Source: Halobacteriales archaeon QS_4_62_28
GTDB taxonomy: Archaea; Halobacteriota; Halobacteria; Halobacteriales; Haloarculaceae
Direction of reading: 5' to 3'
Assembly (NCBI GenBank): GCA_003021685.1
Contig: PXRO01000004.1
Coordinates: 1 to 64,000, forward strand
Length of the DNA: 64,000 nucleotides
Below the pieces are notes generated by a model. It searched no databases, was not told the DNA's origin, and was given only the letters and a program-made list of their open reading frames with translations. This document shows, in pieces, positions 1 through 64,000 of this stretch (within the stretch, counting starts at the first letter, position 1; the number at the start of each line of letters is the position of its first letter). A program made the translations under genes and the position numbers.

Positions 1-2
1 AG

Positions 3-326
3 CGGCTCGCCCGCATCGCGAACTGGGTCGCGACCTGGGAGCGTGAGGTCGCAGAAGGCGACCCTACCTCCGGAATCCTCGTCGAGGCGCTCTCCCGGGG
101 CATCGTCGACGCTGCCGAACTCTCCGACCCCTCCGTCCCGGACGAGGAACTGGTCCAGCGCATCCGCGCCCACGGCATCGAACGGCGCTACCGCGACGAG
201 TGGGACCGGATCTACGAGGAGCTGTCGAGCGAACGACACGCCGTCGATGGCGTGGACACCCAGAGCTATCTGGCAGGTATCCGGGACATGCGGGACCTCT
301 ACCTCGACAACCGCGGCCGTATCTGA
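3..326 (+). CDS. C-terminal part of a conserved protein (5' truncated by window edge)
   Basis: Open frame RLARIANWVATWEREVAEGDPTSGILVEALSRG...YLDNRGRI* with haloarchaeal codon use, open at the left edge, TGA at 324-326. The listed ORF 43..585 is a different frame. Confidence 0.6.
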   Translation, partial: RLARIANWVATWEREVAEGDPTSGILVEALSRGIVDAAELSDPSVPDEELVQRIRAHGIERRYRDEWDRIYEELSSERHAVDGVDTQSYLAGIRDMRDLYLDNRGRI

Positions 327-432
327 TTGCCTGCTCGCCGACGGACTGCGGCTGGTCGACTCCCGACGAACATCGTCGGGAGATTCTCACGCGCCCCTAT
401 CCATCGGGGAACCGACGATCCCGGTCACGGAC

Positions 433-585
433 ATGAAGAACTACGAATCAGATCCGAAGGTTCCGAATCCGGATCTGCGGGTCGTGAGCGAAGAGCAGTT
501 CGAAAAGGTGGAGACGCTGCACCGGATCGACGAGTTCAGCGGACGAACGAATTCCAGGGGGCGAGTCGATCGCCGACAGGAGTAA
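433..585 (+). CDS. small hypothetical protein (MKNYESDPKVPNPDLRVVSEEQFEKVETLHRIDEFSG...)
   Basis: 3' part of ORF 43..585 starting at an internal ATG; plausible acidic composition; no recognised family. Confidence 0.3.
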   Translation: MKNYESDPKVPNPDLRVVSEEQFEKVETLHRIDEFSGRTNSRGRVDRRQE

Positions 586-897
586 CCGACTCACGTCTGT
601 CGGGTTCGAACCGATCGGGAACAGAACGGTCGCTGCAGGCCTTCCCCGCTCCGGGCGTTACTATCGGTGGAGGATGTCATAGAACTCGTTACACACCGTG
701 AGATACACCATTGCTGATCTTCTGAACCTCTCCGATAGAGTAGGTGGCTCATCGAATTGCCTCGCTGACGAGCGGTGAGTTTTTACTTGCCTGCTGTGGA
801 TATTCCGACGAGAATACTATGCGAGCAGTCAGTCAGTCAGCACGAACGGTTGTCGTTCAGGTAGTCAACAATAGAGTCTCTGGAAGGTGAGCAACTA

Positions 898-1074
898 ATG
901 CCAAAGATCAGCGTCGAAGTCCCCGCAGAACTCCTCGAAGATCTGGATAAACACGTCGGCGAGGACGGCAAGTTCGTCAACCGAAGCGAGGCGATCCGGG
1001 CTTCGATCCGCAAGACGCTCGACATGCTGGACGAGATCGATCAGCGCGAGGGCCGCCTCGACGACGAGCACTGA
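898..1074 (+). CDS. CopG/Arc-like ribbon-helix-helix DNA-binding protein
   Basis: MPKISVEVPAELLEDLDKHVGEDGKFVNRSEAIRASIRKTLDMLDEIDQREGRLDDEH: canonical RHH pattern (beta strand plus NRSEAIR). Confidence 0.85.
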   Translation: MPKISVEVPAELLEDLDKHVGEDGKFVNRSEAIRASIRKTLDMLDEIDQREGRLDDEH

Positions 1075-1153
1075 TACTGTCGGACGTAACTATCTGAAGA
1101 TTCTCGCCACCCCGGGGTGGCGAAATCCGTCACGGACTTCCGTCCGACAGTAT
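1074..1153. repeat. Palindromic intergenic element family A, copy A1 (80 bp)
   Basis: Perfect 13-bp terminal inverted repeats ATACTGTCGGACG...CGTCCGACAGTAT and central CGCCACCCCGGGGTGGCG; about 92% identical to 33476-33555 over exactly 80 bp. Confidence 0.9.
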
Positions 1154-1230
1154 GAACGCGCTCGACCGAACCGACCCCCGACGGGCCGGGCTTCGAAGCG
1201 CTTTTGCCGGGGCCGAAGATACGAACGTGC

Positions 1231-1440
1231 ATGCCTCTCGATCGGGAGACGATTATGCAGATCGCCCTGTCTACCACTGCCGTCCTGCTCTTTATCGCCG
1301 GTGCCGTCTTTGCCGGCATCAACTACGGCACGAACGGAACCCTCTCACAGCAGGGCGGCGTGGTTCTCGTCGCCGCTATCGGTGTCTTCATCGTGCTCAT
1401 GCTCGGGGCCGGTCTCTGGCTGGAACGTCAGGACTTCTGA
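1231..1440 (+). CDS. small two-TM membrane protein
   Basis: MPLDRETIMQIALSTTAVLLFIAGAVFAGINYGTNG...GVVLVAAIGVFIVLMLGAGLWLERQDF. Confidence 0.65.
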   Translation: MPLDRETIMQIALSTTAVLLFIAGAVFAGINYGTNGTLSQQGGVVLVAAIGVFIVLMLGAGLWLERQDF

Positions 1441-2498
1441 CTCTCGCGCCAGTCTTCGATCTCATCGTCGTCGGTTTCGTCGATCCGGTGTTCGTAGTAG
1501 TTCAGCGGGTGTGACTCGTTGATCACGTCCTCGCAGATGTCGTCTTTGCCCTGGCAATCGCCGTAGGACTGCATCGTCGCACACGACGGCGTCGAGTACT
1601 CGGTCGGACTCGTCTCGCCCCGGATGTGATCGACCTGGTACCGCGTCGCCTCCTCACCGAATCCGGGATTGACCTGGAATAGCTCGACGATCTCGTCGGT
1701 CGTCATCCCGATGGTCGTCAGGAAGGCCGCCAGCGCGAAGCGCGAGTGGTGTTCGAGATGTTCGCCCTTCTGAACCGCGTCCAGCAGGTGCTGCATACAC
1801 GGCGGGAACAGGTCCGGGACGACCGTATCGATCTCCCGTGTCAGATCCAGGTCAGACAGCGTCGTTCGGATCTGTTCGACCTCGTCGTCGAGTTCGTCGG
1901 CGATGGCGTCGGGCACGGCGAAGGGGAGGCCGTCGTCGATCCGGTGGCGGATCGCCTGCTTGAGCAGCGTGTGCAATTCACCGGTCGTGACTGGTACCTC
2001 TCCGTCGGACAGCGCCCGGTTGACCAGCCGCCACTCGTCGCCCCACTGGTCGGCCGCCAGATCCAGATACGTGCCCACGTCGATCCGGTAGCCCTCGACG
2101 GTTTCGTGGACCGAACTCGTGAGGTCGAACTCCGCGAGCAAGGCCCGCATCGACAGCGACTCGCTGTCGCCGTAGCTGAACTCCTCGGTCGCGGTGAACT
2201 CCTCGACGAACCGTTCGCGGGCCGTCTCGGCCTCGGCCTGTGCGTACTTGCGCGTACAGACGGTCTCCTCGACCAGCGACACCAGCACCCGGGCGACGGG
2301 ATACGACAACAACTCCACGCGCGTCCGTCGATGGGGCTCGCCGATGCTGCCCTCGGTGATTGCCCACTCGACCCGCTCTAGCGCCCGCTCGACGACCTCC
2401 TCGTCCGTGGCGACGACCTCGCTCAGATCGACCGCCGCGGCCTCGACGGCCTCGCGGGCCGACTGCAAGAACGGATACCGTGCGTGGAGCGGCTTCAT
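1428..2498 (-). CDS. priL: DNA primase large subunit PriL
   Basis: MKPLHARYPFLQSAREAVEAAAVDL... with C-terminal Fe-S region CATMQSYGDCQGKDDICEDVINESHPLNYYEHRI. Confidence 0.9.
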   Translation of the reverse strand: MKPLHARYPFLQSAREAVEAAAVDLSEVVATDEEVVERALERVEWAITEGSIGEPHRRTRVELLSYPVARVLVSLVEETVCTRKYAQAEAETARERFVEEFTATEEFSYGDSESLSMRALLAEFDLTSSVHETVEGYRIDVGTYLDLAADQWGDEWRLVNRALSDGEVPVTTGELHTLLKQAIRHRIDDGLPFAVPDAIADELDDEVEQIRTTLSDLDLTREIDTVVPDLFPPCMQHLLDAVQKGEHLEHHSRFALAAFLTTIGMTTDEIVELFQVNPGFGEEATRYQVDHIRGETSPTEYSTPSCATMQSYGDCQGKDDICEDVINESHPLNYYEHRIDETDDDEIEDWRESQKS

Positions 2499-2604
2499 CT
2501 GCTCTCACTTTCGCGCGCGGTCGAATAATATCTGCGATCACGGCCGAACTGGTGTCGACCGTGGCCGCTGGTCGCTGTTCCACTGTTGGAGGGCGCTCTC
2601 TTCC

Positions 2605-3216
2605 CTACTTTTCGAACTCCGATTCCAGTTCCCGAATCACCTGTTCTGGTTCACCGCCGTCGCCCCGCATCGCCCGCTTGTACTCCCTGTATTCGTCCCG
2701 GGAGACTTCGACAGTCCGGGTTTCGCCCTTTCGTTTCAGTTCCAGTTGAACGGTCCCGTGGGGGTTGTTGCGCACCCGGTAACTGGCAACAGCGGTGAAG
2801 ACAAACCAGAAAGCGACCGACCCGCCGAGGAAGTAGACGACCGTCGTCGGGAAGGCGAGTGACTGAGCGGTCCCGGTCCAGTGGGCGGGATAGGCGTAGT
2901 TGAACAGGCCGACACCGAGGAGACACAGCAGGGTCCCCGTGAGGACGCCGACGGTTTCGTGGCGACTGGCGGGCAAGACGATCACGACGGCCGCCAGGGC
3001 AGCAGGCACCCCCAGACCGGCGAGGACACCGGCAATCGACTGGGCCGCAGTGTCGGTCCCGGCACCGACCAGCGTCGAGAGTGGTGTCGTCACGATGAGG
3101 ATGCCGGTGACAATCGCGAGTGTGCCGAGGGCAAAGAGTGTGATACCGGCGTAGATCCGTCTCGGGTCGCGGCCACCCCACCCGGTCTCCCCGTAGGCAT
3201 CGCCGAGACGCTGCAT
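2605..3216 (-). CDS. multi-TM membrane protein of a conserved haloarchaeal family
   Basis: Four hydrophobic segments and cytoplasmic tail ELKRKGETRTVEVSRDEYREYKRAMRGDGGEPEQVIRELESEFEK; located between priL and pcn. Confidence 0.7.
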   Translation of the reverse strand: MQRLGDAYGETGWGGRDPRRIYAGITLFALGTLAIVTGILIVTTPLSTLVGAGTDTAAQSIAGVLAGLGVPAALAAVVIVLPASRHETVGVLTGTLLCLLGVGLFNYAYPAHWTGTAQSLAFPTTVVYFLGGSVAFWFVFTAVASYRVRNNPHGTVQLELKRKGETRTVEVSRDEYREYKRAMRGDGGEPEQVIRELESEFEK

Positions 3217-3293
3217 GCGCGAGTACTCGGGGTCGGACTACAAAAGAGTCCGTCAGACGGTCGCATGACGGTCCCGGGACGAGGCGGAGACAG

Positions 3294-4037
3294 CTATTCG
3301 CTCTGGATACGCGGAGCCAGCATATACGTGACCGAGCCGTGACCTTCGGCGAAGTCGAAGTGCATCTTGACCGGGAACTCGTCGCCCAGTTCCATCCGTA
3401 CCTCGGCGTCTTTCGGGATGGCCTTGTTCATGTTCTTCAGGTAATCGAGCGAGAACAGCGAGTGGGCGTCGCCCGACGTCAGATCGATCAGGTCCTCGGT
3501 GTCGAGTTCGAGGTGGACGTCGTCGGTGTCGCCTTCGGCGTCGATGTAAAACAGTTCGTCCGTCGCGTCGACGCCCAGCGCGATGTGATCCGAAACCATA
3601 TCGGCGGCAGTAACTGCCCGGTCGATATCCCGGCCCTCGATAACGACGTGGGCAGCCAGGTCCAGGTCCGGCAGATCGGGTTCCTGTCGGATCGAATCCG
3701 GGTCGATCAGTGCCAGCGTGTACTCCAGCCCGTCGATGGCAATGTGAAGCTTGCGTGTCTCTTCGTCCAGTTCGAGGTGAATAAGTTGGCCGGAGTCCGC
3801 CATGCCAGCGATATCTTCGAGTCGAGAGAGATTGACACCGATGAGACCGCCGTCAGTTTCGTACGACTCGAACGCCGCGGCATCCAGTGCGAGGTCGACC
3901 ATCCCGACGTTGGCCGGGTCGACGGCACGAATTTCGAGGCCTTCGTCGGTCAGGTGGATCTTGCACTCGTCCACCAGTACGCTGACGGAGTCGAGTGTCG
4001 CCTGGAGCGTATCGGCGCTCACAATGGCGTTGAACAT
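3294..4037 (-). CDS. pcn: DNA polymerase sliding clamp PCNA
   Basis: [59 protein letters not shown]... Confidence 0.95.
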
Positions 4038-4166
4038 CTTGCCACTGGCTACGCCCCCATCCATTAAAAAGAATCTCATTCACCGCGTGTGCGTACGACC
4101 GGTACTACTCCCGGAGAGCGCCGCTAATTGAACACGCCTCTTGAGCCAGCTGCGGACTCGGGTTCG

Positions 4167-4246
4167 TACTGCCGGACGTAACTGTTTCAAGAGATTCGCG
4201 GCCCCGGGCTCGCGAAATACTTCGTTTCGACGTACCTTTCCCGGTC
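4167..4246. repeat. Possible decayed family A palindromic element (A3)
   Basis: TACTGCCGGACGTAACTG...TTCGCGGCCCCGGGCTCGCGAA resembles the left half of A1/A2; right terminal repeat not clear. Confidence 0.45.
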
Positions 4247-4326
4247 GACTTCGTTGGATATTGTATGAACGCAGATTCGCCAGCACTGATATCTCGGAAC
4301 ATGCCACGGAATCTGGTGAGGGACGC

Positions 4327-5115
4327 ATGACAGGTCGGGATGAATACTACAACAGAGCCAAGCAAGAGGGGTATCGCGCCCGCTCGGCGTACAAACTCAA
4401 GCAACTCGACGAGACGGCGGGTCTGCTGGGTCAGGGACGGACAGTGCTGGACCTCGGTGCTGCCCCTGGCGGGTGGCTCCAGGTCGCCGCCGAACGCGTC
4501 GGCACCGACGGCGTCGTGATTGGCGTCGACCGCCAGCGAATCGACGACCTCGAGGACCCGGATCCGCGCGTGGAACTGATCCGTGGGGACATGACCGACG
4601 ACGCGACCAGAGACGAGGTTCGAGATGTCGTCGGTGCCGATGGCGACGAGCGACCCGTCGACGTGGTCATCTCTGACATGGCTCCGAACATGACCGGCGA
4701 GTACGATCTCGACCACGCCCGCTCGGTCCATCTCGCTCGCCAGGCCTTCGAAGTCGCAACCGACGTGCTCGCGACCGGCGGCGACGTCGCCGTGAAGGTG
4801 TTCGACGGTCAGGACCTCGAGGACCTCGAAGCCGACATCGACGCGGAGTTCGAGTACGTCCGGCAGGTCCGACCGAAAGCCTCCCGCGATTCGTCCTCGG
4901 AACTGTATCTCGTCGCCAAGGGGTTCCTGACCGCGCCCGTCCGCGAGGGCGACCAACTCGAAGTGGACATCGAGGATGTCGGCAGCGAGGGCGACGGCAT
5001 CGCCAAGGTCGACGGCTACACGCTGTTCGTCTCTGGCACCGGGACCGGCGACACCGTCGAGGTCCGGGTCGACGACGTAAAGCCTAACTACGGCTTCGCC
5101 CAGCCGCTGCAGTAG
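4327..5115 (+). CDS. rlmE: 23S rRNA (uridine-2'-O-)-methyltransferase RlmE/FtsJ with C-terminal TRAM domain
   Basis: MTGRDEYYNRAKQEGYRARSAYKLKQLDE...VLDLGAAPGGWLQVAAERV... and TRAM-like GDQLEVDIEDVGSEGDGIAKVDGYTLFVSGTGTGDTVEVRV. Confidence 0.93.
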   Translation: MTGRDEYYNRAKQEGYRARSAYKLKQLDETAGLLGQGRTVLDLGAAPGGWLQVAAERVGTDGVVIGVDRQRIDDLEDPDPRVELIRGDMTDDATRDEVRDVVGADGDERPVDVVISDMAPNMTGEYDLDHARSVHLARQAFEVATDVLATGGDVAVKVFDGQDLEDLEADIDAEFEYVRQVRPKASRDSSSELYLVAKGFLTAPVREGDQLEVDIEDVGSEGDGIAKVDGYTLFVSGTGTGDTVEVRVDDVKPNYGFAQPLQ

Positions 5116-5230
5116 CGACCGTTCCGCCTCGGACTCGTCCTTCACTTATAAGACAGTCGAGCAATTTAGGGTTCTCCAGCACCGACGTTTCGTATGGACA
5201 CGTTGAATAAACTAGCCGTGTCCACCAGCT

Positions 5231-5851
5231 ATGACACTCGTTACTCCACCTGACCGGTCTCGGAAAACTGCACTCGCACCGGACCTTCGACGACTCCCCG
5301 ACCGGGCTACTCGCGCCTGGACCGAGTCGATGGCCGTTCGGCCGCTGTCGGGGGCTCGCTATGCCGTCGACTCCGAGAGCGGCGCGACCTACGTGGTCGA
5401 CGCGACGGCGGGCACCTGCACCTGCCCGGACCACCAGATCCGCAGCGAGCAGTGCAAGCACGTCCGTCGCGTCGCCATCGAGATTACGGCCTGTCAGGTC
5501 CCGCCGCCGGGCCAGACCTGGGCGACCTGTGACGCCTGTAGCGCCGAGACGTTCGTCCCGGAGGACGCTCCCGAACCCCACCTCTGTGGGACCTGCCGTC
5601 TCGACCCCGGCGATATCGTCCTCGACCGCGAGACCGGCGACCGCCTCGTCGTCGCTCGTGTCACCGACCAGCGCGCCAACAGCGTCGCCATCGAGGCCAC
5701 CGACTGCACCGTTGCGGAGTACCCCACCAACGAAGGGTATCCAGGCACTGACCTCGTCGTCGAGGCGACCTATCTGGGCGATGGAGACCGCCGCTACTCG
5801 TTCCCGCTCTCGCGACTCCGACGGACCGACGACGCCGCGATTGTGGCCTGA
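5231..5851 (+). CDS. SWIM zinc-finger protein
   Basis: ATAGTCTCPDHQIRSEQCKHVRRVAIE (SWIM CxCx(n)CxH) plus CDAC...CGTC zinc ribbon. Confidence 0.8.
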   Translation: MTLVTPPDRSRKTALAPDLRRLPDRATRAWTESMAVRPLSGARYAVDSESGATYVVDATAGTCTCPDHQIRSEQCKHVRRVAIEITACQVPPPGQTWATCDACSAETFVPEDAPEPHLCGTCRLDPGDIVLDRETGDRLVVARVTDQRANSVAIEATDCTVAEYPTNEGYPGTDLVVEATYLGDGDRRYSFPLSRLRRTDDAAIVA

Positions 5852-5855
5852 CTGA

Positions 5856-5935
5856 TAGTGACTGTTGTAAGTCTTTACGGGATTGATCGCACGACGACGT
5901 GCGACCGATCCGGTAATCAGTTACAACAGTCACTA
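5856..5935. repeat. Palindromic intergenic element family C, copy C1 (80 bp)
   Basis: Perfect 15-bp TIR TAGTGACTGTTGTAA...TTACAACAGTCACTA; core ATTGATCGCAcgacgaCGTGCGA; homologous to 57700-57779. Confidence 0.85.
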
Positions 5936-5939
5936 CGAA

Positions 5940-6461
5940 TCAATCGAGCATTTCGGCGGCGTCCTCGACGCTCAGATCGCCCCGGTCCAGCGCGGCGAGA
6001 ACGTCCAGTGTCGCCTGGTCCGGCCCACTGTCCGTGCCGAGTTCGTCCAGCGTGACCTTCTCGCTGTGGCCGACGAACTCCTCGAAGTCGGTTCCCTCCG
6101 CGAGCGCGGCTTCCTTTTTGACCCGGTAGTTTCCGCCGTCTGTCGTGTAGAGGTCGCCCGGATGGAAGAAAAACCAGTTCTCGCGGTCGAAACGGACACC
6201 GATGCGGGGCTTGGCACCGAAGTTCCGGGCGAAAAAGAGCAGCGCTTCGACCTCCTCGCCGTCGAGATAGACGGGGTCGCCGGCGCTGGATTTAGCCTCG
6301 ATAGCGTAGAACTTCTCGCCGTCGCCAGCCAGCACGTCCGGGAGTTCACGCTCGGTCGCGGAACCGCTCGCCGGAGCCCGCATCACCGCAAAGCCGGCCT
6401 CGTCGAGGGCGTTGACGAGTTCGCGCTCGCGCCGGTCTCCTTTCTCGTTAGATACGACCAT
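5940..6461 (-). CDS. hjc: Holliday junction resolvase Hjc
   Basis: [61 protein letters not shown]... Confidence 0.93.
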
Positions 6462-6605
6462 TATCGGTGGGTCGGGCGCGATCCATTTATAGGTTGAGCA
6501 GGCGCAATACCTCGGTCTTCAGGCCGTGGATACACGCCGTCACTCAGTGCAACAATTCGCGTTTCTGACTGGCACCTGAGATATCACGTCCAATGTTTTA
6601 ATCGC

Positions 6606-6764
6606 AGGCCGTCCATAGTGGTAGTAGGAGTCAGGCTAGAACAGAGCGATTCTGCCTAGTCCTACGATGGCGGCCTACCGCCCCAAGCAACCAAGCAATA
6701 ATCGGAACCAGTCGGGTGAACGGTCAGTTCTTATAATGAACTGATGCGGTGCCCGACTGCTTGG
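6606..6764. other. Two consecutive strong stem-loops; possible structured RNA or element end
   Basis: Hairpin 1 (6606-6676): AGGCCG(t)CCAT...GTAGGA..AGGC.AGAA/TTCT.GCCT..TCCTAC.ATGGCGGCCT. Hairpin 2 (6691-6764): CCAAGC..AGTCGGG..TCAGTTC-ttataat-GAACTGA..CCCGACT.GCTTGG. Confidence 0.55.
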
Positions 6765-6973
6765 AAGCCTATAAAAGTAACTCCGAGTCCGTCGAAGTCT
6801 GCCGGACTCCCCGTGGCACAAACAACACGGAGAGTCCGAATACGACGGAGGATAGGAGTACCGGGGGCTTGGCACTCCCAGCAGTCCCACCCGCCGTAGT
6901 CCGTGAGCATCCCGACGGATTCTCACCGTTCGGATGCTCGGTGGTTCTGCGAACCTGAAATCTCCAACGCTCA

Positions 6974-7007
6974 GGATTCCTCCGCGTCAGGCGGAGGTGG
7001 ATGTCAA
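6974..7007 (+). mobile_element. Right-end-like motif of an IS200/IS605 (tnpB-type) element, remnant
   Basis: GGATTCCTCCGCGTCAGGCGGAGGTGGATGTCAA: short GC hairpin plus GGATGTCAA-like end resembling right ends of haloarchaeal IS1341-type elements; no intact tnpB next to it. Confidence 0.5.
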
Positions 7008-7065
7008 ACTGTCCGTCCCCCGCTCCGTCACTGGCTTTTTTGCGGGCACCTGTGAAGGACGAGGC

Positions 7066-7512
7066 ATGCCGACGCTCGCGTCGACGCATCTCACTAACCG
7101 TAACCGCGTCCAGCCCAACCACGCCAACAACTACGAGACCGCACACGGGGGCATCGTCATGAAGTGGCTCGACGAAATCGGGGCCATGTCGGCGATGCGC
7201 TTTGCCGGCGAGGCCTGCGTGACTGCCCGCATGGACGGCCTGAACTTCCGGCGACCGATCCCGGTCGGCGACATCGCACTGACCGAGGCGTACGTGTACG
7301 GCTCCGGCAAGACCAGCGTGAACGTCCGTGTCCGGGCCGAGCGCGAGAACCCGACGACCGGTGAGGCGAAATTGACGACGGAGGGCCATTTCGTCTTCGT
7401 CGCAGTCCGAGACGGCGAACCGACCCAGGTTCCGGAGCTAACCGTCGAAACCGACGCAGAGCGGGAACTGCGCGACGTGGCTCTCGAAGACGCCGAAGAC
7501 GACGCGCCGTAA
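7066..7512 (+). CDS. acyl-CoA thioesterase (hotdog fold)
   Basis: MPTLASTHLTNRNRVQPNHANNYETAHGGIVMKWLDEIGAMSAMRFAGEACVTARMDGLNFRRPIPVGD. Confidence 0.88.
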   Translation: MPTLASTHLTNRNRVQPNHANNYETAHGGIVMKWLDEIGAMSAMRFAGEACVTARMDGLNFRRPIPVGDIALTEAYVYGSGKTSVNVRVRAERENPTTGEAKLTTEGHFVFVAVRDGEPTQVPELTVETDAERELRDVALEDAEDDAP

Positions 7513-7584
7513 CGGTTCCTGCGCCCATCTCACCGATGGTCGCGACGTACGGGTCGATCCCGGACAGCCTTCCAACAGTCACTA

Positions 7585-7878
7585 TCACGCGCCCTGTTCG
7601 GGGTCGGCCGCCAGGTCACCGTAGCCGGCCAGTCGGTACGCTCGGGAATCGGTACAGTCCTCGTTGTCGGCTGCCAGGTCGCCCACGAGCCAGTTGTAGG
7701 CCCGCGAGAAATCGTCGTAGGGAGCCTCCGAAAAGCGCTCTTCGACGACCTCGGCGGTCAGGTCTTCATCGTGGTCTTCGCGGAACGACGCGACCTTCTC
7801 GGCGGCTTCCGCTGCCGTTTCGTCGTCTGCATTTGCGGCCTCGAATACGTCTTCGAGCGTCTCGGCGAAATCGGACAT
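7585..7878 (-). CDS. conserved small acidic protein
   Basis: MSDFAETLEDVFEAANADDETAAEAAEKVASFREDHDEDLTAEVVEERF...; internal ATG of ORF 7585..8034. Confidence 0.7.
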   Translation of the reverse strand: MSDFAETLEDVFEAANADDETAAEAAEKVASFREDHDEDLTAEVVEERFSEAPYDDFSRAYNWLVGDLAADNEDCTDSRAYRLAGYGDLAADPEQGA

Positions 7879-7963
7879 ATCTGCCCGCTCGCCTCGCTGG
7901 ACCGTATGTGTTCTGGATTCTCCTTTCTGGATTTCCTGTTGCAGTCTCTGTCCGTCGTCTCCG

Positions 7964-8563
7964 TCACGCTGTCGGCCCCTCCCGGGCCTCGTCGACCAGC
8001 AACTCGTCGAGCAGCAACTCCTCGATGCCCGCAATCGCCACCGCTGTGGGAGCCTCCTCGCCGAGGATCACCTCGTGGGACTGGGCACCTTCGATCGCCG
8101 ACCGGAACAGGGCAGCGAACTGCTCGGGATCGATGTCCTCGCGGAACTGCCCCTGTTCGATGCCCGTCCGCACGAGGTCGGCGATCAGGTCGCGAATGTG
8201 GCGGTCGTTCCGGACGAGTTGCTCTCGAATCGCGCCGTCGTAGGGTCCCTGTGCGCGCAGGCCGAGCAGCGCCACGTGGATGTCGTCGGTTCCCTCCTCG
8301 TCGGCACCGACGACGATTTCGGCCATCCACTGGAGCTGGGCCAGCGGGTCGGCGTCACTGTCGTTCTCGAACTCGTCGAGGAAGTTCTCCAGAAGGTGAT
8401 CCAGGAACGTGACGATCAGGTCTTCCTTCGAGTCGTAGTGGTAGTGCAACAGTGATTTGCTCTTGTCGAACTCGTCGGCGATGGACTGCATCGTCAGATC
8501 CGCATAGCCGTGTTTGCACAGCGCGGCAAACGTGGCGTCCATGATGTCGTCGTCGGTGGTCAT
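7964..8563 (-). CDS. TetR/AcrR family transcriptional regulator
   Basis: MDATFAALCKHGYADLTMQSIADEFDKSKSLLHYHYDSKEDLI: TetR HTH. Confidence 0.9.
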   Translation of the reverse strand: MTTDDDIMDATFAALCKHGYADLTMQSIADEFDKSKSLLHYHYDSKEDLIVTFLDHLLENFLDEFENDSDADPLAQLQWMAEIVVGADEEGTDDIHVALLGLRAQGPYDGAIREQLVRNDRHIRDLIADLVRTGIEQGQFREDIDPEQFAALFRSAIEGAQSHEVILGEEAPTAVAIAGIEELLLDELLVDEAREGPTA

Positions 8564-8565
8564 TA

Positions 8566-8585
8566 CTGACTGACTATCCAGTCAG
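8566..8585. promoter_or_regulatory. Putative TetR autoregulatory operator
   Basis: CTGACTG-actatc-CAGTCAG inverted repeat immediately upstream of the TetR start codon. Confidence 0.45.
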
Positions 8586-8705
8586 CACAAAAAGGTATCG
8601 TTCGTCAGTCCGACAGTACTGGCAGACCGGTCCCTGTCCGATCACCGTCGCCGGCGAACCCGGCAGTGCCTGCCGTCGTCCGGGGTGGAGCTGTCTGTCG
8701 GCGGC

Positions 8706-9104
8706 CTACCGCCGTGCGCGGCCAGGCGCGAGATGATAGCGGGTCGTCGACCGACCGTCGAACTGCGGGCCGGTTCCATCGTCCTCGAAACCAGCGCTCT
8801 CGATGGCGGCCCGCGTTTCGTTTTCGTCCTCGGGGAGGAGGACTTCGACGGTCATCCCTTCCCGTTTTGCGAATCTGATCGGCTCTTCGATCAACTGCTC
8901 GCACGCTTTCCTGCTACCGCCGATCTGTGTCACGTGGACGGTGCTGTCCCGGGCATCGAAACTCACGAATCCGACCACTTCGTCGTCCGTCGTCGCGACC
9001 CGGACGGTCCGGTCGTGCACGAGATTCCGCATCACGTCGGGTGGACTCTCCGACAACTCGGCCATCCGCTCGGCGTCGGCCTCTACGGCCTCCCGAATCT
9101 CCAT
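8706..9104 (-). CDS. GNAT-family N-acetyltransferase
   Basis: MEIREAVEADAERMAELSESPPDVMRNLVHDRTVRVATTDDEVVGFVSFDARDSTVHVTQIGGS... Confidence 0.75.
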   Translation of the reverse strand: MEIREAVEADAERMAELSESPPDVMRNLVHDRTVRVATTDDEVVGFVSFDARDSTVHVTQIGGSRKACEQLIEEPIRFAKREGMTVEVLLPEDENETRAAIESAGFEDDGTGPQFDGRSTTRYHLAPGRARR

Positions 9105-9228
9105 ACCGGGTGGTCGGCGCGAACGCAAATAAACGGTGTGCCGCCACTACTGGAGATGAAAGCAGTTAACCCGACTGGTGGGCTACGGGTGGGATAATGA
9201 GTCTTATTCACACCGTTGCGGTGGTAAC

Positions 9229-10407
9229 ATGCGTGTAGTTACCAAGTTCGGTGGGACGAGCCTCGGCAACGGCGACCGGATCAACCGGGCCGCCGACTCG
9301 ATCGCAGCAGCCATCGAGAAGGGCCACGAGGTCGCTGTCGTCGCCAGCGCGATGGGTAACACGACCGACGAACTGCTGGACGAAATCGAGTACGAGGCCG
9401 ACCCCGCTGACCGGGCACAGATCGTCAGCATGGGCGAGCGGACCTCCGTCCGCATGCTCAAGGGCGCACTGGCCGCCCGCGGCGTCGAAGCGATGTTCCT
9501 CGAACCCGGCAGCGAGGACTGGCCGATCATCACTGACGAATACGGCGAGGTCAATGTCGACGAGACGATCAAGCGCGCCCATGCCCTGGCCGGCCAGTTG
9601 CAGGACGTGGTGCCCGTCATCACGGGTTTTCTGGCACAGGACCTGCAGGGCAACGTGACGACGCTCGGACGCGGTGGGTCCGACACCACCGCCGTCATGC
9701 TCGGCAAGCACATGGATGCCGACGAAGTCGTCATCGTCACCGACGTGGAGGGCGTCATGACCGGCGATCCCCGCGTCGTCGAGGGCGCGCGAAACGTCGG
9801 CGAAATCTCCGTCGACGAACTCCGATCGCTGTCGTTCCGGGGCGCGGAAGTCGTCGCTCCCTCGGCGCTGTCCTACAAGGACAAGAACATGGGTGTCCGT
9901 GTCGTTCACTACCAGCACGGTGACCTGCTGACCGGTGGGACCTCCATCGACGGCGAGTTCCAGAACCTCATCGACCTGCAGGAAGACCGCCTCTGCTGTG
10001 TCACGGTGGCCGGCCGTGCAATCCGGAACAGTCCGGGTATCCTCGCCGAACTCTCCTCGGCACTGGCCGACGAGGGGATCAACATCGACGGCGTCTCGTC
10101 GGGGATGGACTCGATCACGTTTTACGTCAACGTCGATCACGCCGACGAGGCCGAGGCACTCCTGCACAGCCACGTCGTCGACGACGACACGCTCTCCAGT
10201 ATCACCGTCGAGGGCGACATCGCCGTGATCCGCGTGACCGGCGGCGAGTTGCCCAACCAGCCAGGCATCGTCAAGCGCGTCGTCGATCCACTCTCGGACG
10301 CACATATCAACCTCTTCGACGTCATTACCTCTGCCACGTCGGTGTCAGTGTTCGTCCCCTGGGACGACCGCGAGCAGGCGCTCCAGCTCATCCAGGACGT
10401 GTTCTGA
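9229..10407 (+). CDS. lysC: aspartate kinase
   Basis: MRVVTKFGGTSLGNGDRINRAADSIAAAI... LGRGGSDTTAVMLG, tandem ACT domains. Confidence 0.95.
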   Translation: MRVVTKFGGTSLGNGDRINRAADSIAAAIEKGHEVAVVASAMGNTTDELLDEIEYEADPADRAQIVSMGERTSVRMLKGALAARGVEAMFLEPGSEDWPIITDEYGEVNVDETIKRAHALAGQLQDVVPVITGFLAQDLQGNVTTLGRGGSDTTAVMLGKHMDADEVVIVTDVEGVMTGDPRVVEGARNVGEISVDELRSLSFRGAEVVAPSALSYKDKNMGVRVVHYQHGDLLTGGTSIDGEFQNLIDLQEDRLCCVTVAGRAIRNSPGILAELSSALADEGINIDGVSSGMDSITFYVNVDHADEAEALLHSHVVDDDTLSSITVEGDIAVIRVTGGELPNQPGIVKRVVDPLSDAHINLFDVITSATSVSVFVPWDDREQALQLIQDVF

Positions 10408-10428
10408 TCCCGTCGGACGCCCGCTCGA

Positions 10429-11133
10429 CTACCGACCCTGGGTTAACCGGAACCCGATCTGTCGAGGGAGCCCCGCATCCTCGACGGCGCGGATGACCGC
10501 ATCGGTATCGTACTCGACCCGACGTTCTTCGACCGTCTGCTCGTCGAGATCCAACACGGCGTAGGCCGCCTTCGGATCGTCGTCGCGTGGCTGGCCGACG
10601 CTCCCGGGATTTACGACGATGCCCTCGTCGTAGACTTCGTGATGCTGGATGTGGGTGTGGCCCATGACGAGGGCGTCTTCCTCGCCCAGCAGGTCGGGGC
10701 TGAACTCCGAGGGGCGGGTGTAGTGGTCCGGGTCGTCGGGGTGGCCGTGGACGATTGTGATTCGGCCGTCGAGCACGCGGCGTCGTTCGGGCAGGCCGTC
10801 GAGCCAGTCGATCTGGTCGTCCGTGAGGTGCTCGCGCGCGTACTCGACGCCGGCCTGTGCCATGTGGTTGAAATGCGGCGCGTGGCCGCTCACGACGGCG
10901 CGGTCGTGGTTCCCCTCGACTGTCGGGACAGTGCCGTCCAGCAGCGCGCTGTCGCTGTCCCCAATCGGCGCCGTCTCGGGGGCTGCGAGTGCGCTGACGC
11001 ACGCCCCCGGCCAGGGGTTGTACCCGACGACATCGCCCGCACAGACCAGTCCATCGACCGCCGGCATATCCGCGAGGACCGCTTCGAGAGCGATTTTGTT
11101 CCCGTGAAGATCGGAGATGACACCAACTCTCAT
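10429..11133 (-). CDS. metallophosphoesterase family protein
   Basis: MRVGVISDLHGNKIALEAVLADM...CAGDVVGYNPWPGACV...VEGNHDRAV...HGHPDDPDHYTRP...GHTHIQH. Confidence 0.92.
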   Translation of the reverse strand: MRVGVISDLHGNKIALEAVLADMPAVDGLVCAGDVVGYNPWPGACVSALAAPETAPIGDSDSALLDGTVPTVEGNHDRAVVSGHAPHFNHMAQAGVEYAREHLTDDQIDWLDGLPERRRVLDGRITIVHGHPDDPDHYTRPSEFSPDLLGEEDALVMGHTHIQHHEVYDEGIVVNPGSVGQPRDDDPKAAYAVLDLDEQTVEERRVEYDTDAVIRAVEDAGLPRQIGFRLTQGR

Positions 11134-11161
11134 TACGTGCTCTTACGACGCCACGGGCTTA

Positions 11162-11245
11162 TATACCGGTGGACGTATGCACTGATACATTCAGCCCGGG
11201 GACTGTGACGGCTGAGACGTATCAAACGGTACGTCCACCGGTATA
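11162..11245. repeat. Palindromic intergenic element family B, copy B1 (84 bp)
   Basis: Perfect 16-bp TIR TATACCGGTGGACGTA...TACGTCCACCGGTATA with inner dyads TGATAC/GTATCA and CAGCC/GGCTG. Confidence 0.92.
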
Positions 11246-11316
11246 GTGTTCGGTAGCCAGTTTCACGTGGCGGTACCGTGAAGAACATCTGAGCGGCCGC
11301 CGGCCCTCGCGATTGC

Positions 11317-11922
11317 TTAACCGTTGTAGCGTGCCGTCTCGACGCCGCGGTCGTCGACGGTGACGCCCGCCGCACAGACGGCGTGTTCGAACTCGTGGTC
11401 GTACACTTCGCGAGCGACGCCCGCGGCATCGTCGCTGTCGAGGGCGAACGCTTCGGGGCTGTCTTTCTCGTAGGTCGCGACCAGCGTGGGTTCGGTGACC
11501 TCCTCGACCAGCAACGCATCACGGCGAACGGTTCCGACCACGGCCCCGTGGCCCTCGGCCCGCGTGGTCGGGTCTGCGGGGTCGACGCCCACGATGCCAG
11601 CGATTCGTGGCGTGTCGTAGTCGTCCTTCTCGAAGTCGAGCGCCACCAGTGGCTCGGCCAGCGCATCCCGCGCCGGGTAGCCAAGCGCCAGTTTCTCGGC
11701 AATCGGATCGACGTGGGAACCGTTGCCGACGACGACGCCCCGGTCGGTCTCCCTGACGGCGTTGTAGGAGATGTAGGGGTTGTCGGTCTCCGGGGCGTCC
11801 TCGGTCGGACCGACGGTGATCTTGCCGTCCCGGGCAACGGCTACTCTGTTCGGGAACGAACGTGACGAAACGCGGTACCCGCCGACCTGTGGGCCGACGA
11901 CGACGAACCGTCCGACGTACAT
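11317..11922 (-). CDS. purO: IMP cyclohydrolase (archaeal PurO type)
   Basis: [74 protein letters not shown]. Confidence 0.9.
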
Positions 11923-12067
11923 ACTCGCCACTTTGGCGGTCGGGGAAAGTAGGTGTCGATTCCGCTCGGCGTCGCCGTCACTGCCCACCGCTTTCGACCG
12001 GCCGGTAAGCGATCCTTTCTCGCCAGAACCGTCGGGGTTATGATCGTCCACCACCTCCCGGTAGACG

Positions 12068-12796
12068 ATGATCGAGGGCCTCGACGCCGACGTTGTGGGT
12101 GCAGACGACGCGACACAGCGTCGCGACGAAGTGCTTGCCAGCGTGACCGACCACGCCGGACGGATCGCTCGCGAACTCGCGCTACTAGAGGGCGGTGATT
12201 ACGGGCAGGTCACGCTGACGACTGACGCCGGCACCTGGACGCTGAAATACGACGGCGGCGACGTGCAGTATCTCCGATTCGAACACCGCGGCCGGGAAAC
12301 CTACGTCGTCTCGACCCAGCAACCGCCCGACCCCGGGGCGCTGGCGACGGCACTGGCCGACTACGACGCCTTCGTCGCGGCGTTCAACGACCACGTCCGG
12401 TCGTTCGACAGCGCGCTCGACGACGTGACGACCGACTTCCCCGACGTCGCCTCGACCGAGAACATCGTCGCCAGACGCCAGCAGGTCCTCTCGGAGTTGC
12501 GGGAAGTCTGTGACGCGATGGCCGGCCAGCTCCACCGCTACGAGGGGGAGAACTACGGGACCTTCTCGACTCGCGTGGCCGCCTCGCGCTGGGAACTCAA
12601 GTGGGAAGACGGGCGGGCCAGCTATCTCCGGGTCGGCGGCGAGGGCGGCATCTACCTCCTCTCGCAGTACCAGCCACCCTCCGTCCACGACTTGCGGGCC
12701 CACATCGACGACGTACCTGCCTTCGTCGCGGCGTTCAACGACCACGTCGGCGAGATCTCCGACGCGCTGGAGACGGTGTCGCTGTCGCCTGAGTGA
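12068..12796 (+). CDS. conserved protein with two tandem copies of a ~110-aa domain
   Basis: Internal duplication: [29 protein letters not shown]...[12 protein letters not shown] versus [29 protein letters not shown]...[12 protein letters not shown]. Confidence 0.75.
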
Positions 12797-13025
12797 GTTG
12801 TTGCGTTCTGATAGGTGATTCGCAACGACGATGCCAGGTCGCCGAAAACCCTCGCGATCCGGGGGTACCGGCCGATGCAGACGCTGTCTGGGACCGCCGC
12901 GAGTCGACACACGCCAGCGAGCAGACCATTTAAGCGAAATCGCTGTCAATCGCGTGCCAGTAGCTGTCACAGCGTGCCAGCCTCCGTAACACTGATATGG
13001 GACTGCCGGATACGGTAGCATGCAC

Positions 13026-13098
13026 AGTCCATTGGGGTAGTGGCCAATCCTGAAGCCTTCTGGGGGCTTCGACCCTGGTTCGAATCCAGGATGGACTA
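13026..13098 (+). tRNA. tRNA-Gln (anticodon CTG)
   Basis: Acceptor AGTCCAT/ATGGACT, anticodon arm AAGCC-TTCTGGG-GGCTT (CTG), T arm CCTGGTTCGAATCCAGG. Confidence 0.93.
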
Positions 13099-13198
13099 TT
13101 TTTGCGGCGAGCACATCCGCGAGCCGCAAAATCGTCGATGGAGTGGATTCGAGCCCCGGAAGTCGCAGCGCGAACGGAGTGAGCGACCGTCTTCCTCC

Positions 13199-13220
13199 GG
13201 TTCGAATCCAGGATGGACTA
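13199..13220 (+). repeat. 22-bp direct repeat of the tRNA-Gln 3' end
   Basis: GGTTCGAATCCAGGATGGACTA identical to tRNA positions 13077-13098, 122 bp downstream. Confidence 0.9.
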
Positions 13221-13286
13221 CTAAAAATTCTTACATAATCCACAGGGTACTACTCAGATAAGCAACCGTGCCGAATACATCGGAGA

Positions 13287-13458
13287 CACCGAAAGCCCTC
13301 GCGGCGCTCGCCCTTCCATCCACCAGGTATCGGCTGGTTCACCGACCGAATCCTGGCGGATGAAAGGGCGAGTGCAGTTGCGGGAACCCGGACCCCGCAA
13401 GCACCTACTGGAGCGCAGCGTGGGTCCCGGGACCGCAACTGCACAAGGGCTTTCGGTG
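13287..13458. ncRNA. Candidate structured ncRNA with nested helices (unassigned family, strand unresolved)
   Basis: P1 CACCGAAAGCCCT/AGGGCTTTCGGTG closes two arms: CTCGCCCTT/AAGGGCGAG with inner CCAGG/CCTGG, and GTGCAGTTGCGG/CCGCAACTGCAC with inner CCCGGACCC/GGGTCCCGGG. Confidence 0.5.
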
Positions 13459-13549
13459 CCCTGTAAGCGTATCTCTTGGTCTCTTCTCTGAACACTGCTT
13501 GCCGCCTGTGGCGAAATTTTATATGAACAGACGCTCAATTGTCCAGCCA

Positions 13550-14386
13550 ATGAGTGACAGTGACTCCGACGTGGCGACAGGCGACGACACCGAGGCACAG
13601 ACGATCGACGACCTCGACGCGGATGGGCAGCGACGATTGGTCCGGGAGCGGTATGCAGACATCGCCGAGAACGGCGACGACTGCTGTCGCGACGAATCGA
13701 ACGGGACGGACGTGACACGACTGGGCTACGAAGACGGCGACGTATCGGCGGCGGCCGACGCCGCGGCGATGAGTCAGGGCTGTGGGAATCCCAGCGCTAT
13801 CGCCGCCCTCTCGACGGGCGAGCGCGTCCTCGACCTGGGATCCGGCGGCGGGTTCGACTGCTTTCTGTGCGCTCGTGAAGTGGGTCCCGAGGGTCGGGTC
13901 ATCGGCGTCGACATGACCCCCGAGATGATCGAGCAGGCCCGCGAAACCGCACGGGATAGCGAGTTCGACACCGTGGAGTTCCGACTCGGCGAGATCGAAC
14001 ATCTGCCCGTGGCCGACGACAGCATCGACGTGGCGATTTCCAACTGTGTCGTCAACCTCTCGCCGGACAAGCGTCAGGTGTTCGAGGAGGTACGGCGCGT
14101 GCTGGTCCCCGGTGGACGCGTCGCCATCTCCGACGTGGTCAAAACCGCGCCGATGCCCGAGACCGTGCTGGCCGATCCAGACTCGGTCTCGGCCTGTGTG
14201 GCCGGTGCAGCGAGGATCGACCGTCTGGAAACGCTCCTGAACGAGGCGGGATTCGTGGACATCGTGATCGAACCGAGAGAAGCGAGCGATTCGTTCGTCC
14301 GCGAGTGGGACCCGGAGCGTGACCCCAGCGCGTTCGTCACTGCCGCGACCATCGAGGCGCGCGTGCCGACTGCCGACACCGAGTGA
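13550..14386 (+). CDS. arsM: arsenite S-adenosylmethyltransferase (ArsM-like)
   Basis: VRERYADIAENGDDCC...LGYEDGDVSAAADAAAMSQGCGNPSAIAALSTGERVLDLGSGGGFDCFLCAREVGPEGRVIGVDMTPEMI. Confidence 0.88.
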   Translation: MSDSDSDVATGDDTEAQTIDDLDADGQRRLVRERYADIAENGDDCCRDESNGTDVTRLGYEDGDVSAAADAAAMSQGCGNPSAIAALSTGERVLDLGSGGGFDCFLCAREVGPEGRVIGVDMTPEMIEQARETARDSEFDTVEFRLGEIEHLPVADDSIDVAISNCVVNLSPDKRQVFEEVRRVLVPGGRVAISDVVKTAPMPETVLADPDSVSACVAGAARIDRLETLLNEAGFVDIVIEPREASDSFVREWDPERDPSAFVTAATIEARVPTADTE

Positions 14387-14395
14387 CGAGCGCGA

Positions 14396-15451
14396 TTACT
14401 GCTCGTGGTAGGGGCTGGCCCGGATTTGTGTGGCCAGCTCCTGGACCTGGTCGCGGGTGAAGCCGTCGTCGGCCTCGGCAAACAGCACCTCGACTTCCTC
14501 GCGGTCGAGTTTGACCGCATCGGGTTGTTCGACGGCGTCGACGGTCCGGTCACGGAGTTCCCTGATCGTTCCGAGGGCGAGCAGGTAAGGCAGCGCGGTC
14601 GCCTCCAGCAGGCCGCCGCCGTCCTCTTCGGGCACGGTCGCCAGGTAGCGCTGGGCACCGCTTGCGTAGTCGGCGGCCTGGTCGACGACGCGAGTGACCA
14701 CGCGGGCGACAGCCGTCGACTCCGTCGGGTCGGCGACGGCCTCGTGCTCGAGTCCCTCTTGTGCGAGCCACTCACCCGGGAGATAGACGTTGTTCTCTTC
14801 GGCCCAGTCGGCCCGCACGTCTTTGGCGATGTTGACGAGCTGGAGGAGAAGCGCAAAGGCGCGTGCGTCCTCCGGGTCGGGCGAGGGGTCGTCGGGGTCT
14901 GCCTGGGCGGCCTGGAGGTTCATGAACAACTGGCCAACGGTGCCAGCGACGTACCAGCAGTACTCTTCGAGTTCGTCGAGTGACTCCAGGCGGAGGCCGT
15001 CGTTGTTCTCGTGGCGTCTGAGGATGTCGGCCATCCCCGTCGCCATCTCGCGGGTGATCGAGCGCATCCCGTTCTGGACGGGGTCCGGGAACGACTGCCA
15101 GAGCCGGACGATCCGATCAGTCTGGTCGAGGACGGTCCAGTCGTCGCCGCCGTCGGTCGGTCGAACTGGCTCGACTTCGGCGAGGAAGTCCTCGACGGTG
15201 GTCTCGTCTTCGGCGGCGAGCATCGCGTCGAACGTGTCTAACAGCTCTGCTCGTCGCGTCAGCGAGAGGGTCGGTTCGTCTTCGATGGTGTCTGCGGTTC
15301 GACAGAGGAGGTATCCAGTGCACACCCACGAGGTCATTGGTTCGTCGAGCAATTCGATACTCAACGCGAACGTCCGGGAGACAGATTTGACGGCGTCGAA
15401 CGCCCACTCCCGGTCGTCGGCCAGCGTTGCTTGCTGGGGCACTCCGGTCAT
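14396..15451 (-). CDS. squalene/phytoene synthase family protein (probable squalene synthase)
   Basis: VSRTFALSIELL...GYLLCRTADTIEDEP...DELEEYCWYVAGTVGQLFMNL...LLLQLVNIAKDVRADWAEENNVYLP. Confidence 0.88.
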   Translation of the reverse strand: MTGVPQQATLADDREWAFDAVKSVSRTFALSIELLDEPMTSWVCTGYLLCRTADTIEDEPTLSLTRRAELLDTFDAMLAAEDETTVEDFLAEVEPVRPTDGGDDWTVLDQTDRIVRLWQSFPDPVQNGMRSITREMATGMADILRRHENNDGLRLESLDELEEYCWYVAGTVGQLFMNLQAAQADPDDPSPDPEDARAFALLLQLVNIAKDVRADWAEENNVYLPGEWLAQEGLEHEAVADPTESTAVARVVTRVVDQAADYASGAQRYLATVPEEDGGGLLEATALPYLLALGTIRELRDRTVDAVEQPDAVKLDREEVEVLFAEADDGFTRDQVQELATQIRASPYHEQ

Positions 15452-15595
15452 TGTGTGTACTCTCCGTCTCAGTGTACAAAAAACACCGCCCAACAGATTT
15501 GGGTGTGACTCTCACCCTCGATTTCGCAGACGGCCGGCCGACAAGCGGGATTTCTCCGACGGATAGGTGATCGATACGTGCACGCGACAGTCGTC

Positions 15596-15678
15596 ATACC
15601 GGTGGACGGAAGCACTGATACAGTCAGCCCGGGGACAGTGACGGCTGAGACGTATCAAACGGTACGTCCACCGGTATA
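15596..15678. repeat. Palindromic intergenic element family B, copy B2
   Basis: ATACCGGTGGACGGA...AGCACTGATACAGTCAGCCCGGGGACAGTGACGGCTGAGACGTATCAAACGGTACGTCCACCGGTATA; near-identical to B1, same orientation. Confidence 0.92.
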
Positions 15679-15729
15679 TCTCCGGCAGAACAGTGATGTG
15701 GTTGCCAGTCCGAGGAGAGGACACCAACG

Positions 15730-18393
15730 ATGTCGAACCGGTACACCCACGCCCGGGTCCAGGAGTACTGGCAACACATCTGGGAGCGAGAGGGCGTGTA
15801 CGAACTGTCCGACGAGCGCATCAAGGACGGACCGGGGACCTACGTGCTGGGAATGTTTCCCTACACCTCCGGGTCGTTGCACATGGGTCACATCCGCAAC
15901 TACGCGATCACCGATGCCATCGCGCGCTACCGGCGGATGAACGGCGAGGCCGTGCTCCATCCGATGGGGTGGGACGCCTTCGGCCTGCCGGCGGAAAACG
16001 CGGCCTACGACCGCGATACGGACCCCGAATCGTGGACACGGACCTGTATCGAGCAGATGCGTGACGAACTGGAGCGGATGGGCTTTGGCTACGACTGGTC
16101 CCGGGAGATCACGACCTGTGACCCCGACTACTACCGCTGGAACCAGTGGCTGTTCAACCGCTTCTACGAGGACGGCCTCGTCGAGTACACGGGCGCACAG
16201 GTCAACTGGTGTCCCGACTGCGAGACGGTGCTGGCCGACGCACAGGTTGAGGACAGCGGGGAGGAGACGGGCGAGACGGCGGAGAGTCACGCCAGCCACG
16301 GCGATGGAGTCTGCTGGCGCTGTCACACGCCGGTCCAGCGCCGGGAACTCGACCAGTGGTTTTTCACGATCACGGACTACGCCGACGAACTCGTCGACGG
16401 CCTCGACGACCTCGATGGGTGGCCCGACAGCATCCGCGAGATCCAGCGCAACTGGATCGGCCGCCGCGATGGTGCCGAAATCAGGTTCGCGGTCGAGGAC
16501 GACAGCATCGAGGTGTTCACGACCCGCCCGGACACAGTGTTCGGGGCTACCTACGTCGCCGTCGCGCCGGGCCACGCTACTGCGCGGCAGGCGGCAGCGG
16601 GCGACGAGGCTGTCACAGACTATCTCGACCGCGCTGCAGACGGGCAGGCTGAGGGGATGTCCGGCGTCGACACCGGACTGACCGCAACCAACCCCGTGAC
16701 CGGCGAGACAGTGCCAGTGTACGTCGCCGCCTACGTGCTGGACGACGTGGGGACCGGCGCGGTGATGGGCGTGCCTGCCCACAACGAACGTGACCACGCC
16801 TTCGCCAGCGAGCAGGGCCTACCGGTCGAGCAGGTACTCGAACCGGACGAGGGGCAAGCGGATGCCGACGCCACGCTGCCTTACACGGGCGAGGGCACCG
16901 TCGTCGTCGACGGGGAGTACGAGGGACTGACCAGTTCGGCCACACGCGACCGCCTGCTCGACCACGCGGCAATCGAGGCGGCGACGACCTACCGCCTGCG
17001 GGACTGGCTCATCTCCCGACAGCGCTACTGGGGGACGCCGATTCCCATCGTCCACTGCGAGGACTGCGGCGCGGTACCGGTGCCAGACGAGAACCTCCCC
17101 GTCGAGTTGCCCGAGTACGTCCAGACGACGGGGAATCCGCTGGCCGCGAGTACGGATTTCCTCGACACGGACTGTCCCGACTGTGGCGAACCCGCGACGC
17201 GAGAGACCGACACGATGGACACCTTCGTCGACTCCTCGTGGTATTTCCTGCGCTACCTGAATCCCGACCTCTCGGCTGCGCCCTTCGACAGCGACGTTGC
17301 CAGCGACTGGCTCCCGGTGGACGTGTACGTCGGCGGCGACGAACACGCCGTGTTGCACCTGCTGTACATCCGGTTTCTCACCCGCGCACTGGCAGACATC
17401 GGCCTGCTCGACCAGCGCGAACCCGTCGAGCGCCTCGTCAACCAGGGAACGGTCCTGCACAGCGGCGAGAAGATGTCCAAATCGAAGGGTAACGACGTTG
17501 CGCCACACGAATACGGCGCGGAGACGACCCGCCTCTTCGCCCTCTCGGCGGCCCACCCCGGCCAGGACTTCGAGTGGACGGCGACCGACGTGAGCAACGC
17601 CTACGAGTTCCAGCAGGACCTCTACCGGATGGTCACGGCCTTCTCCGAGGACCGTGGCGGGCGCATCGAGAGCGAACCCCACGACGCCTACCTCGAACGG
17701 GAAATCGACCGCACCATCGCCGCCGTCACCGACGAGTACGAGCGCTTTCGCTTCCACCGCGCGATCACCGAGATTCAACAGTTCGCCCGGTTGCTCCGGC
17801 GCTATCGCAACAATGGGACGCCCTACCGCTTTGCCTACAGTCGTGGCCTGCGCGTACTCGCGAAACTAATCGCCCCGCTTGCACCCTATCTGGCCGAGGA
17901 ACTGTGGTCGGCACTGGACGGCGAGGGTCTGATCGCCGCGGCCGACTGGCCGACTGCCCTGCAGGACGTTCCAGCGTACCGCGTCGAGCGTGAACTCGTC
18001 CGGACCACGCTCGAAGACGTGCGCGACATCACCGACGTGGTCGACATCACCGATCCCGAGGAAATCGAACTCGTCGTCGCGCCCGAGTGGAGCTATCACG
18101 CTTACGACACCGCTCGCGACGTTACCCCCGACGGCTCGGTCGTTGGCCGCGTGATGGACGACGACGCAGTGCCCGATACCGAAGTGGCCGCCGACTACGC
18201 TGTCGACCTGGCTGCCCGCTCTGGTGGGTTCGAGCCAGTCCTCTCGCCGGAGCGCGAGCAGACGGTGCTCGAACAGGCGACCTGGCTGTTCGAAGACGAG
18301 TTCGGGGCCGACGTGACCGTCCGGCGGGCCGCTCCCGACGGCGAGCAGGCCGGCACCGCCCGGCCGAACAAACCGGCGATCCACATCAGCTAA
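15730..18393 (+). CDS. leuS: leucyl-tRNA synthetase (bacterial-type architecture)
   Basis: HMGH and KMSKSKGN signatures, MFPYTSGSLHMGHIRNYAITDAIARYRRMNGEAVLHPMGWDAFGLPAENAA. Confidence 0.95.
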   Translation: MSNRYTHARVQEYWQHIWEREGVYELSDERIKDGPGTYVLGMFPYTSGSLHMGHIRNYAITDAIARYRRMNGEAVLHPMGWDAFGLPAENAAYDRDTDPESWTRTCIEQMRDELERMGFGYDWSREITTCDPDYYRWNQWLFNRFYEDGLVEYTGAQVNWCPDCETVLADAQVEDSGEETGETAESHASHGDGVCWRCHTPVQRRELDQWFFTITDYADELVDGLDDLDGWPDSIREIQRNWIGRRDGAEIRFAVEDDSIEVFTTRPDTVFGATYVAVAPGHATARQAAAGDEAVTDYLDRAADGQAEGMSGVDTGLTATNPVTGETVPVYVAAYVLDDVGTGAVMGVPAHNERDHAFASEQGLPVEQVLEPDEGQADADATLPYTGEGTVVVDGEYEGLTSSATRDRLLDHAAIEAATTYRLRDWLISRQRYWGTPIPIVHCEDCGAVPVPDENLPVELPEYVQTTGNPLAASTDFLDTDCPDCGEPATRETDTMDTFVDSSWYFLRYLNPDLSAAPFDSDVASDWLPVDVYVGGDEHAVLHLLYIRFLTRALADIGLLDQREPVERLVNQGTVLHSGEKMSKSKGNDVAPHEYGAETTRLFALSAAHPGQDFEWTATDVSNAYEFQQDLYRMVTAFSEDRGGRIESEPHDAYLEREIDRTIAAVTDEYERFRFHRAITEIQQFARLLRRYRNNGTPYRFAYSRGLRVLAKLIAPLAPYLAEELWSALDGEGLIAAADWPTALQDVPAYRVERELVRTTLEDVRDITDVVDITDPEEIELVVAPEWSYHAYDTARDVTPDGSVVGRVMDDDAVPDTEVAADYAVDLAARSGGFEPVLSPEREQTVLEQATWLFEDEFGADVTVRRAAPDGEQAGTARPNKPAIHIS

Positions 18394-18494
18394 CGCCCGT
18401 GACGCCGACTAATCGGTGGGAGCGCAGTGCTGTCACGTATTGTTGCACCTGTCATTGTTGCACCTATAAGTTCCGCGCGTACGTACGTCCGTGT

Positions 18495-18785
18495 ATGGCA
18501 TTCGATAACGTCACACTGTTCGAGGTTACCATCGAGGACTTGCCCTTCGGTGACGCCACGTCTGACGAATCGACCAGACCGGAGGAGAAGACAGTCGAAA
18601 TCACGGAGGCCGAAGCCGAGTCCGACGACGCATCGGGCGGTCGCAGTCGGCGAGTCCTCGGTTTCGGACTCGCGGTCGTGACGCTCGCACTCGTCGCGCG
18701 GTGGGTGGCAAACCGACGCGGGAGTGAGGACGAGGAGTTCGACACCGAATCCGTCGAACCCGGCGTCGAACGCGTCGAATCCTGA
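18495..18785 (+). CDS. small single-TM protein
   Basis: MAFDNVTLFEVTIEDLPFGDATSDESTRPEE...RRVLGFGLAVVTLALVARWVANRR. Confidence 0.65.
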   Translation: MAFDNVTLFEVTIEDLPFGDATSDESTRPEEKTVEITEAEAESDDASGGRSRRVLGFGLAVVTLALVARWVANRRGSEDEEFDTESVEPGVERVES

Positions 18786-18878
18786 TTTCGAGTGATCGCG
18801 GGAGTCCGATAGAGCGCGTCCGTAGCGACAGTCCGGCACCGCCTGTACGAACTCTGTTTCTCGAAGCGGTAGCCTGTC

Positions 18879-20186
18879 TCACTTCGTTTCCGCGACGGTG
18901 ACCGTCGAGATGCGGGCCCCCTCGACGGCATCGACGGTCAACTCGTAGCCGTCGACGACGGTCCGGTCGCCGACCTCCGGCGCACGCCCCAGTCGATCCA
19001 GTATCAGCCCCCCGACCGTATCGAACGACGGGTTCTCGAAGTCGGTGTCGAGCGCCTCGTTGACTTCTGACAGCGAGACGGCACCGTCGACGACGTAGGT
19101 CCCATCCGCTCTTTCGTCGATGGACGGTTCGTGTTCCTCGATGTCGAACTTGTCACGGATCTCCCCGACGAGTTCCTCGACCACGTCCTCGACGGTCGCG
19201 ATTCCCTCGAAAGCACCCCACTCGTCGATGACAGCGGCCATCTGGCGCTGTTCGCGCTGGAACTCCGTCAGGAGTTCGTTGAGCCGCATCGTCTCTGGCA
19301 CGACCGGAAGGTCGCGTACAATCTCACCGGCAGTCACGTCGCCAGCCCCGTTCGCGTCGAGGGCGCGCAACACGTCCTTGGCGTCGACGAAGCCGACCAC
19401 GTGCTCCTCACTGTCGACGACCGGGTAGCGCGTGTGGCCGGCCTCCAGAATGACTGAACGGAGTTCCGGGACCGACATCGTCGCGGGCACGCTCACCACG
19501 TCAGGTCGCGGGACCATCACCTCACGAACGGCTCTGTCGTCGAACTCGAACACCCGCTGGATCATCTCGACCTCGACTGCGTCGACGTGTCCCTCGCGGC
19601 CCGACTGGTTCAGAACCCGAAGGATCTCCTCCTCTTCGAGGGTCTCCTCGCTCTCGGAGGCGGGTTCGACCCCGAGCAACCGCGTGAAGAAGTTCGCCGT
19701 CCCGTTGAACACGAAGATGCCCGGCAGGAACAGGTAATAAAAGAACGTCATCGGCGGGGCGACGAGCAACGAGATCCGCCGGGCGTCGGCGATTGCGATT
19801 GTCTTGGGCGCGAGTTCGCCGAAGACGACGTGCAGGAAGGTGATACACGAGAACCCGACGGCGAAAGCCACGAGGTGGACGAGGCTCTCGGGCAATATTG
19901 GCCCCAGAAAGGGTTCCAGCAGGGCGGCGACGGCCGGTTCGCCGATCCACCCGAGACCGAGCGACGCGACCGTGATTCCGAGCTGGGTCGTCGCCAGATA
20001 GTCGTCGAGGTTCGCCATCACGTCCTGGAGTAGCGTTGCACCGGCACGCCCCTCCGCTGCGAGTTGTTCGACCGACGTTGCCCTGATGCGCACGAACGCG
20101 AACTCCGACGCGACGAAAAAGCCGTTCAGGAAGACCAGAAAGAAGGCTCCCACGAGGCGTGCGAGCGAGAGAACGACATCGACCAT
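18879..20186 (-). CDS. CNNM/CorC-type hemolysin-family transporter (DUF21 plus CBS pair plus CorC domain)
   Basis: LVFLNGFFVASEFAFVRIRATSVEQLAAEG...TQLGITVASLGLGWIGEPAVA...VMVPRPDVVSV... Confidence 0.9.
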   Translation of the reverse strand: MVDVVLSLARLVGAFFLVFLNGFFVASEFAFVRIRATSVEQLAAEGRAGATLLQDVMANLDDYLATTQLGITVASLGLGWIGEPAVAALLEPFLGPILPESLVHLVAFAVGFSCITFLHVVFGELAPKTIAIADARRISLLVAPPMTFFYYLFLPGIFVFNGTANFFTRLLGVEPASESEETLEEEEILRVLNQSGREGHVDAVEVEMIQRVFEFDDRAVREVMVPRPDVVSVPATMSVPELRSVILEAGHTRYPVVDSEEHVVGFVDAKDVLRALDANGAGDVTAGEIVRDLPVVPETMRLNELLTEFQREQRQMAAVIDEWGAFEGIATVEDVVEELVGEIRDKFDIEEHEPSIDERADGTYVVDGAVSLSEVNEALDTDFENPSFDTVGGLILDRLGRAPEVGDRTVVDGYELTVDAVEGARISTVTVAETK

Positions 20187-20252
20187 AGGCGTTGTTCTCT
20201 CCAGCCGGGAATAAGTTGCCGGGATCGAACGGCTCACACGTGGCTCCTACCC

Positions 20253-20468
20253 GCCGTGTTTCTCCTCGACGGCGCAACACCGCCGAAAGACGCCTGCAAC
20301 CGTCACGGCCTCAATTTCCGCGACGAACGCCACGGAAATCGCAACAGCATCGAACGTGTTTTTCGAGAGGTAAAACGAAGAACTGCCGCCTTCTCAAACT
20401 GTTTTAGCCACGCCGAAGCAGAAACAGCTGACGAGTGGCTCAAATCGTTTGCCTTCGTATGGAATTAG
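20253..20468 (+). pseudogene. C-terminal remnant of an IS6-family (ISH-type) transposase
   Basis: VFLLDGATPPKDACNRHGLNFRDERHGNRNSIERVFREVKRRTAAFSNCFSHAEAETADEWLKSFAFVWN*; N-terminal DDE portion absent. Confidence 0.75.
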
Positions 20469-20814
20469 CTAATCTGAACGCGACCGTACCGACTGACCCG
20501 TCTCTATTTCCGTGCCACTCAACTGAACAGGTCGCAAACACTACTAATACTTTATTCAGGCCTTGTGCTGTTGAAAGTGCGCCTTCGAGCGTCTCAAAAT
20601 CAGGTTCCACAAATTGATCTATGACCATATAAATATCACTTGATTTACACTGATCTTTTTGGGCTACGCTTGAATAAAATGTGTGTAATTTTGGAGTTTC
20701 TGCAAATCTAACCTCTGTACTGAACGGTAGATGTTCCGCCTCTGCTGATCAGTCGATACCGGGTGAGCAGGTACCGCAGTGCTAGAGTTCTCATGGGGGC
20801 GACGACAGGTCGAG

Positions 20815-21170
20815 TTAGTCGAGCTGTTTCAGGTCGGTCCGGGTTTCGACGGTACCGGTTTGCGGGTCCCGCTCGATTCGAACAGCAGAATTTCTACCTC
20901 ACTTTCGGCGACAGGGCGGTGTTCGACGCTTTCTGGAACGATCAGGAATCCCCCCTCTTCGAGGGCCCTGTTTGACTCTTGGCGGAACTCGATCCGAAGC
21001 TCACCCGACGTGATCAAAAACAACTCGTCAGCGTCTCCGTGCTGATGCCAGAATAACTCTTCGTCGGCCTTCACAAGTTTGACCGCTTGGACGTTCAGTT
21101 CACCCGCGAGGCGCGGCTCTCAATGGTCATCAAACGAGGCGAATCCCTCCGTCAAATTCACCTTCTCCAT
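20815..21170 (-). pseudogene. cupin-domain protein, disrupted
   Basis: MEKVNLTEGFASFDDH*EPRLAGELNVQAVKLVKADEELFWHQHGDADELFLITSGELRIEFRQES...VPESVEHRPVAESEVEILLFESSGTR then -1-nt frameshift to TGTVETRTDLKQLD*. Confidence 0.8.
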
Positions 21171-21271
21171 ACTGGCTCATCTTCCTCTAGGTGATGAACG
21201 CTTTCTCCTTACTAGATGTTCGAAATAGGATACGAAATAGTGATACAGAGGGACTCTAAGCATTCCGTGTG

Positions 21272-21988
21272 TTATTCTTGATCGAGATCAGCTTGGTTCA
21301 ACTTCCAAGTGCGTAGGTCCATCAGTTCGCTTTCGGTCTGTTCGACCTGAACGGACTGGTCGTCGTCTTCGAGACAATTTCCATCTGGGGTCCCGAACCT
21401 GTCTTTAAATTTTTGAAGTTCTGTTCCGGTATAATATACATCAGCTTTGGCAACTGGCTCGAATTCATGGGGGGATACTAATGCCTCGGTTTTGTTGAGA
21501 AGGACATTGGCCAGCTCTCTTTCGAACCCAGATAATGAATCTACGCGGATAATGTCCTCGCAGTCGTCAGTGTTTTTCGCAATCACATGGTATCTATAGT
21601 CACCGTCGTCCCCGTGTGAGACCACTGCTACGTGATACTTGTCGCCCTTCTTAAGATACGCGTCCTGATCGTGGTATACAGCGGTGAGTTCATCATCGAC
21701 CGATTCGAGTGATAACGGATCTTCGGCCCGCTCATATCTGTCGACGCTCTGGTCGTACTCGACGTATACGCGGTCACCATCGCGGTTGAGCCATTTCATA
21801 GTGTGACCGTGCTGGTCAAAGGTCGCCTCGACGAATGACTGACCCCGATCGGAAAGACTCTGATATTCGACGACTAGCTTGTCTGGGGAGATATCATTAT
21901 TCGCGTCTCCTATTTGAGCAAGACACCCGGATGTAATCCCTAATATAGAACAGGCAAGACCACTAATGACTTCTCTGCGAGTATTCAT
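21272..21988 (-). CDS. putative secreted lipoprotein
   Basis: MNTRREVISGLACSILGITSGCLAQ: signal peptide with lipobox-like TSGC; lower GC than surroundings. Confidence 0.6.
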   Translation of the reverse strand: MNTRREVISGLACSILGITSGCLAQIGDANNDISPDKLVVEYQSLSDRGQSFVEATFDQHGHTMKWLNRDGDRVYVEYDQSVDRYERAEDPLSLESVDDELTAVYHDQDAYLKKGDKYHVAVVSHGDDGDYRYHVIAKNTDDCEDIIRVDSLSGFERELANVLLNKTEALVSPHEFEPVAKADVYYTGTELQKFKDRFGTPDGNCLEDDDQSVQVEQTESELMDLRTWKLNQADLDQE

Positions 21989-22053
21989 ATATCCATTATA
22001 ATAAACAAAAATAAAAAATCTTTGGCGAGGTCGGCGGCGTCGTCCTCGCCCCG

Positions 22054-25000
22054 CTACATGAAGTCGGCGATGCCGCTTTGCTTGTTTTTGTCATTCTCGA
22101 ACACCCGCTTGATCGATTTGTTGAGGATTTCGAGGCGCTGTTTGGTGTACTCCCGGCAGTCGAACTCCTCGGCGACCATCGTGGCGGTGTCGATGTACTT
22201 GTTGACCGACCCTTCGTGGACGGTGAGGTTGACGCGGCCGCCACACTCCCGGCAGTCCCCGGAGAGGGGCATCCGGCGGTACTTTTCGCCACAGTCCAGA
22301 CAGCGGACCTCCTGGCGAGAGAAGGCCCGGAGGTTGCCGATCAGGTCCGGCAGGAAGTGATATTCGATGATCCGCTCGGCCACGTCAGTCTCGTCGACGG
22401 CCCGCAACTTCCGGGAGAGGTCCAGTTGGGCGTCCATCTTGTCGGTCATTGATCCCAGCGTCTTGTACGCAGAGAGATCGGGACCGATGGCGATGTTCGA
22501 GGTGTCGTGACTGTGCACGAAGTCGGTGTACTCGCGGTCGGTCCCCAGGGTCTCCTCTGCGATGGTCATGATTTCCTCGACCTCGCCGGGGTCGGCCATC
22601 TCCCGGGTCGCCTCGTAGAACTCCCGGGGGTACTCCCACATGATGTCCATGTTGTGGGCCTCGTCGTCGATTTCGCTGGGGTCGATCCGGGAGGACATCA
22701 CCAGGGGCGCGTCCATGCGACCGCCCCGCTGATCCGGCAAGAATTTCCGGGAGAAGTTCAGCAGACCGTCCATCAGAAGCATCACGCAGTCCTCGTCGCC
22801 GTCGCACTGCTTTAGGTAATGTCCTTCGATGGCGAGAGCGTGGGTCTCGGCGACAGTCAGGCAGTACACCGAATCGACATCGCTCTGGACGTACTCGATA
22901 TCGGTCACCTCGTCGAACGGGACAGTCGTGCCGCCGTCGGTAACGGCGTCAGCGGGGTTGCCGCCGTCAGTCGTCTCACCGCCGTCGTAGGCGGGGATGG
23001 CGTCGCCGGTGTCGAGTTCGCTGGCCGGCACTTCCTCGATGCCGCCGGATCCTCGTCGGAGCATCGTGTGATCCGGTGTCACCGCAAGCGTGTGATCGCC
23101 AGCAGTCACGTGGATCATGTGCTCCGGCGCGGTATGTTTCGACACCGCTTCGACCGGCTGGCGGCACGGACGGCCGTCGGCGTCGACCGATGGGACAGTC
23201 ACGTCACCTGGTAACTCCTGGATGACGGTGCCGAAGTCGTCTTCGCGAGGATCGTCGAGTCGGTCCTCGACGAGACGCTCGATCCGTCCGTAGTGCCACT
23301 CGCCGCCCTCGTCCTCGTACCACAGTCGCGCGTCCGGATGGAAGCAGTTCCGCCGCTTTGCGGCGTGGAAGTACGGATGGGCGTAGCCGACCGCGGCCGA
23401 AGTGAAGCCGATCACTCGCCCGACCGTCGCGGCGCTGGTGTGTGGAGCCATCCCGAAAACGAGTTCGCCGACGAGGTCCTCGCGGTCGTTGAGTTCGTAG
23501 AACGGATCGAGACCGTAGTACTGGACCAGCAGGTCGTCGACGAAGTCGGCGGTGTTGAGCATGTGCTGGGCCGCGCCGTCCGAGAGGACGACGTCCTGGA
23601 CCTTCAGTTCGACAAGCTGGTCCTCGTGGCGGAGTGGGTCGCCGTGGATGTCTGCCTGGTAGCCAAGCCCGCGGAGCTGGTCGACGGTGATATCGAGTTC
23701 GGACGCCCGAACCGATGTCACCGGCAGGTCGGTCATGTCGTAGCGGACGGTGCCGTCTTTGAACGACGAGACCTCGTGTTTGGCCCGCAGGATCCCCTTC
23801 TCCATCGGTTCGGGGATCTTCTCCTCGGAGGTGAGACCCTCGACGCCTTTCACCAGGTCGAAGGCAGTCTCGCGCTCGCCGACCGACTGGAGGGCGTCGC
23901 GGTACTCCGCGCCGAGGTCGAGTTCCTCGTACTGGGTCGGGTAGGCCATCGTCTCACAACGGGGACACTCCGCCCGGCCGGACTGGTCGGGGTCGACCTC
24001 GCTATCGCAGTCCGGACAGACGTAGACGGCGTCGGTGACGCCGTTGCAGTCGGGACAGCGCCCGCGGAAGGTCTCGGTGGCACAGTCCCGACAGCGCCGG
24101 CGGCTGACCTCCACCTCGACGCGACCCTGGCGGTCGTTCATCTCCTCTGCGTGTTTCGTCGCATCGGCGACCGACCGCTGTGCGCCGCCGGCCTCGTCGA
24201 TGGGAAACAGGGTGTGGACCGCCGGCGAGAGTTCCCGCTCCTCGGATTTCTCCGGGCGACCCATCCGGTTACCGATCCGAGTCGGCGCACGCTCGCGGAC
24301 GCGGAACGGCGCGATTTCGGTGACTGCTTCGATTGCGTTGTCGCCCGGTTCTGGCGCGTCGTCGGACGACTGTTTCGCCCAGTTCGATTCGCCGTCGGTG
24401 TACGTCCGGGACCGCTCTGAGAGGTCCTCGACAGTCCACTCGCGCCGGAGTTGCTCGTCGAAGCCCAGTGTCCGGACCAGCGGTAGCCACTCCGGGACGG
24501 CGATGGTGTCTTCGCGCTGGGTGTGCTCGATGAGCAGGCGTTCGAGTGTCTGTTCGAGGCGCTCGGTCCGGGGGAACAGGAGGTTGCCGTCGGTCTGTTC
24601 GGTGCCTGCCGTCTCGACGGCGTCGGCGAGGTCACAGACGGCCTCGACGCTCACGTCGTGCCAGCAGTAGGTGTACTTCGGGTGCAATGGCGCGTCGTAC
24701 TCACTGGCCCACGCGAGTGCCTCCTCGGCGGTCGGATCGGCGAGGTCGACGTGGATGTCGTCTTCGAGAGCCTGCACGTCGGCCCTGGTGTCGGCGAACT
24801 CCTGACGCCACCACTCGACGGTGTAGGCGGCCGGCGCGAGCGGGTGGTTGTTCTCGACGAACTCCCCGTAGTTGACCAGATACTCGCCCAGGTCGACGAT
24901 CTTCTCGACGCCGTTGCGGACTTCGAGTGCCTCGGCGGGGTCGTCGATCCGGCGCACGTCGCCGTTGGCGAGTTTGACCGTCGGGCCCTCGATGCTGTCG

Positions 25001-26187
25001 ACCGGGACGACGCCGGCGGCCTTCCCGGGGCGTTCGGTCTTGATCTGGGTCCCCGTCGCGAGGAAGTCGTCGACCAGGTGCATCGTCGCCGGATGGACGC
25101 CCGCCGTCGCGAAGCCGTGGTTGCGTGCGCGGCCGTAGCGCAGGCGGAATCCGCCGGCGTTCGACGGGTGGGAAAAGACCGGTCGGCCCGCGATCAGGTC
25201 CCGGAGGTACTTCGTGGCCGGTTCGACGCGCGGTGGGCCGTCGACCTCGTCGCCGTCCGTGTCCGTGTCCGTGCCGTCGCCGTCGTCACTCGCGCCGTCG
25301 CCGCTCGCGCTGTCCGGGTCCGCTCCCGCGTCGCCCTCGCTGTCGTTCCCGACAGTGCCGTCGATCAGATCCTGGAGCCACGGCCAGTCGACCTCGTCGA
25401 GATTGCGGGTGTACCGCTGGATCTTCGGCGCTTTGAGGGCGATCCCCTCCGCGGCGACCAGGCACATCCCACCACGGGCGGAGTTGGTATCGGCTCGTTC
25501 GAGGTCCCGGTAGCCAGAGACCTCCTCGTCGCCGGTCGCTTCGCCGTCAAGCATGATCGGCATGTGCTCGGCGATGTATTTGGACTCCTTCTCCTTGGGC
25601 GAGTACTGGAGGCCGGTCTCCTTGTCGTAGAGGGCGATCTCCTCGGCGTAGCGGCCGACCTCCCGCTCGCGGGCCTTGTACTGGTCGATGCCAAGCAGTG
25701 CGCGGGCGTAGTCGGCTACCAGCACGGAGAGCGCTTGGGCGGTCCCGCCCGCAGAGCGGATCGGACCGGCGTAGTAGACGTTGACGAACTCCGTGCCGTC
25801 GTCGTTTTCGAGGATCTCGACCCGGTCGATCCCCTCGATGGGTGCGGCGACGACACCCTCGGTCAGGAGGGCAACGGCAGTCCTGACTGCGCCCTCGACT
25901 TTGCCTGCCTTCGAATCGTAGTCACCGACCTCGCCCTCGACGAAATCTGAGACCAGTTCCAGCGCCGCCTCCTCGCGTGACATCTCCCCCTCCAGTTCAC
26001 GCACGCGCTCGGCGACACCGTCGATACCGAGGATGTTCTCGACCCGATCGGCCATGTCCCGGGCAGTCGGAATCTCGACTTCGGGCTTCGGGTCCCCGCC
26101 GCGCTGTCGGGCACGCTGGGCCACGTCGAAGGCCTCGTCGAGTTCGTCCTCCAACCGTTCGAAGTACTGTTCGTCGGCCTCGCGCAT
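22054..26187 (-). CDS. polC: DNA polymerase D large subunit DP2, intein-containing precursor
   Basis: MREADEQYFERLEDELDEAFDVAQRARQRGGDPKPEVEIPTARDMADRVENILG...; DGDEDC...LLMDGLLNFSRKFLPDQRGGRMDAPLV motif. Confidence 0.95.
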   Translation of the reverse strand: MREADEQYFERLEDELDEAFDVAQRARQRGGDPKPEVEIPTARDMADRVENILGIDGVAERVRELEGEMSREEAALELVSDFVEGEVGDYDSKAGKVEGAVRTAVALLTEGVVAAPIEGIDRVEILENDDGTEFVNVYYAGPIRSAGGTAQALSVLVADYARALLGIDQYKAREREVGRYAEEIALYDKETGLQYSPKEKESKYIAEHMPIMLDGEATGDEEVSGYRDLERADTNSARGGMCLVAAEGIALKAPKIQRYTRNLDEVDWPWLQDLIDGTVGNDSEGDAGADPDSASGDGASDDGDGTDTDTDGDEVDGPPRVEPATKYLRDLIAGRPVFSHPSNAGGFRLRYGRARNHGFATAGVHPATMHLVDDFLATGTQIKTERPGKAAGVVPVDSIEGPTVKLANGDVRRIDDPAEALEVRNGVEKIVDLGEYLVNYGEFVENNHPLAPAAYTVEWWRQEFADTRADVQALEDDIHVDLADPTAEEALAWASEYDAPLHPKYTYCWHDVSVEAVCDLADAVETAGTEQTDGNLLFPRTERLEQTLERLLIEHTQREDTIAVPEWLPLVRTLGFDEQLRREWTVEDLSERSRTYTDGESNWAKQSSDDAPEPGDNAIEAVTEIAPFRVRERAPTRIGNRMGRPEKSEERELSPAVHTLFPIDEAGGAQRSVADATKHAEEMNDRQGRVEVEVSRRRCRDCATETFRGRCPDCNGVTDAVYVCPDCDSEVDPDQSGRAECPRCETMAYPTQYEELDLGAEYRDALQSVGERETAFDLVKGVEGLTSEEKIPEPMEKGILRAKHEVSSFKDGTVRYDMTDLPVTSVRASELDITVDQLRGLGYQADIHGDPLRHEDQLVELKVQDVVLSDGAAQHMLNTADFVDDLLVQYYGLDPFYELNDREDLVGELVFGMAPHTSAATVGRVIGFTSAAVGYAHPYFHAAKRRNCFHPDARLWYEDEGGEWHYGRIERLVEDRLDDPREDDFGTVIQELPGDVTVPSVDADGRPCRQPVEAVSKHTAPEHMIHVTAGDHTLAVTPDHTMLRRGSGGIEEVPASELDTGDAIPAYDGGETTDGGNPADAVTDGGTTVPFDEVTDIEYVQSDVDSVYCLTVAETHALAIEGHYLKQCDGDEDCVMLLMDGLLNFSRKFLPDQRGGRMDAPLVMSSRIDPSEIDDEAHNMDIMWEYPREFYEATREMADPGEVEEIMTIAEETLGTDREYTDFVHSHDTSNIAIGPDLSAYKTLGSMTDKMDAQLDLSRKLRAVDETDVAERIIEYHFLPDLIGNLRAFSRQEVRCLDCGEKYRRMPLSGDCRECGGRVNLTVHEGSVNKYIDTATMVAEEFDCREYTKQRLEILNKSIKRVFENDKNKQSGIADFM
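22807..23346 (-). other. Mini-intein (180 aa) within DP2, residues 948-1127 of the precursor
   Basis: Starts CFHPDARLWYEDEGG, block B GDHTLAVTPDHTML, block F VYCLTVAETHALAIEG, ends HYLKQ followed by Cys+1 (CDGDEDC); no homing endonuclease motif seen. Confidence 0.88.
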
Positions 26188-26610
26188 CTATAGCCCCCAG
26201 AGGTCCAGCTCCGTCGCCTCGTCGTGCTGGCGCTGGAGTTTCGTGTCGAACTCGCGGATGTGGAGTTCGCCAGCGAACACGGTCGCGCTGTTGAGATGGC
26301 CTGCCAGCGCGGCCCCGTCAGGCCGCGAGAGGACGGCGTGAGTGTGGGCGAAGCGCTCGCCGTCGAGGTGCGAGACGTTCCCGATGCAGGCGGCGACCTC
26401 CAGTGGCTCCGGGAACGTGACGGCGTCGTACTCCCGGCGCTCCTGGTCGTAGAAGAACATCTCGGCGTCTTCGACGGCACCGAGTCCCTGGAAGAAGGCG
26501 GCGTCGATGGCCTGTTCGTCGGCGAACGCCTCGATCTGTGTTCGCCAGTCCCGCCCGTGATCGAGTCGACAGACGTACTCGCGCGTGGTCTCGACTTCTC
26601 GATAATCCAT
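26188..26610 (-). CDS. PPC/DUF296-type domain protein
   Basis: EYVCRLDHGRDWRTQIEAFADEQAIDAAFFQGLGAVEDAEMFFYD...HTHAVLSRPDGAALAGHLNSATVFAGELHIREF. Confidence 0.88.
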   Translation of the reverse strand: MDYREVETTREYVCRLDHGRDWRTQIEAFADEQAIDAAFFQGLGAVEDAEMFFYDQERREYDAVTFPEPLEVAACIGNVSHLDGERFAHTHAVLSRPDGAALAGHLNSATVFAGELHIREFDTKLQRQHDEATELDLWGL

Positions 26611-26646
26611 AGTCGCTAACCACGGCAGGATGGGCCAAAAACGTTG

Positions 26647-27231
26647 TCAACCGGACAGCGCCACCGTGCCACTGGCCAGGGACCGCTCGGCGTCGTACAG
26701 TTCCAGTTCGTCGACGACCCACTCGATTGGCTCGATGTCTCGTTCACACAGGCGACGCGTGGCCTCGCGGTCGCCACCGCGGGCAATGGTCACGTGGGGC
26801 GTGTAGGCATCGCCTTCGACATCGGGGACGGGATCGAACACCGCACACAGACGCTCGTGGAGCGCGCGCAAGCCGGGACTCTCGACGGCGAGATACAGCA
26901 CTGGTCCCGGTCCCGAGGTCGGTTCCGGGAACCAGTCGACGCCGGTGATCCGGACGGCCACCGGTGGCTCGCCGGCCAGCACTTCGCGCGTGCGAGCCTC
27001 GATTACGTTCGGCGGCCGACCGTCGGCCCCGAGTCGCTTGACCACGAGCGTGTGCTCGCCTCGCCGGCGGGGCGTCACGGTCGGCACCTCGCGGGCGAGG
27101 TCGAGGGCCAGTCGTGCGACCTCGCTGGGGACCGGGACGTTCAGACTGTACACGTCCACGGAGACGGCGTCAGCGGCCAAAAACGGACCGATCCAGCGAT
27201 TATCACGGTCGATGACGCGGCCTAAAGCCAT
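26647..27231 (-). CDS. 2'-5' RNA ligase-like (2H phosphoesterase) family protein
   Basis: MALGRVIDRDNRWIGPFLAADAVSVDVYSLNVPVPSEV...DAYTPHVTIARGGDREATRRLCER. Confidence 0.7.
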   Translation of the reverse strand: MALGRVIDRDNRWIGPFLAADAVSVDVYSLNVPVPSEVARLALDLAREVPTVTPRRRGEHTLVVKRLGADGRPPNVIEARTREVLAGEPPVAVRITGVDWFPEPTSGPGPVLYLAVESPGLRALHERLCAVFDPVPDVEGDAYTPHVTIARGGDREATRRLCERDIEPIEWVVDELELYDAERSLASGTVALSG

Positions 27232-27255
27232 ATACCACGGGATGGCCAACACCGA

Positions 27256-28338
27256 GTGAGAATGTCGACAGGGATCGGGCGGCGCGTCGTCGCCACCGTG
27301 GTCGTGCTGGGACTACTGGTCGTCCCAGTCGCGGGTGCGGGCGTGGACGGATTCACACAGGAACAGGTCGATGCTGACACCATCGTACTGGCTGTCTATA
27401 TCCAGGCCGACGGCGACGCACAGTGGGCCGTCAGCTACCGGACCAGACTCGACGACGACAACACGACAGACGCCTTCGAGAGCCTGCAGGCAGACATCCG
27501 CACGAACGAATCGACGTACACCAGCGAGTTCGGCGGGCAGATGAACCGAACCGTCGACACTGCATCGAACGCCACTGGCCGAGAGATGGCCGTCGAGAAC
27601 CTCACTGTGTCGGCCAGAACCGAGGCACTGCCCCAGGAGTACGGCGTCGTCACCTACCGATTCCGGTGGACCAACTTCGCACAGATCGACGGCGAGCAGT
27701 TGCGGGCGGGCGACGCAGTGGCGGGGCTGTTCCTCGATTCGGAGAGCACGCTACGGATGCACTGGCCCGAGGGCTACGAACGGACGAGTGTCGGGCCCAC
27801 CCCGGACAGACGGGACACGCGCTCTGTCGTCTGGGACGGTCGACTCGATTTCGGTACTGACGAACCGAGTCTCGTCGTGACACGATCCAGTGCCGTGTCT
27901 CAGACGGGGACCGCAGCGCCACAGGAACCCGACGGGGACGGCAACGCCCGGCTCCTCGTCCTCGCGACGGTGCTTGCGGCCGGTGGCGTCGTTGCCGTGC
28001 TGTGGGCGAACCGACGATACGGTTTCGCTGGCGGCACGGTTCCGGCCGGCAGTGAGCCTGGCTCGGTTGAAAGTGACGACGGCCCACCACCGGAACTGCT
28101 GAGCAACGAAGAGCGCCTCCTGGCGGTGCTCGACGACAACAACGGCCGAATGAAACAGCAACAGGTCGCCGACCGACTCGACTGGACGGCGGCTAAGACC
28201 AGCCAGGTCATCAGCGGCCTGCGCGAGGACGACGAACTGGCGACGTTCCGAATCGGCCGTGAAAACGTCGTTACGCTCCCCGGCGTGGACATCGCAGACG
28301 ACGTTGGCGACGACGAAGGTGAATCGGCTGGTGAGTGA
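27256..28338 (+). CDS. secreted/membrane protein with C-terminal winged HTH
   Basis: Signal peptide, extracellular domain, TM LLVLATVLAAGGVVAVLWANRR, then LLSNEERLLAVLDDNNGRMKQQQVADRLDWTAAKTSQVISGLREDDE. Confidence 0.8.
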   Translation: MRMSTGIGRRVVATVVVLGLLVVPVAGAGVDGFTQEQVDADTIVLAVYIQADGDAQWAVSYRTRLDDDNTTDAFESLQADIRTNESTYTSEFGGQMNRTVDTASNATGREMAVENLTVSARTEALPQEYGVVTYRFRWTNFAQIDGEQLRAGDAVAGLFLDSESTLRMHWPEGYERTSVGPTPDRRDTRSVVWDGRLDFGTDEPSLVVTRSSAVSQTGTAAPQEPDGDGNARLLVLATVLAAGGVVAVLWANRRYGFAGGTVPAGSEPGSVESDDGPPPELLSNEERLLAVLDDNNGRMKQQQVADRLDWTAAKTSQVISGLREDDELATFRIGRENVVTLPGVDIADDVGDDEGESAGE

Positions 28339-28435
28339 TCGAAGCGGCGACGCGATACGCTTGGCGTCGTCCACGTGGCGACGGTGGACACCACGCCCCC
28401 CGACACCTAAGAGTACGCCCCGTGTCGTGCCCACC

Positions 28436-28828
28436 ATGACGGCCTACCGTGCCAACTACGCGATGGTGTCGCTCCAGGAACATCTCGGCCCGGACCGGAA
28501 GGGACTGGACGTACCGTGGGCGACCTTCTCCGGTGACAAGACCGACGTACATACCTTCGAAGTGCCGACAGACGACCCGGTCGAGCCGTACGTCCAGATG
28601 CAGGTGTACGACGTGGAAAGCTACGACCACGAGCTACTGGTCAACGGGACGGCGCTGTCCGGCTTCGACATGCCCACCGAGCACGGCTGGCAGTACTGGA
28701 TGGATACCATCACTGCGGCGCGATTGCGCGAGGGCGAAAACACCCTCCAGTTCCGTCGGGACGGTGATACCGACGACAGTTTCGTCGTCGGAACGCTGAC
28801 GATCAACTGGAAAGAACCGGTCGAATAA
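28436..28828 (+). CDS. conserved haloarchaeal protein
   Basis: MTAYRANYAMVSLQEHLGPDRKGLDVPWATFSGDKTDVHTFEVPTDDPVEPYVQMQVYDVESYDHELLVNG. Confidence 0.75.
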   Translation: MTAYRANYAMVSLQEHLGPDRKGLDVPWATFSGDKTDVHTFEVPTDDPVEPYVQMQVYDVESYDHELLVNGTALSGFDMPTEHGWQYWMDTITAARLREGENTLQFRRDGDTDDSFVVGTLTINWKEPVE

Positions 28829-29006
28829 TGGTATTTAAACGCTGCCGCGTCGCACACTATATGCGTGTGAACACGTGACACATATTTCGGGTGCTCGGGG
28901 GCGTCGTTCTCCGGTTTCTTGCCATCGACTGCCCGAAGTCGCTCGATTCCCGGAACCGCATAACCCGTACTTTTATATAGAAGCACATTCAATCAATCGA
29001 ACGATT

Positions 29007-30689
29007 ATGAGTCAGCGGCAAATGCAGGGTCAGCCGATGATCGTCCTGGGGGAGGACTCCCAGCGGATGAAGGACAAGGACGCACAGAGTCACAACATCT
29101 CGGCGGCCCGCGCGGTCGCGGAATCGGTACGCTCGACACTCGGGCCGAAGGGGATGGACAAGATGCTCGTCTCCTCGATTGGTGACGTAACCGTCACGAA
29201 CGACGGCGTCACGATCCTCACGGAGATGGACATCGACAACCCGACGGCCGAGATGATCGTGGAAGTCGCCGAGACCCAGGAAGACGAGGCCGGCGACGGC
29301 ACCACGACCGCCGTGGCTATCGCGGGCGAACTCCTGAAAAACGCCGAGGACCTCCTGGAACAGGACATCCACCCGACAGCGATCATCAAAGGCTTCGACC
29401 TCGCTGCGACCGAGGCGAAAGCCCAGATCAACGACATCGCAACGGACGTCGAATCCGGCGACGAGGAACTGCTCAAGAAGGTCGCCGAGACCTCGATGAC
29501 GGGCAAGGGCGCAGAACTCAACAAGGAACTACTCGCTCAGTTGATCGTCGACGCCGTCAACGCCGTCACGGTCGAGGCCGAGGACGACTCGGTCATCGCC
29601 GACCTCGAATATCTCAATATCGAGACCCAGACCGGTCGTCCGGTCTCGGACTCGGAACTCATCGAGGGCGCTGTCGTCGACAAGGACCCCGTTCACGAGG
29701 AGATGGCCGACGATGTCGAGGACGCGGACATCCTCCTGCTGGACACGGCAATAGAACTCGACGAGACGGAAGTCGACGCCCAGCTAACGGTCGACGACCC
29801 GAGCCAGCTCCAGAACTTCCTCGATCAGGAAGAACAGCAACTCGAAGCGATGGTCGACGCCATCGCCGACACGGGTGCGAACGTCGTCTTCTGCCAGAAG
29901 GGCATCGACGACATGGCCCAGCACTACCTCGCCAAGCGAGGCATCCTGGCCGTTCGCCGTGCGAAGAAGTCCGACATCGAGTTCCTCCGCGAGGTCCTCG
30001 GTGCAAACATCGTCTCCGACGTGCACAACGCGACGGCCGAAGATCTCGGCCACGGCTCCGTTCGCCGCGACGAGAAGGAGGGCCTGTTCTACGTCGAAGG
30101 CGAGGCCGACACCGCCCACGGCGTCACGCTCCTGCTCCGTGCCTCGACCGAACACGTCGTCGACGAACTCGAACGCGGCGTCCAGGACGCGCTCGATGTC
30201 GTCGCATCCACGGTCGCCAACGGTCAGATCCTCGGCGGTGGCGGCGCGCCGGAAGTCGAACTCGCCAGCCGCCTGCGTGACTACGCCGACGGCGTCTCCG
30301 GCCGCGAGCAACTCGCTGTCGAGGCCTTCGCCGACGCGCTGGAACTGATCCCGCGCACCCTCGCAGAGAACGCCGGTCTCGACTCCATCGACTCGCTGGT
30401 GGATCTGCGCGCCGCCCACGAGAGCGGCGACCTGGAAGCCGGTCTCAACGTCTACAGCGGCGACGTGGTCGACACGCTCGACGCCGGCGTCGTCGAACCC
30501 GCTCACGCCAAGCGCCAGGCGATTTCGTCTGCCGCCGAGGCAGCGAACCTCGTGCTCAAAATCGACGACATCATCGCGGCCGGTGACCTCTCGACCGGCG
30601 GCGACGAGGAGGCAGGCGGCCCCGGCGGTCCCGGTGGTGCCCCCGGCGGTATGGGTGGCATGGGTGGCGGTATGGGCGGCATGATGTAG
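29007..30689 (+). CDS. thermosome (group II chaperonin) subunit
   Basis: [55 protein letters not shown]... C-terminal GGM-rich tail; TATA-like CTTTTATATA about 30 bp upstream. Confidence 0.97.
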
Positions 30690-30755
30690 GAGCGGTGAGC
30701 GCGGCGAAGCGCTCCGAACTGACGATGTCTCCCGGACTGTAACCGAGGTGGGAGT

Positions 30756-31274
30756 TCACCACGTCCCTTCGACGTTGGTGCCCCCGCAGTTCCGGCACGT
30801 CGAGATTTCGGTGTCGTGGTCGCTGTAGTACTCTTCGCCACAATCTGCACAGCGATGGCTCGGGTTCCCCTCTCGCTGGAGGCTCCCGGTGATCGTGACG
30901 GGACGGTTCGCGTCCAGCATGACGCCCTGGCTGACACTGCCGAAAATGAGCGAGCCAAGCGGTGACCGCTTGCGTCCGCCCAGCACGATCTGATCGGCGT
31001 CGACCTCCTCGGCAGCCTGGAGTATCGCTGTCGACGGATCGCCGGACGTACTCATCGTCTCGACATTGATCCCGTCGTTGGTAAGATGCTGCTGGACCTG
31101 CCGGCCAGCAGTCAGTTGCGTCGGTGTCGTGGTCTCGGCGGCTTCCTGGTCGTCGAAGACGTGCAGGAGCGTGGCCTCGACGTAATCGGCGGCCGCCGGG
31201 AGGTTTCTGATGGCTTCGACCTGGGCCATCGTGCGGTCTTCGTCGCTATCGATCGGCATGAGAACGTTGTACAT
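30756..31274 (-). CDS. UspA domain protein with C-terminal zinc ribbon
   Basis: MYNVLMPIDSDEDRTMAQ...VLGGRKRSPLGSLIFGSVSQGVMLDANRPVTITG... then CADCGEEYYSDHDTEISTCRNCGG. Confidence 0.88.
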   Translation of the reverse strand: MYNVLMPIDSDEDRTMAQVEAIRNLPAAADYVEATLLHVFDDQEAAETTTPTQLTAGRQVQQHLTNDGINVETMSTSGDPSTAILQAAEEVDADQIVLGGRKRSPLGSLIFGSVSQGVMLDANRPVTITGSLQREGNPSHRCADCGEEYYSDHDTEISTCRNCGGTNVEGTW

Positions 31275-31387
31275 ACTGACCTGCCCCGTTTCACGTTCGA
31301 CCACTGGCAGTATAGTAGATTGTGGCGTACTGTTTGCGGGATGCTCGCGCGCCAGTCACTAAGTGTGACCGCACTCAAATAGTGCGT

Positions 31388-32380
31388 ATGAAAACCGCAC
31401 TGCTGGGCCCGTCCGTTGTCGACGAGCAGACGCCGCTGGCAGACGTCATCGACGCTGTCGAGGCGGCGTTCGGTGCGTACGCGCGCGGCGATGTCGTGAT
31501 GCCGGCGAAGTCCTACGTCGATCTGCCCCGGTACAACGGTGACTTCCGGTCGATGCCGGCCTACGTGGCGGCCGATGCGTGGGACGCTGCCGCGGTCAAG
31601 TGGGTCAACGTCCACCCGGACAACCCCAGGGAACACGACCTCCCGACGGTGCTTGGCACGCTGATCTACTCGGATCCCGAGACGGCGTTCCCGCTGGCCG
31701 TGATGGACGGGACGCACCTCACGCGCAAGCGGACCGGGGCCGTGGCGGCAGTCGCGACAGATCACCTCGCACTCCCTGACGCCACGTCGATGGGGCTTGT
31801 CGGGGCCGGCGTTCAGTCCTATACCCAGTTGGTGGCCATCTCACAGGTGCGTGACATCGAGACGGTCGTCGTCGCCGACCGCAACGAGTCGGCCGTCGAA
31901 GCGTTCATCGAGTACTTCGAGGATCGCTTTTCGGTTCGTGGCGGGACCATCGCGGAGGCCGCGGCGTGTGACGTGCTCTCGACGGTGACACCGGCCGAGG
32001 AGCCACTCGTCCACAGCGTCGGCGACCACACCCACGTCAACGCGATTGGTGCCGATGCCCCCGGGAAACACGAAATAGCCGACGAGGTGCTGACCAGCGC
32101 GACAATCGTGATCGACGACTACGAGCAGTGTACCCACTCCGGCGAGATCAACGTCCCCTGGAGTGCGGGGGTCCTGACCGACGTGGACATCGACGCGGAA
32201 CTGGGCGAGATCGTCGTCGGTGATCGACCCGGCCGCGCAGGCATCGACGGCGTGACTGTGTTCGATTCGACGGGTCTCGCGATCCAGGACGTTGCCTGTG
32301 CCCACGTCGCCTACGAGAACGCTCGTGACGCCGATGCTGGCGTCGACTTCGGTCTCGTCGGGACCGATCTCAGCGATTGA
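31388..32380 (+). CDS. ornithine cyclodeaminase / archaeal alanine dehydrogenase family
   Basis: MKTALLGPSVVDEQTPLADVIDAVEAAFGAYARGDVVMPAKSYVD...GVQSYTQLVAISQVRDIETVVVADRN. Confidence 0.85.
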   Translation: MKTALLGPSVVDEQTPLADVIDAVEAAFGAYARGDVVMPAKSYVDLPRYNGDFRSMPAYVAADAWDAAAVKWVNVHPDNPREHDLPTVLGTLIYSDPETAFPLAVMDGTHLTRKRTGAVAAVATDHLALPDATSMGLVGAGVQSYTQLVAISQVRDIETVVVADRNESAVEAFIEYFEDRFSVRGGTIAEAAACDVLSTVTPAEEPLVHSVGDHTHVNAIGADAPGKHEIADEVLTSATIVIDDYEQCTHSGEINVPWSAGVLTDVDIDAELGEIVVGDRPGRAGIDGVTVFDSTGLAIQDVACAHVAYENARDADAGVDFGLVGTDLSD

Positions 32381-32555
32381 CGAGCCGGTCGAACAGCCAG
32401 ATCAGCGCGATCACGGGCAACAGCGGGAGTAGAAGGATCGCGAGGAGACCGAATATGATCCAGCCGACCACGTTCATCTGGCTGTCGTCGTGTTCGTCCG
32501 ATGGTGGTGTTACCGTCCGTCTGCTGGGTCGGTCGGTATCGCTACCGGTTGCCAT
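32370..32555 (-). CDS. small single-TM protein
   Basis: MATGSDTDRPSRRTVTPPSDEHDDSQMNVVGWIIFGLLAILLLPLLPVIALIWLFDRLVNR. Confidence 0.6.
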   Translation of the reverse strand: MATGSDTDRPSRRTVTPPSDEHDDSQMNVVGWIIFGLLAILLLPLLPVIALIWLFDRLVNR

Positions 32556-32660
32556 ACGCTCCTGTTAGTCAGCTGTCTGTTTATCGATTTCGTCGCCCCA
32601 GAGTGGCGAACGTCGCCGCGTCGTGACAGTCGGCGGTATGCGACGCTGACGGCCGGTCAC

Positions 32661-32741
32661 ATACGGATTATTGTAGCGATTTACCGGTGATCGTCTACCC
32701 CGTGGCGACGATCACCGGTAAGCAACTACAATAAACCGTAT
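32661..32741. repeat. Palindromic intergenic element family D, copy D1 (81 bp)
   Basis: ATACGGATTATTGTAG...TTACCGGTGATCGTC-taccccgtggc-GACGATCACCGGTAA...CTACAATAAACCGTAT. Confidence 0.92.
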
Positions 32742-32803
32742 CAGTCCATCACGTGGTAATAAGTCACAAACAATTATGATATAGCGGCGTCAATAGTTGT
32801 GGT

Positions 32804-33379
32804 GTGAGTGATCGTCACCGGCGATACGGTCAGGGACAATCTGTTACTCCGGAATCGGCTTGTCGTCTTCCCGGTCCCCGAGCAGTCTGGCGATCGATAT
32901 CACTCGTCCTGATCGCCTTCGTGCTCCTGAGTACGTTCGGGCAGGTCGCGCCGATCAGTTACGTCAACAGCGGGAGCATGTCACCGACGCTGTCGACCGG
33001 TGACGGGTTCGTCGCGGTGCCGACAGCGCTGGCGGACAACCCCGAACCCGGGGACGTGATCGTCTATCGCTCCGAAGAGATCGAAGCCGACGGACTGGTC
33101 ACTCACCGGATCGTCGGCCGGACCGACGAGGGATTCCTCACGCGGGGCGATTCCAACCCGATCACCGATCAGCAGGCGGGTGAGCCACCGGTCACGCGCG
33201 ACCGTATCGTCGCCCATGTCCTGGTGGTCGATGGCCATACCGTTACACTCCCGGAGATCGGAACCGTGTCGATGTGGATCCGTGATAGCGTGCGGGCCAC
33301 CGGGACCGGTGTTCCGGCATCCTCGATGGAACTGCTAATCTTGACCGGCGGTGCAGTGCTGTTCTGGCGAGGCTTTTAG
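32804..33379 (+). CDS. signal peptidase I (archaeal), short C-terminus
   Basis: VNSGSMSPTLSTGDGFVAVPTALADNPEPGDVIVYRS...LVTHRIVGRTDEGFLTRGDSNPITDQ. Confidence 0.85.
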   Translation: MSDRHRRYGQGQSVTPESACRLPGPRAVWRSISLVLIAFVLLSTFGQVAPISYVNSGSMSPTLSTGDGFVAVPTALADNPEPGDVIVYRSEEIEADGLVTHRIVGRTDEGFLTRGDSNPITDQQAGEPPVTRDRIVAHVLVVDGHTVTLPEIGTVSMWIRDSVRATGTGVPASSMELLILTGGAVLFWRGF

Positions 33380-33475
33380 ACGTCGTCCCTGCCCATCAGG
33401 GTTCGACGGGGCCGCCTTCGGCGAGGTCTCGAAGCACGTCGCGGGCGTGGCCGTCCGGTCTGGAACACCATGGTC

Positions 33476-33555
33476 ATACTGTCGGACGTAACTATCTGAA
33501 GATCCTCGCCACCCCGTGGTGGCGAAATCCTTTACGTACTCCCGTCCGACAGTAT
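33476..33555. repeat. Palindromic intergenic element family A, copy A2 (80 bp)
   Basis: ATACTGTCGGACGTAACTATCTGAAGATCCTCGCCACC...GGTGGCGAAATCC...CGTCCGACAGTAT; same length and TIR as A1. Confidence 0.92.
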
Positions 33556-33962
33556 CAGTTCACCGGAATCGCCGTCTCGTCGTCACTGGTCGCTTTGTCC
33601 AGCTCGACTGTGAGGACGCCCGCGTCGTAACTGGCGCTCGTCTCGTCGGCATCGACGGCGTCCGGGAGACGGACCGTCCGACGGGCCGCCTGCTGTTTGC
33701 GTTCGCGGGTGACGTAACGGCCGTCGGTTTCCGACTCTGCGCGCTCGGCAGCGAGCGTCAGCGTGTGGTTGTCGCTCACCCGAACGTCGATGTCGTCGGC
33801 CGACAGCCCGGGCAGGTCAGCGTGGACGACGAACTGGTCGCCCGTGTCGATTACGTCGACTGGCACGCTCTGGCGGTGTGTCCCGAACTGGTCGCTCATC
33901 AGTCCGATCACGCGCTCGATTTCCTCTAATCGATTCGAATCGCCTGTATCAGGGTCGCCCAT
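33555..33962 (-). CDS. Hsp20/alpha-crystallin family small heat shock protein
   Basis: VPVDVIDTGDQFVVHADLPGLSADDIDVRVSDNHTLTLAAERAESETDGRYVTRERKQQAARRTVRLPDAVDADETSASYDAGVLTVELDK. Confidence 0.92.
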   Translation of the reverse strand: MGDPDTGDSNRLEEIERVIGLMSDQFGTHRQSVPVDVIDTGDQFVVHADLPGLSADDIDVRVSDNHTLTLAAERAESETDGRYVTRERKQQAARRTVRLPDAVDADETSASYDAGVLTVELDKATSDDETAIPVN

Positions 33963-34030
33963 TGTCCCCGTAGATACGCTTGCTGTGATCTTAAAACGAC
34001 CTCCCCGGGTGATGGGACCCGGACGATCCG

Positions 34031-34861
34031 CTAGCTCAGCACGGTCTCGGAGTCGTAGGAGCCGAGTCGCCGGACCCAGCCTTTCTCGGCGATTGCCTCG
34101 ACGTCCTCCAGGGCCTTCGTGGTGCGTCCCTCGTAGAGACCGGCCTCCACGTCGATGTGGAAGACGTAATCGCCCAGGCGCTCGCCGCTGGGGCGAGACT
34201 CGACGCGAGTGAGGTTGATGTTCCGGTCGGCGAACGGTTCGAGCATCTCCAGCAGGAGGCCGGGGTAGTCGACGTTGGGATAGACGATCAGCGAGGACTT
34301 CGACCCGGCCTCGGAGCGCTCCGAGAGGGGGGCGACGACGACAAAGCGCGTCGCGTTCGAGGACTGGTCCTGAATGTCTTCTGCGAGTACGGTCAGTTCG
34401 ATCCCGCTGCCAGACTGCGACTCCGAAGCGTTGTCCGGGTGACCGATGCCGGCGACGGTCGAGTCCTCGCGTGCCCGCTCGACGCCGCGAGCGGTCGATG
34501 CGACGGCCTCCAGGGTCGCGTCGGGATAGTTGCCCTCCAGATAGGATCGACACTGTGCGAGAGCCTGTGCGTGGCTCGCGACCACGTCGATGGTGTCGCC
34601 CTGGGCCAGCAGTGCGTGGCGGATCGGTGTGATAATCTCCTTGACGACGCTGACCTCGTACTCGGTAAAGGCGTCGAGACTCTCAGTGACCGATCCCTCG
34701 ATGCTGTTCTCGACGGGGACGACGCCGCGGTCGTACTCGCCTGCGGAAACGGCTTCGACGATTGCGGTGACTGATTCGGTGAAGTCGATGTCGTCGTCGG
34801 CGACTGACCGGGCGGCGCGATGAGAGTACGTGCCCGCCGGACCCAGGGTAAGCGTCTGCAT
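34031..34861 (-). CDS. pheA: prephenate dehydratase
   Basis: MQTLTLGPAGTYSHRAARSVADDD...GVVPVENSIEGSVTESLDAF...NLTRVESRPSGERLGDYVFHIDVE (ACT). Confidence 0.95.
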   Translation of the reverse strand: MQTLTLGPAGTYSHRAARSVADDDIDFTESVTAIVEAVSAGEYDRGVVPVENSIEGSVTESLDAFTEYEVSVVKEIITPIRHALLAQGDTIDVVASHAQALAQCRSYLEGNYPDATLEAVASTARGVERAREDSTVAGIGHPDNASESQSGSGIELTVLAEDIQDQSSNATRFVVVAPLSERSEAGSKSSLIVYPNVDYPGLLLEMLEPFADRNINLTRVESRPSGERLGDYVFHIDVEAGLYEGRTTKALEDVEAIAEKGWVRRLGSYDSETVLS

Positions 34862-34901
34862 ACCCTCTCGTACTGCACTCGACGTGAAAAGAATCGCGGT
34901 C

Positions 34902-35519
34902 CTACAGTTCCTGGAACAGTCGGCCGACGTGCCAGCGGACGGCAAGCACCAGCGCGCTGGCGGTCAGTGCGGCGACGCCGAGGTCGCCATGCGGGATGTC
35001 GTACTCGGAGCCACCGAAGGGGTTGTGGCCGCCCATCGTCTGGACGTACGATCTGACGACGTCGCCACCAAACAGGCCCATCGTGAACAGCAGGACCGTG
35101 ACGAGGATGGCGAGACCCCCCATTCCGATGGTCAATCCGCCGGTGAAATCTTCCAGTACCAGCAGTTCACGTGCCTGGCTTTCGGTCAGCGGTTCGTGTT
35201 CGACGCGGTACAGCGCGGCCCCGATTAGCAACACCGAAGAGAGAAACACAATCGTGCCACCGAAGGCTCCGAGCATGGCGACTTTCGGTGTCGCAGTCAT
35301 CGGATCGGTCGATGTGAGATACGGTGCGACGCTCTCTGGAAACAGCCAGTAGAGCGGTACCGTGGTCCCGAGTAGTGCGAGCAGTAGCCCTTGGAGGCTC
35401 AACTGCCGTGTGAGTGGCTGGCCAAAGAGTGAGTGTCGCAAGACGCGGGCCTGCTCGTAGGTCGATCCGGAGAGAACGGCTGCAGTGATTCTGTCGTCCG
35501 ATTGTTCGTCAGCTGTCAT
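34902..35519 (-). CDS. multi-TM membrane protein
   Basis: Several hydrophobic segments, e.g. LSLQGLLLALLGTTVPLYWLF and LGAFGGTIVFLSSVLLIGAAL. Confidence 0.65.
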   Translation of the reverse strand: MTADEQSDDRITAAVLSGSTYEQARVLRHSLFGQPLTRQLSLQGLLLALLGTTVPLYWLFPESVAPYLTSTDPMTATPKVAMLGAFGGTIVFLSSVLLIGAALYRVEHEPLTESQARELLVLEDFTGGLTIGMGGLAILVTVLLFTMGLFGGDVVRSYVQTMGGHNPFGGSEYDIPHGDLGVAALTASALVLAVRWHVGRLFQEL

Positions 35520-35684
35520 GTATCGCCCTGTTAATCAGTCCTTTCTGAAAGTACTACTTAGACTTTTCCCTTCAATATCTGCCGGTTCTTACCGGGACAG
35601 TTCCTCTGAATACCAGTTCGTTCCGGCTGATTATCAACTTTCTCCCAGCCAGTTACGGGTATCCAGTTGTGCCGGAACCATCGG

Positions 35685-37100
35685 CTAATCGGTGTGGATG
35701 GCCTTGTCGCGAGCCGCCAGAACGGCTTCGTGGACGGCCTCCGAGAGTGTCGGGTGGGTGTGGATCGTGCCAGCCACGTCTGCCAGCGTCGCGCCCATCT
35801 CGATGGCCAGACCGAGTTCGGCGATCAGTTCGGCGGCTTCGGGGCCGACGATCTGTGCCCCGAGGACGAACCCGGTCTCGTCGTCGGCGACGACACGGAC
35901 GAACCCGTCTCTCTCGTCGAGCGTGAGTGCGCGCCCGCTTGCCCGCATCGGCATCTGGCCGACGATGGGGTCGAACCCGGCGTCGGCCGCCTCGGCCTCG
36001 GTCATGCCGACGGTGCCGATTTCCGGGTCAGTAAAGACCGCGGCGGGGACGGCCTGGTGGTCGAGTGCCGCCGATTCGCCGGCGACGACCTCCGCGGCGA
36101 CCTCCCCTTCTGTCATCGCCTTGTGGGCCAACATGGGTTCGCCGGCCACGTCGCCGACAGCGAAGACGTGGTCCCGCTCGGTGCGGGCCTGCTCGTCGGT
36201 CACGAGGAAGTCGTCCTCGGGTTCGATCCCGAGTTCGTTCAGCCCGAGACCGTCTATGACGGCCCGACGACCGACCGCGATCAGGGCTTTCTCGGCGTCG
36301 AACCGTGTCAGTTCGCCGTCCTCGTCCTCTGTGTGGACGATGAGCCCCTCGTCGGCCTCCTCCCACTCCTGGGCGGCCTCGCCGAAGTAGCAGTCGACGC
36401 CCAGTTCCTCGGCCCGTTCGCGCACGAGCGTCGCGATGTCGTCCTCGTAGCCCGGGAGGGCTTCGTCGAGCATCTCGACGACGGTCACCTCGCTGCCCAG
36501 TTTCTGGAACACCGTCGACAGTTCCATCCCGATGTACCCCGCACCGACGACCAGCAGTCGTTCCGGGAGCGAATCCAGTGCGAGGGCGTCCTTCGAGGAG
36601 ATGATCCGCTCGCCGTCGAACTCGAACCCCGGCACCGTGACCGGGCGACTCCCAGTGGCGAGGACCAGGTTCTCGAACTCGATGGATTCGGATCCCTGTC
36701 CCTCGCTGCCATGGGCGATGCGGGCCTCGTGTTCGCCGGTCATCGTTGCCGCCCCCTCGATCAACTCGACGCCGGCAGTCTCACACAGTGACTCGACGCC
36801 ACGGGTCAACCGCGTGACGACGCCGTCTTTCCACTCGACCATGCCCGCCAGGTCGACCGCTGGATCGGCATAGATGCCCATCGACTCGGCTTCTCCCGCA
36901 CGGTGGGCCACGTCTGCCCCCGAAACGAGTGCTTTCGAGGGGATACAACCGTGGTTCAGGCAGGTCCCACCGTAGGCATCTTTCTCGACGAGGGTCGTCT
37001 CGACCCCGAGTTGCGCGGCGCGGATGGCGGCCACGTAGCCGCCCGGCCCGCCGCCGACGACAAGCAGTTCCGTTCCGGTTGTCACGTCTCCGACGACCAT
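35685..37100 (-). CDS. lpdA: dihydrolipoyl dehydrogenase
   Basis: GTELLVVGGGPGGYVAAIRAAQLGVETTLVEKDAYGGTCLNHGCIPSKALV. Confidence 0.95.
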   Translation of the reverse strand: MVVGDVTTGTELLVVGGGPGGYVAAIRAAQLGVETTLVEKDAYGGTCLNHGCIPSKALVSGADVAHRAGEAESMGIYADPAVDLAGMVEWKDGVVTRLTRGVESLCETAGVELIEGAATMTGEHEARIAHGSEGQGSESIEFENLVLATGSRPVTVPGFEFDGERIISSKDALALDSLPERLLVVGAGYIGMELSTVFQKLGSEVTVVEMLDEALPGYEDDIATLVRERAEELGVDCYFGEAAQEWEEADEGLIVHTEDEDGELTRFDAEKALIAVGRRAVIDGLGLNELGIEPEDDFLVTDEQARTERDHVFAVGDVAGEPMLAHKAMTEGEVAAEVVAGESAALDHQAVPAAVFTDPEIGTVGMTEAEAADAGFDPIVGQMPMRASGRALTLDERDGFVRVVADDETGFVLGAQIVGPEAAELIAELGLAIEMGATLADVAGTIHTHPTLSEAVHEAVLAARDKAIHTD

Positions 37101-37190
37101 ACCGGCCCGTCGAGCGGGGGCATAAAAAAGGACGCCGGTCGTCAGCCTGCCGTGCAAAAGACCATAGGCCCGCGCCCGATTACGAACTGC

Positions 37191-38150
37191 ATGGTCCGAC
37201 CAGCGCTCGTGCTCCCGCCCGACCCCGACGAACGGTGGGAACTGGCAAAGCAGATGGGCGTCACCGACGCCGTCGTCCATCCGCTCGAAATCGGCGACGA
37301 CAAAACGACCTGGACGTTCGACGAACTCCGCGGCCTTAGCAACTGGCTCGACGGCGACGGCCTCTCGCTGTCGGTCATAGAAGGGAGCGTCCCCCTCACC
37401 GACCGCATCCGCCTCGGACTGGACGGCCGGGACGACGACATCACCGAGTTCCAGCAGTTCCTGCGGGACTGTGGCAGACTCGACATCCCGGTCATCTGCT
37501 ACGACTGGATGGCCGGCGTTCGCTGGGCACGCACCGATGCGCACGTCGAAGCACGCGGCGGATCGCTCGTCACTGGCTACGACAACACGCGGCTACAGGG
37601 CGGGCCGGCCGTGCCGGCGGCCGAGCGAACCCGCGAGGAGGTTTTCGACGCGCTCGCGTACTTCCTCGAATCGGTCGTCCCGGTCGCCGAGGAGGCCGGC
37701 GTCACACTGGCGCTCCATCCCGACGACCCGCCCCGCGAGCGCGTCCGGGGCGTGCCCCGTATCGTCAACAGCGTTGCCCAGTACGACCGCATCCTCGACA
37801 TCGTCGACAGCGAACACAACGGCCTGACGTTCTGCCAGGGAAACTTCGCGGCGATGGGCGTCGACATACCCGAAACGATCCGTCACTTCGGCGACCGGAT
37901 CAACTTCGTCCACTTTCGGGACGTCGAGGGCGACGCCGACCAGTTCGTCGAGACCTGGCACGACGACGGGCCGACGGACATGCACGCGGCGATGGCGGCA
38001 TACGACGAGGCCGTCGGCGACGACGTGCCGATGCGCCCGGACCACGTGCCGACGATGGCCGGCGAGGACAACTCGAATCCGGGGTATCACACGAAGGGGC
38101 GGCTCTTTGCCGTCGGCTACATGCGTGGCCTGCTCGACTCACTCTCGTGA
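37191..38150 (+). CDS. uxuA: mannonate dehydratase (UxuA) family protein
   Basis: VICYDWMAGVRWARTDAHVEARGGSLVTGYD...LALHPDDPPRERVRGVPRIVNSVAQYDRILDIV...TFCQGNFAAMG...FVHFRDVEGD...DHVPTMAGEDNSNPGYHTKGRLFAVGYMRGL. Confidence 0.85.
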   Translation: MVRPALVLPPDPDERWELAKQMGVTDAVVHPLEIGDDKTTWTFDELRGLSNWLDGDGLSLSVIEGSVPLTDRIRLGLDGRDDDITEFQQFLRDCGRLDIPVICYDWMAGVRWARTDAHVEARGGSLVTGYDNTRLQGGPAVPAAERTREEVFDALAYFLESVVPVAEEAGVTLALHPDDPPRERVRGVPRIVNSVAQYDRILDIVDSEHNGLTFCQGNFAAMGVDIPETIRHFGDRINFVHFRDVEGDADQFVETWHDDGPTDMHAAMAAYDEAVGDDVPMRPDHVPTMAGEDNSNPGYHTKGRLFAVGYMRGLLDSLS

Positions 38151-38175
38151 GCGCCCGATACTGATCGTGTCACTG

Positions 38176-39771
38176 TCACAGGTCGTCCACCGTCAACCGG
38201 TCGAACCGCCGAACTGCGTACGCGTAGCCACCGACGCCGCCTGCCGCGAGGACGGCGAGATAGACGGCCCACCCCACCGCTGCCCACAGTAGTTGTCCAC
38301 GCTCGACGGTCCACCAGAGGAGGCCGAGACCGGCGGCGACGACGAGCATCGTCCCGAAGAAGTAGCTGAGCATTCCGATAGTCGAGGGGTGGGCACGCTC
38401 GACGTTCATGTACTCGCGGCGCTGGAACTTCGGCGCGACAGCGCCGATACCCAGCGCGGTGCCGGCGGCCCCGGCAAGGACCAGCGGCGTCAGCACTGCC
38501 CGGCCGACGACCCGGAGCAACGAATCGTCCAGCAGGCCCAGCGGAACACTGATCCCGAACGCGACGACGCCGCCGACGAGCAGTCCCGCGATTGCTCGGC
38601 CGCGCAGCAGCCGCTTCGTCGAGGCCGTACTCGTCAGGATCAGTGGCAACTGGTCGCGGTCGTCGCCCATCGGATTCAGGCAGTAGGTCGCGCCCGCGAG
38701 GACGCCCCCGGCGACGATTGCCGCGCCGGGGCCAAGCGTCGTCAGCAAACTCGGTTCGGTAACCAGGCTCCCGACGAACGCTAATCCGCCAAAGAGTACC
38801 ATCGAGAGGTGACTCACGAGCTTCGGATTCCGGCGGGTCCGCAGGAGATAGCGCCAGGCGACACGGGTCGCTGGCGTCATCGCGAGCAGTCGGGCCACCC
38901 CGCGGCTCTCGTCTTGGACATCGTCCGATTGATCGGCCCGGTCGTCGAACAGGAACGCCCCCTCGATACGGAGCGTCGCCGCGAGCCCGACCGGGATCAC
39001 TGCCAGCGCGATTGTGACCACGGCGACACCGAGTGGCTGTGGCGTCGCGCCCAGCGGCGCAGTGACGACACTCGCGTAGGCCTGCAACGGCGATCCGGGA
39101 AGCAGCGCCGACAGTGACGAACTGCCACTCGTACCCACGATCATCGGGATGGCCGCCTGGAAGGCCACGAAGACGCTCCCGGCGACGGCGATCAACGCGA
39201 TTGCTTTCCCCCAGGCTGACAATCGCGAGAGGAGGCCGACGTAGCGAATCGTCGCCCCGATCATCCGGCCGACGACGAGGCCGGACAGCAAGAGCAAGAG
39301 CGTACCGAGCGCGACCACGAGTACCGGCAGCGCAGTCCCGGCACCGACCGCGAGCATCCCCAGCAAAATGATACCGGGGACGACGACAAAGGCCATCGCC
39401 TGCAGCGATTCGCTGGCGAAGCGGCCGATGACGACCGCTCCCGGCGGGATCGAGGTACGGACCAGCGGCCCGATTGCGCCCACCCGGCTCTGGTTGATCG
39501 CCGTCGCACCGCCGAAGTACAGCCCGATGGTGAGTGCACTCGCAAGTACCGTCCCGAAACGGGACAGCGGTGGCTGACCGCTGGCGAGTGCGTTACCGAA
39601 GGACAGCACCTGTCCGAGGAACGTCAGCGGAAACAAGAGACCAAACGAGAGGACCCCGACGACGACCCCGACCAGTTGCCGGCGGTTGCCCGCGATCCGA
39701 CGGGCCTGTGCTCGCAGTTCGGTTCGAGCGAGTACCGCGCCGTCCCGCAGGTCGCTTCGTCGCATCACCAC
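38176..39771 (-). CDS. ABC transporter permease-like membrane protein
   Basis: ~12 hydrophobic segments; 7-bp overlap with the downstream ATPase gene. Confidence 0.8.
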   Translation of the reverse strand: MVMRRSDLRDGAVLARTELRAQARRIAGNRRQLVGVVVGVLSFGLLFPLTFLGQVLSFGNALASGQPPLSRFGTVLASALTIGLYFGGATAINQSRVGAIGPLVRTSIPPGAVVIGRFASESLQAMAFVVVPGIILLGMLAVGAGTALPVLVVALGTLLLLLSGLVVGRMIGATIRYVGLLSRLSAWGKAIALIAVAGSVFVAFQAAIPMIVGTSGSSSLSALLPGSPLQAYASVVTAPLGATPQPLGVAVVTIALAVIPVGLAATLRIEGAFLFDDRADQSDDVQDESRGVARLLAMTPATRVAWRYLLRTRRNPKLVSHLSMVLFGGLAFVGSLVTEPSLLTTLGPGAAIVAGGVLAGATYCLNPMGDDRDQLPLILTSTASTKRLLRGRAIAGLLVGGVVAFGISVPLGLLDDSLLRVVGRAVLTPLVLAGAAGTALGIGAVAPKFQRREYMNVERAHPSTIGMLSYFFGTMLVVAAGLGLLWWTVERGQLLWAAVGWAVYLAVLAAGGVGGYAYAVRRFDRLTVDDL

Positions 39772-40511
39772 GCCTCGCCGCGCTCGCTCGTCAGTGCCAG
39801 GAACGCGTCTTCGAGGTCGGCGTCCCCGTCGGTCTGGTCGACCGAACCGATCAATTCGCCAGGCGCTCCCTCGGCGACGAGACTCCCGTCGTGCAAAACG
39901 CCGACCTGATCGGCGATTTCCTCGACAACGGGGAGGATGTGCGTCGAGAGAAAGACGGTGGTGTCGGCCGCCGCCAGGTCGACGATCAACTCCCGCAGGG
40001 TCTTTGCGGCCCGTGGATCCAGCCCCGAGGTCGGTTCGTCGAGAAAGACGACGGCGGGATCGTGCTGGACGGCCTGGACGAACGCCGTCTTCTGGCCCAT
40101 CCCCTTCGAGTAGCTGTCGACCCGGCGATCCAGGTCCTCCGTGAGATCGAGCCGGTCACACAGCCCCAGCGCACGGTCACGAACCTGCTCGAAGGGGATG
40201 TCGCGCAGGTCGGCCGCAAACCGGAGTTGCTCGCGACCGGTCAATTCCTCGTACAGCGGCGGCTCTTCGGGTAACAGACCGATCCGGTCGACCAGTTGCC
40301 GCCGGTCGTCACTTCGTGTCCCAGCGACCCGGGCCGTCCCGTCGCTGGGTTCGACCAGACCGGTGAGCATCCGCATCGTCGTGGTCTTGCCGGCCCCGTT
40401 CGGCCCGAGAAACCCGTAGACGACACCGGTCGGGACCTGGAGGGCGAGGTCCTCGACTGCCACGGTCGACCCGTAGCGCTTGGTCAACCCGTCGGTCGAG
40501 ATGGCTGCCAT
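39765..40511 (-). CDS. ABC transporter ATP-binding protein
   Basis: GFLGPNGAGKTTTMRMLTGL, SYSKGMGQKTAFVQAV, VVFLDEPTSGLDPRA. Confidence 0.95.
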   Translation of the reverse strand: MAAISTDGLTKRYGSTVAVEDLALQVPTGVVYGFLGPNGAGKTTTMRMLTGLVEPSDGTARVAGTRSDDRRQLVDRIGLLPEEPPLYEELTGREQLRFAADLRDIPFEQVRDRALGLCDRLDLTEDLDRRVDSYSKGMGQKTAFVQAVQHDPAVVFLDEPTSGLDPRAAKTLRELIVDLAAADTTVFLSTHILPVVEEIADQVGVLHDGSLVAEGAPGELIGSVDQTDGDADLEDAFLALTSERGEAW

Positions 40512-40689
40512 TATCGGTGTCGTTGGGTCTCCGGGAGGAAGGTCTTCGGGTTCTGTGTCGCCGACTGGCGCGATATCGCTCACCGGATCTATCGAAAACT
40601 CCTCAGCCTGCTCACTTGACGCCGCACCCACCGCATCCAACAACTCCTTCCGAAACGCTACACCGTACCGTGCATCCACTAACGTACCT

Positions 40690-40926
40690 GCCACGTGCTC
40701 TATTGCGGAGGAGTCGGGACACTACACCGTCGTCGAACCAATCATCGAAGAAGGGCAGTCCGACCGGTATCGACACGCCGTCCAGTGGCTGCGATACGCC
40801 GGGAAGGCGGCACGGGCTGCCGGTGAACTCGATGCGTGGCGAGGCTACGTCGAAACGCTTCGGGACGAGCATTACCGCAAGTACACGCTTCGACCGATGC
40901 TAGAGGGCCTTCTCGACGAATTCTGA
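40690..40926 (+). pseudogene. C-terminal gene remnant
   Basis: SIAEESGHYTVVEPIIEEGQSDRYRHAVQWLRYAGKAARAAGELDAWRGYVETLRDEHYRKYTLRPMLEGLLDEF*: coding-like tail without a plausible 5' part. Confidence 0.5.
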
Positions 40927-40993
40927 ATCAGTCGATTTCAGCCGAACTGACGGCGGTAATTATACCGTGCCGGATATTAGATCACGTTCACCG

Positions 40994-42377
40994 ATGCCGG
41001 AGACACCAAACATCGTCATCGTACATACTGACGACACCGGTCCTTACGGACACGACATCGAGACACCGGATCTACAGCGACTCGCCGACGATGGTGTCCT
41101 CTTTCGGAACGCACATTGTGCAGGGCCGACCTGTTCTCCGAGTCGCGGTGCACTTCTCACAGGCTCGAGTCCACACTCGAACGGGCTGATCGGATTGGCC
41201 CACCGCGGGTTCGCGATGGACGACTACGGTCGTCATCTCTCGAACTCCCTCACTGAGCGAGGATTCGAGACCGTTCTCGCCGGTCAGCAACACGAGGTCG
41301 CGGAGGACACGGTTGAGGGGGACGCCGTCAAGGAGGTGTTGGGATATGATCGTGTGCTCGAAAGTGACGAGTCTGCTGTCGGCGAACTGCCAATCGATCA
41401 TAACCATACCCGCAGTGACCTCGCGATCACGGAGGCTGCAGCCGACTACATTCGTGAGACTGGCAATGAAGATACAGCCAAACCGTTCTTCCTCTCGGTC
41501 GGGCTCGACGACACCCATCAACCGATGCCGCTCGATCAGGACCTGGTCGATCCGGACTACGTGGCCCCGCCCGAACCGTTGCCGGACGCCCCTCCGATAC
41601 GCGAGGAGATGGCCGCCTATCACGTCGCCGCACAGTACGTTGACGAACGTGTCGGCAGAGTAATCGACGCCCTCGAAGGAACCGACCAGCTCGAAGATAC
41701 CGTATTGCTGTTTACGACTGACCACGGTATTCCCTTCCCGCTGATGAAGTGTAACCTCTCCGACGGGGGAACCGGTGTCTCGGTCATCACTCGTTTTCCC
41801 GAGAGCACATCTCTTCCGCGGGGCGTCGCCAAGGACGCGCTCGTATCTCACATCGACCTCTACCCTACCTTTTGCGATCTCCTCGATTTCGACGTTCCCG
41901 AGTGGGCAGAGGGCAACTCGCTCCTTCCGTTACTCCGCGGTGAGGTCGAATCCATCCGCGAAGCGTTATTCAGCGAGGTCACCTACCATGCGGCATACGA
42001 GCCAAAGCGGTCCATCCGGACAGATCGACCGGTACGTCCGACGTTTCGACGAGGACTACGACCAATACGTGGCGCCGAACACGGATAACGGCCCGACGAA
42101 GCAATTTTTCATCGACATCGGGTTCTACGAGCGTCGCCCACCACAGGAGGAACTCTACGACCTATCTCTCGATCCAAACGAGCGGAATAATCTCGTGGAT
42201 GAGTCGAGATACGAGGACATTCGAATGGATCTTCGGGAGCGCCTCGATGAATGGATGAAGCGCACTGGCGATCCACTGCTTGCGGGTCCTGTGTCGAAGC
42301 CTGAAGGGGCAGTTATCGACCGGCAAGATGCAATTCATTCTGGCGTCGCAGCGCTTGAGGCGTCGAACGCTCGGTGA
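40994..42377 (+). pseudogene. sulfatase-family protein, frameshifted near 42025
   Basis: MPETPNIVIVHTDDTGPYGHDIETPDLQRLADDGVLFRNAHCAGPTCSPSRGALLTG...YEPKRSIRTDR (frame 1) continuing in another frame as RYVRRFDEDYDQYV...EELYDLSLDPNERNNLVDE. Confidence 0.8.
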
Positions 42378-42476
42378 GAGAGCGATAGCCGGTCGAGCCA
42401 CGGGATCGGTCCGTACTGGGGGCGAGCCCGCTTCCTACCCGCAAGCGCTAACTCTATCGACTCGCATGCACCACTC

Positions 42477-43694
42477 GTGCTCGGATCGACAGCAGATCTC
42501 CTCCGTCTCTGTGCCATTCCCGTCTTCGGGTGGGCCGCCTACCGCGACATCAAGACTCGCCGTGTCCCCAATCGGGTCTGGCTCCCGCTGGCCGTGCTGG
42601 CGCTTGCCGTGCTGGTCTGGGACGGTTATCACGCCTACGTGGGCAACGACCGCCTCTTCTTTTTGCAGGTCGCACTCAGCGTCGGCTTCATCGTCCCGCT
42701 GGCGACCGCGTTCTGGTATATGGGCAGTTTCGGCGGGGCCGACGCCAAGGCGTTCTACGTCGTTGCCCTGCTCTTTCCGGCAGCCCCGGTCTACTACCTG
42801 CCGACGGTCGCGCTCCCGTTGCGCCTCGACACCGTCACCGTCCTCTCGTTGACGATTCTCTCGAACACCGTCGTCGTCGGAGCGCTGTACCCCCTTGGCG
42901 TCGCTCTCTCGAACCTGCTCCGTGGCCGGTTCGGTCTCCCGATGCTCATCGGCCGACCAATCGGTTGGCAGTCAATCGAAGAGGAGTACGGGATGTTGCT
43001 GGAAACGCCCGACGGCTTCACGCGCCGCGGCGTCGACCTCGATGCCCTCCGGATGTACCTGCGCTGGCGTGGCTGTACGCTCGCCGAGTTACGTGACGAC
43101 CCCGACTGGTTCCGAAACCCGGAGAGCCTGCCCGACGACCCTGGCGACGTTGGCGATGGGAACGTCGTGGTCGATGGGGGGGACGAAGGGCGAGCGGAGC
43201 GAGGCCCTCGGAACGGCGAACGGGGAGCAGAGCGACCCGTGAGCAACGAGGGCGAACATAGTGAGCCCTCGGACAGGGCGAACGGGGAGGAACGACCCGT
43301 GAGCAACGAGGGCGAACACAGTGAGCCCTCGGACAGGGCGAACGGGGAGGAACGACCCGTGAGCAACGAGAGCCCGACCGAAGGGAGGGGTCTCGAAAAT
43401 GCGAGCGGTGAAACCGCGAGCAAAGAGGGCGGCCAGCGAGACCCGCCCGCAGACGCGGGTGAGACTGACGATCCGTGGGGGACAGCGGCGTTCCTCGACG
43501 ACATCGAGGGTGGGGCCTACGGGACGACGCCCGAGGGATTGCGCGAGGGTCTCGACATACTCGTTGTCGAAGACGAGGTCTGGATCTCGCCGGGGATTCC
43601 CTTCATCGTCCCGATGTTCGTCGGGCTCGTCATCTCGCTCGCCTACGGCGACGTGCTGGTCGCCCTGCTCTCGCTGTTCGGGATCGGGGGATAG
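42477..43694 (+). CDS. A24-family prepilin peptidase-like protein (GTG start)
   Basis: [37 protein letters not shown]...[23 protein letters not shown]. Confidence 0.85.
43211..43371 (+). repeat. 60-bp in-frame tandem repeat (two full plus partial copies) inside the prepilin peptidase gene
   Basis: CGACCCGTGAGCAACGAGGGCGAACAyAGTGAGCCCTCGGACAGGGCGAACGGGGAGGAA, exact 60-bp period; encodes [20 protein letters not shown] repeats. Confidence 0.9.
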
Positions 43695-43752
43695 GGCCCG
43701 CTCGACCATCCCTAGCAGAAGACCTATCCGGCGCACACGCATTCGCTCGTCT

Positions 43753-44118
43753 ATGAGCGACGTGGATCTGGCATTCGACGAGCAAGACCTGTTGCCGGCG
43801 GTCGCACAGGACGCCGATACCGGCGAGGTCGTGATGCTCGCGTACGTCTCCGAGGCGGCCCTCCAGCAGTCCCGTGAGACGGGCTATGCCCACTACTACT
43901 CGCGTAGTCGCGACGAACTCTGGAAGAAGGGCGCGACGAGTGGTCACACCCAGACAATCGAGGAGATTCGGGTCGACTGCGACGGTGATGCGATTCTCTA
44001 CCTGGTCGAGCAATCGGGCGGTGCCTGTCACACCGGCTACGAGTCGTGTTTCCACCGAACTGTCGACGGCGAGGTCGTCGGAGAACGGGTGTTCGATCCC
44101 GATGCCGTCTACGAGTGA
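43753..44118 (+). CDS. hisI: phosphoribosyl-AMP cyclohydrolase
   Basis: [69 protein letters not shown]. Confidence 0.95.
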
Positions 44119-44125
44119 GCGACAG

Positions 44126-45247
44126 ATGGCGGGCGACGCCGATCCCGTCATGCGACTGGAGCGTGCCGACGCCGACCGGCAGGACGCCCGTAAGCGTGTC
44201 GAGGCCGTCGGCGAACCGGCATTACGGGACCTCAGGACGGCCTGTTCGGAGTTGCGGGCGTTGTTGGCCGAATACGAGAACAGGGCGACCGGTGACGGCG
44301 ATTTCGCCGCGTTCATCGAGTTCCAGGACCGGATCGCACACTTCACCGAGAGCCTCGACGAGGACCTGCCCGAGCGAGTGATTTTCGAGGAGATCGACGA
44401 CCGACTGCAACAGCGCCGCCTGACTGAAGGCGACTTCGCCGCGGTCCGCGAGCGGATCGACGACGCCGAGACGACAGCCACGCCGTTGCAGGAGTGGGAG
44501 GACGCCAGCGAGCGCTACAAAACAGCGCGACTGGCCGCCGAGGAGCGGTTAGGGGCGGTCGCGGATCGGATCGACGACTGCGAGCGACTGGTCGAACTCG
44601 GCCGGGCGGATCTGGACGCGCCGACTGAACGACTCCGTGGGCCAGTCGAGGACTACGACGAGGCCGTCACCGACGCGTTCCGGGCGTTCCGGTCCGACGC
44701 ACCAGCCCGCGAGGTGCTGGATTTCGTCGCGAGGACGGACCTGTACCCGCTGGTTCCCTTCGAGTCGCCGCCTGCAGACCTCGTCGAGTACGTCCACGAG
44801 CACGAGGCCGGCACCGAGTCGATCACTCGACTGCTCGAATACGCCGACTACTCTCGGTCGAAACTCGATCACTACGTCGATGACGCCGCCGCGCTCAGGC
44901 GCACGGTTGCGACCAACCGGACGTACCTGGAACGGCTCGACGGCGAGCCACTGACTGTCGGATGGCCGCCGCCTGCCGCCGAAACGCTCCGCTGGCGGTG
45001 CGACGAGCGTATCTCCGTGGTCGACCGGTTCGCATCAGATGTCGTGGCGGACCTGCGGGCGGTTCGGGACCTGACCTGGCGCGACGACTACGACCGACTG
45101 CGCCGGAGTGCAGTGGCTCGCGAGCAGTTGACCGACGAGGAACGGAAGCGGCTCAAGACGGGCGCGGTCGAACAGGAACTCGCTGAACTGCGCGACGAGC
45201 GCGAACAGATCGAGGCTGCGCTGTCGACGTATCCATTGCTGTCGTAA
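44126..45247 (+). CDS. coiled-coil-rich haloarchaeal protein
   Basis: Long charged helical ORF MAGDADPVMRLERADADRQDARKRVEAVGEPALRDLRTACSELRALL... Confidence 0.75.
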   Translation: MAGDADPVMRLERADADRQDARKRVEAVGEPALRDLRTACSELRALLAEYENRATGDGDFAAFIEFQDRIAHFTESLDEDLPERVIFEEIDDRLQQRRLTEGDFAAVRERIDDAETTATPLQEWEDASERYKTARLAAEERLGAVADRIDDCERLVELGRADLDAPTERLRGPVEDYDEAVTDAFRAFRSDAPAREVLDFVARTDLYPLVPFESPPADLVEYVHEHEAGTESITRLLEYADYSRSKLDHYVDDAAALRRTVATNRTYLERLDGEPLTVGWPPPAAETLRWRCDERISVVDRFASDVVADLRAVRDLTWRDDYDRLRRSAVAREQLTDEERKRLKTGAVEQELAELRDEREQIEAALSTYPLLS

Positions 45248-45256
45248 CCGGTAGGA

Positions 45257-46621
45257 TCAGGCCTGTTCGCGTGCTCGTTCGACGGCATCACAGAAGACGT
45301 CGGCCAGTTCCTGGGCACGCTCCCTGGTTCGTGCTTCGGCGTAGATTCGGATGACCGGTTCCGTCCCCGACGGGCGAGCGAGGACCCAGCCGTCGCCGTA
45401 GTCCAGCCGCCAGCCGTCGGTCGTGTTGAGGTCGGCGACGGCCTCTTTGGCCGTCTCCTCGATGGCTCCGAGCATCGCCGACCGCTCGTTCTCGTCGTCG
45501 CACCCGACGGATTCCCGGACGTTGACGTAGTCGTCGAAGCGAGCGGCGATCTCGCTGGCCGGCTCCTCGGTCACGAGTTCGAGGAACTTCGCCGCCGTGT
45601 AGGCCCCATCGCGGGCGATTCGGTAGTCCGGGAAGATGATCCCACCGTTGCCCTCACCGGCCACACCGACGTGTTCGCCCTCGGCCTGGAGTTGCTTGAT
45701 CCGGGTGATGAGATAGGTCGATCCGATCCGTGTCAGGGTCAGGTCGGCGTCGGCTGTCTCGACTACGTCGACGAGCCGCTGGGAGGCGTTGACTGCGGAG
45801 ACGACACTGTCGCCAGCCGCGACGGCCGCCTCGACCAGTGCGGCCAGCGCAGCGTCCCCGTTGACCATTGTCCCGGTCTCGTCGACGAACACCGCACGGT
45901 CGGCATCGCCGTCGTGGGCGATACCCAGGTCGGCATCTGTCGACCGGACGTATTCTTTCAAGTCGTCGAGGTTGGGCTCGACCGGTTCGGGATCGCGGCC
46001 GGGGAAGTGGCTGTCTGGCTGTGCGTTGACTGTCTGCACCGTACAGCCCAGTTCCCGGAAAAACTCGGGACCAGTGTGACAGCCGGCACCGTGGCCGGGG
46101 TCCACGACGACGGTGATATCGGCCCCGGCGATGGTGTCGCGGTCGACGGCCGCGAGGACGCCTTCGATGTAGTCGCGGTCGGCCCCCTCGATGTTCTTGG
46201 CCTGTCCGACCGATTCCCAGCCAACTGGTTCGAACCGGCCTGACGCGAGTCGCTTCTCGATACTGTCGAGGGTATCCCGGGGCAACTCGATGCCGTCGGC
46301 TCCGACGAGCTTGATACCGTTGTAGGCTGGCGGGTTGTGCGAGGCGGTGACCATCACGCCAGGAATGCCCTCGCGGGCACAGTAGGACTGTAATGCCGGC
46401 GTCGGCACCGCTCCGAGTTGCTCGACGGTACACCCGACACTCGCGAGACCGCTCGTGACCGCGCTGGCGAGCATCTGGCCGGTTGTTCGCGTATCGCGTG
46501 CGAGCGCGACCCGTTCGTGTTTCAGCACCGACCCGGCCGCCTGCGCGATCTGCAACACATCGACCGGCGTCAGCTCGTCGTTTGCAACACCTCTGACGCC
46601 GCTGGACCCGAACACGTGCAT
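45257..46621 (-). CDS. glmM: phosphoglucosamine mutase / phosphohexomutase family
   Basis: MHVFGSSGVRGVANDELTPVDVLQIAQAAGSVL...VMVTASHNPPAYNGIKLVGADG...HDGDADRAVFVDETG. Confidence 0.92.
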   Translation of the reverse strand: MHVFGSSGVRGVANDELTPVDVLQIAQAAGSVLKHERVALARDTRTTGQMLASAVTSGLASVGCTVEQLGAVPTPALQSYCAREGIPGVMVTASHNPPAYNGIKLVGADGIELPRDTLDSIEKRLASGRFEPVGWESVGQAKNIEGADRDYIEGVLAAVDRDTIAGADITVVVDPGHGAGCHTGPEFFRELGCTVQTVNAQPDSHFPGRDPEPVEPNLDDLKEYVRSTDADLGIAHDGDADRAVFVDETGTMVNGDAALAALVEAAVAAGDSVVSAVNASQRLVDVVETADADLTLTRIGSTYLITRIKQLQAEGEHVGVAGEGNGGIIFPDYRIARDGAYTAAKFLELVTEEPASEIAARFDDYVNVRESVGCDDENERSAMLGAIEETAKEAVADLNTTDGWRLDYGDGWVLARPSGTEPVIRIYAEARTRERAQELADVFCDAVERAREQA

Positions 46622-46739
46622 TCGATGAAGTGTCGTGTGCCGACCGGCTTATCACTACCGCCTCCGTGGTCGGCCACTGATACTGTCGGCTGTCGTCGTT
46701 ATCAACGCCTTTTAGCTCTCACGTATCAGACTGGAGGGT

Positions 46740-47306
46740 ATGGCAAACGACGCACTCATCTCCGCGTTGCGGGACGCAGACGCCGTCAAATACGGCGAGT
46801 TCGAACTCTCACACGGCGGGACGAGCAGCTACTACGTCGACAAGTACGTCTTCGAGACGAACCCTCGCTGTCTCGAACTGATCGGCGAGGCCTTCGCACA
46901 GCGTCTGGCCGAGGCCGACTGGTACGAAGCGGGGACCACACTCGCCGGCGTTGCACTGGGTGCCGTCCCCCTCGTCGCCGTGACGAGTATCGAGACGGGA
47001 ACGCCCTACGTCATCGCCCGGAAGCAACAGAAGGAGTACGGCACCGCCAACCTCATCGAGGGCGAACTCAGCGGCGGCGAGGAAGTCGTCATCCTCGAAG
47101 ACATCGCGACGACCGGCCAGAGTGCCGTCGATGCTGCCGAGGCACTGCGTGAGGCCGGTGGAACAGTCTCACACGTCTTCGTGGTCGTCGACCGCGAGGA
47201 GGGCGCTCGCGAGAACCTCGCCGAACACGGCCTCGAACTCGACTCGCTGGTGACGGCTTCCGAGTTGCTGGCCGACGCCCCCGAACACAGCGACGCCGGC
47301 GCGTAG
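46740..47306 (+). CDS. pyrE: orotate phosphoribosyltransferase
   Basis: [44 protein letters not shown]...[28 protein letters not shown]. Confidence 0.95.
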
Positions 47307-47374
47307 CCAGCGCAGGGGGTGCGACCCTCTTCGGCCCGGAGTAACTACGGCAACCGGTGTGTCCGTCCCGTGCA

Positions 47375-47456
47375 TATACCGGTGGACGTAACGTTTGATA
47401 CTTCTCAGCCGTCACAGTCCCGGCTGAATATATCATTGCTTACGTCCACCGGTATA
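47375..47456. repeat. Palindromic intergenic element family B, copy B3 (82 bp, opposite orientation to B1/B2)
   Basis: TATACCGGTGGACGTAACGTTTGATACTTCTCAGCCGTCACAGTCCCGGCTGAATATATCATTGCTTACGTCCACCGGTATA. Confidence 0.92.
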
Positions 47457-47498
47457 CGACCGTGGCCCTGATATAGGCCGAGACGGTATGCATGACTG

Positions 47499-47756
47499 AT
47501 GTCAAACCTCGAACTGTACGAATTAGAAGGCTGCCCGTACTGCGCGAAAGTGATCTCGAAACTCGACGAGCTCGGTCTCGACTACGAGTCTCACATGGTT
47601 GCGCGCTCCCACAGCGAGCGGACAGAAGTGAAAGACATCTCGGGCCAGACAGGCGTGCCAGTGCTCGTCGATGAGAAACACGGCATCGATGGGATGCCCG
47701 AATCCGACGACATCATCGAGTACCTCGAAGAAACCTACGGTACCACTGCGACTTAG
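47499..47756 (+). CDS. glutaredoxin-like / GST N-terminal domain protein
   Basis: [34 protein letters not shown]...[31 protein letters not shown]. Confidence 0.9.
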
Positions 47757-48721
47757 GCGACCTCTTCGGGGTCCTCGCCCCGGTCCATGATCAGGTCACG
47801 GAGTTCGTCGGCGTCGTTGATCGCCTCCATTTCGCTTTTTTCGATGATGGCAGTGCCGTCGACGGATTCCCGTTTGCGTTCGTCGACGACGTATATCGAT
47901 CTGGTACGCGTGACCTCGCCCACGGAGGACATGATTCGGGCACGCTTTTTGGCGGTTCTGGTGAACTCCGAGTGACCAGTCAACACCTGCTGGCGCTCCT
48001 GTTCGTTCTCCGAGACCGTCTTGAACGGGGCGCGGTCCGTCGGGTGGACCTCGAAGCCGATCCGGGTGAAGACGGTGACGATGGGTTCGTCTGCCGGGTC
48101 GACCTCGGGTTTCTCGGGCGCGTCGCCGTCGTCCTGGATCTCCTCGGCACCATCGAGGACGCTGACCGGCGACGTGAGCGGTTCCTCGAACAACTCCTCT
48201 AGCTCTGTGGCCACGTCTACGGAGGCGTCCATGCCGTCCTCGTACTTCGAGACAGTCCGGCGGGAGACGCCCAGTTCCTTGGCGAGGCGACCCAGCGACC
48301 AGTCGCGCTCTTCGCGTGCGTCTTCGAGCACTTCGCTGTCGATGTTGACGTACAGGCCACCCGGCGCGGCGTAAATAAGTGGCGGGACCGCTTCGATAAA
48401 CAGGTCCATCGCGGCGTCGGGCGACAGGACGGGCACGCCATGCCTGAAATAGACGACGCCGGGCTTGAGGTCCTCGTCCCGCGTTCGCAACCCGATTACG
48501 ATCGGTGTCGCGTTCAGGTACGTCCCCAGACGCCGCATTTCGGCACCGGTGGCGGCATCGAACGCATCGATGTTGCCCAGAATCTTCACGAGCAGTACGT
48601 CTTTCCCACGGCGAGCGGCGATGTCGAAGCTCTTCGGCCGGATCGCACACCGGTCGCTGACCAGAAAGCCGGCGTCTTCGAGCATCGCAGTAACGTTTTC
48701 GACCAGCGCCGACCGTGACAT
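47753..48721 (-). CDS. archaeal HTH-type transcriptional regulator
   Basis: [54 protein letters not shown]...[22 protein letters not shown]. Confidence 0.85.
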
Positions 48722-48872
48722 AGTTGTACGCCTCTCTACAATAAAGAAGTAATTCACTGCATATATGCGTTGTGCCGGGATAGGGAGTCTGTATCCTTCG
48801 TTCTCGTTTCTTCACCAACACGTTTATTAATAGCCCCGCACTCGCCGGCCAGTCGAAAGGTCGAAACCGGTT

Positions 48873-48953
48873 ATATGGTTTATTGTAGTCGCTTACCGGT
48901 GAGCGTCGCCACGGGGTAGATGATCACCGATAAGTCGCTACAATAATCCGTAT
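48873..48953. repeat. Palindromic intergenic element family D, copy D2 (81 bp, inverted relative to D1)
   Basis: ATATGGTTTATTGTAGTCGCTTACCGGTGAGCGTCGCCACGGGGTAGATGATCACCGATAAGTCGCTACAATAATCCGTAT; matches the reverse complement of D1 including the loop. Confidence 0.92.
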
Positions 48954-48972
48954 CAGTGGCGTACCAGCACTC

Positions 48973-50238
48973 GTGACGGTCATCGGCCTCGACGATACGG
49001 ATTCCCGCACCGAGGGGATGTGTACGACCTACGCCGCCGCCCGCCTCGTCGAGTGCATCACAGACGCCGGTGGGACGGTCGACCGCACACTGCTAGTCAG
49101 ACTCAACCCTGCTGTCGAGCACAAAACGCGGGGCAACGGGGCGCTTGCGGTCCACTGCGACCTGCCGGCCGAACAGGCGGTCGAACTCGCAACGGCGACC
49201 CTCGACATGGCCGCGGTCGACGATCCCCGCACTAATCCCGGCGTGGTCATCGCCGACTGCGACCCGGCCGCCGTCCCCGACCCGGTCCGTGACCACGCGC
49301 TGGCCGCTGTCCGACGACTGCTCGACATCGACACCACTCGCGACCGCATCACTGCGGCGGGGTTCGAGCACGCGGCGGTCGGCAACGGTCGGGGACTGAT
49401 CGGTGCGCTCGCGGCCGTGGGTGCCTGGCGGGCCGTCGACGATTGGACATACGAGCGGATTGCCTACCGCGAGCGCGAGCGTTGGGGTACCGACCGCATC
49501 GTCGACGCCGACTCAGTTCGTGACGCCGCAAAACGCCACTATCCGACGGTCTGGGACACCGTCGACCGGCCCTCTGGCTACCCGGTCTGTGTCCCCCGGA
49601 CGCCCTGCCCGATCCTCTATGGCATCCGGGGCGACGACGCCGAGGCCTGTCGTCGCGTGGCCGCCGACATCGAGAGCGAACCCGTCGCTCGCACGCACAC
49701 CTTCCTCACCAATCAGGGAACCGACGCCCACCTCCAGATCGCCACGCTTGCCGACCTCGCCGACGACAGCGCCTACCGAACCAGTGGAACCGTTCGCGAA
49801 CCACCCGAAACGCAGGCGGGTGGCCACGTGTTCTTCGTCCTCGGCGACGGCGACGTGACCGTCGACTGTGCGGCCTTCGAACCGACCAAGCGGTTTCGTG
49901 ACCGCGTCCGGTCGCTCCGGGTCGGCGACCGCCTCACCGTCTGCGGGGAAGTCAGCGACGGGACGCTCAAACTGGAGAAGTTCGCCCTCCGTGACCGTGT
50001 CGAAACCGAACTGGTCACGCCCGACTGCCCCGACTGTGGCCGCTCGATGAGCAGCGCCGGCCGCGATCAGGGGTACCGGTGCCGGGACTGTGATACCCAT
50101 CGCGACGGGAAAGTCCACCGGCAGATCGACCGCGACCTCGAACGTGGCTGGTACGAGGTTCCACCGGTCGCGCGCCGACACATCGCGAAACCGCTGGTGC
50201 GTGGTGGATTCGACGGGCCGACCCATCCCGAGCGGTAG
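48973..50238 (+). CDS. tiaS: tRNA(Ile2) 2-agmatinylcytidine synthetase TiaS
   Basis: MTVIGLDDTDSRTEGMCTTYAAARLVE...RLNPAVEHKTRGNGALAVHC...TPCPILYGIRGDD...C-terminal zinc ribbon CPDCGRS..YRCRDCD. Confidence 0.95.
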   Translation: MTVIGLDDTDSRTEGMCTTYAAARLVECITDAGGTVDRTLLVRLNPAVEHKTRGNGALAVHCDLPAEQAVELATATLDMAAVDDPRTNPGVVIADCDPAAVPDPVRDHALAAVRRLLDIDTTRDRITAAGFEHAAVGNGRGLIGALAAVGAWRAVDDWTYERIAYRERERWGTDRIVDADSVRDAAKRHYPTVWDTVDRPSGYPVCVPRTPCPILYGIRGDDAEACRRVAADIESEPVARTHTFLTNQGTDAHLQIATLADLADDSAYRTSGTVREPPETQAGGHVFFVLGDGDVTVDCAAFEPTKRFRDRVRSLRVGDRLTVCGEVSDGTLKLEKFALRDRVETELVTPDCPDCGRSMSSAGRDQGYRCRDCDTHRDGKVHRQIDRDLERGWYEVPPVARRHIAKPLVRGGFDGPTHPER

Positions 50239-50353
50239 GGACCTGTTTCGGTCGAAGTATGCAGTGTTATCGGGTCTCGGAGCGTCTTCGTCGGATTGTT
50301 CTCCCTGTAGTAGCATCCCTCTAACAATGTTGTCTGGTAGCAAAGCACCTGCC

Positions 50354-50575
50354 ATGAGCCAGCCATCGTCGGACGACGATGCCAGTTCGCTCGCGCCTGA
50401 GCCGCTACCACAGGAGGAGTTCCCCAACGAACAACTCTCGGCGGTCGTCGAGCAGCGGGCCGATAACACCGAGCGATGTATCTTTTATCCCGAAGACATC
50501 GACCCTTCGGCCGCCGAGACACACTGGCTCGCGGTGGACGCGGAGTTCGCAGTCGACGTCTCCGAGTGCCGGTGA
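50354..50575 (+). CDS. small conserved haloarchaeal acidic protein
   Basis: MSQPSSDDDASSLAPEPLPQEEFPNEQLSAVVEQRADNTERCIFYPEDIDPSAAETHWLAVDAEFAVDVSECR. Confidence 0.65.
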   Translation: MSQPSSDDDASSLAPEPLPQEEFPNEQLSAVVEQRADNTERCIFYPEDIDPSAAETHWLAVDAEFAVDVSECR

Positions 50576-50582
50576 CCCGAGG

Positions 50583-51650
50583 CTACCTGTTCTGCCCCGA
50601 GAGTACGACCACAATATCGTCATCGGAGCCGACTGTCCCGTTCTCCCGGGCGGCTTCGAGCGCCGCCGTCGCCGTGGCACAGGTCGGCTCCACCTGGAAG
50701 CCAGCCTCGGCGAGTCGCGCGTGTTCGTTTTCAGTCGTGGCGGCGTCAACGGCAATCGCATCGCCGTCTGTCGCCGTGATTGCAGCACGGATCTGGTCAC
50801 CACGCGCGGGGTCGCTGATCTGAATCCCGTCGGCAACGTCGTTCGTCTCCTCGCCCGTCTCGGTCGCCCGTTCTGGGACGATTGGCGCGTAGCCAGCGGC
50901 CTGTGCCCCAAGCAGTCGAGGCATCTCGTCGATCCAGCCAGCCGACCGGAGCGCCCGGAAGCCGCGATAGGCCCCGAGCAGGAGCGTCCCGTGACCCACC
51001 GGAACGACGACCGCGTCGGGCACTGACCAGTCGCGCTGGGCGGCGACCTCCATGGCCCACGTCATCGTCCCGGCAAAGAAGGCCGGGTGCCAGGCGTGAC
51101 TGGCGTACCACCCGCCGTCGTCCAGCGCGGCGTGACACGCCGCCGTTACGTCGGCCCGCGTCCCCTCGACCCGAACGATGTCTGCCCCCGTTCGCTCTAT
51201 CTTTCGCAGTTTCGTGGCTTTTGCATCCGCCGGAACGTAGATTTCGGCGTCGATCCCCGCACGGGTGGCGTAGGTCGCGACCGCCAGCCCCGCGTTGCCC
51301 GAGGAATCCTCGACGACGCGCTCGACGCCCAGCGCGTCCGCCTGTGAGAGTGTCACCGTAGCGCCGCGGTCCTTGAAACTCCCCGTCGGGAAGACCGAAT
51401 CGAGTTTGAACTGGGCGTTCCAGTCTGGTGCCTCGACCAGCGGCGTCCAGCCCTCGCCCAGCGAGACACGCCGCTCGACGGGCAGGAACGCTTCGAACGA
51501 CCAGAGACCACGCCGGGTGTCGATGCTCGCCGGGTCCGGGCGGTCGCCCTCCGGGAGCGGCTGGTCGACATAGTCGAGTGCGTGGCCACACGCACAGCGC
51601 CACGGCCCGTCGGCGTCGTACTCGCGCTCACAGGACGCACAGCGGTACAT
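50583..51650 (-). CDS. threonine synthase-like PLP enzyme
   Basis: MYRCASCEREYDADGPWRCACG...LGEGWTPLVEAPDWNAQFKLDSVFPTGSFKDRGATVTLSQA..EDSSGNAGLAVATYA. Confidence 0.9.
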   Translation of the reverse strand: MYRCASCEREYDADGPWRCACGHALDYVDQPLPEGDRPDPASIDTRRGLWSFEAFLPVERRVSLGEGWTPLVEAPDWNAQFKLDSVFPTGSFKDRGATVTLSQADALGVERVVEDSSGNAGLAVATYATRAGIDAEIYVPADAKATKLRKIERTGADIVRVEGTRADVTAACHAALDDGGWYASHAWHPAFFAGTMTWAMEVAAQRDWSVPDAVVVPVGHGTLLLGAYRGFRALRSAGWIDEMPRLLGAQAAGYAPIVPERATETGEETNDVADGIQISDPARGDQIRAAITATDGDAIAVDAATTENEHARLAEAGFQVEPTCATATAALEAARENGTVGSDDDIVVVLSGQNR

Positions 51651-51725
51651 GTGCCAGTCGTCGTCCGGGCGCTACCAGAAACTGTCGGCGGGTGAGTACC
51701 GACAGCGGTGCGGACTGTCCGGTGA

Positions 51726-51809
51726 TATACCGGTGGACGTACCGTTTGATACGTCTCAGCCGTCACGGTCCCCGGGCTGACTGTATCAGTGCGTACGTCC
51801 ACCGGTATA
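51726..51809. repeat. Palindromic intergenic element family B, copy B4 (84 bp, same orientation as B3)
   Basis: TATACCGGTGGACGTACCGTTTGATACGTCTCAGCCGTCACGGTCCCCGGGCTGACTGTATCAGTGCGTACGTCCACCGGTATA; a few mismatches from the reverse complement of B1. Confidence 0.93.
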
Positions 51810-51875
51810 CCGTAGTCTTGGGGGGCAGTGGTCGAGAAGTGGGCGACTCGGACGTTTCCCGGGCGAACTCTCCGT

Positions 51876-52832
51876 TCACACGGAATCGATGTCGGTGCCG
51901 ACAGAGCAGACGTACTCGCCGGTTGCGACCTGCGGGAGACGGCGGGCACGCCAGAAGATGCCACTGGAGTCGGCGGTCACTTCGGCTTTCTCTTGGCCGA
52001 ACATGTCGGTGATAGTGTACAGCGTTTCCCCGCGACTGACGCGTTCGCCCAGTTCCGTCTGGAAGGCAACGAGGCCGCCGGTGGGCGAGCCATATTGATC
52101 GAAGCCAGTCGCGCGCGTCTGGGCCTCGAAGGAGTAGGTTTCGTCGGCGAAGCCGTAGTATCGCAGAACGTTGAACACGCCGTCGACGCCGAGCTGGATC
52201 GACTGTTCGTCCCAGCCGACACAGCCACCGAGTTCGGGGTCGATGGTGGGCACACCCTCGTCGGGTGCGGCACGGGCGAGCTGGCCGTCGGGACCTTTTT
52301 GATCCAAGATGTAGCCACAGCCAAACACCTTCGCCAGTTCGAGACAGTCGTCGTGGAGGCGATGGCGGGTGCCACACCGTACCCGGCACTCATCGATCAT
52401 CTGGGAGGTCGATCCCTGGTGAAGATCCAGTATGAAGTCGGCACGAGTGGCGGCGTCGAAGGTCGCCGCGGCGATCCGCTCGGAGGAGGTCCCGTCGGCG
52501 TTACCGGGGTAGGCCCGGTTCATCTTCGTATCGTCGATGGGGTTGCGATGCTGTGCAACCTGGAACGCGTGGTAGTTGACGATACCGACGACGAGCACCG
52601 TGCCCGAGAGTTGCTGGGGGTCGAGTCGCGGCACCAGGCGCTGGACGACGCCGACGCCGTTGAGTTCGTCCCCATCGCTTGCGGCCTGGACGTACAGGGT
52701 TTTGCCGTCCTCGGCACCGTTGACGACGGCGACCGGGAGTCGGACAGGGCTCCCGTCTCTGGACTCGCCGACCGCCAGTCGTCCCGTATCCATCGTGCCC
52801 GGTTGGGCGCTCGCCGTCCCGAGGGTTACCAT
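51876..52832 (-). CDS. succinylglutamate desuccinylase/aspartoacylase family (AstE/AspA)
   Basis: PVRLPVAVVNGAEDGKTLYVQAASDGDELNGVGVVQRL...NRAYPGNADGTSSERIA...FILDLHQGS. Confidence 0.9.
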   Translation of the reverse strand: MVTLGTASAQPGTMDTGRLAVGESRDGSPVRLPVAVVNGAEDGKTLYVQAASDGDELNGVGVVQRLVPRLDPQQLSGTVLVVGIVNYHAFQVAQHRNPIDDTKMNRAYPGNADGTSSERIAAATFDAATRADFILDLHQGSTSQMIDECRVRCGTRHRLHDDCLELAKVFGCGYILDQKGPDGQLARAAPDEGVPTIDPELGGCVGWDEQSIQLGVDGVFNVLRYYGFADETYSFEAQTRATGFDQYGSPTGGLVAFQTELGERVSRGETLYTITDMFGQEKAEVTADSSGIFWRARRLPQVATGEYVCSVGTDIDSV

Positions 52833-52948
52833 TGACGCGTACTTGTAGTGCCGGGACTTTTACTGGTTCGGATTTCACCCGGTGTCGCTGGACAGCGGCG
52901 CATATCGTGATCGACGGGTCCTTACTGTTGCCGTCCCTACGCCAGCAC

Positions 52949-53206
52949 GTGTCAGGGAGTCAGCCAGAATCGGGACCCGGTGCGCTCATCGAGGCACTGA
53001 ACGTCCCCGGACACGCACGACGGGGCTTCGTGACGGCGGCAATCGTCACTGTCACGGTGTTCGTGTTCTTCATTACCATTCCGGACGCACAGCGGTCACC
53101 GTTGCTCTACATCACGCTGTCGTTCGTCCTGTTCGTCTCGCTTGGCGGACTCATCACGGCACTGCTTGCCGCCGGGTCGGCGATCCGGCAGGTCCGACGG
53201 CTGTGA
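52949..53206 (+). CDS. small two-TM membrane protein (probable GTG start)
   Basis: VSGSQPESGPGALIEALNVPGHARRGFVTAAIVTVTVFVFFITIPDAQRSPLLYITLSFVLFVSLGGLITALLAAGSAIRQVRRL. Confidence 0.6.
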   Translation: MSGSQPESGPGALIEALNVPGHARRGFVTAAIVTVTVFVFFITIPDAQRSPLLYITLSFVLFVSLGGLITALLAAGSAIRQVRRL

Positions 53207-54421
53207 TCACGTCCGCTCGGCGAGTGCTTCGAAGCGTTCGGCACCCGTTTTGGTCCCCTTTGCGACGAGCGCGTCGCCTGCACTGAGCCTCGTCTCCGGT
53301 CCCGGCGAGATCTCCCAGTCGCTGTCGGCGCGGTCGGTCCGGTCGCTCGGACCCGCCCGCCGGACAGCGATGATCCGCATTCCGGTCTGGGTCTTGACCT
53401 GCTGGTCGCCGATGGTGGACCCGTCGAGCGTGCTGTCGGCCTCGACGGGGACGCTGACGATCACTTCGTCGGACTCACGCACCGCCTCGGCGACGACGGG
53501 ATGGGTCGAGAGGCCCCGAAGCACGCCCTCGCTGATCTCCAGGGCGGCGTCGGAGATGACCTCGGTCGACCGCGCGAGATGGACGAGCCCGCGCAGCGAG
53601 ATGGGGTCGTCGTGGCGGCCGGCGGCCTGGAGCGTCCAGGCCTCGAAGCGTGACTGGAGGGCGTCGACTTCGGCTTCGAGTTCCACGACCTCCTCGGCGA
53701 CGTCCGTGTTGTCCAGTAACACGGCCCCGTAGGCCAGGTCAACGGCGAGTTCGCCCATGTCTTTCATCAAGACGATGGAGTCGACGGCCCGTTCCAGGTC
53801 CTTGATGTCGCTTTCGGGGGGGTCCGGCGGTTCGTACGGGTCGCCGGTCGCATCGCGGTGCACCTCGCTGATGCCGTCGTCGGGACCGCGAAAGAGGACG
53901 ACATCGCCCGCCCGGAGGGCAGTTTCTGCGTTCGGGTTCAGTAGCCAGTCGCCGGCCCGTCGGATCGCAATCACTCGCACGCCGGTTTCGGTCTCCAGAT
54001 TGAGCGCGCCGAGTGTCTCGCCCGCCAGTCTGGCGTCGTCGCTGATCGACGCCCGGACGATGGTCTCGACCGCCTCGGGCAGTGTCGCCCGCATCGCGTC
54101 CGGCAAGCCGATGTCTTCGAGGACCACTTTGGCGATGTCACCGGCGGCGTCGGAGATCTTCTCGGCGGCCCCGACCATTCCCAGAACGGGTGCTAGCGCC
54201 TCGGCATCCTCCGGGCTTCGGGCGGCCAGCAGGAGACTCATCCGGGCGCGCAACTGGAGGACACCCATCTGTTCTTCGAGTTTGAGGACCTCCGCGGCGA
54301 CCTCGTCACTGCCGAGCAATACGGCGGAGTACGAGAGATCGATCAACAACTCGGCGGTGTCTTTCATCTCTGCGAGCACCGCCTTGACGCTGACTGGCTC
54401 GTACTCCACCTCTGTCTCCAT
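53207..54421 (-). CDS. PhoU/TrkA-C (RCK_C) tandem-duplicated regulatory protein
   Basis: Two repeats: YEPVSVKAVLAEMKDTAELLIDLSYSAVLLGSDEVAAEVLKLEEQMGVLQ... and DLERAVDSIVLMKDMGELAVDLAYGAVLLDNTDVAEEVVELEAEVDALQ..., each followed by a TrkA-C-like domain. Confidence 0.85.
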   Translation of the reverse strand: METEVEYEPVSVKAVLAEMKDTAELLIDLSYSAVLLGSDEVAAEVLKLEEQMGVLQLRARMSLLLAARSPEDAEALAPVLGMVGAAEKISDAAGDIAKVVLEDIGLPDAMRATLPEAVETIVRASISDDARLAGETLGALNLETETGVRVIAIRRAGDWLLNPNAETALRAGDVVLFRGPDDGISEVHRDATGDPYEPPDPPESDIKDLERAVDSIVLMKDMGELAVDLAYGAVLLDNTDVAEEVVELEAEVDALQSRFEAWTLQAAGRHDDPISLRGLVHLARSTEVISDAALEISEGVLRGLSTHPVVAEAVRESDEVIVSVPVEADSTLDGSTIGDQQVKTQTGMRIIAVRRAGPSDRTDRADSDWEISPGPETRLSAGDALVAKGTKTGAERFEALAERT

Positions 54422-54681
54422 ATATCGACCTTGCGGGCGGCGGGCAAAAGCTATTCGCCCGGTACCGCGACGCCCGGACGATCAATCGTCCCCGCGTCCC
54501 AATCGATAGTCGCGATTTCTATGCCACGAACTGATGGTCTGTCGGCCCCTCACCACATATCGGTATGATCGTCCAGAACGAGGACTGCAACTGTTCGATC
54601 GTGTAAAAAATGCCGCCGTCTGTGCTGTGCCGACGCGCGGAAAGACAATGTTTTTCCCGACAGGTAGAAAACTCACTGCGT

Positions 54682-55818
54682 ATGTCCGACGACCTCAAGA
54701 AAGGTCTGGAGGGTGTCCTCGTTACCGAGTCGGAACTCAGTAAAATCAACGGTGACGCAGGCAAACTCATCTATCGTGGATACACGATTGAGGACCTCGC
54801 CACCGGCGCTAGCTTCGAGGAGGTCCTGTATCTCCTCTGGCACGGTCATCTCCCGAACGAAGACGAACTCGACGCATTCACTGACGCGATGGTCGGGGAA
54901 CGCCACGTCGACGACGACGTGCTTCAGACCGTCGAGCAGTTGGCCGCGGCCGACGAGAACCCGATGGCCGCACTCCGGACGGCGGTCTCGATGCTCGCTG
55001 CCTATGATCCGGACGCCGAATCGGATCCGACCGACGAGGACGTGAACCTCCGGAAGGGACGTCGGATCACCGCGAAAATTCCGACCGTGCTGGCCGCCTT
55101 CACTCGCTTCCGAGACGGGCAGGACGCCGTTACACCCCGGGCTGACCTCGGTCACGCCGCGAATTTCCTGTATATGCTCAACGGCGAGGAGCCAAACGAA
55201 ATCCTCGCCGAGACGTTCGACATGGCGCTGGTCTTGCACGCCGACCACGGGATCAACGCATCGACGTTCTCGGCGATGGTAACGACCTCGACGCTGTCGG
55301 ACCTCCACAGTTCGATCACTTCTGCTATCGGCACCCTGAAAGGGTCGCTCCACGGCGGTGCCAACCAGGACGTCATGGAGATGCTCAAGGAAGTTGACGA
55401 GGCCGACCAGGCCCCAATCGACTGGGTCAAAGACGCCCTCGCAGCGGGCCGCCGCGTCGCTGGCTTTGGCCACCGTGTCTACAATGTCAAAGACCCGCGT
55501 GCGAAAATCCTCAGCGAACGCTCCAAGGAACTCGGCGAGGCCGCAGGCTCGACCAAGTGGTACGAGATGTCCACCGCCATCGAGGACCACCTCGAGGAGG
55601 AGAAGGGCCTCGCCCCGAACGTCGATTTCTACTCGGCCTCGACGTACTACCAGATGGGCATCCCCATCGACATCTACACCCCCATCTTCGCCATGTCTCG
55701 CGTCGGTGGCTGGACGGCCCACGTTCTCGAACAGTACGGAGACAACCGCCTGATCCGACCGCGCGCCCGCTACGTCGGACCAGACAATCAGGACTTCCTC
55801 CCGCTGGACGAGCGGTAG
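54682..55818 (+). CDS. citrate synthase
   Basis: LIYRGYTIEDLATGASFEEVLYLLWHGHLP...LHADHGINASTFSAMVTTSTLSDLHSSITSAIGTLKGSLHGGANQDVMEML...GFGHRVYNVKDPRA. Confidence 0.96.
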   Translation: MSDDLKKGLEGVLVTESELSKINGDAGKLIYRGYTIEDLATGASFEEVLYLLWHGHLPNEDELDAFTDAMVGERHVDDDVLQTVEQLAAADENPMAALRTAVSMLAAYDPDAESDPTDEDVNLRKGRRITAKIPTVLAAFTRFRDGQDAVTPRADLGHAANFLYMLNGEEPNEILAETFDMALVLHADHGINASTFSAMVTTSTLSDLHSSITSAIGTLKGSLHGGANQDVMEMLKEVDEADQAPIDWVKDALAAGRRVAGFGHRVYNVKDPRAKILSERSKELGEAAGSTKWYEMSTAIEDHLEEEKGLAPNVDFYSASTYYQMGIPIDIYTPIFAMSRVGGWTAHVLEQYGDNRLIRPRARYVGPDNQDFLPLDER

Positions 55819-56015
55819 GTACCGGCCCGAGCGAAGCGAGGTCCGTCTTTTCATCTGCCAGATCAAGAGATCTGTATCGAACGTCCAGTCTGCCACCGAG
55901 ATTACTGTCGACGACGCGCTCAGTGAAGAGACGCGAACCGCGAGCGATGGCCAGCAGTACGTGATCACGACTATCGAAGTGACTCGTCCGGACTCTGACG
56001 CTGCCGAGGCCCTCG

Positions 56016-57650
56016 CTACCGGAACACGTTCCGGAACCGGTCGATAGCAGCGTCGGTGCCAGCGACGACGAGTTCGTCGCCCGCCTCGATATGCACGTCC
56101 GGGCCGACATCGGTGATGACGGTGCCGTTGCGCTCGACGGCGACGACGGTACAGCCAGTTCGACCGCGGACGCGAGCCTCGCCCAGGGTCTGGCCGGCGA
56201 GTTCGTTCGCCGTCGTCCGGACGATTTCGACCTGTTCGTCCATCGAGATGACCTGCTCGTCGGCGAGAATCGTCGACGCGAGCATCCGCCCGCTGATCGT
56301 GGCAAGCGAGAGGACGTAGTCGGCACCGGCCCGATACATTTTCTGGACGTTTTCGGTCTCCTCGGCGCGGGCGATGATCTCCACGTCGGGATTGAGATCA
56401 CGAATGACCAGCGTCGCGAACTCCGTGTCCGTGTCTTCTGACAGCGCGAGGACGGTGGTCTGCGCGCTTTCGACCCCTGCGGCACGCAACTCGTCGGGCT
56501 CTGTGGCGTCTCCGACGATGTCGACACCTGGCTTCTCGTTGCGGTCGATCACGGTGTCATTGAGACCGGCTTCGTCCAGTTTCCGCGCGATTGTCTGCCC
56601 GACTTCGCCGTAGCCGACGACGACCGTCTCGCCGTGGCCGAACTGCCGGACGCTGGTGAGGGTCATGTCTTTGAGCTGTTGTAGTTGGTCCTCGCGACCG
56701 GCCACCAGGAGGACCGTCCCGTTGTCCAGCGTCGCCTCGGGGGATGGCGGACTCTCGAACTCGCCTTTGAACCACGCGCCAATGACGTTGACGCCGGCCT
56801 GCTCCCGAATGCCGCTGTCGGCGAGCGAGCGTCCGACGAGGTCGCTCCCGCGGTGGATCGGCAACTCGGCGATGTCGAAGTCCTGGCCGATCTCGATGGT
56901 GTCGCCAACGGCCGTCGAGATGTCTGTCGTCACTTTGCCCGCGAGGCTCTCCCCGAGCAATCGACGTGGCGAGACGACGGTGTCTGCGCCCGCGAGTTCG
57001 TGGTACCGCTCGCGATCGGGTTCCTCGACGACACTGACTGTGGGCACGGAGTCGTCGACCTCCCTCGCCGTCAGGATGATACTGGTGTTGACCTCGTCGG
57101 CAGCGTCGGCGACCAGCGCTCGCGCTGCCGACAGTCTCGCGGCCTCCAGTCCCCCGACGGACTGGGGGTCGGCGTGGATGACCCGGTATCCCTCCTCGTA
57201 CAGTTCCGTTGCACGCTCGCGGTCCGGCTCGACGATGACGTAATCGACCGTCCAGGTGTCGAGTTCGGCGACGAGCGTCTTACCCCGCGGTGTGAACGAG
57301 CAGATGACGACGTGATCCGAGAGTCCGTTCTCGATGGCCGTCGGCACCGTCGTCGACATCGCCTCCTCGAACAGGGGAAAGAGCAGGACCGGGAGCGCAA
57401 GGAAGATGAGAAGCACGCCGGTCACGTCCATCAGGATTACGAGAACGTTCATCTCCACGCTCTCCCAGGGTGCGTCGGACCCGAACCCAGTGGTGGTGAA
57501 GGTTTCGACCACGACCTGCAGCGAGTGGATGAACGCCCGCGGTCGGTTGTCGAACACCGTCATTCCGTAGTCGTAAGCGACAGTGAATCCCAGAACAATG
57601 GCGACCAGACCGACGACGTAGAGCGCTGTTCGCCGCTGCCACGTATCCAT
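56016..57650 (-). CDS. potassium channel with RCK (TrkA-N/TrkA-C) domains
   Basis: HSLQVVVETFTTTGFGSDAPWESVEMNVLVILMDVTGVLLIFLALPVLLFPLFEEA... and repeated DHVVICSFTPRGKTL / ETVVVGYGEVGQTIARKL Rossmann motifs. Confidence 0.9.
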   Translation of the reverse strand: MDTWQRRTALYVVGLVAIVLGFTVAYDYGMTVFDNRPRAFIHSLQVVVETFTTTGFGSDAPWESVEMNVLVILMDVTGVLLIFLALPVLLFPLFEEAMSTTVPTAIENGLSDHVVICSFTPRGKTLVAELDTWTVDYVIVEPDRERATELYEEGYRVIHADPQSVGGLEAARLSAARALVADAADEVNTSIILTAREVDDSVPTVSVVEEPDRERYHELAGADTVVSPRRLLGESLAGKVTTDISTAVGDTIEIGQDFDIAELPIHRGSDLVGRSLADSGIREQAGVNVIGAWFKGEFESPPSPEATLDNGTVLLVAGREDQLQQLKDMTLTSVRQFGHGETVVVGYGEVGQTIARKLDEAGLNDTVIDRNEKPGVDIVGDATEPDELRAAGVESAQTTVLALSEDTDTEFATLVIRDLNPDVEIIARAEETENVQKMYRAGADYVLSLATISGRMLASTILADEQVISMDEQVEIVRTTANELAGQTLGEARVRGRTGCTVVAVERNGTVITDVGPDVHIEAGDELVVAGTDAAIDRFRNVFR

Positions 57651-57699
57651 GTATGCAGTACCTTACCGACGACGCTGAAAACGGTTCCCCTCCGTCCAA

Positions 57700-57779
57700 T
57701 AGTGATTATCGTCACTGACTACCGAATTGATCGCATGCTGCCGTGCGAGCGATTCCGGAAAGATCGACAATAATCAGTA
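57700..57779. repeat. Palindromic intergenic element family C, copy C2 (80 bp)
   Basis: TAGTGATTATCGTC...GAATTGATCGCATGCTGCCGTGCGAGCGATTCCGG...GACAATAATCAGTA; same length, TIR position and core as C1. Confidence 0.85.
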
Positions 57780-58046
57780 CGAACCGTTCCCATCGACCCG
57801 TGGATGACACGCGTCCGACAGCCGTCAGCCGACCGATTCACACCGCTCTTGTCTTGCACTTTCACTTCCACTCCGCTATCCCCGTTTTTAATGTTGCCCC
57901 TCTCCTTGTACCGCTTGCAGTCACACGCTTTACTGGTGGGGTGGTGCCCACTGGTTCGTTCCCCCTCGATCCTTTTCGACCATACGGAACATCAAGGGAC
58001 CGGATTCGCGTGTACGACTGTCCCAACCGGAAGCAAGGTCGTCGGC

Positions 58047-58703
58047 CTATCCGTTATCAAGCCCCACCAGATTGACGACTGATACCAGACGCGGGGTCCG
58101 AGTGATCGTTTTCTCCTCGGCGTCGTAGCTGAGTAGTTCGACAGCCGCTAACTTCGGGAGATCGACGTGATGGAGCGTAACCAGGGATCCTTTGTCCGCT
58201 TGCGAATACGTCGTTCGAGAGGAATGGTTCCGATTACGGAGTTCGCCAGCGAGTTCATTTACCGTGATGCGATGCTGCTGGTCTGCGAGGAGAGACACCA
58301 CTTCCTGCCGGCGAGGACAGCCAAGGAGTACACTGATCTGGTCCCAGTGGATGGCCTCGGGGTCTCGTACATCAGGGAGCGACAGTTTTGCTGTCTCGGT
58401 CGGGAACGGTTCGGTAGCGACGATCCCTTCGGGGTATCGTTCGAGCCATCCGACCGATTCCAACTTCAGCAGACATCGGTGTTCGAGGTCCGTCCGGACC
58501 GACTGGTACTCCGACTCGGGTATCTCAGACGGCGCGATCCCGGTCTCGCGTGCCGCAAGTCGGACACCAAGCTCACGAACCGGCGTCGGTGTCGACTGAT
58601 CTGCCAGGATCGAGAGGATCCGTCGCTGGCGTAGATCACCGAGTATCGATGACTTCACGCAGTCGTCACCTCCTCGCGTGGGCGTTTCCGGTTGTCGACT
58701 CAT
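58047..58703 (-). CDS. HTH-containing regulator, duplicated winged-HTH-like repeats
   Basis: MSRQPETPTRGGDDCVKSSILGDLRQRRILSILADQSTPTPVRELGVRLAARE... and SVLLGCPRRQEVVSLLADQQHRITVNELAGELRNRN. Confidence 0.8.
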   Translation of the reverse strand: MSRQPETPTRGGDDCVKSSILGDLRQRRILSILADQSTPTPVRELGVRLAARETGIAPSEIPESEYQSVRTDLEHRCLLKLESVGWLERYPEGIVATEPFPTETAKLSLPDVRDPEAIHWDQISVLLGCPRRQEVVSLLADQQHRITVNELAGELRNRNHSSRTTYSQADKGSLVTLHHVDLPKLAAVELLSYDAEEKTITRTPRLVSVVNLVGLDNG

Positions 58704-58768
58704 GGTACCGGCTATCAGACGAAGGGGCATAACGTAACCCACCAAAATTTGTGACCCTGTACCACTCG

Positions 58769-61048
58769 TCAGAGTTCGGTGAACACGATGTCGAACAGTT
58801 TCCGCTCTGCCTTCCGGACGTGTTGATGGAACGTCGACGCTCCGATATTAAGGGAATCGGCGATCTCCTCACCGGATCGATGCCGAGGGGAATCGAAAAA
58901 GCCCCCGAAGTATCCCGCTTCGACCGCTATCCGCTGGCGCTCGGTCAGGTCCTCAGTGAGTGTGCTCGCCATGTCCTCTGAGGAGGGGACTCCTCGAGTC
59001 ACCTGTCGCTGACGGATGATCTGGACGGTCGGATACGTCTCCCGAATCAACTCGACGACCCAACGGACGTCTGTCCCGGGGGGAAGCTGGATGATCGCGC
59101 TGAACGCACCGTCTTCGATCTTCCCCTTCTTGAAATTGCCCCCGTGGTCCGCGATGATCGAAGCCATCGGTGTGTCAGAGAGATGCTGTTCGAACCGGAC
59201 TTCACCCTCAGTTTCGTCGAATCTGCGCACCTCTTTCCAGTCCGTCAACTGGTCGCCTAACGCGTGTATTACCGCCATAGCGTCTACGGGCGCCCTTCCG
59301 TACATCAGGTACTCGTCATCGCCCAGCGGCGTCATCCGCTCGATGGTAACTGTCCCATCGGTTGTCGGACCATCTTTCGAGTCCAGCAGCCTCGGGATCC
59401 GAAGTTCGAGTTCGATGACTTCGTCACTTATAAGCGCCCGCTTGCGGTCGACGGCGGCGATAGCGTGTCCGATCACGTCACCCAGTTGCCCGATCACCTC
59501 TCGCTCTGCCTTGGCGAACGCGTCTGGTCGTTCCGAACAGACACTGAGTACCCCGTAGAGCACACCCTGGTGAACGATTGGGATGACGGCCGATGACTGA
59601 TAGTCGAATTCGCGTGCGTGAGCACCCAATAGTTCGAAGTCGGGATCCTCGTGTGCGTTCTGGATGACCCGTATCTCCTGGGTGTCGACGGCTTTCTCGG
59701 TCGGTCCCAACCCGGTCGAAGCGTCCGGGGCAGGTGAGAGCGGCATTCCGTCGAGATACCCGTCGATGCCCGCCTCTGCCCGAGTTTCCAGTTCGTGATC
59801 CCCATTGACTGCGCCAATCCAGGCAAAGCGGTACGAATCGGACTCGGCCAGCCGGTCACATGCCACCTGCTCGATCTCTTCGCGGGTAGATTGCTCGATG
59901 ACTGCATCGGTAATGCCGCGAACGACGTTGTTCAGTTCATCGAGCGCCGCGAGTTGCTCGCGCTGGCGTTCCAACTCCCGTTCGTACTGTCTGCGCTCCG
60001 AGATGTCGGTGGCCATCAGGATAGCCCCGTCAAACGCGCCGTCTCGATACACTGGGACGGCACGTCCGGTGAAGTATGCTTCCTTCCCGTAGATCGATTC
60101 GAAAGGGAACGCGAACTCGATCGTCTCGCCGTCCTCGAGGGTCCGAAAGAGGTCTGCTTGCCCCGTCTCTATGATCGGTGGCAGTTCATCGATCCTCACG
60201 CCGATCGCGTCCGACGATTCCTTGCTGTCGGGCAGACCGATGATTTCCTCCGCTCGCGGGTTTTCGTACGTGATCCGGAGTTCCTCGTCCAGACGAAACA
60301 TGCCAAACGGAGCGTTCTCGACCAGTTCTTCGTTGAACTGGCGAACGTCACGGAGTTGTCGTTCGTTCTCCTTCCGGTCGGTGATGTCACGAACGACACA
60401 GACGATACCGCCATCGTCGGCCACAGCCAGCGAGAGTTCCTGTGGGAAGGTCGTGCCATCCTCGCGCTGCCCGATGGCTTCGCCACGCCACGCACTCTCC
60501 TCGCAGAGTGTCGGTATGATCTCATCTTCGAACCGGGACAGTACTTTCTCCTGATAACACATCTGCCAGTGCTCACCGAGGAGTGCTTGTGGATCATCGT
60601 ACCCGTACACTTCGGCGTATTGCTCGTTGGCGTAGCGATACTCTCCGGACTCGTCAACTATTGCCACCCCGTCGAGTATCGACCCCATCGCCTGTGACCG
60701 GTGCTCTGGTTTCCTCTCGTCCCTCGTGTCGTCGGTCGATTGTGTCGTCACTTGCTCGGTTTCCGGGACGTCGCTCGACGGACGCTCGGCAGACGATCCG
60801 TGGTGGGGTTCTGAGCCGACGTTGTATTTCGAGGATACATCAGCGGGGTTTCGCCACCAGACCCGGGAACTGGAGCCGGTTTTTTTGGTTTCGAGTTCTC
60901 CCTGATCGGCCAGTTTTTCCAGTCGCTTGTACACGGTCCGGCGCTTAGCATTGAGGGCGTCTGCCACCTCTGGAGTCGTCAGCGGCTCGTGGCTGTCGAA
61001 GACAGCCAGTGTCTCGGCGTAGATGTCTCGTGACGGCCGTGAGGTCAT
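58769..61048 (-). CDS. Bat-like sensor/transcription regulator (N-terminal wHTH, PAS domains, GAF, BAT domain, HTH-10)
   Basis: N-terminal LTTPEVADALNAKRRTVYKRLEKLADQGELETKKTG; PAS regions; GAF-like region; C-terminal LTERQRIAVEAGYFGGFFDSPRHRSGEEIADSLNIGASTFHQHVRKAERKLFDIVF. Confidence 0.92.
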   Translation of the reverse strand: MTSRPSRDIYAETLAVFDSHEPLTTPEVADALNAKRRTVYKRLEKLADQGELETKKTGSSSRVWWRNPADVSSKYNVGSEPHHGSSAERPSSDVPETEQVTTQSTDDTRDERKPEHRSQAMGSILDGVAIVDESGEYRYANEQYAEVYGYDDPQALLGEHWQMCYQEKVLSRFEDEIIPTLCEESAWRGEAIGQREDGTTFPQELSLAVADDGGIVCVVRDITDRKENERQLRDVRQFNEELVENAPFGMFRLDEELRITYENPRAEEIIGLPDSKESSDAIGVRIDELPPIIETGQADLFRTLEDGETIEFAFPFESIYGKEAYFTGRAVPVYRDGAFDGAILMATDISERRQYERELERQREQLAALDELNNVVRGITDAVIEQSTREEIEQVACDRLAESDSYRFAWIGAVNGDHELETRAEAGIDGYLDGMPLSPAPDASTGLGPTEKAVDTQEIRVIQNAHEDPDFELLGAHAREFDYQSSAVIPIVHQGVLYGVLSVCSERPDAFAKAEREVIGQLGDVIGHAIAAVDRKRALISDEVIELELRIPRLLDSKDGPTTDGTVTIERMTPLGDDEYLMYGRAPVDAMAVIHALGDQLTDWKEVRRFDETEGEVRFEQHLSDTPMASIIADHGGNFKKGKIEDGAFSAIIQLPPGTDVRWVVELIRETYPTVQIIRQRQVTRGVPSSEDMASTLTEDLTERQRIAVEAGYFGGFFDSPRHRSGEEIADSLNIGASTFHQHVRKAERKLFDIVFTEL

Positions 61049-61220
61049 ATCTGTTTATAAGCACAATCACATATAGTTCCGCCGACGGAACACATACCCG
61101 AACGCACCCCACTGTGAGGGCTGCCGGTGTACAGACGGTTCAAGGCAACTGCCCCGGGGTTGAAGCCGACAACACACAATCTCTATTACGAATTAGTATG
61201 AATTATACATAGTGAGTTCG

Positions 61221-61340
61221 ATGGAATGCTACCCGAACCTCAGAGAACGCGGGCAAGTCACAATTCCAGAAGAAGTGCGTGAGGCGCTCAATCTGGAAGA
61301 AGGCGACCAGTTGAAACTCACTGTCGAAGAACTCAACTAA
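61221..61340 (+). CDS. 39-aa AbrB/SpoVT-like mini-protein
   Basis: MECYPNLRERGQVTIPEEVREALNLEEGDQLKLTVEELN*: canonical AbrB swapped-hairpin motif (xGQVTIPxxVRExLxLxxGDxL); 6 bp upstream of tnpB. Confidence 0.75.
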   Translation: MECYPNLRERGQVTIPEEVREALNLEEGDQLKLTVEELN

Positions 61341-61346
61341 CAACGT

Positions 61347-62587
61347 ATGGTGAAACACACGCTTCGATTCCGAGCGTACCTGCCCGATGACGTGGCGAGC
61401 GAAGCGTGGCACCAGATCGATATCCTGCGACAGATTCGCAACCATGCCGTGCGGGACTACTACAACTCGGACTACAATGACCGGCCATCGGACTACGACC
61501 AACATAACAAACACATTGAGTGGACAGACCGCTGGCCGACTTTTCCAATCCATCACAACACGCCGCACAACAAGTTATCAGCCAAATTCACGACGATCTT
61601 GAAACGCTCCAAAAACGTCGAGATGAAGGCTACAATATCGGGAGATTGCGGTGGCAAGGAGCGGGTGAATTTCGGTCAGTGTCGCACAATCAGTCCAGTC
61701 GCTTCAACGTGGATCACAACACGGGCGACGACCGATTCGTGCGACTTCGACTCGAAAAGATTGGCTGGCTCAAAATCCGAGCAAAACGTGACGTACCACC
61801 AACAGACGGGATTGATGAAGTTATTTTGAAAAAGGAGACAACTGGCGAGTGGTACGTCTCACTGGTGACTTCTGTGGAAGACACACCTGCGAAACCGCCA
61901 CTCAGTGAGATTGAACCTGAAGACTGCGTGGGTGTTGACCTTGGTATCACCAGCTACATCCACACCTCGGAAAACTTGTCCGTAGATACGCTTGACCTGT
62001 CCGACGAGTACGACCGCTACGCGCGCGAACAGCGGAAACTCGACCGGAAAGAATACGGTTCCGCCAACTGGGAGAAACAACGCAGGAAGGTAGCCCAAAC
62101 AAAACGAACAATCAAACGGAAAGTGCGCGACTACCAGCACAAACTCACAACATGGCTGGTCACAGAGTACGACGTTGTAGCTGTCGAAGATTTGGACGTG
62201 AAGCCGATGCTGGAAACCAGCCAGAATGCCAAAAACAAGCAAGACGCCGCCTGGTCGCGCTTTATCGAACTGCTGGAATACAAAGCCGACCTACACGGCA
62301 CGCACGTTGAAAAAGTGAAACCAGCAGGCACGACCAAAGAGTGCGCGGTTTGTGGTGTCAAAACAGCCAAGCCAATCTGGGTGCGGGAGCATTCTTGTCC
62401 AGCGTGCGGCCACCAAGACGACCGCGACCTCAATGCGGCGAAAAATATTCTCTCTCGTGGTTTGAAGCAGATAGGGGCGGGACACTCCGAATCAACGCCT
62501 GTGCAGACTGCGCTCCCTACGTTCACGCCACAACGAGTGGCAGTGGATGCAAAGCGCGTCGTTGAAGCAGGAAGCCCCGGGGCTTGA
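61347..62587 (+). pseudogene. tnpB: TnpB (IS1341-type RNA-guided nuclease family), one-nucleotide frameshift near 61541
   Basis: Frame 1 MVKHTLRFRAYLPDDVASEAWHQIDILRQIRNHAVRDYY...WTDRWPTF then -1 nt to SNPSQHAAQQVISQ...; RuvC-like residues retained (VGVDLG, VVAVEDL, DRDLNAAKNIL) and zinc finger CAVCG..CPACG. Confidence 0.85.
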
Positions 62588-62645
62588 CCCCGGGGTGAAT
62601 TCACACAGACAGCAGTATGACAAGCGTCGGCCGCCAACGCATCGT

Positions 62646-63857
62646 ATGCTCGCTTTCGACGACGTGCTGGCCGCGCGTGACCGCGTGGCCGAGACGGCAC
62701 GGCACACGCCACTCGATTACTCGCACACCTTTTCATCGATGACCGGTGGGGATGTCCACCTCAAACTCGAGCTGTTCCAGCGGACCGGCGCGTTCAAGAT
62801 CCGCGGGGCGACCAACCGCATCGCGACGCTCTCGGACGACGAACGCGAGGCAGGCGTCGTCACGGCAAGCGCCGGCAACCACGCACAGGGGGTCGCACTG
62901 GCGGCGACGCGAGCGGGCGTCGACTCGACGATTGTCATGCCCGAGCGGGCACCCGTTTCGAAGGTCACGGCCACCAGAAGCTACGGCGGGCGGGTGGTGC
63001 TGGCCGGCCGGGACTACGACGAGGCGGCCGAGCGGGCCCACGAAATCGAGCACGAGGAAGAGCGTATCTACGTCCACGCCTTCGATGATCCGATGGTAAT
63101 GGCCGGCCAGGGGACGATTGGCCTGGAAATCTACGAGGACCTGCCCGGCGTCGACACCGTCGTTGTCCCTATCGGCGGTGGCGGTCTCATCAGCGGCATC
63201 GCTACGGCACTGAAAGGACACGACGAGGACATCCGCGTGATCGGTGTCCAGGCCGAAGGCGCGTCGAGCCTCGTTCCATCGCTCCAGAACGGCGAAATCG
63301 TCGAGCGCGAGAGCGTCCAGACCATCGCCGACGGCATCGCGACACGTAAGGTCGGCGAGCAGACCTTCGAGGTGATCAAAGAGCGCGTCGACGAGGTCGT
63401 CACCGTCTCCGACCCGGAGATCGCCCTCGCCGTGACGACGCTGCTCGAACGCTCGAAAATCCTGGCCGAGGGGGCGGGTGCGGTCTCGCTCGCGGCCCTC
63501 CTCGATGGCAAATTCGACTACGAGGACGGCGAGACTATCGTCCCGGCGCTGTGTGGCGGCAACATCGACCTGAACGCCCTGACCAACGTCATCATGCGAG
63601 GCCTGGTCGAGACGGGCCGCTACCTCAAGATCCGGACGGTGCTTGCAGACCGCCCCGGCGCACTGGAAGACCTGGTCGAGATTCTCTCGGCGGCCCGTGC
63701 TAACATCTACGGCATCGAGCACGACCGGACCTCCCGTGACATCGCAATGAACAACGCCGAGGTCGTACTGGACCTCGAAACCCGGGGCCACGACCACGTC
63801 GAGAAACTCCTCGACGCGCTCGACGACGCCGGCTACGAAGTCGACGTGCTCGTGTGA
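62646..63857 (+). CDS. ilvA: threonine ammonia-lyase with C-terminal ACT domain
   Basis: LKLELFQRTGAFKIRGATNRIATLSDDEREAGVVTASAGNHAQGVALAA...VPIGGGGLISGIATALKG; ACT tail. Confidence 0.94.
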   Translation: MLAFDDVLAARDRVAETARHTPLDYSHTFSSMTGGDVHLKLELFQRTGAFKIRGATNRIATLSDDEREAGVVTASAGNHAQGVALAATRAGVDSTIVMPERAPVSKVTATRSYGGRVVLAGRDYDEAAERAHEIEHEEERIYVHAFDDPMVMAGQGTIGLEIYEDLPGVDTVVVPIGGGGLISGIATALKGHDEDIRVIGVQAEGASSLVPSLQNGEIVERESVQTIADGIATRKVGEQTFEVIKERVDEVVTVSDPEIALAVTTLLERSKILAEGAGAVSLAALLDGKFDYEDGETIVPALCGGNIDLNALTNVIMRGLVETGRYLKIRTVLADRPGALEDLVEILSAARANIYGIEHDRTSRDIAMNNAEVVLDLETRGHDHVEKLLDALDDAGYEVDVLV

Positions 63858-63913
63858 TTGCCCACCCGAGAACGAAAGTGCTTAAACGCCTCACCGCACA
63901 CCTTTCGACGCGT

Positions 63914-63995
63914 GCCAGGATGGCCGAACGGTAAGGCGCACGCCTGGAAAGCGTGTTCCCTTTCGGGATTCTGGGTTCAAATCCCAGTCCTGGCG
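63914..63995 (+). tRNA. tRNA-Ser (anticodon GGA)
   Basis: GCCAGGA/TCCTGGC acceptor, anticodon loop CTGGAAA (GGA), long variable arm TTCCCTTTCGGGATT, T arm CTGGGTTCAAATCCCAG. Confidence 0.93.
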
Positions 63996-64000
63996 TCCGA

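Follow-up and report, generated by a model that had tools for sequence, protein, structure and literature searches.

A candidate structured RNA beside a haloarchaeal tRNA-Gln gene is probably the cloverleaf interior of a gene-less mobile repeat with IS6-type ends

A 172-nt segment (13287-13458) downstream of a tRNA-Gln gene in Halobacteriales archaeon QS_4_62_28 was put forward in a first-pass annotation as a novel structured RNA, which raises the question of whether its fold marks an RNA gene of this locus or something else. We addressed this question in the window, meaning the whole 64,000-nt stretch of DNA that was analyzed (contig PXRO01000004.1, positions 1 to 64,000), and in copies from the same and other genomes. 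The fold itself was borne out. The + strand of 13287-13458 reached -116.8 kcal/mol versus -66.4 for shuffles (z -10.9), the - strand reached -130.0 kcal/mol (z -14.1), and no shuffle matched the real folding energy on either strand. On both strands, a 13-bp helix closed a three-way junction with the two long nested arms that had been described. The surroundings had also been read correctly: tRNA-Gln(CTG) was placed upstream, at 13026-13098, and no convincing protein ORF covers the segment, whose listed frames resemble the spurious ones that GC-rich DNA commonly produces. An Rfam scan gave no family at gathering score for 13287-13458; only tRNAs reached that score in the window and its surroundings, and relaxed thresholds returned only tRNA-Gln and, at 13287-13458, microRNA-like hairpins far below cut-off. 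Archaeal SRP RNA (RF01857) is also a long GC-rich structured haloarchaeal molecule, but it is a separate gene elsewhere in the genome and 13287-13458 does not match it. The tRNA-Gln at 13026-13098 was itself missed by the whole-window Rfam scan, yet scored 49.5 bits (cut-off 29) in a small-region scan; fast filters can drop real tRNAs in this way.

What did not survive was the idea of an RNA gene belonging to the tRNA-Gln locus. When 13250-13500 was used as the query, its own genome returned 98 matching pieces at ∼40 places, many at contig ends, and similar matches were present in 68 of the 151 genomes searched (own genome and relatives); phage records gave no match. When ∼30 copies were aligned, they shared sharp borders marked by terminal inverted repeats, and because the copies end at these borders, the repeat unit is 13246-13499 (254 bp), larger than the reported 172 nt, which form its interior. 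The locus instead holds one copy of a mobile DNA repeat that is dispersed through the genome, has terminal inverted repeats and, in other copies, is flanked by 8-bp duplications. Three congeners have no copy at their tRNA-Gln locus, where the downstream content differs as well. Several draft contigs begin or end inside copies, so the family probably accounts for assembly breaks. Complete copies span ∼220-410 bp, contain no transposase gene, and are too short to encode one. We conclude, with a probability of roughly 85%, that 13287-13458 is the interior of a gene-less MITE with IS6-type ends and a DNA cloverleaf inside, presumably served by an IS6-group transposase in trans. The window copy is laid out as follows.

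13246-13499, + strand (oriented by its ends): whole mobile repeat, 254 bp; borders common to ∼30 copies and flanked, in other copies, by 8-bp target duplications.
13246-13261, + strand: left terminal inverted repeat, GGTACTACTCAGATAA (family consensus GGTACTGTTCAxATAAGC); from the copy alignment, and resembling the termini of 697-bp IS6-group elements.
13287-13301, + strand: closing helix, 5' side, with junction word GAAAGCCCTCG at 13291-13301; from the fold and module layout.
13302-13306, + strand: arm X remnant, from the module order in 21 copies; presumably lost rather than never present.
13307-13372, + strand: central arm A, CTCGCCCTTCCATCCACCAGG ... CCTGGCGGATGAAAGGGCGAG; from the fold and module layout, with the half-arm motif in 53/300 Halobacteria genomes.
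13373-13443, - strand: arm Y, hairpin type T1, with its internal loop (T versus TTC, - strand) at 13432 and 13384-13386; from 31 aligned T1 arms and their pair counts, positioned by module layout.
13444-13458, + strand: closing helix, 3' side, GGGCTTTCGGTG; from the fold and module layout.
13482-13499, - strand: right terminal inverted repeat, reading AGCAGTGTTCAGAGAAGA inward; from the copy alignment and duplication borders.

Across the ∼30 aligned copies, the left end reads GGTACTGTTCAxATAAGCAACCGTGCCGAATACATCGGAGACACCGAAAGCCCTCG and the right end reads ...CGAGGGCTTTCGGTGCTTTGTAAGCGTTTCTCTCGATCTCTTCTCTGAACACTGC(C/T); the window copy matches the IS6-type ends imperfectly (GGTACTACTCAG). Flanking 8-bp duplications at ≥7/8 identity were found in 9 of 21 complete copies, compared with a chance level, from 2000 trials of shuffled pairing, of 0.14 on average and 2 at most. 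In L039, the duplication TGTCCGGT is visible in the alignment, and automatic trimming mis-set the left end of this copy in the 21-copy count. The window copy (13246-13499) has no recognizable target duplication, which we take as decay or later rearrangement; with arm X lost as well, it would be a decayed member of the family. Another copy, L049, splits an 84-bp repeat elsewhere in the genome, with CACGGTCC on both sides of the inserted element. Intact 84-bp repeats, four of them in the window, run continuous across this insertion site and represent empty sites within the genome; two of them, aligned at the site, have a single CACGGTCC or CACAGTCC. The ends, the 8-bp duplications, and this one empty site indicate that the repeat has moved as DNA. 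Joined-flank queries at five junctions (L053 not included) found no clean empty site in a congener, the intergenic regions having diverged too far.

The ∼84-bp sequence split by L049 is a dispersed repeat in its own right, with inverted ends (TATACCGGTGGACGTAC ... GTACGTCCACCGGTATA) and at least 10 copies in the genome, including these in the window.

11158-11250, - strand: ∼84-bp repeat.
15596-15678, - strand: ∼84-bp repeat.
47375-47456, + strand: ∼84-bp repeat.
51726-51809, + strand: ∼84-bp repeat.

The ends also point to a candidate enzyme. They are closely similar to those of 697-bp elements in relatives, which contain PF13610 transposase genes, terminate in sequences such as GGTAGTGTTCAGATAAGC and GGCGGTGTTCAGATAAGG, and are flanked by perfect 8-bp duplications (L089, L090, L093, L095). 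Excerpts of two published accounts give the archaeal IS6 group ISH14, ISH29, and ISHarch12 lengths of 696-698 bp and 8-bp duplications (PMC6807381; PMC7986276), and because both properties agree, the 697-bp elements of relatives fit this group. Insertion sequences of this type have the GGTAGTGTTCAGATAAGC / GGCGGTGTTCAGATAAGG ends and the 8-bp target duplication in common with the repeat, whereas they encode a transposase and the repeat interior is non-coding and unrelated. At 56 loci in relatives and distant genomes, IS6-type ends lay near the central half-arm on the left in 19, on the right in 19, and on both sides in 13; control intervals gave 0, 1, and 0, respectively. The own assembly (∼90% complete) contains a single degraded PF13610 gene, with a GGTAGTGTTCAAA end, and no intact transposase source for the repeat was seen there. 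Judging from the ends, an IS6-group transposase probably moves the repeat in trans: the enzyme of ∼697-bp, ISH14/ISH29-like elements would act on the repeat ends and insert the repeat with an 8-bp duplication. We also considered a neighboring transposase or TnpB gene, as in the omega-RNA idea, and rejected it; by inspection, the ORFs beside 16 distant copies include no common transposase.

Between these ends, the interior follows the plan of a modular cloverleaf consisting of a closing stem, arm X, central arm A, and arm Y. The order in complete own-genome copies is left end, GAAAGCCCTCG, arm X, CTCGCCCTTTCATCC(G/A)CCAGG, and loop, continuing after the loop with CCTGG(C/T)GGATGAAAGGGCGAG, arm Y, CGAGGGCTTTC, and right end; some own-genome copies are without one or more of the cloverleaf parts. 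Many other copies have arm X as a full hairpin, roughly 75-80 nt long or longer, and the window copy appears as a three-way junction because its arm X is reduced to five bases. A few hairpin types (T1, T2, and T3) supply arms X and Y, and there are extra hairpins T5 and T6. By approximate motif matching over 21 copies, in which single assignments are rough, T1 was on the left and T2 on the right in L043, L044, L065, L067, L069, and L070, and T2 was on the left and T1 on the right in L039, L047, L053, L056, L057, L061, and L063. Within the same 21 copies, the whole interior occurs in either orientation between the fixed ends. It may have been exchanged and inverted among copies, most simply if the inverted closing repeats recombined or allowed template switching from one to the other.

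Alignment of 31 T1 arms allowed us to ask how the pairing has evolved. In this alignment, pairing holds in 95.4% of cells, two-sided changes occur at 16 of 27 pairs, and the covariation score is 0.284, compared with ≤0.063 when partners were slid. The internal loop, an unpaired T opposite TTC, is invariant, although 10 of the 12 pairs in the adjoining outer helix changed on both sides. One-sided G-U intermediates are rare except in one apical column. Because the changes are two-sided and the covariation score is high, the pairing in the T1 arm matters or is actively copied. The first-pass annotation had named a repetitive GC-rich segment as the outcome that would undo its proposal, and this was half right; the segment is repetitive, but its pairing is under constraint or active upkeep. 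Base pairing could be kept because selection acts on a single strand in its folded form, or because one arm of a palindrome is copied from the other. The T1 covariation fits RNA and DNA alike, since compensatory changes are also expected of a DNA palindrome.

The structured-RNA proposal therefore stood in part, as regards the non-random multi-helix fold, the compensatory changes across genomes, and the absence from Rfam, and fell as regards an RNA gene of the tRNA locus. A functional structured RNA could nonetheless be made from the interior of each copy, with the mobile element as its vehicle. The strong fold, the compensatory changes around the invariant internal loop, and arms that are widespread, with the architecture recurring within different shells, are all consistent with this. 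The fold is strong on both strands, though, where a functional RNA would be expected to favor one: over 21 copies, the better-folding strand was + in 10 and - in 11, and single mismatches within helices were G.T in 15 cases and A.C in 11. No strand bias that would point to RNA thus emerged, and this test is weak because the SRP RNA of the same genome, our control, likewise showed no strand difference. Transcription from a promoter in the ends would be strand-inconsistent, given an interior found in both orientations, and G-U intermediates are few outside the apical column; we consider a functional RNA unlikely. Quasi-palindromes are known to be self-correcting, and the inverted repeats may instead be a by-product, palindromes that correct themselves by template switching or hairpin repair in replication and fold without function. 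Mostly two-sided changes with few one-sided intermediates, together with the strand symmetry of the 21 copies, argue for this reading. An unpaired T/TTC loop that stayed invariant in 31 arms beside an extensively changed helix argues against it, as do arms and junction words common to different families, and we place it just short of even odds.

The position of the window copy suggested one further role, that of a transcription terminator or insulator for the interval between tRNA-Gln and the arsenite methyltransferase gene. The repeat does sit between the two, its end ∼50 bp ahead of the arsenite methyltransferase start codon, and strong hairpins can influence transcription. By inspection, a TATA-like box lies at 13517-13523, between the repeat and this gene, so the gene need not be transcribed through the repeat, which is located upstream of its promoter. 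The absence from the tRNA-Gln locus in three congeners speaks against such a role. Over 19 copies, we also found no preferred arrangement or orientation relative to flanking genes, judged by codon-position GC, and we rejected the terminator idea as highly improbable.

The repeat family extends well beyond this genome. A 22-base motif from the central half-arm was found in 53 of 300 Halobacteria genomes, with up to 60 occurrences in one, while its reversed control had no match in the 300; named hosts include Halapricum, Haloarcula, and Halorussus, and weak plasmid matches also name Haloferax and Natrinema. In the congeners G006 and G007, 12 of 20 sampled copies had all parts of the cloverleaf, but the central arm was larger and the outer ends were different. 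Because the same architecture lies between different ends there, the IS6-type ends are not constant across the whole family. Arms and junction words are common to the different families. We tentatively suggest, while thinking it rather less probable than not, that the cloverleaf core is an old, independent, structured haloarchaeal unit that acts when a single strand of DNA or RNA is folded, with constant junctions, exchangeable arms, and an invariant loop. Such a core would have been taken up by at least two mobile shells, IS6-type in the window lineage and another in G006/G007, and a protein able to copy, flip, or exchange its folded arms would recognize them. The long cloverleaf repeats of G006 and G007 (L155-L174) have a central arm of ∼150-310 bp, occur in both orientations, and have outer ends unlike IS6. 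In G020 (L175, L178-L182), several copies have a partial direct duplicate (GACAGCAAGCGCTGAAAGCCCTCGACCCGCTCGC) upstream of the arm, ahead of the full one.

An IS6-type MITE is an already known kind of element. The IS6 family in ISfinder includes MITEs, among them MITEHarch3 (excerpts of PMC6807381), and excerpts of PMC7986276 list two IS6 MITEs, 227 and 336 bp long. By their descriptions, as distinct from their sequences, the IS6-family MITEs seen in these excerpts, including MITEHarch3, resemble the present repeat in being gene-less, in their IS6-type ends, in a halophilic archaeal host, and in a length range like the ∼220-410 bp found here; the same excerpts mention no cloverleaf, arm exchange, or invertible interior. 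The PATEs and SMRs of Haloquadratum walsbyi (PMC3119063) are likewise haloarchaeal mobile repeats that are short, contain palindromes, and have no transposase. However, PATEs are without terminal inverted repeats and both PATEs and SMRs are without target duplications, whereas the family of 13246-13499 has terminal inverted repeats and 8-bp target duplications, which rules out its identity as a PATE. Literature searches with sequence strings gave chance matches only; PMC4666352 (E. coli triplex motifs) is unrelated. In the searchable literature, which leaves subscription papers and ISfinder outside, we found no MITE family with exchangeable covarying arms, a two-orientation interior, and at least two outer shells. 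That a striking "novel RNA" signal was explained as mobile DNA calls for care in searching GC-rich archaea for RNAs by structure, and a haloarchaeal repeat family this widespread (53/300 genomes by one 22-base motif) proves to have modular, invertible, covarying hairpins. If these hairpins are recognized as folded strands, they would give gene-less elements a new means of diversification.

A separate feature lies on the tRNA side of the locus. Directly after tRNA-Gln, 13099-13221 is a 123-bp unit whose final part repeats the tRNA 3' end, and it is possibly an element targeting tRNA 3' ends or an att remnant. The congener G004 has this unit in tandem, with a period of ∼123 bp, and similar stretches occur elsewhere.
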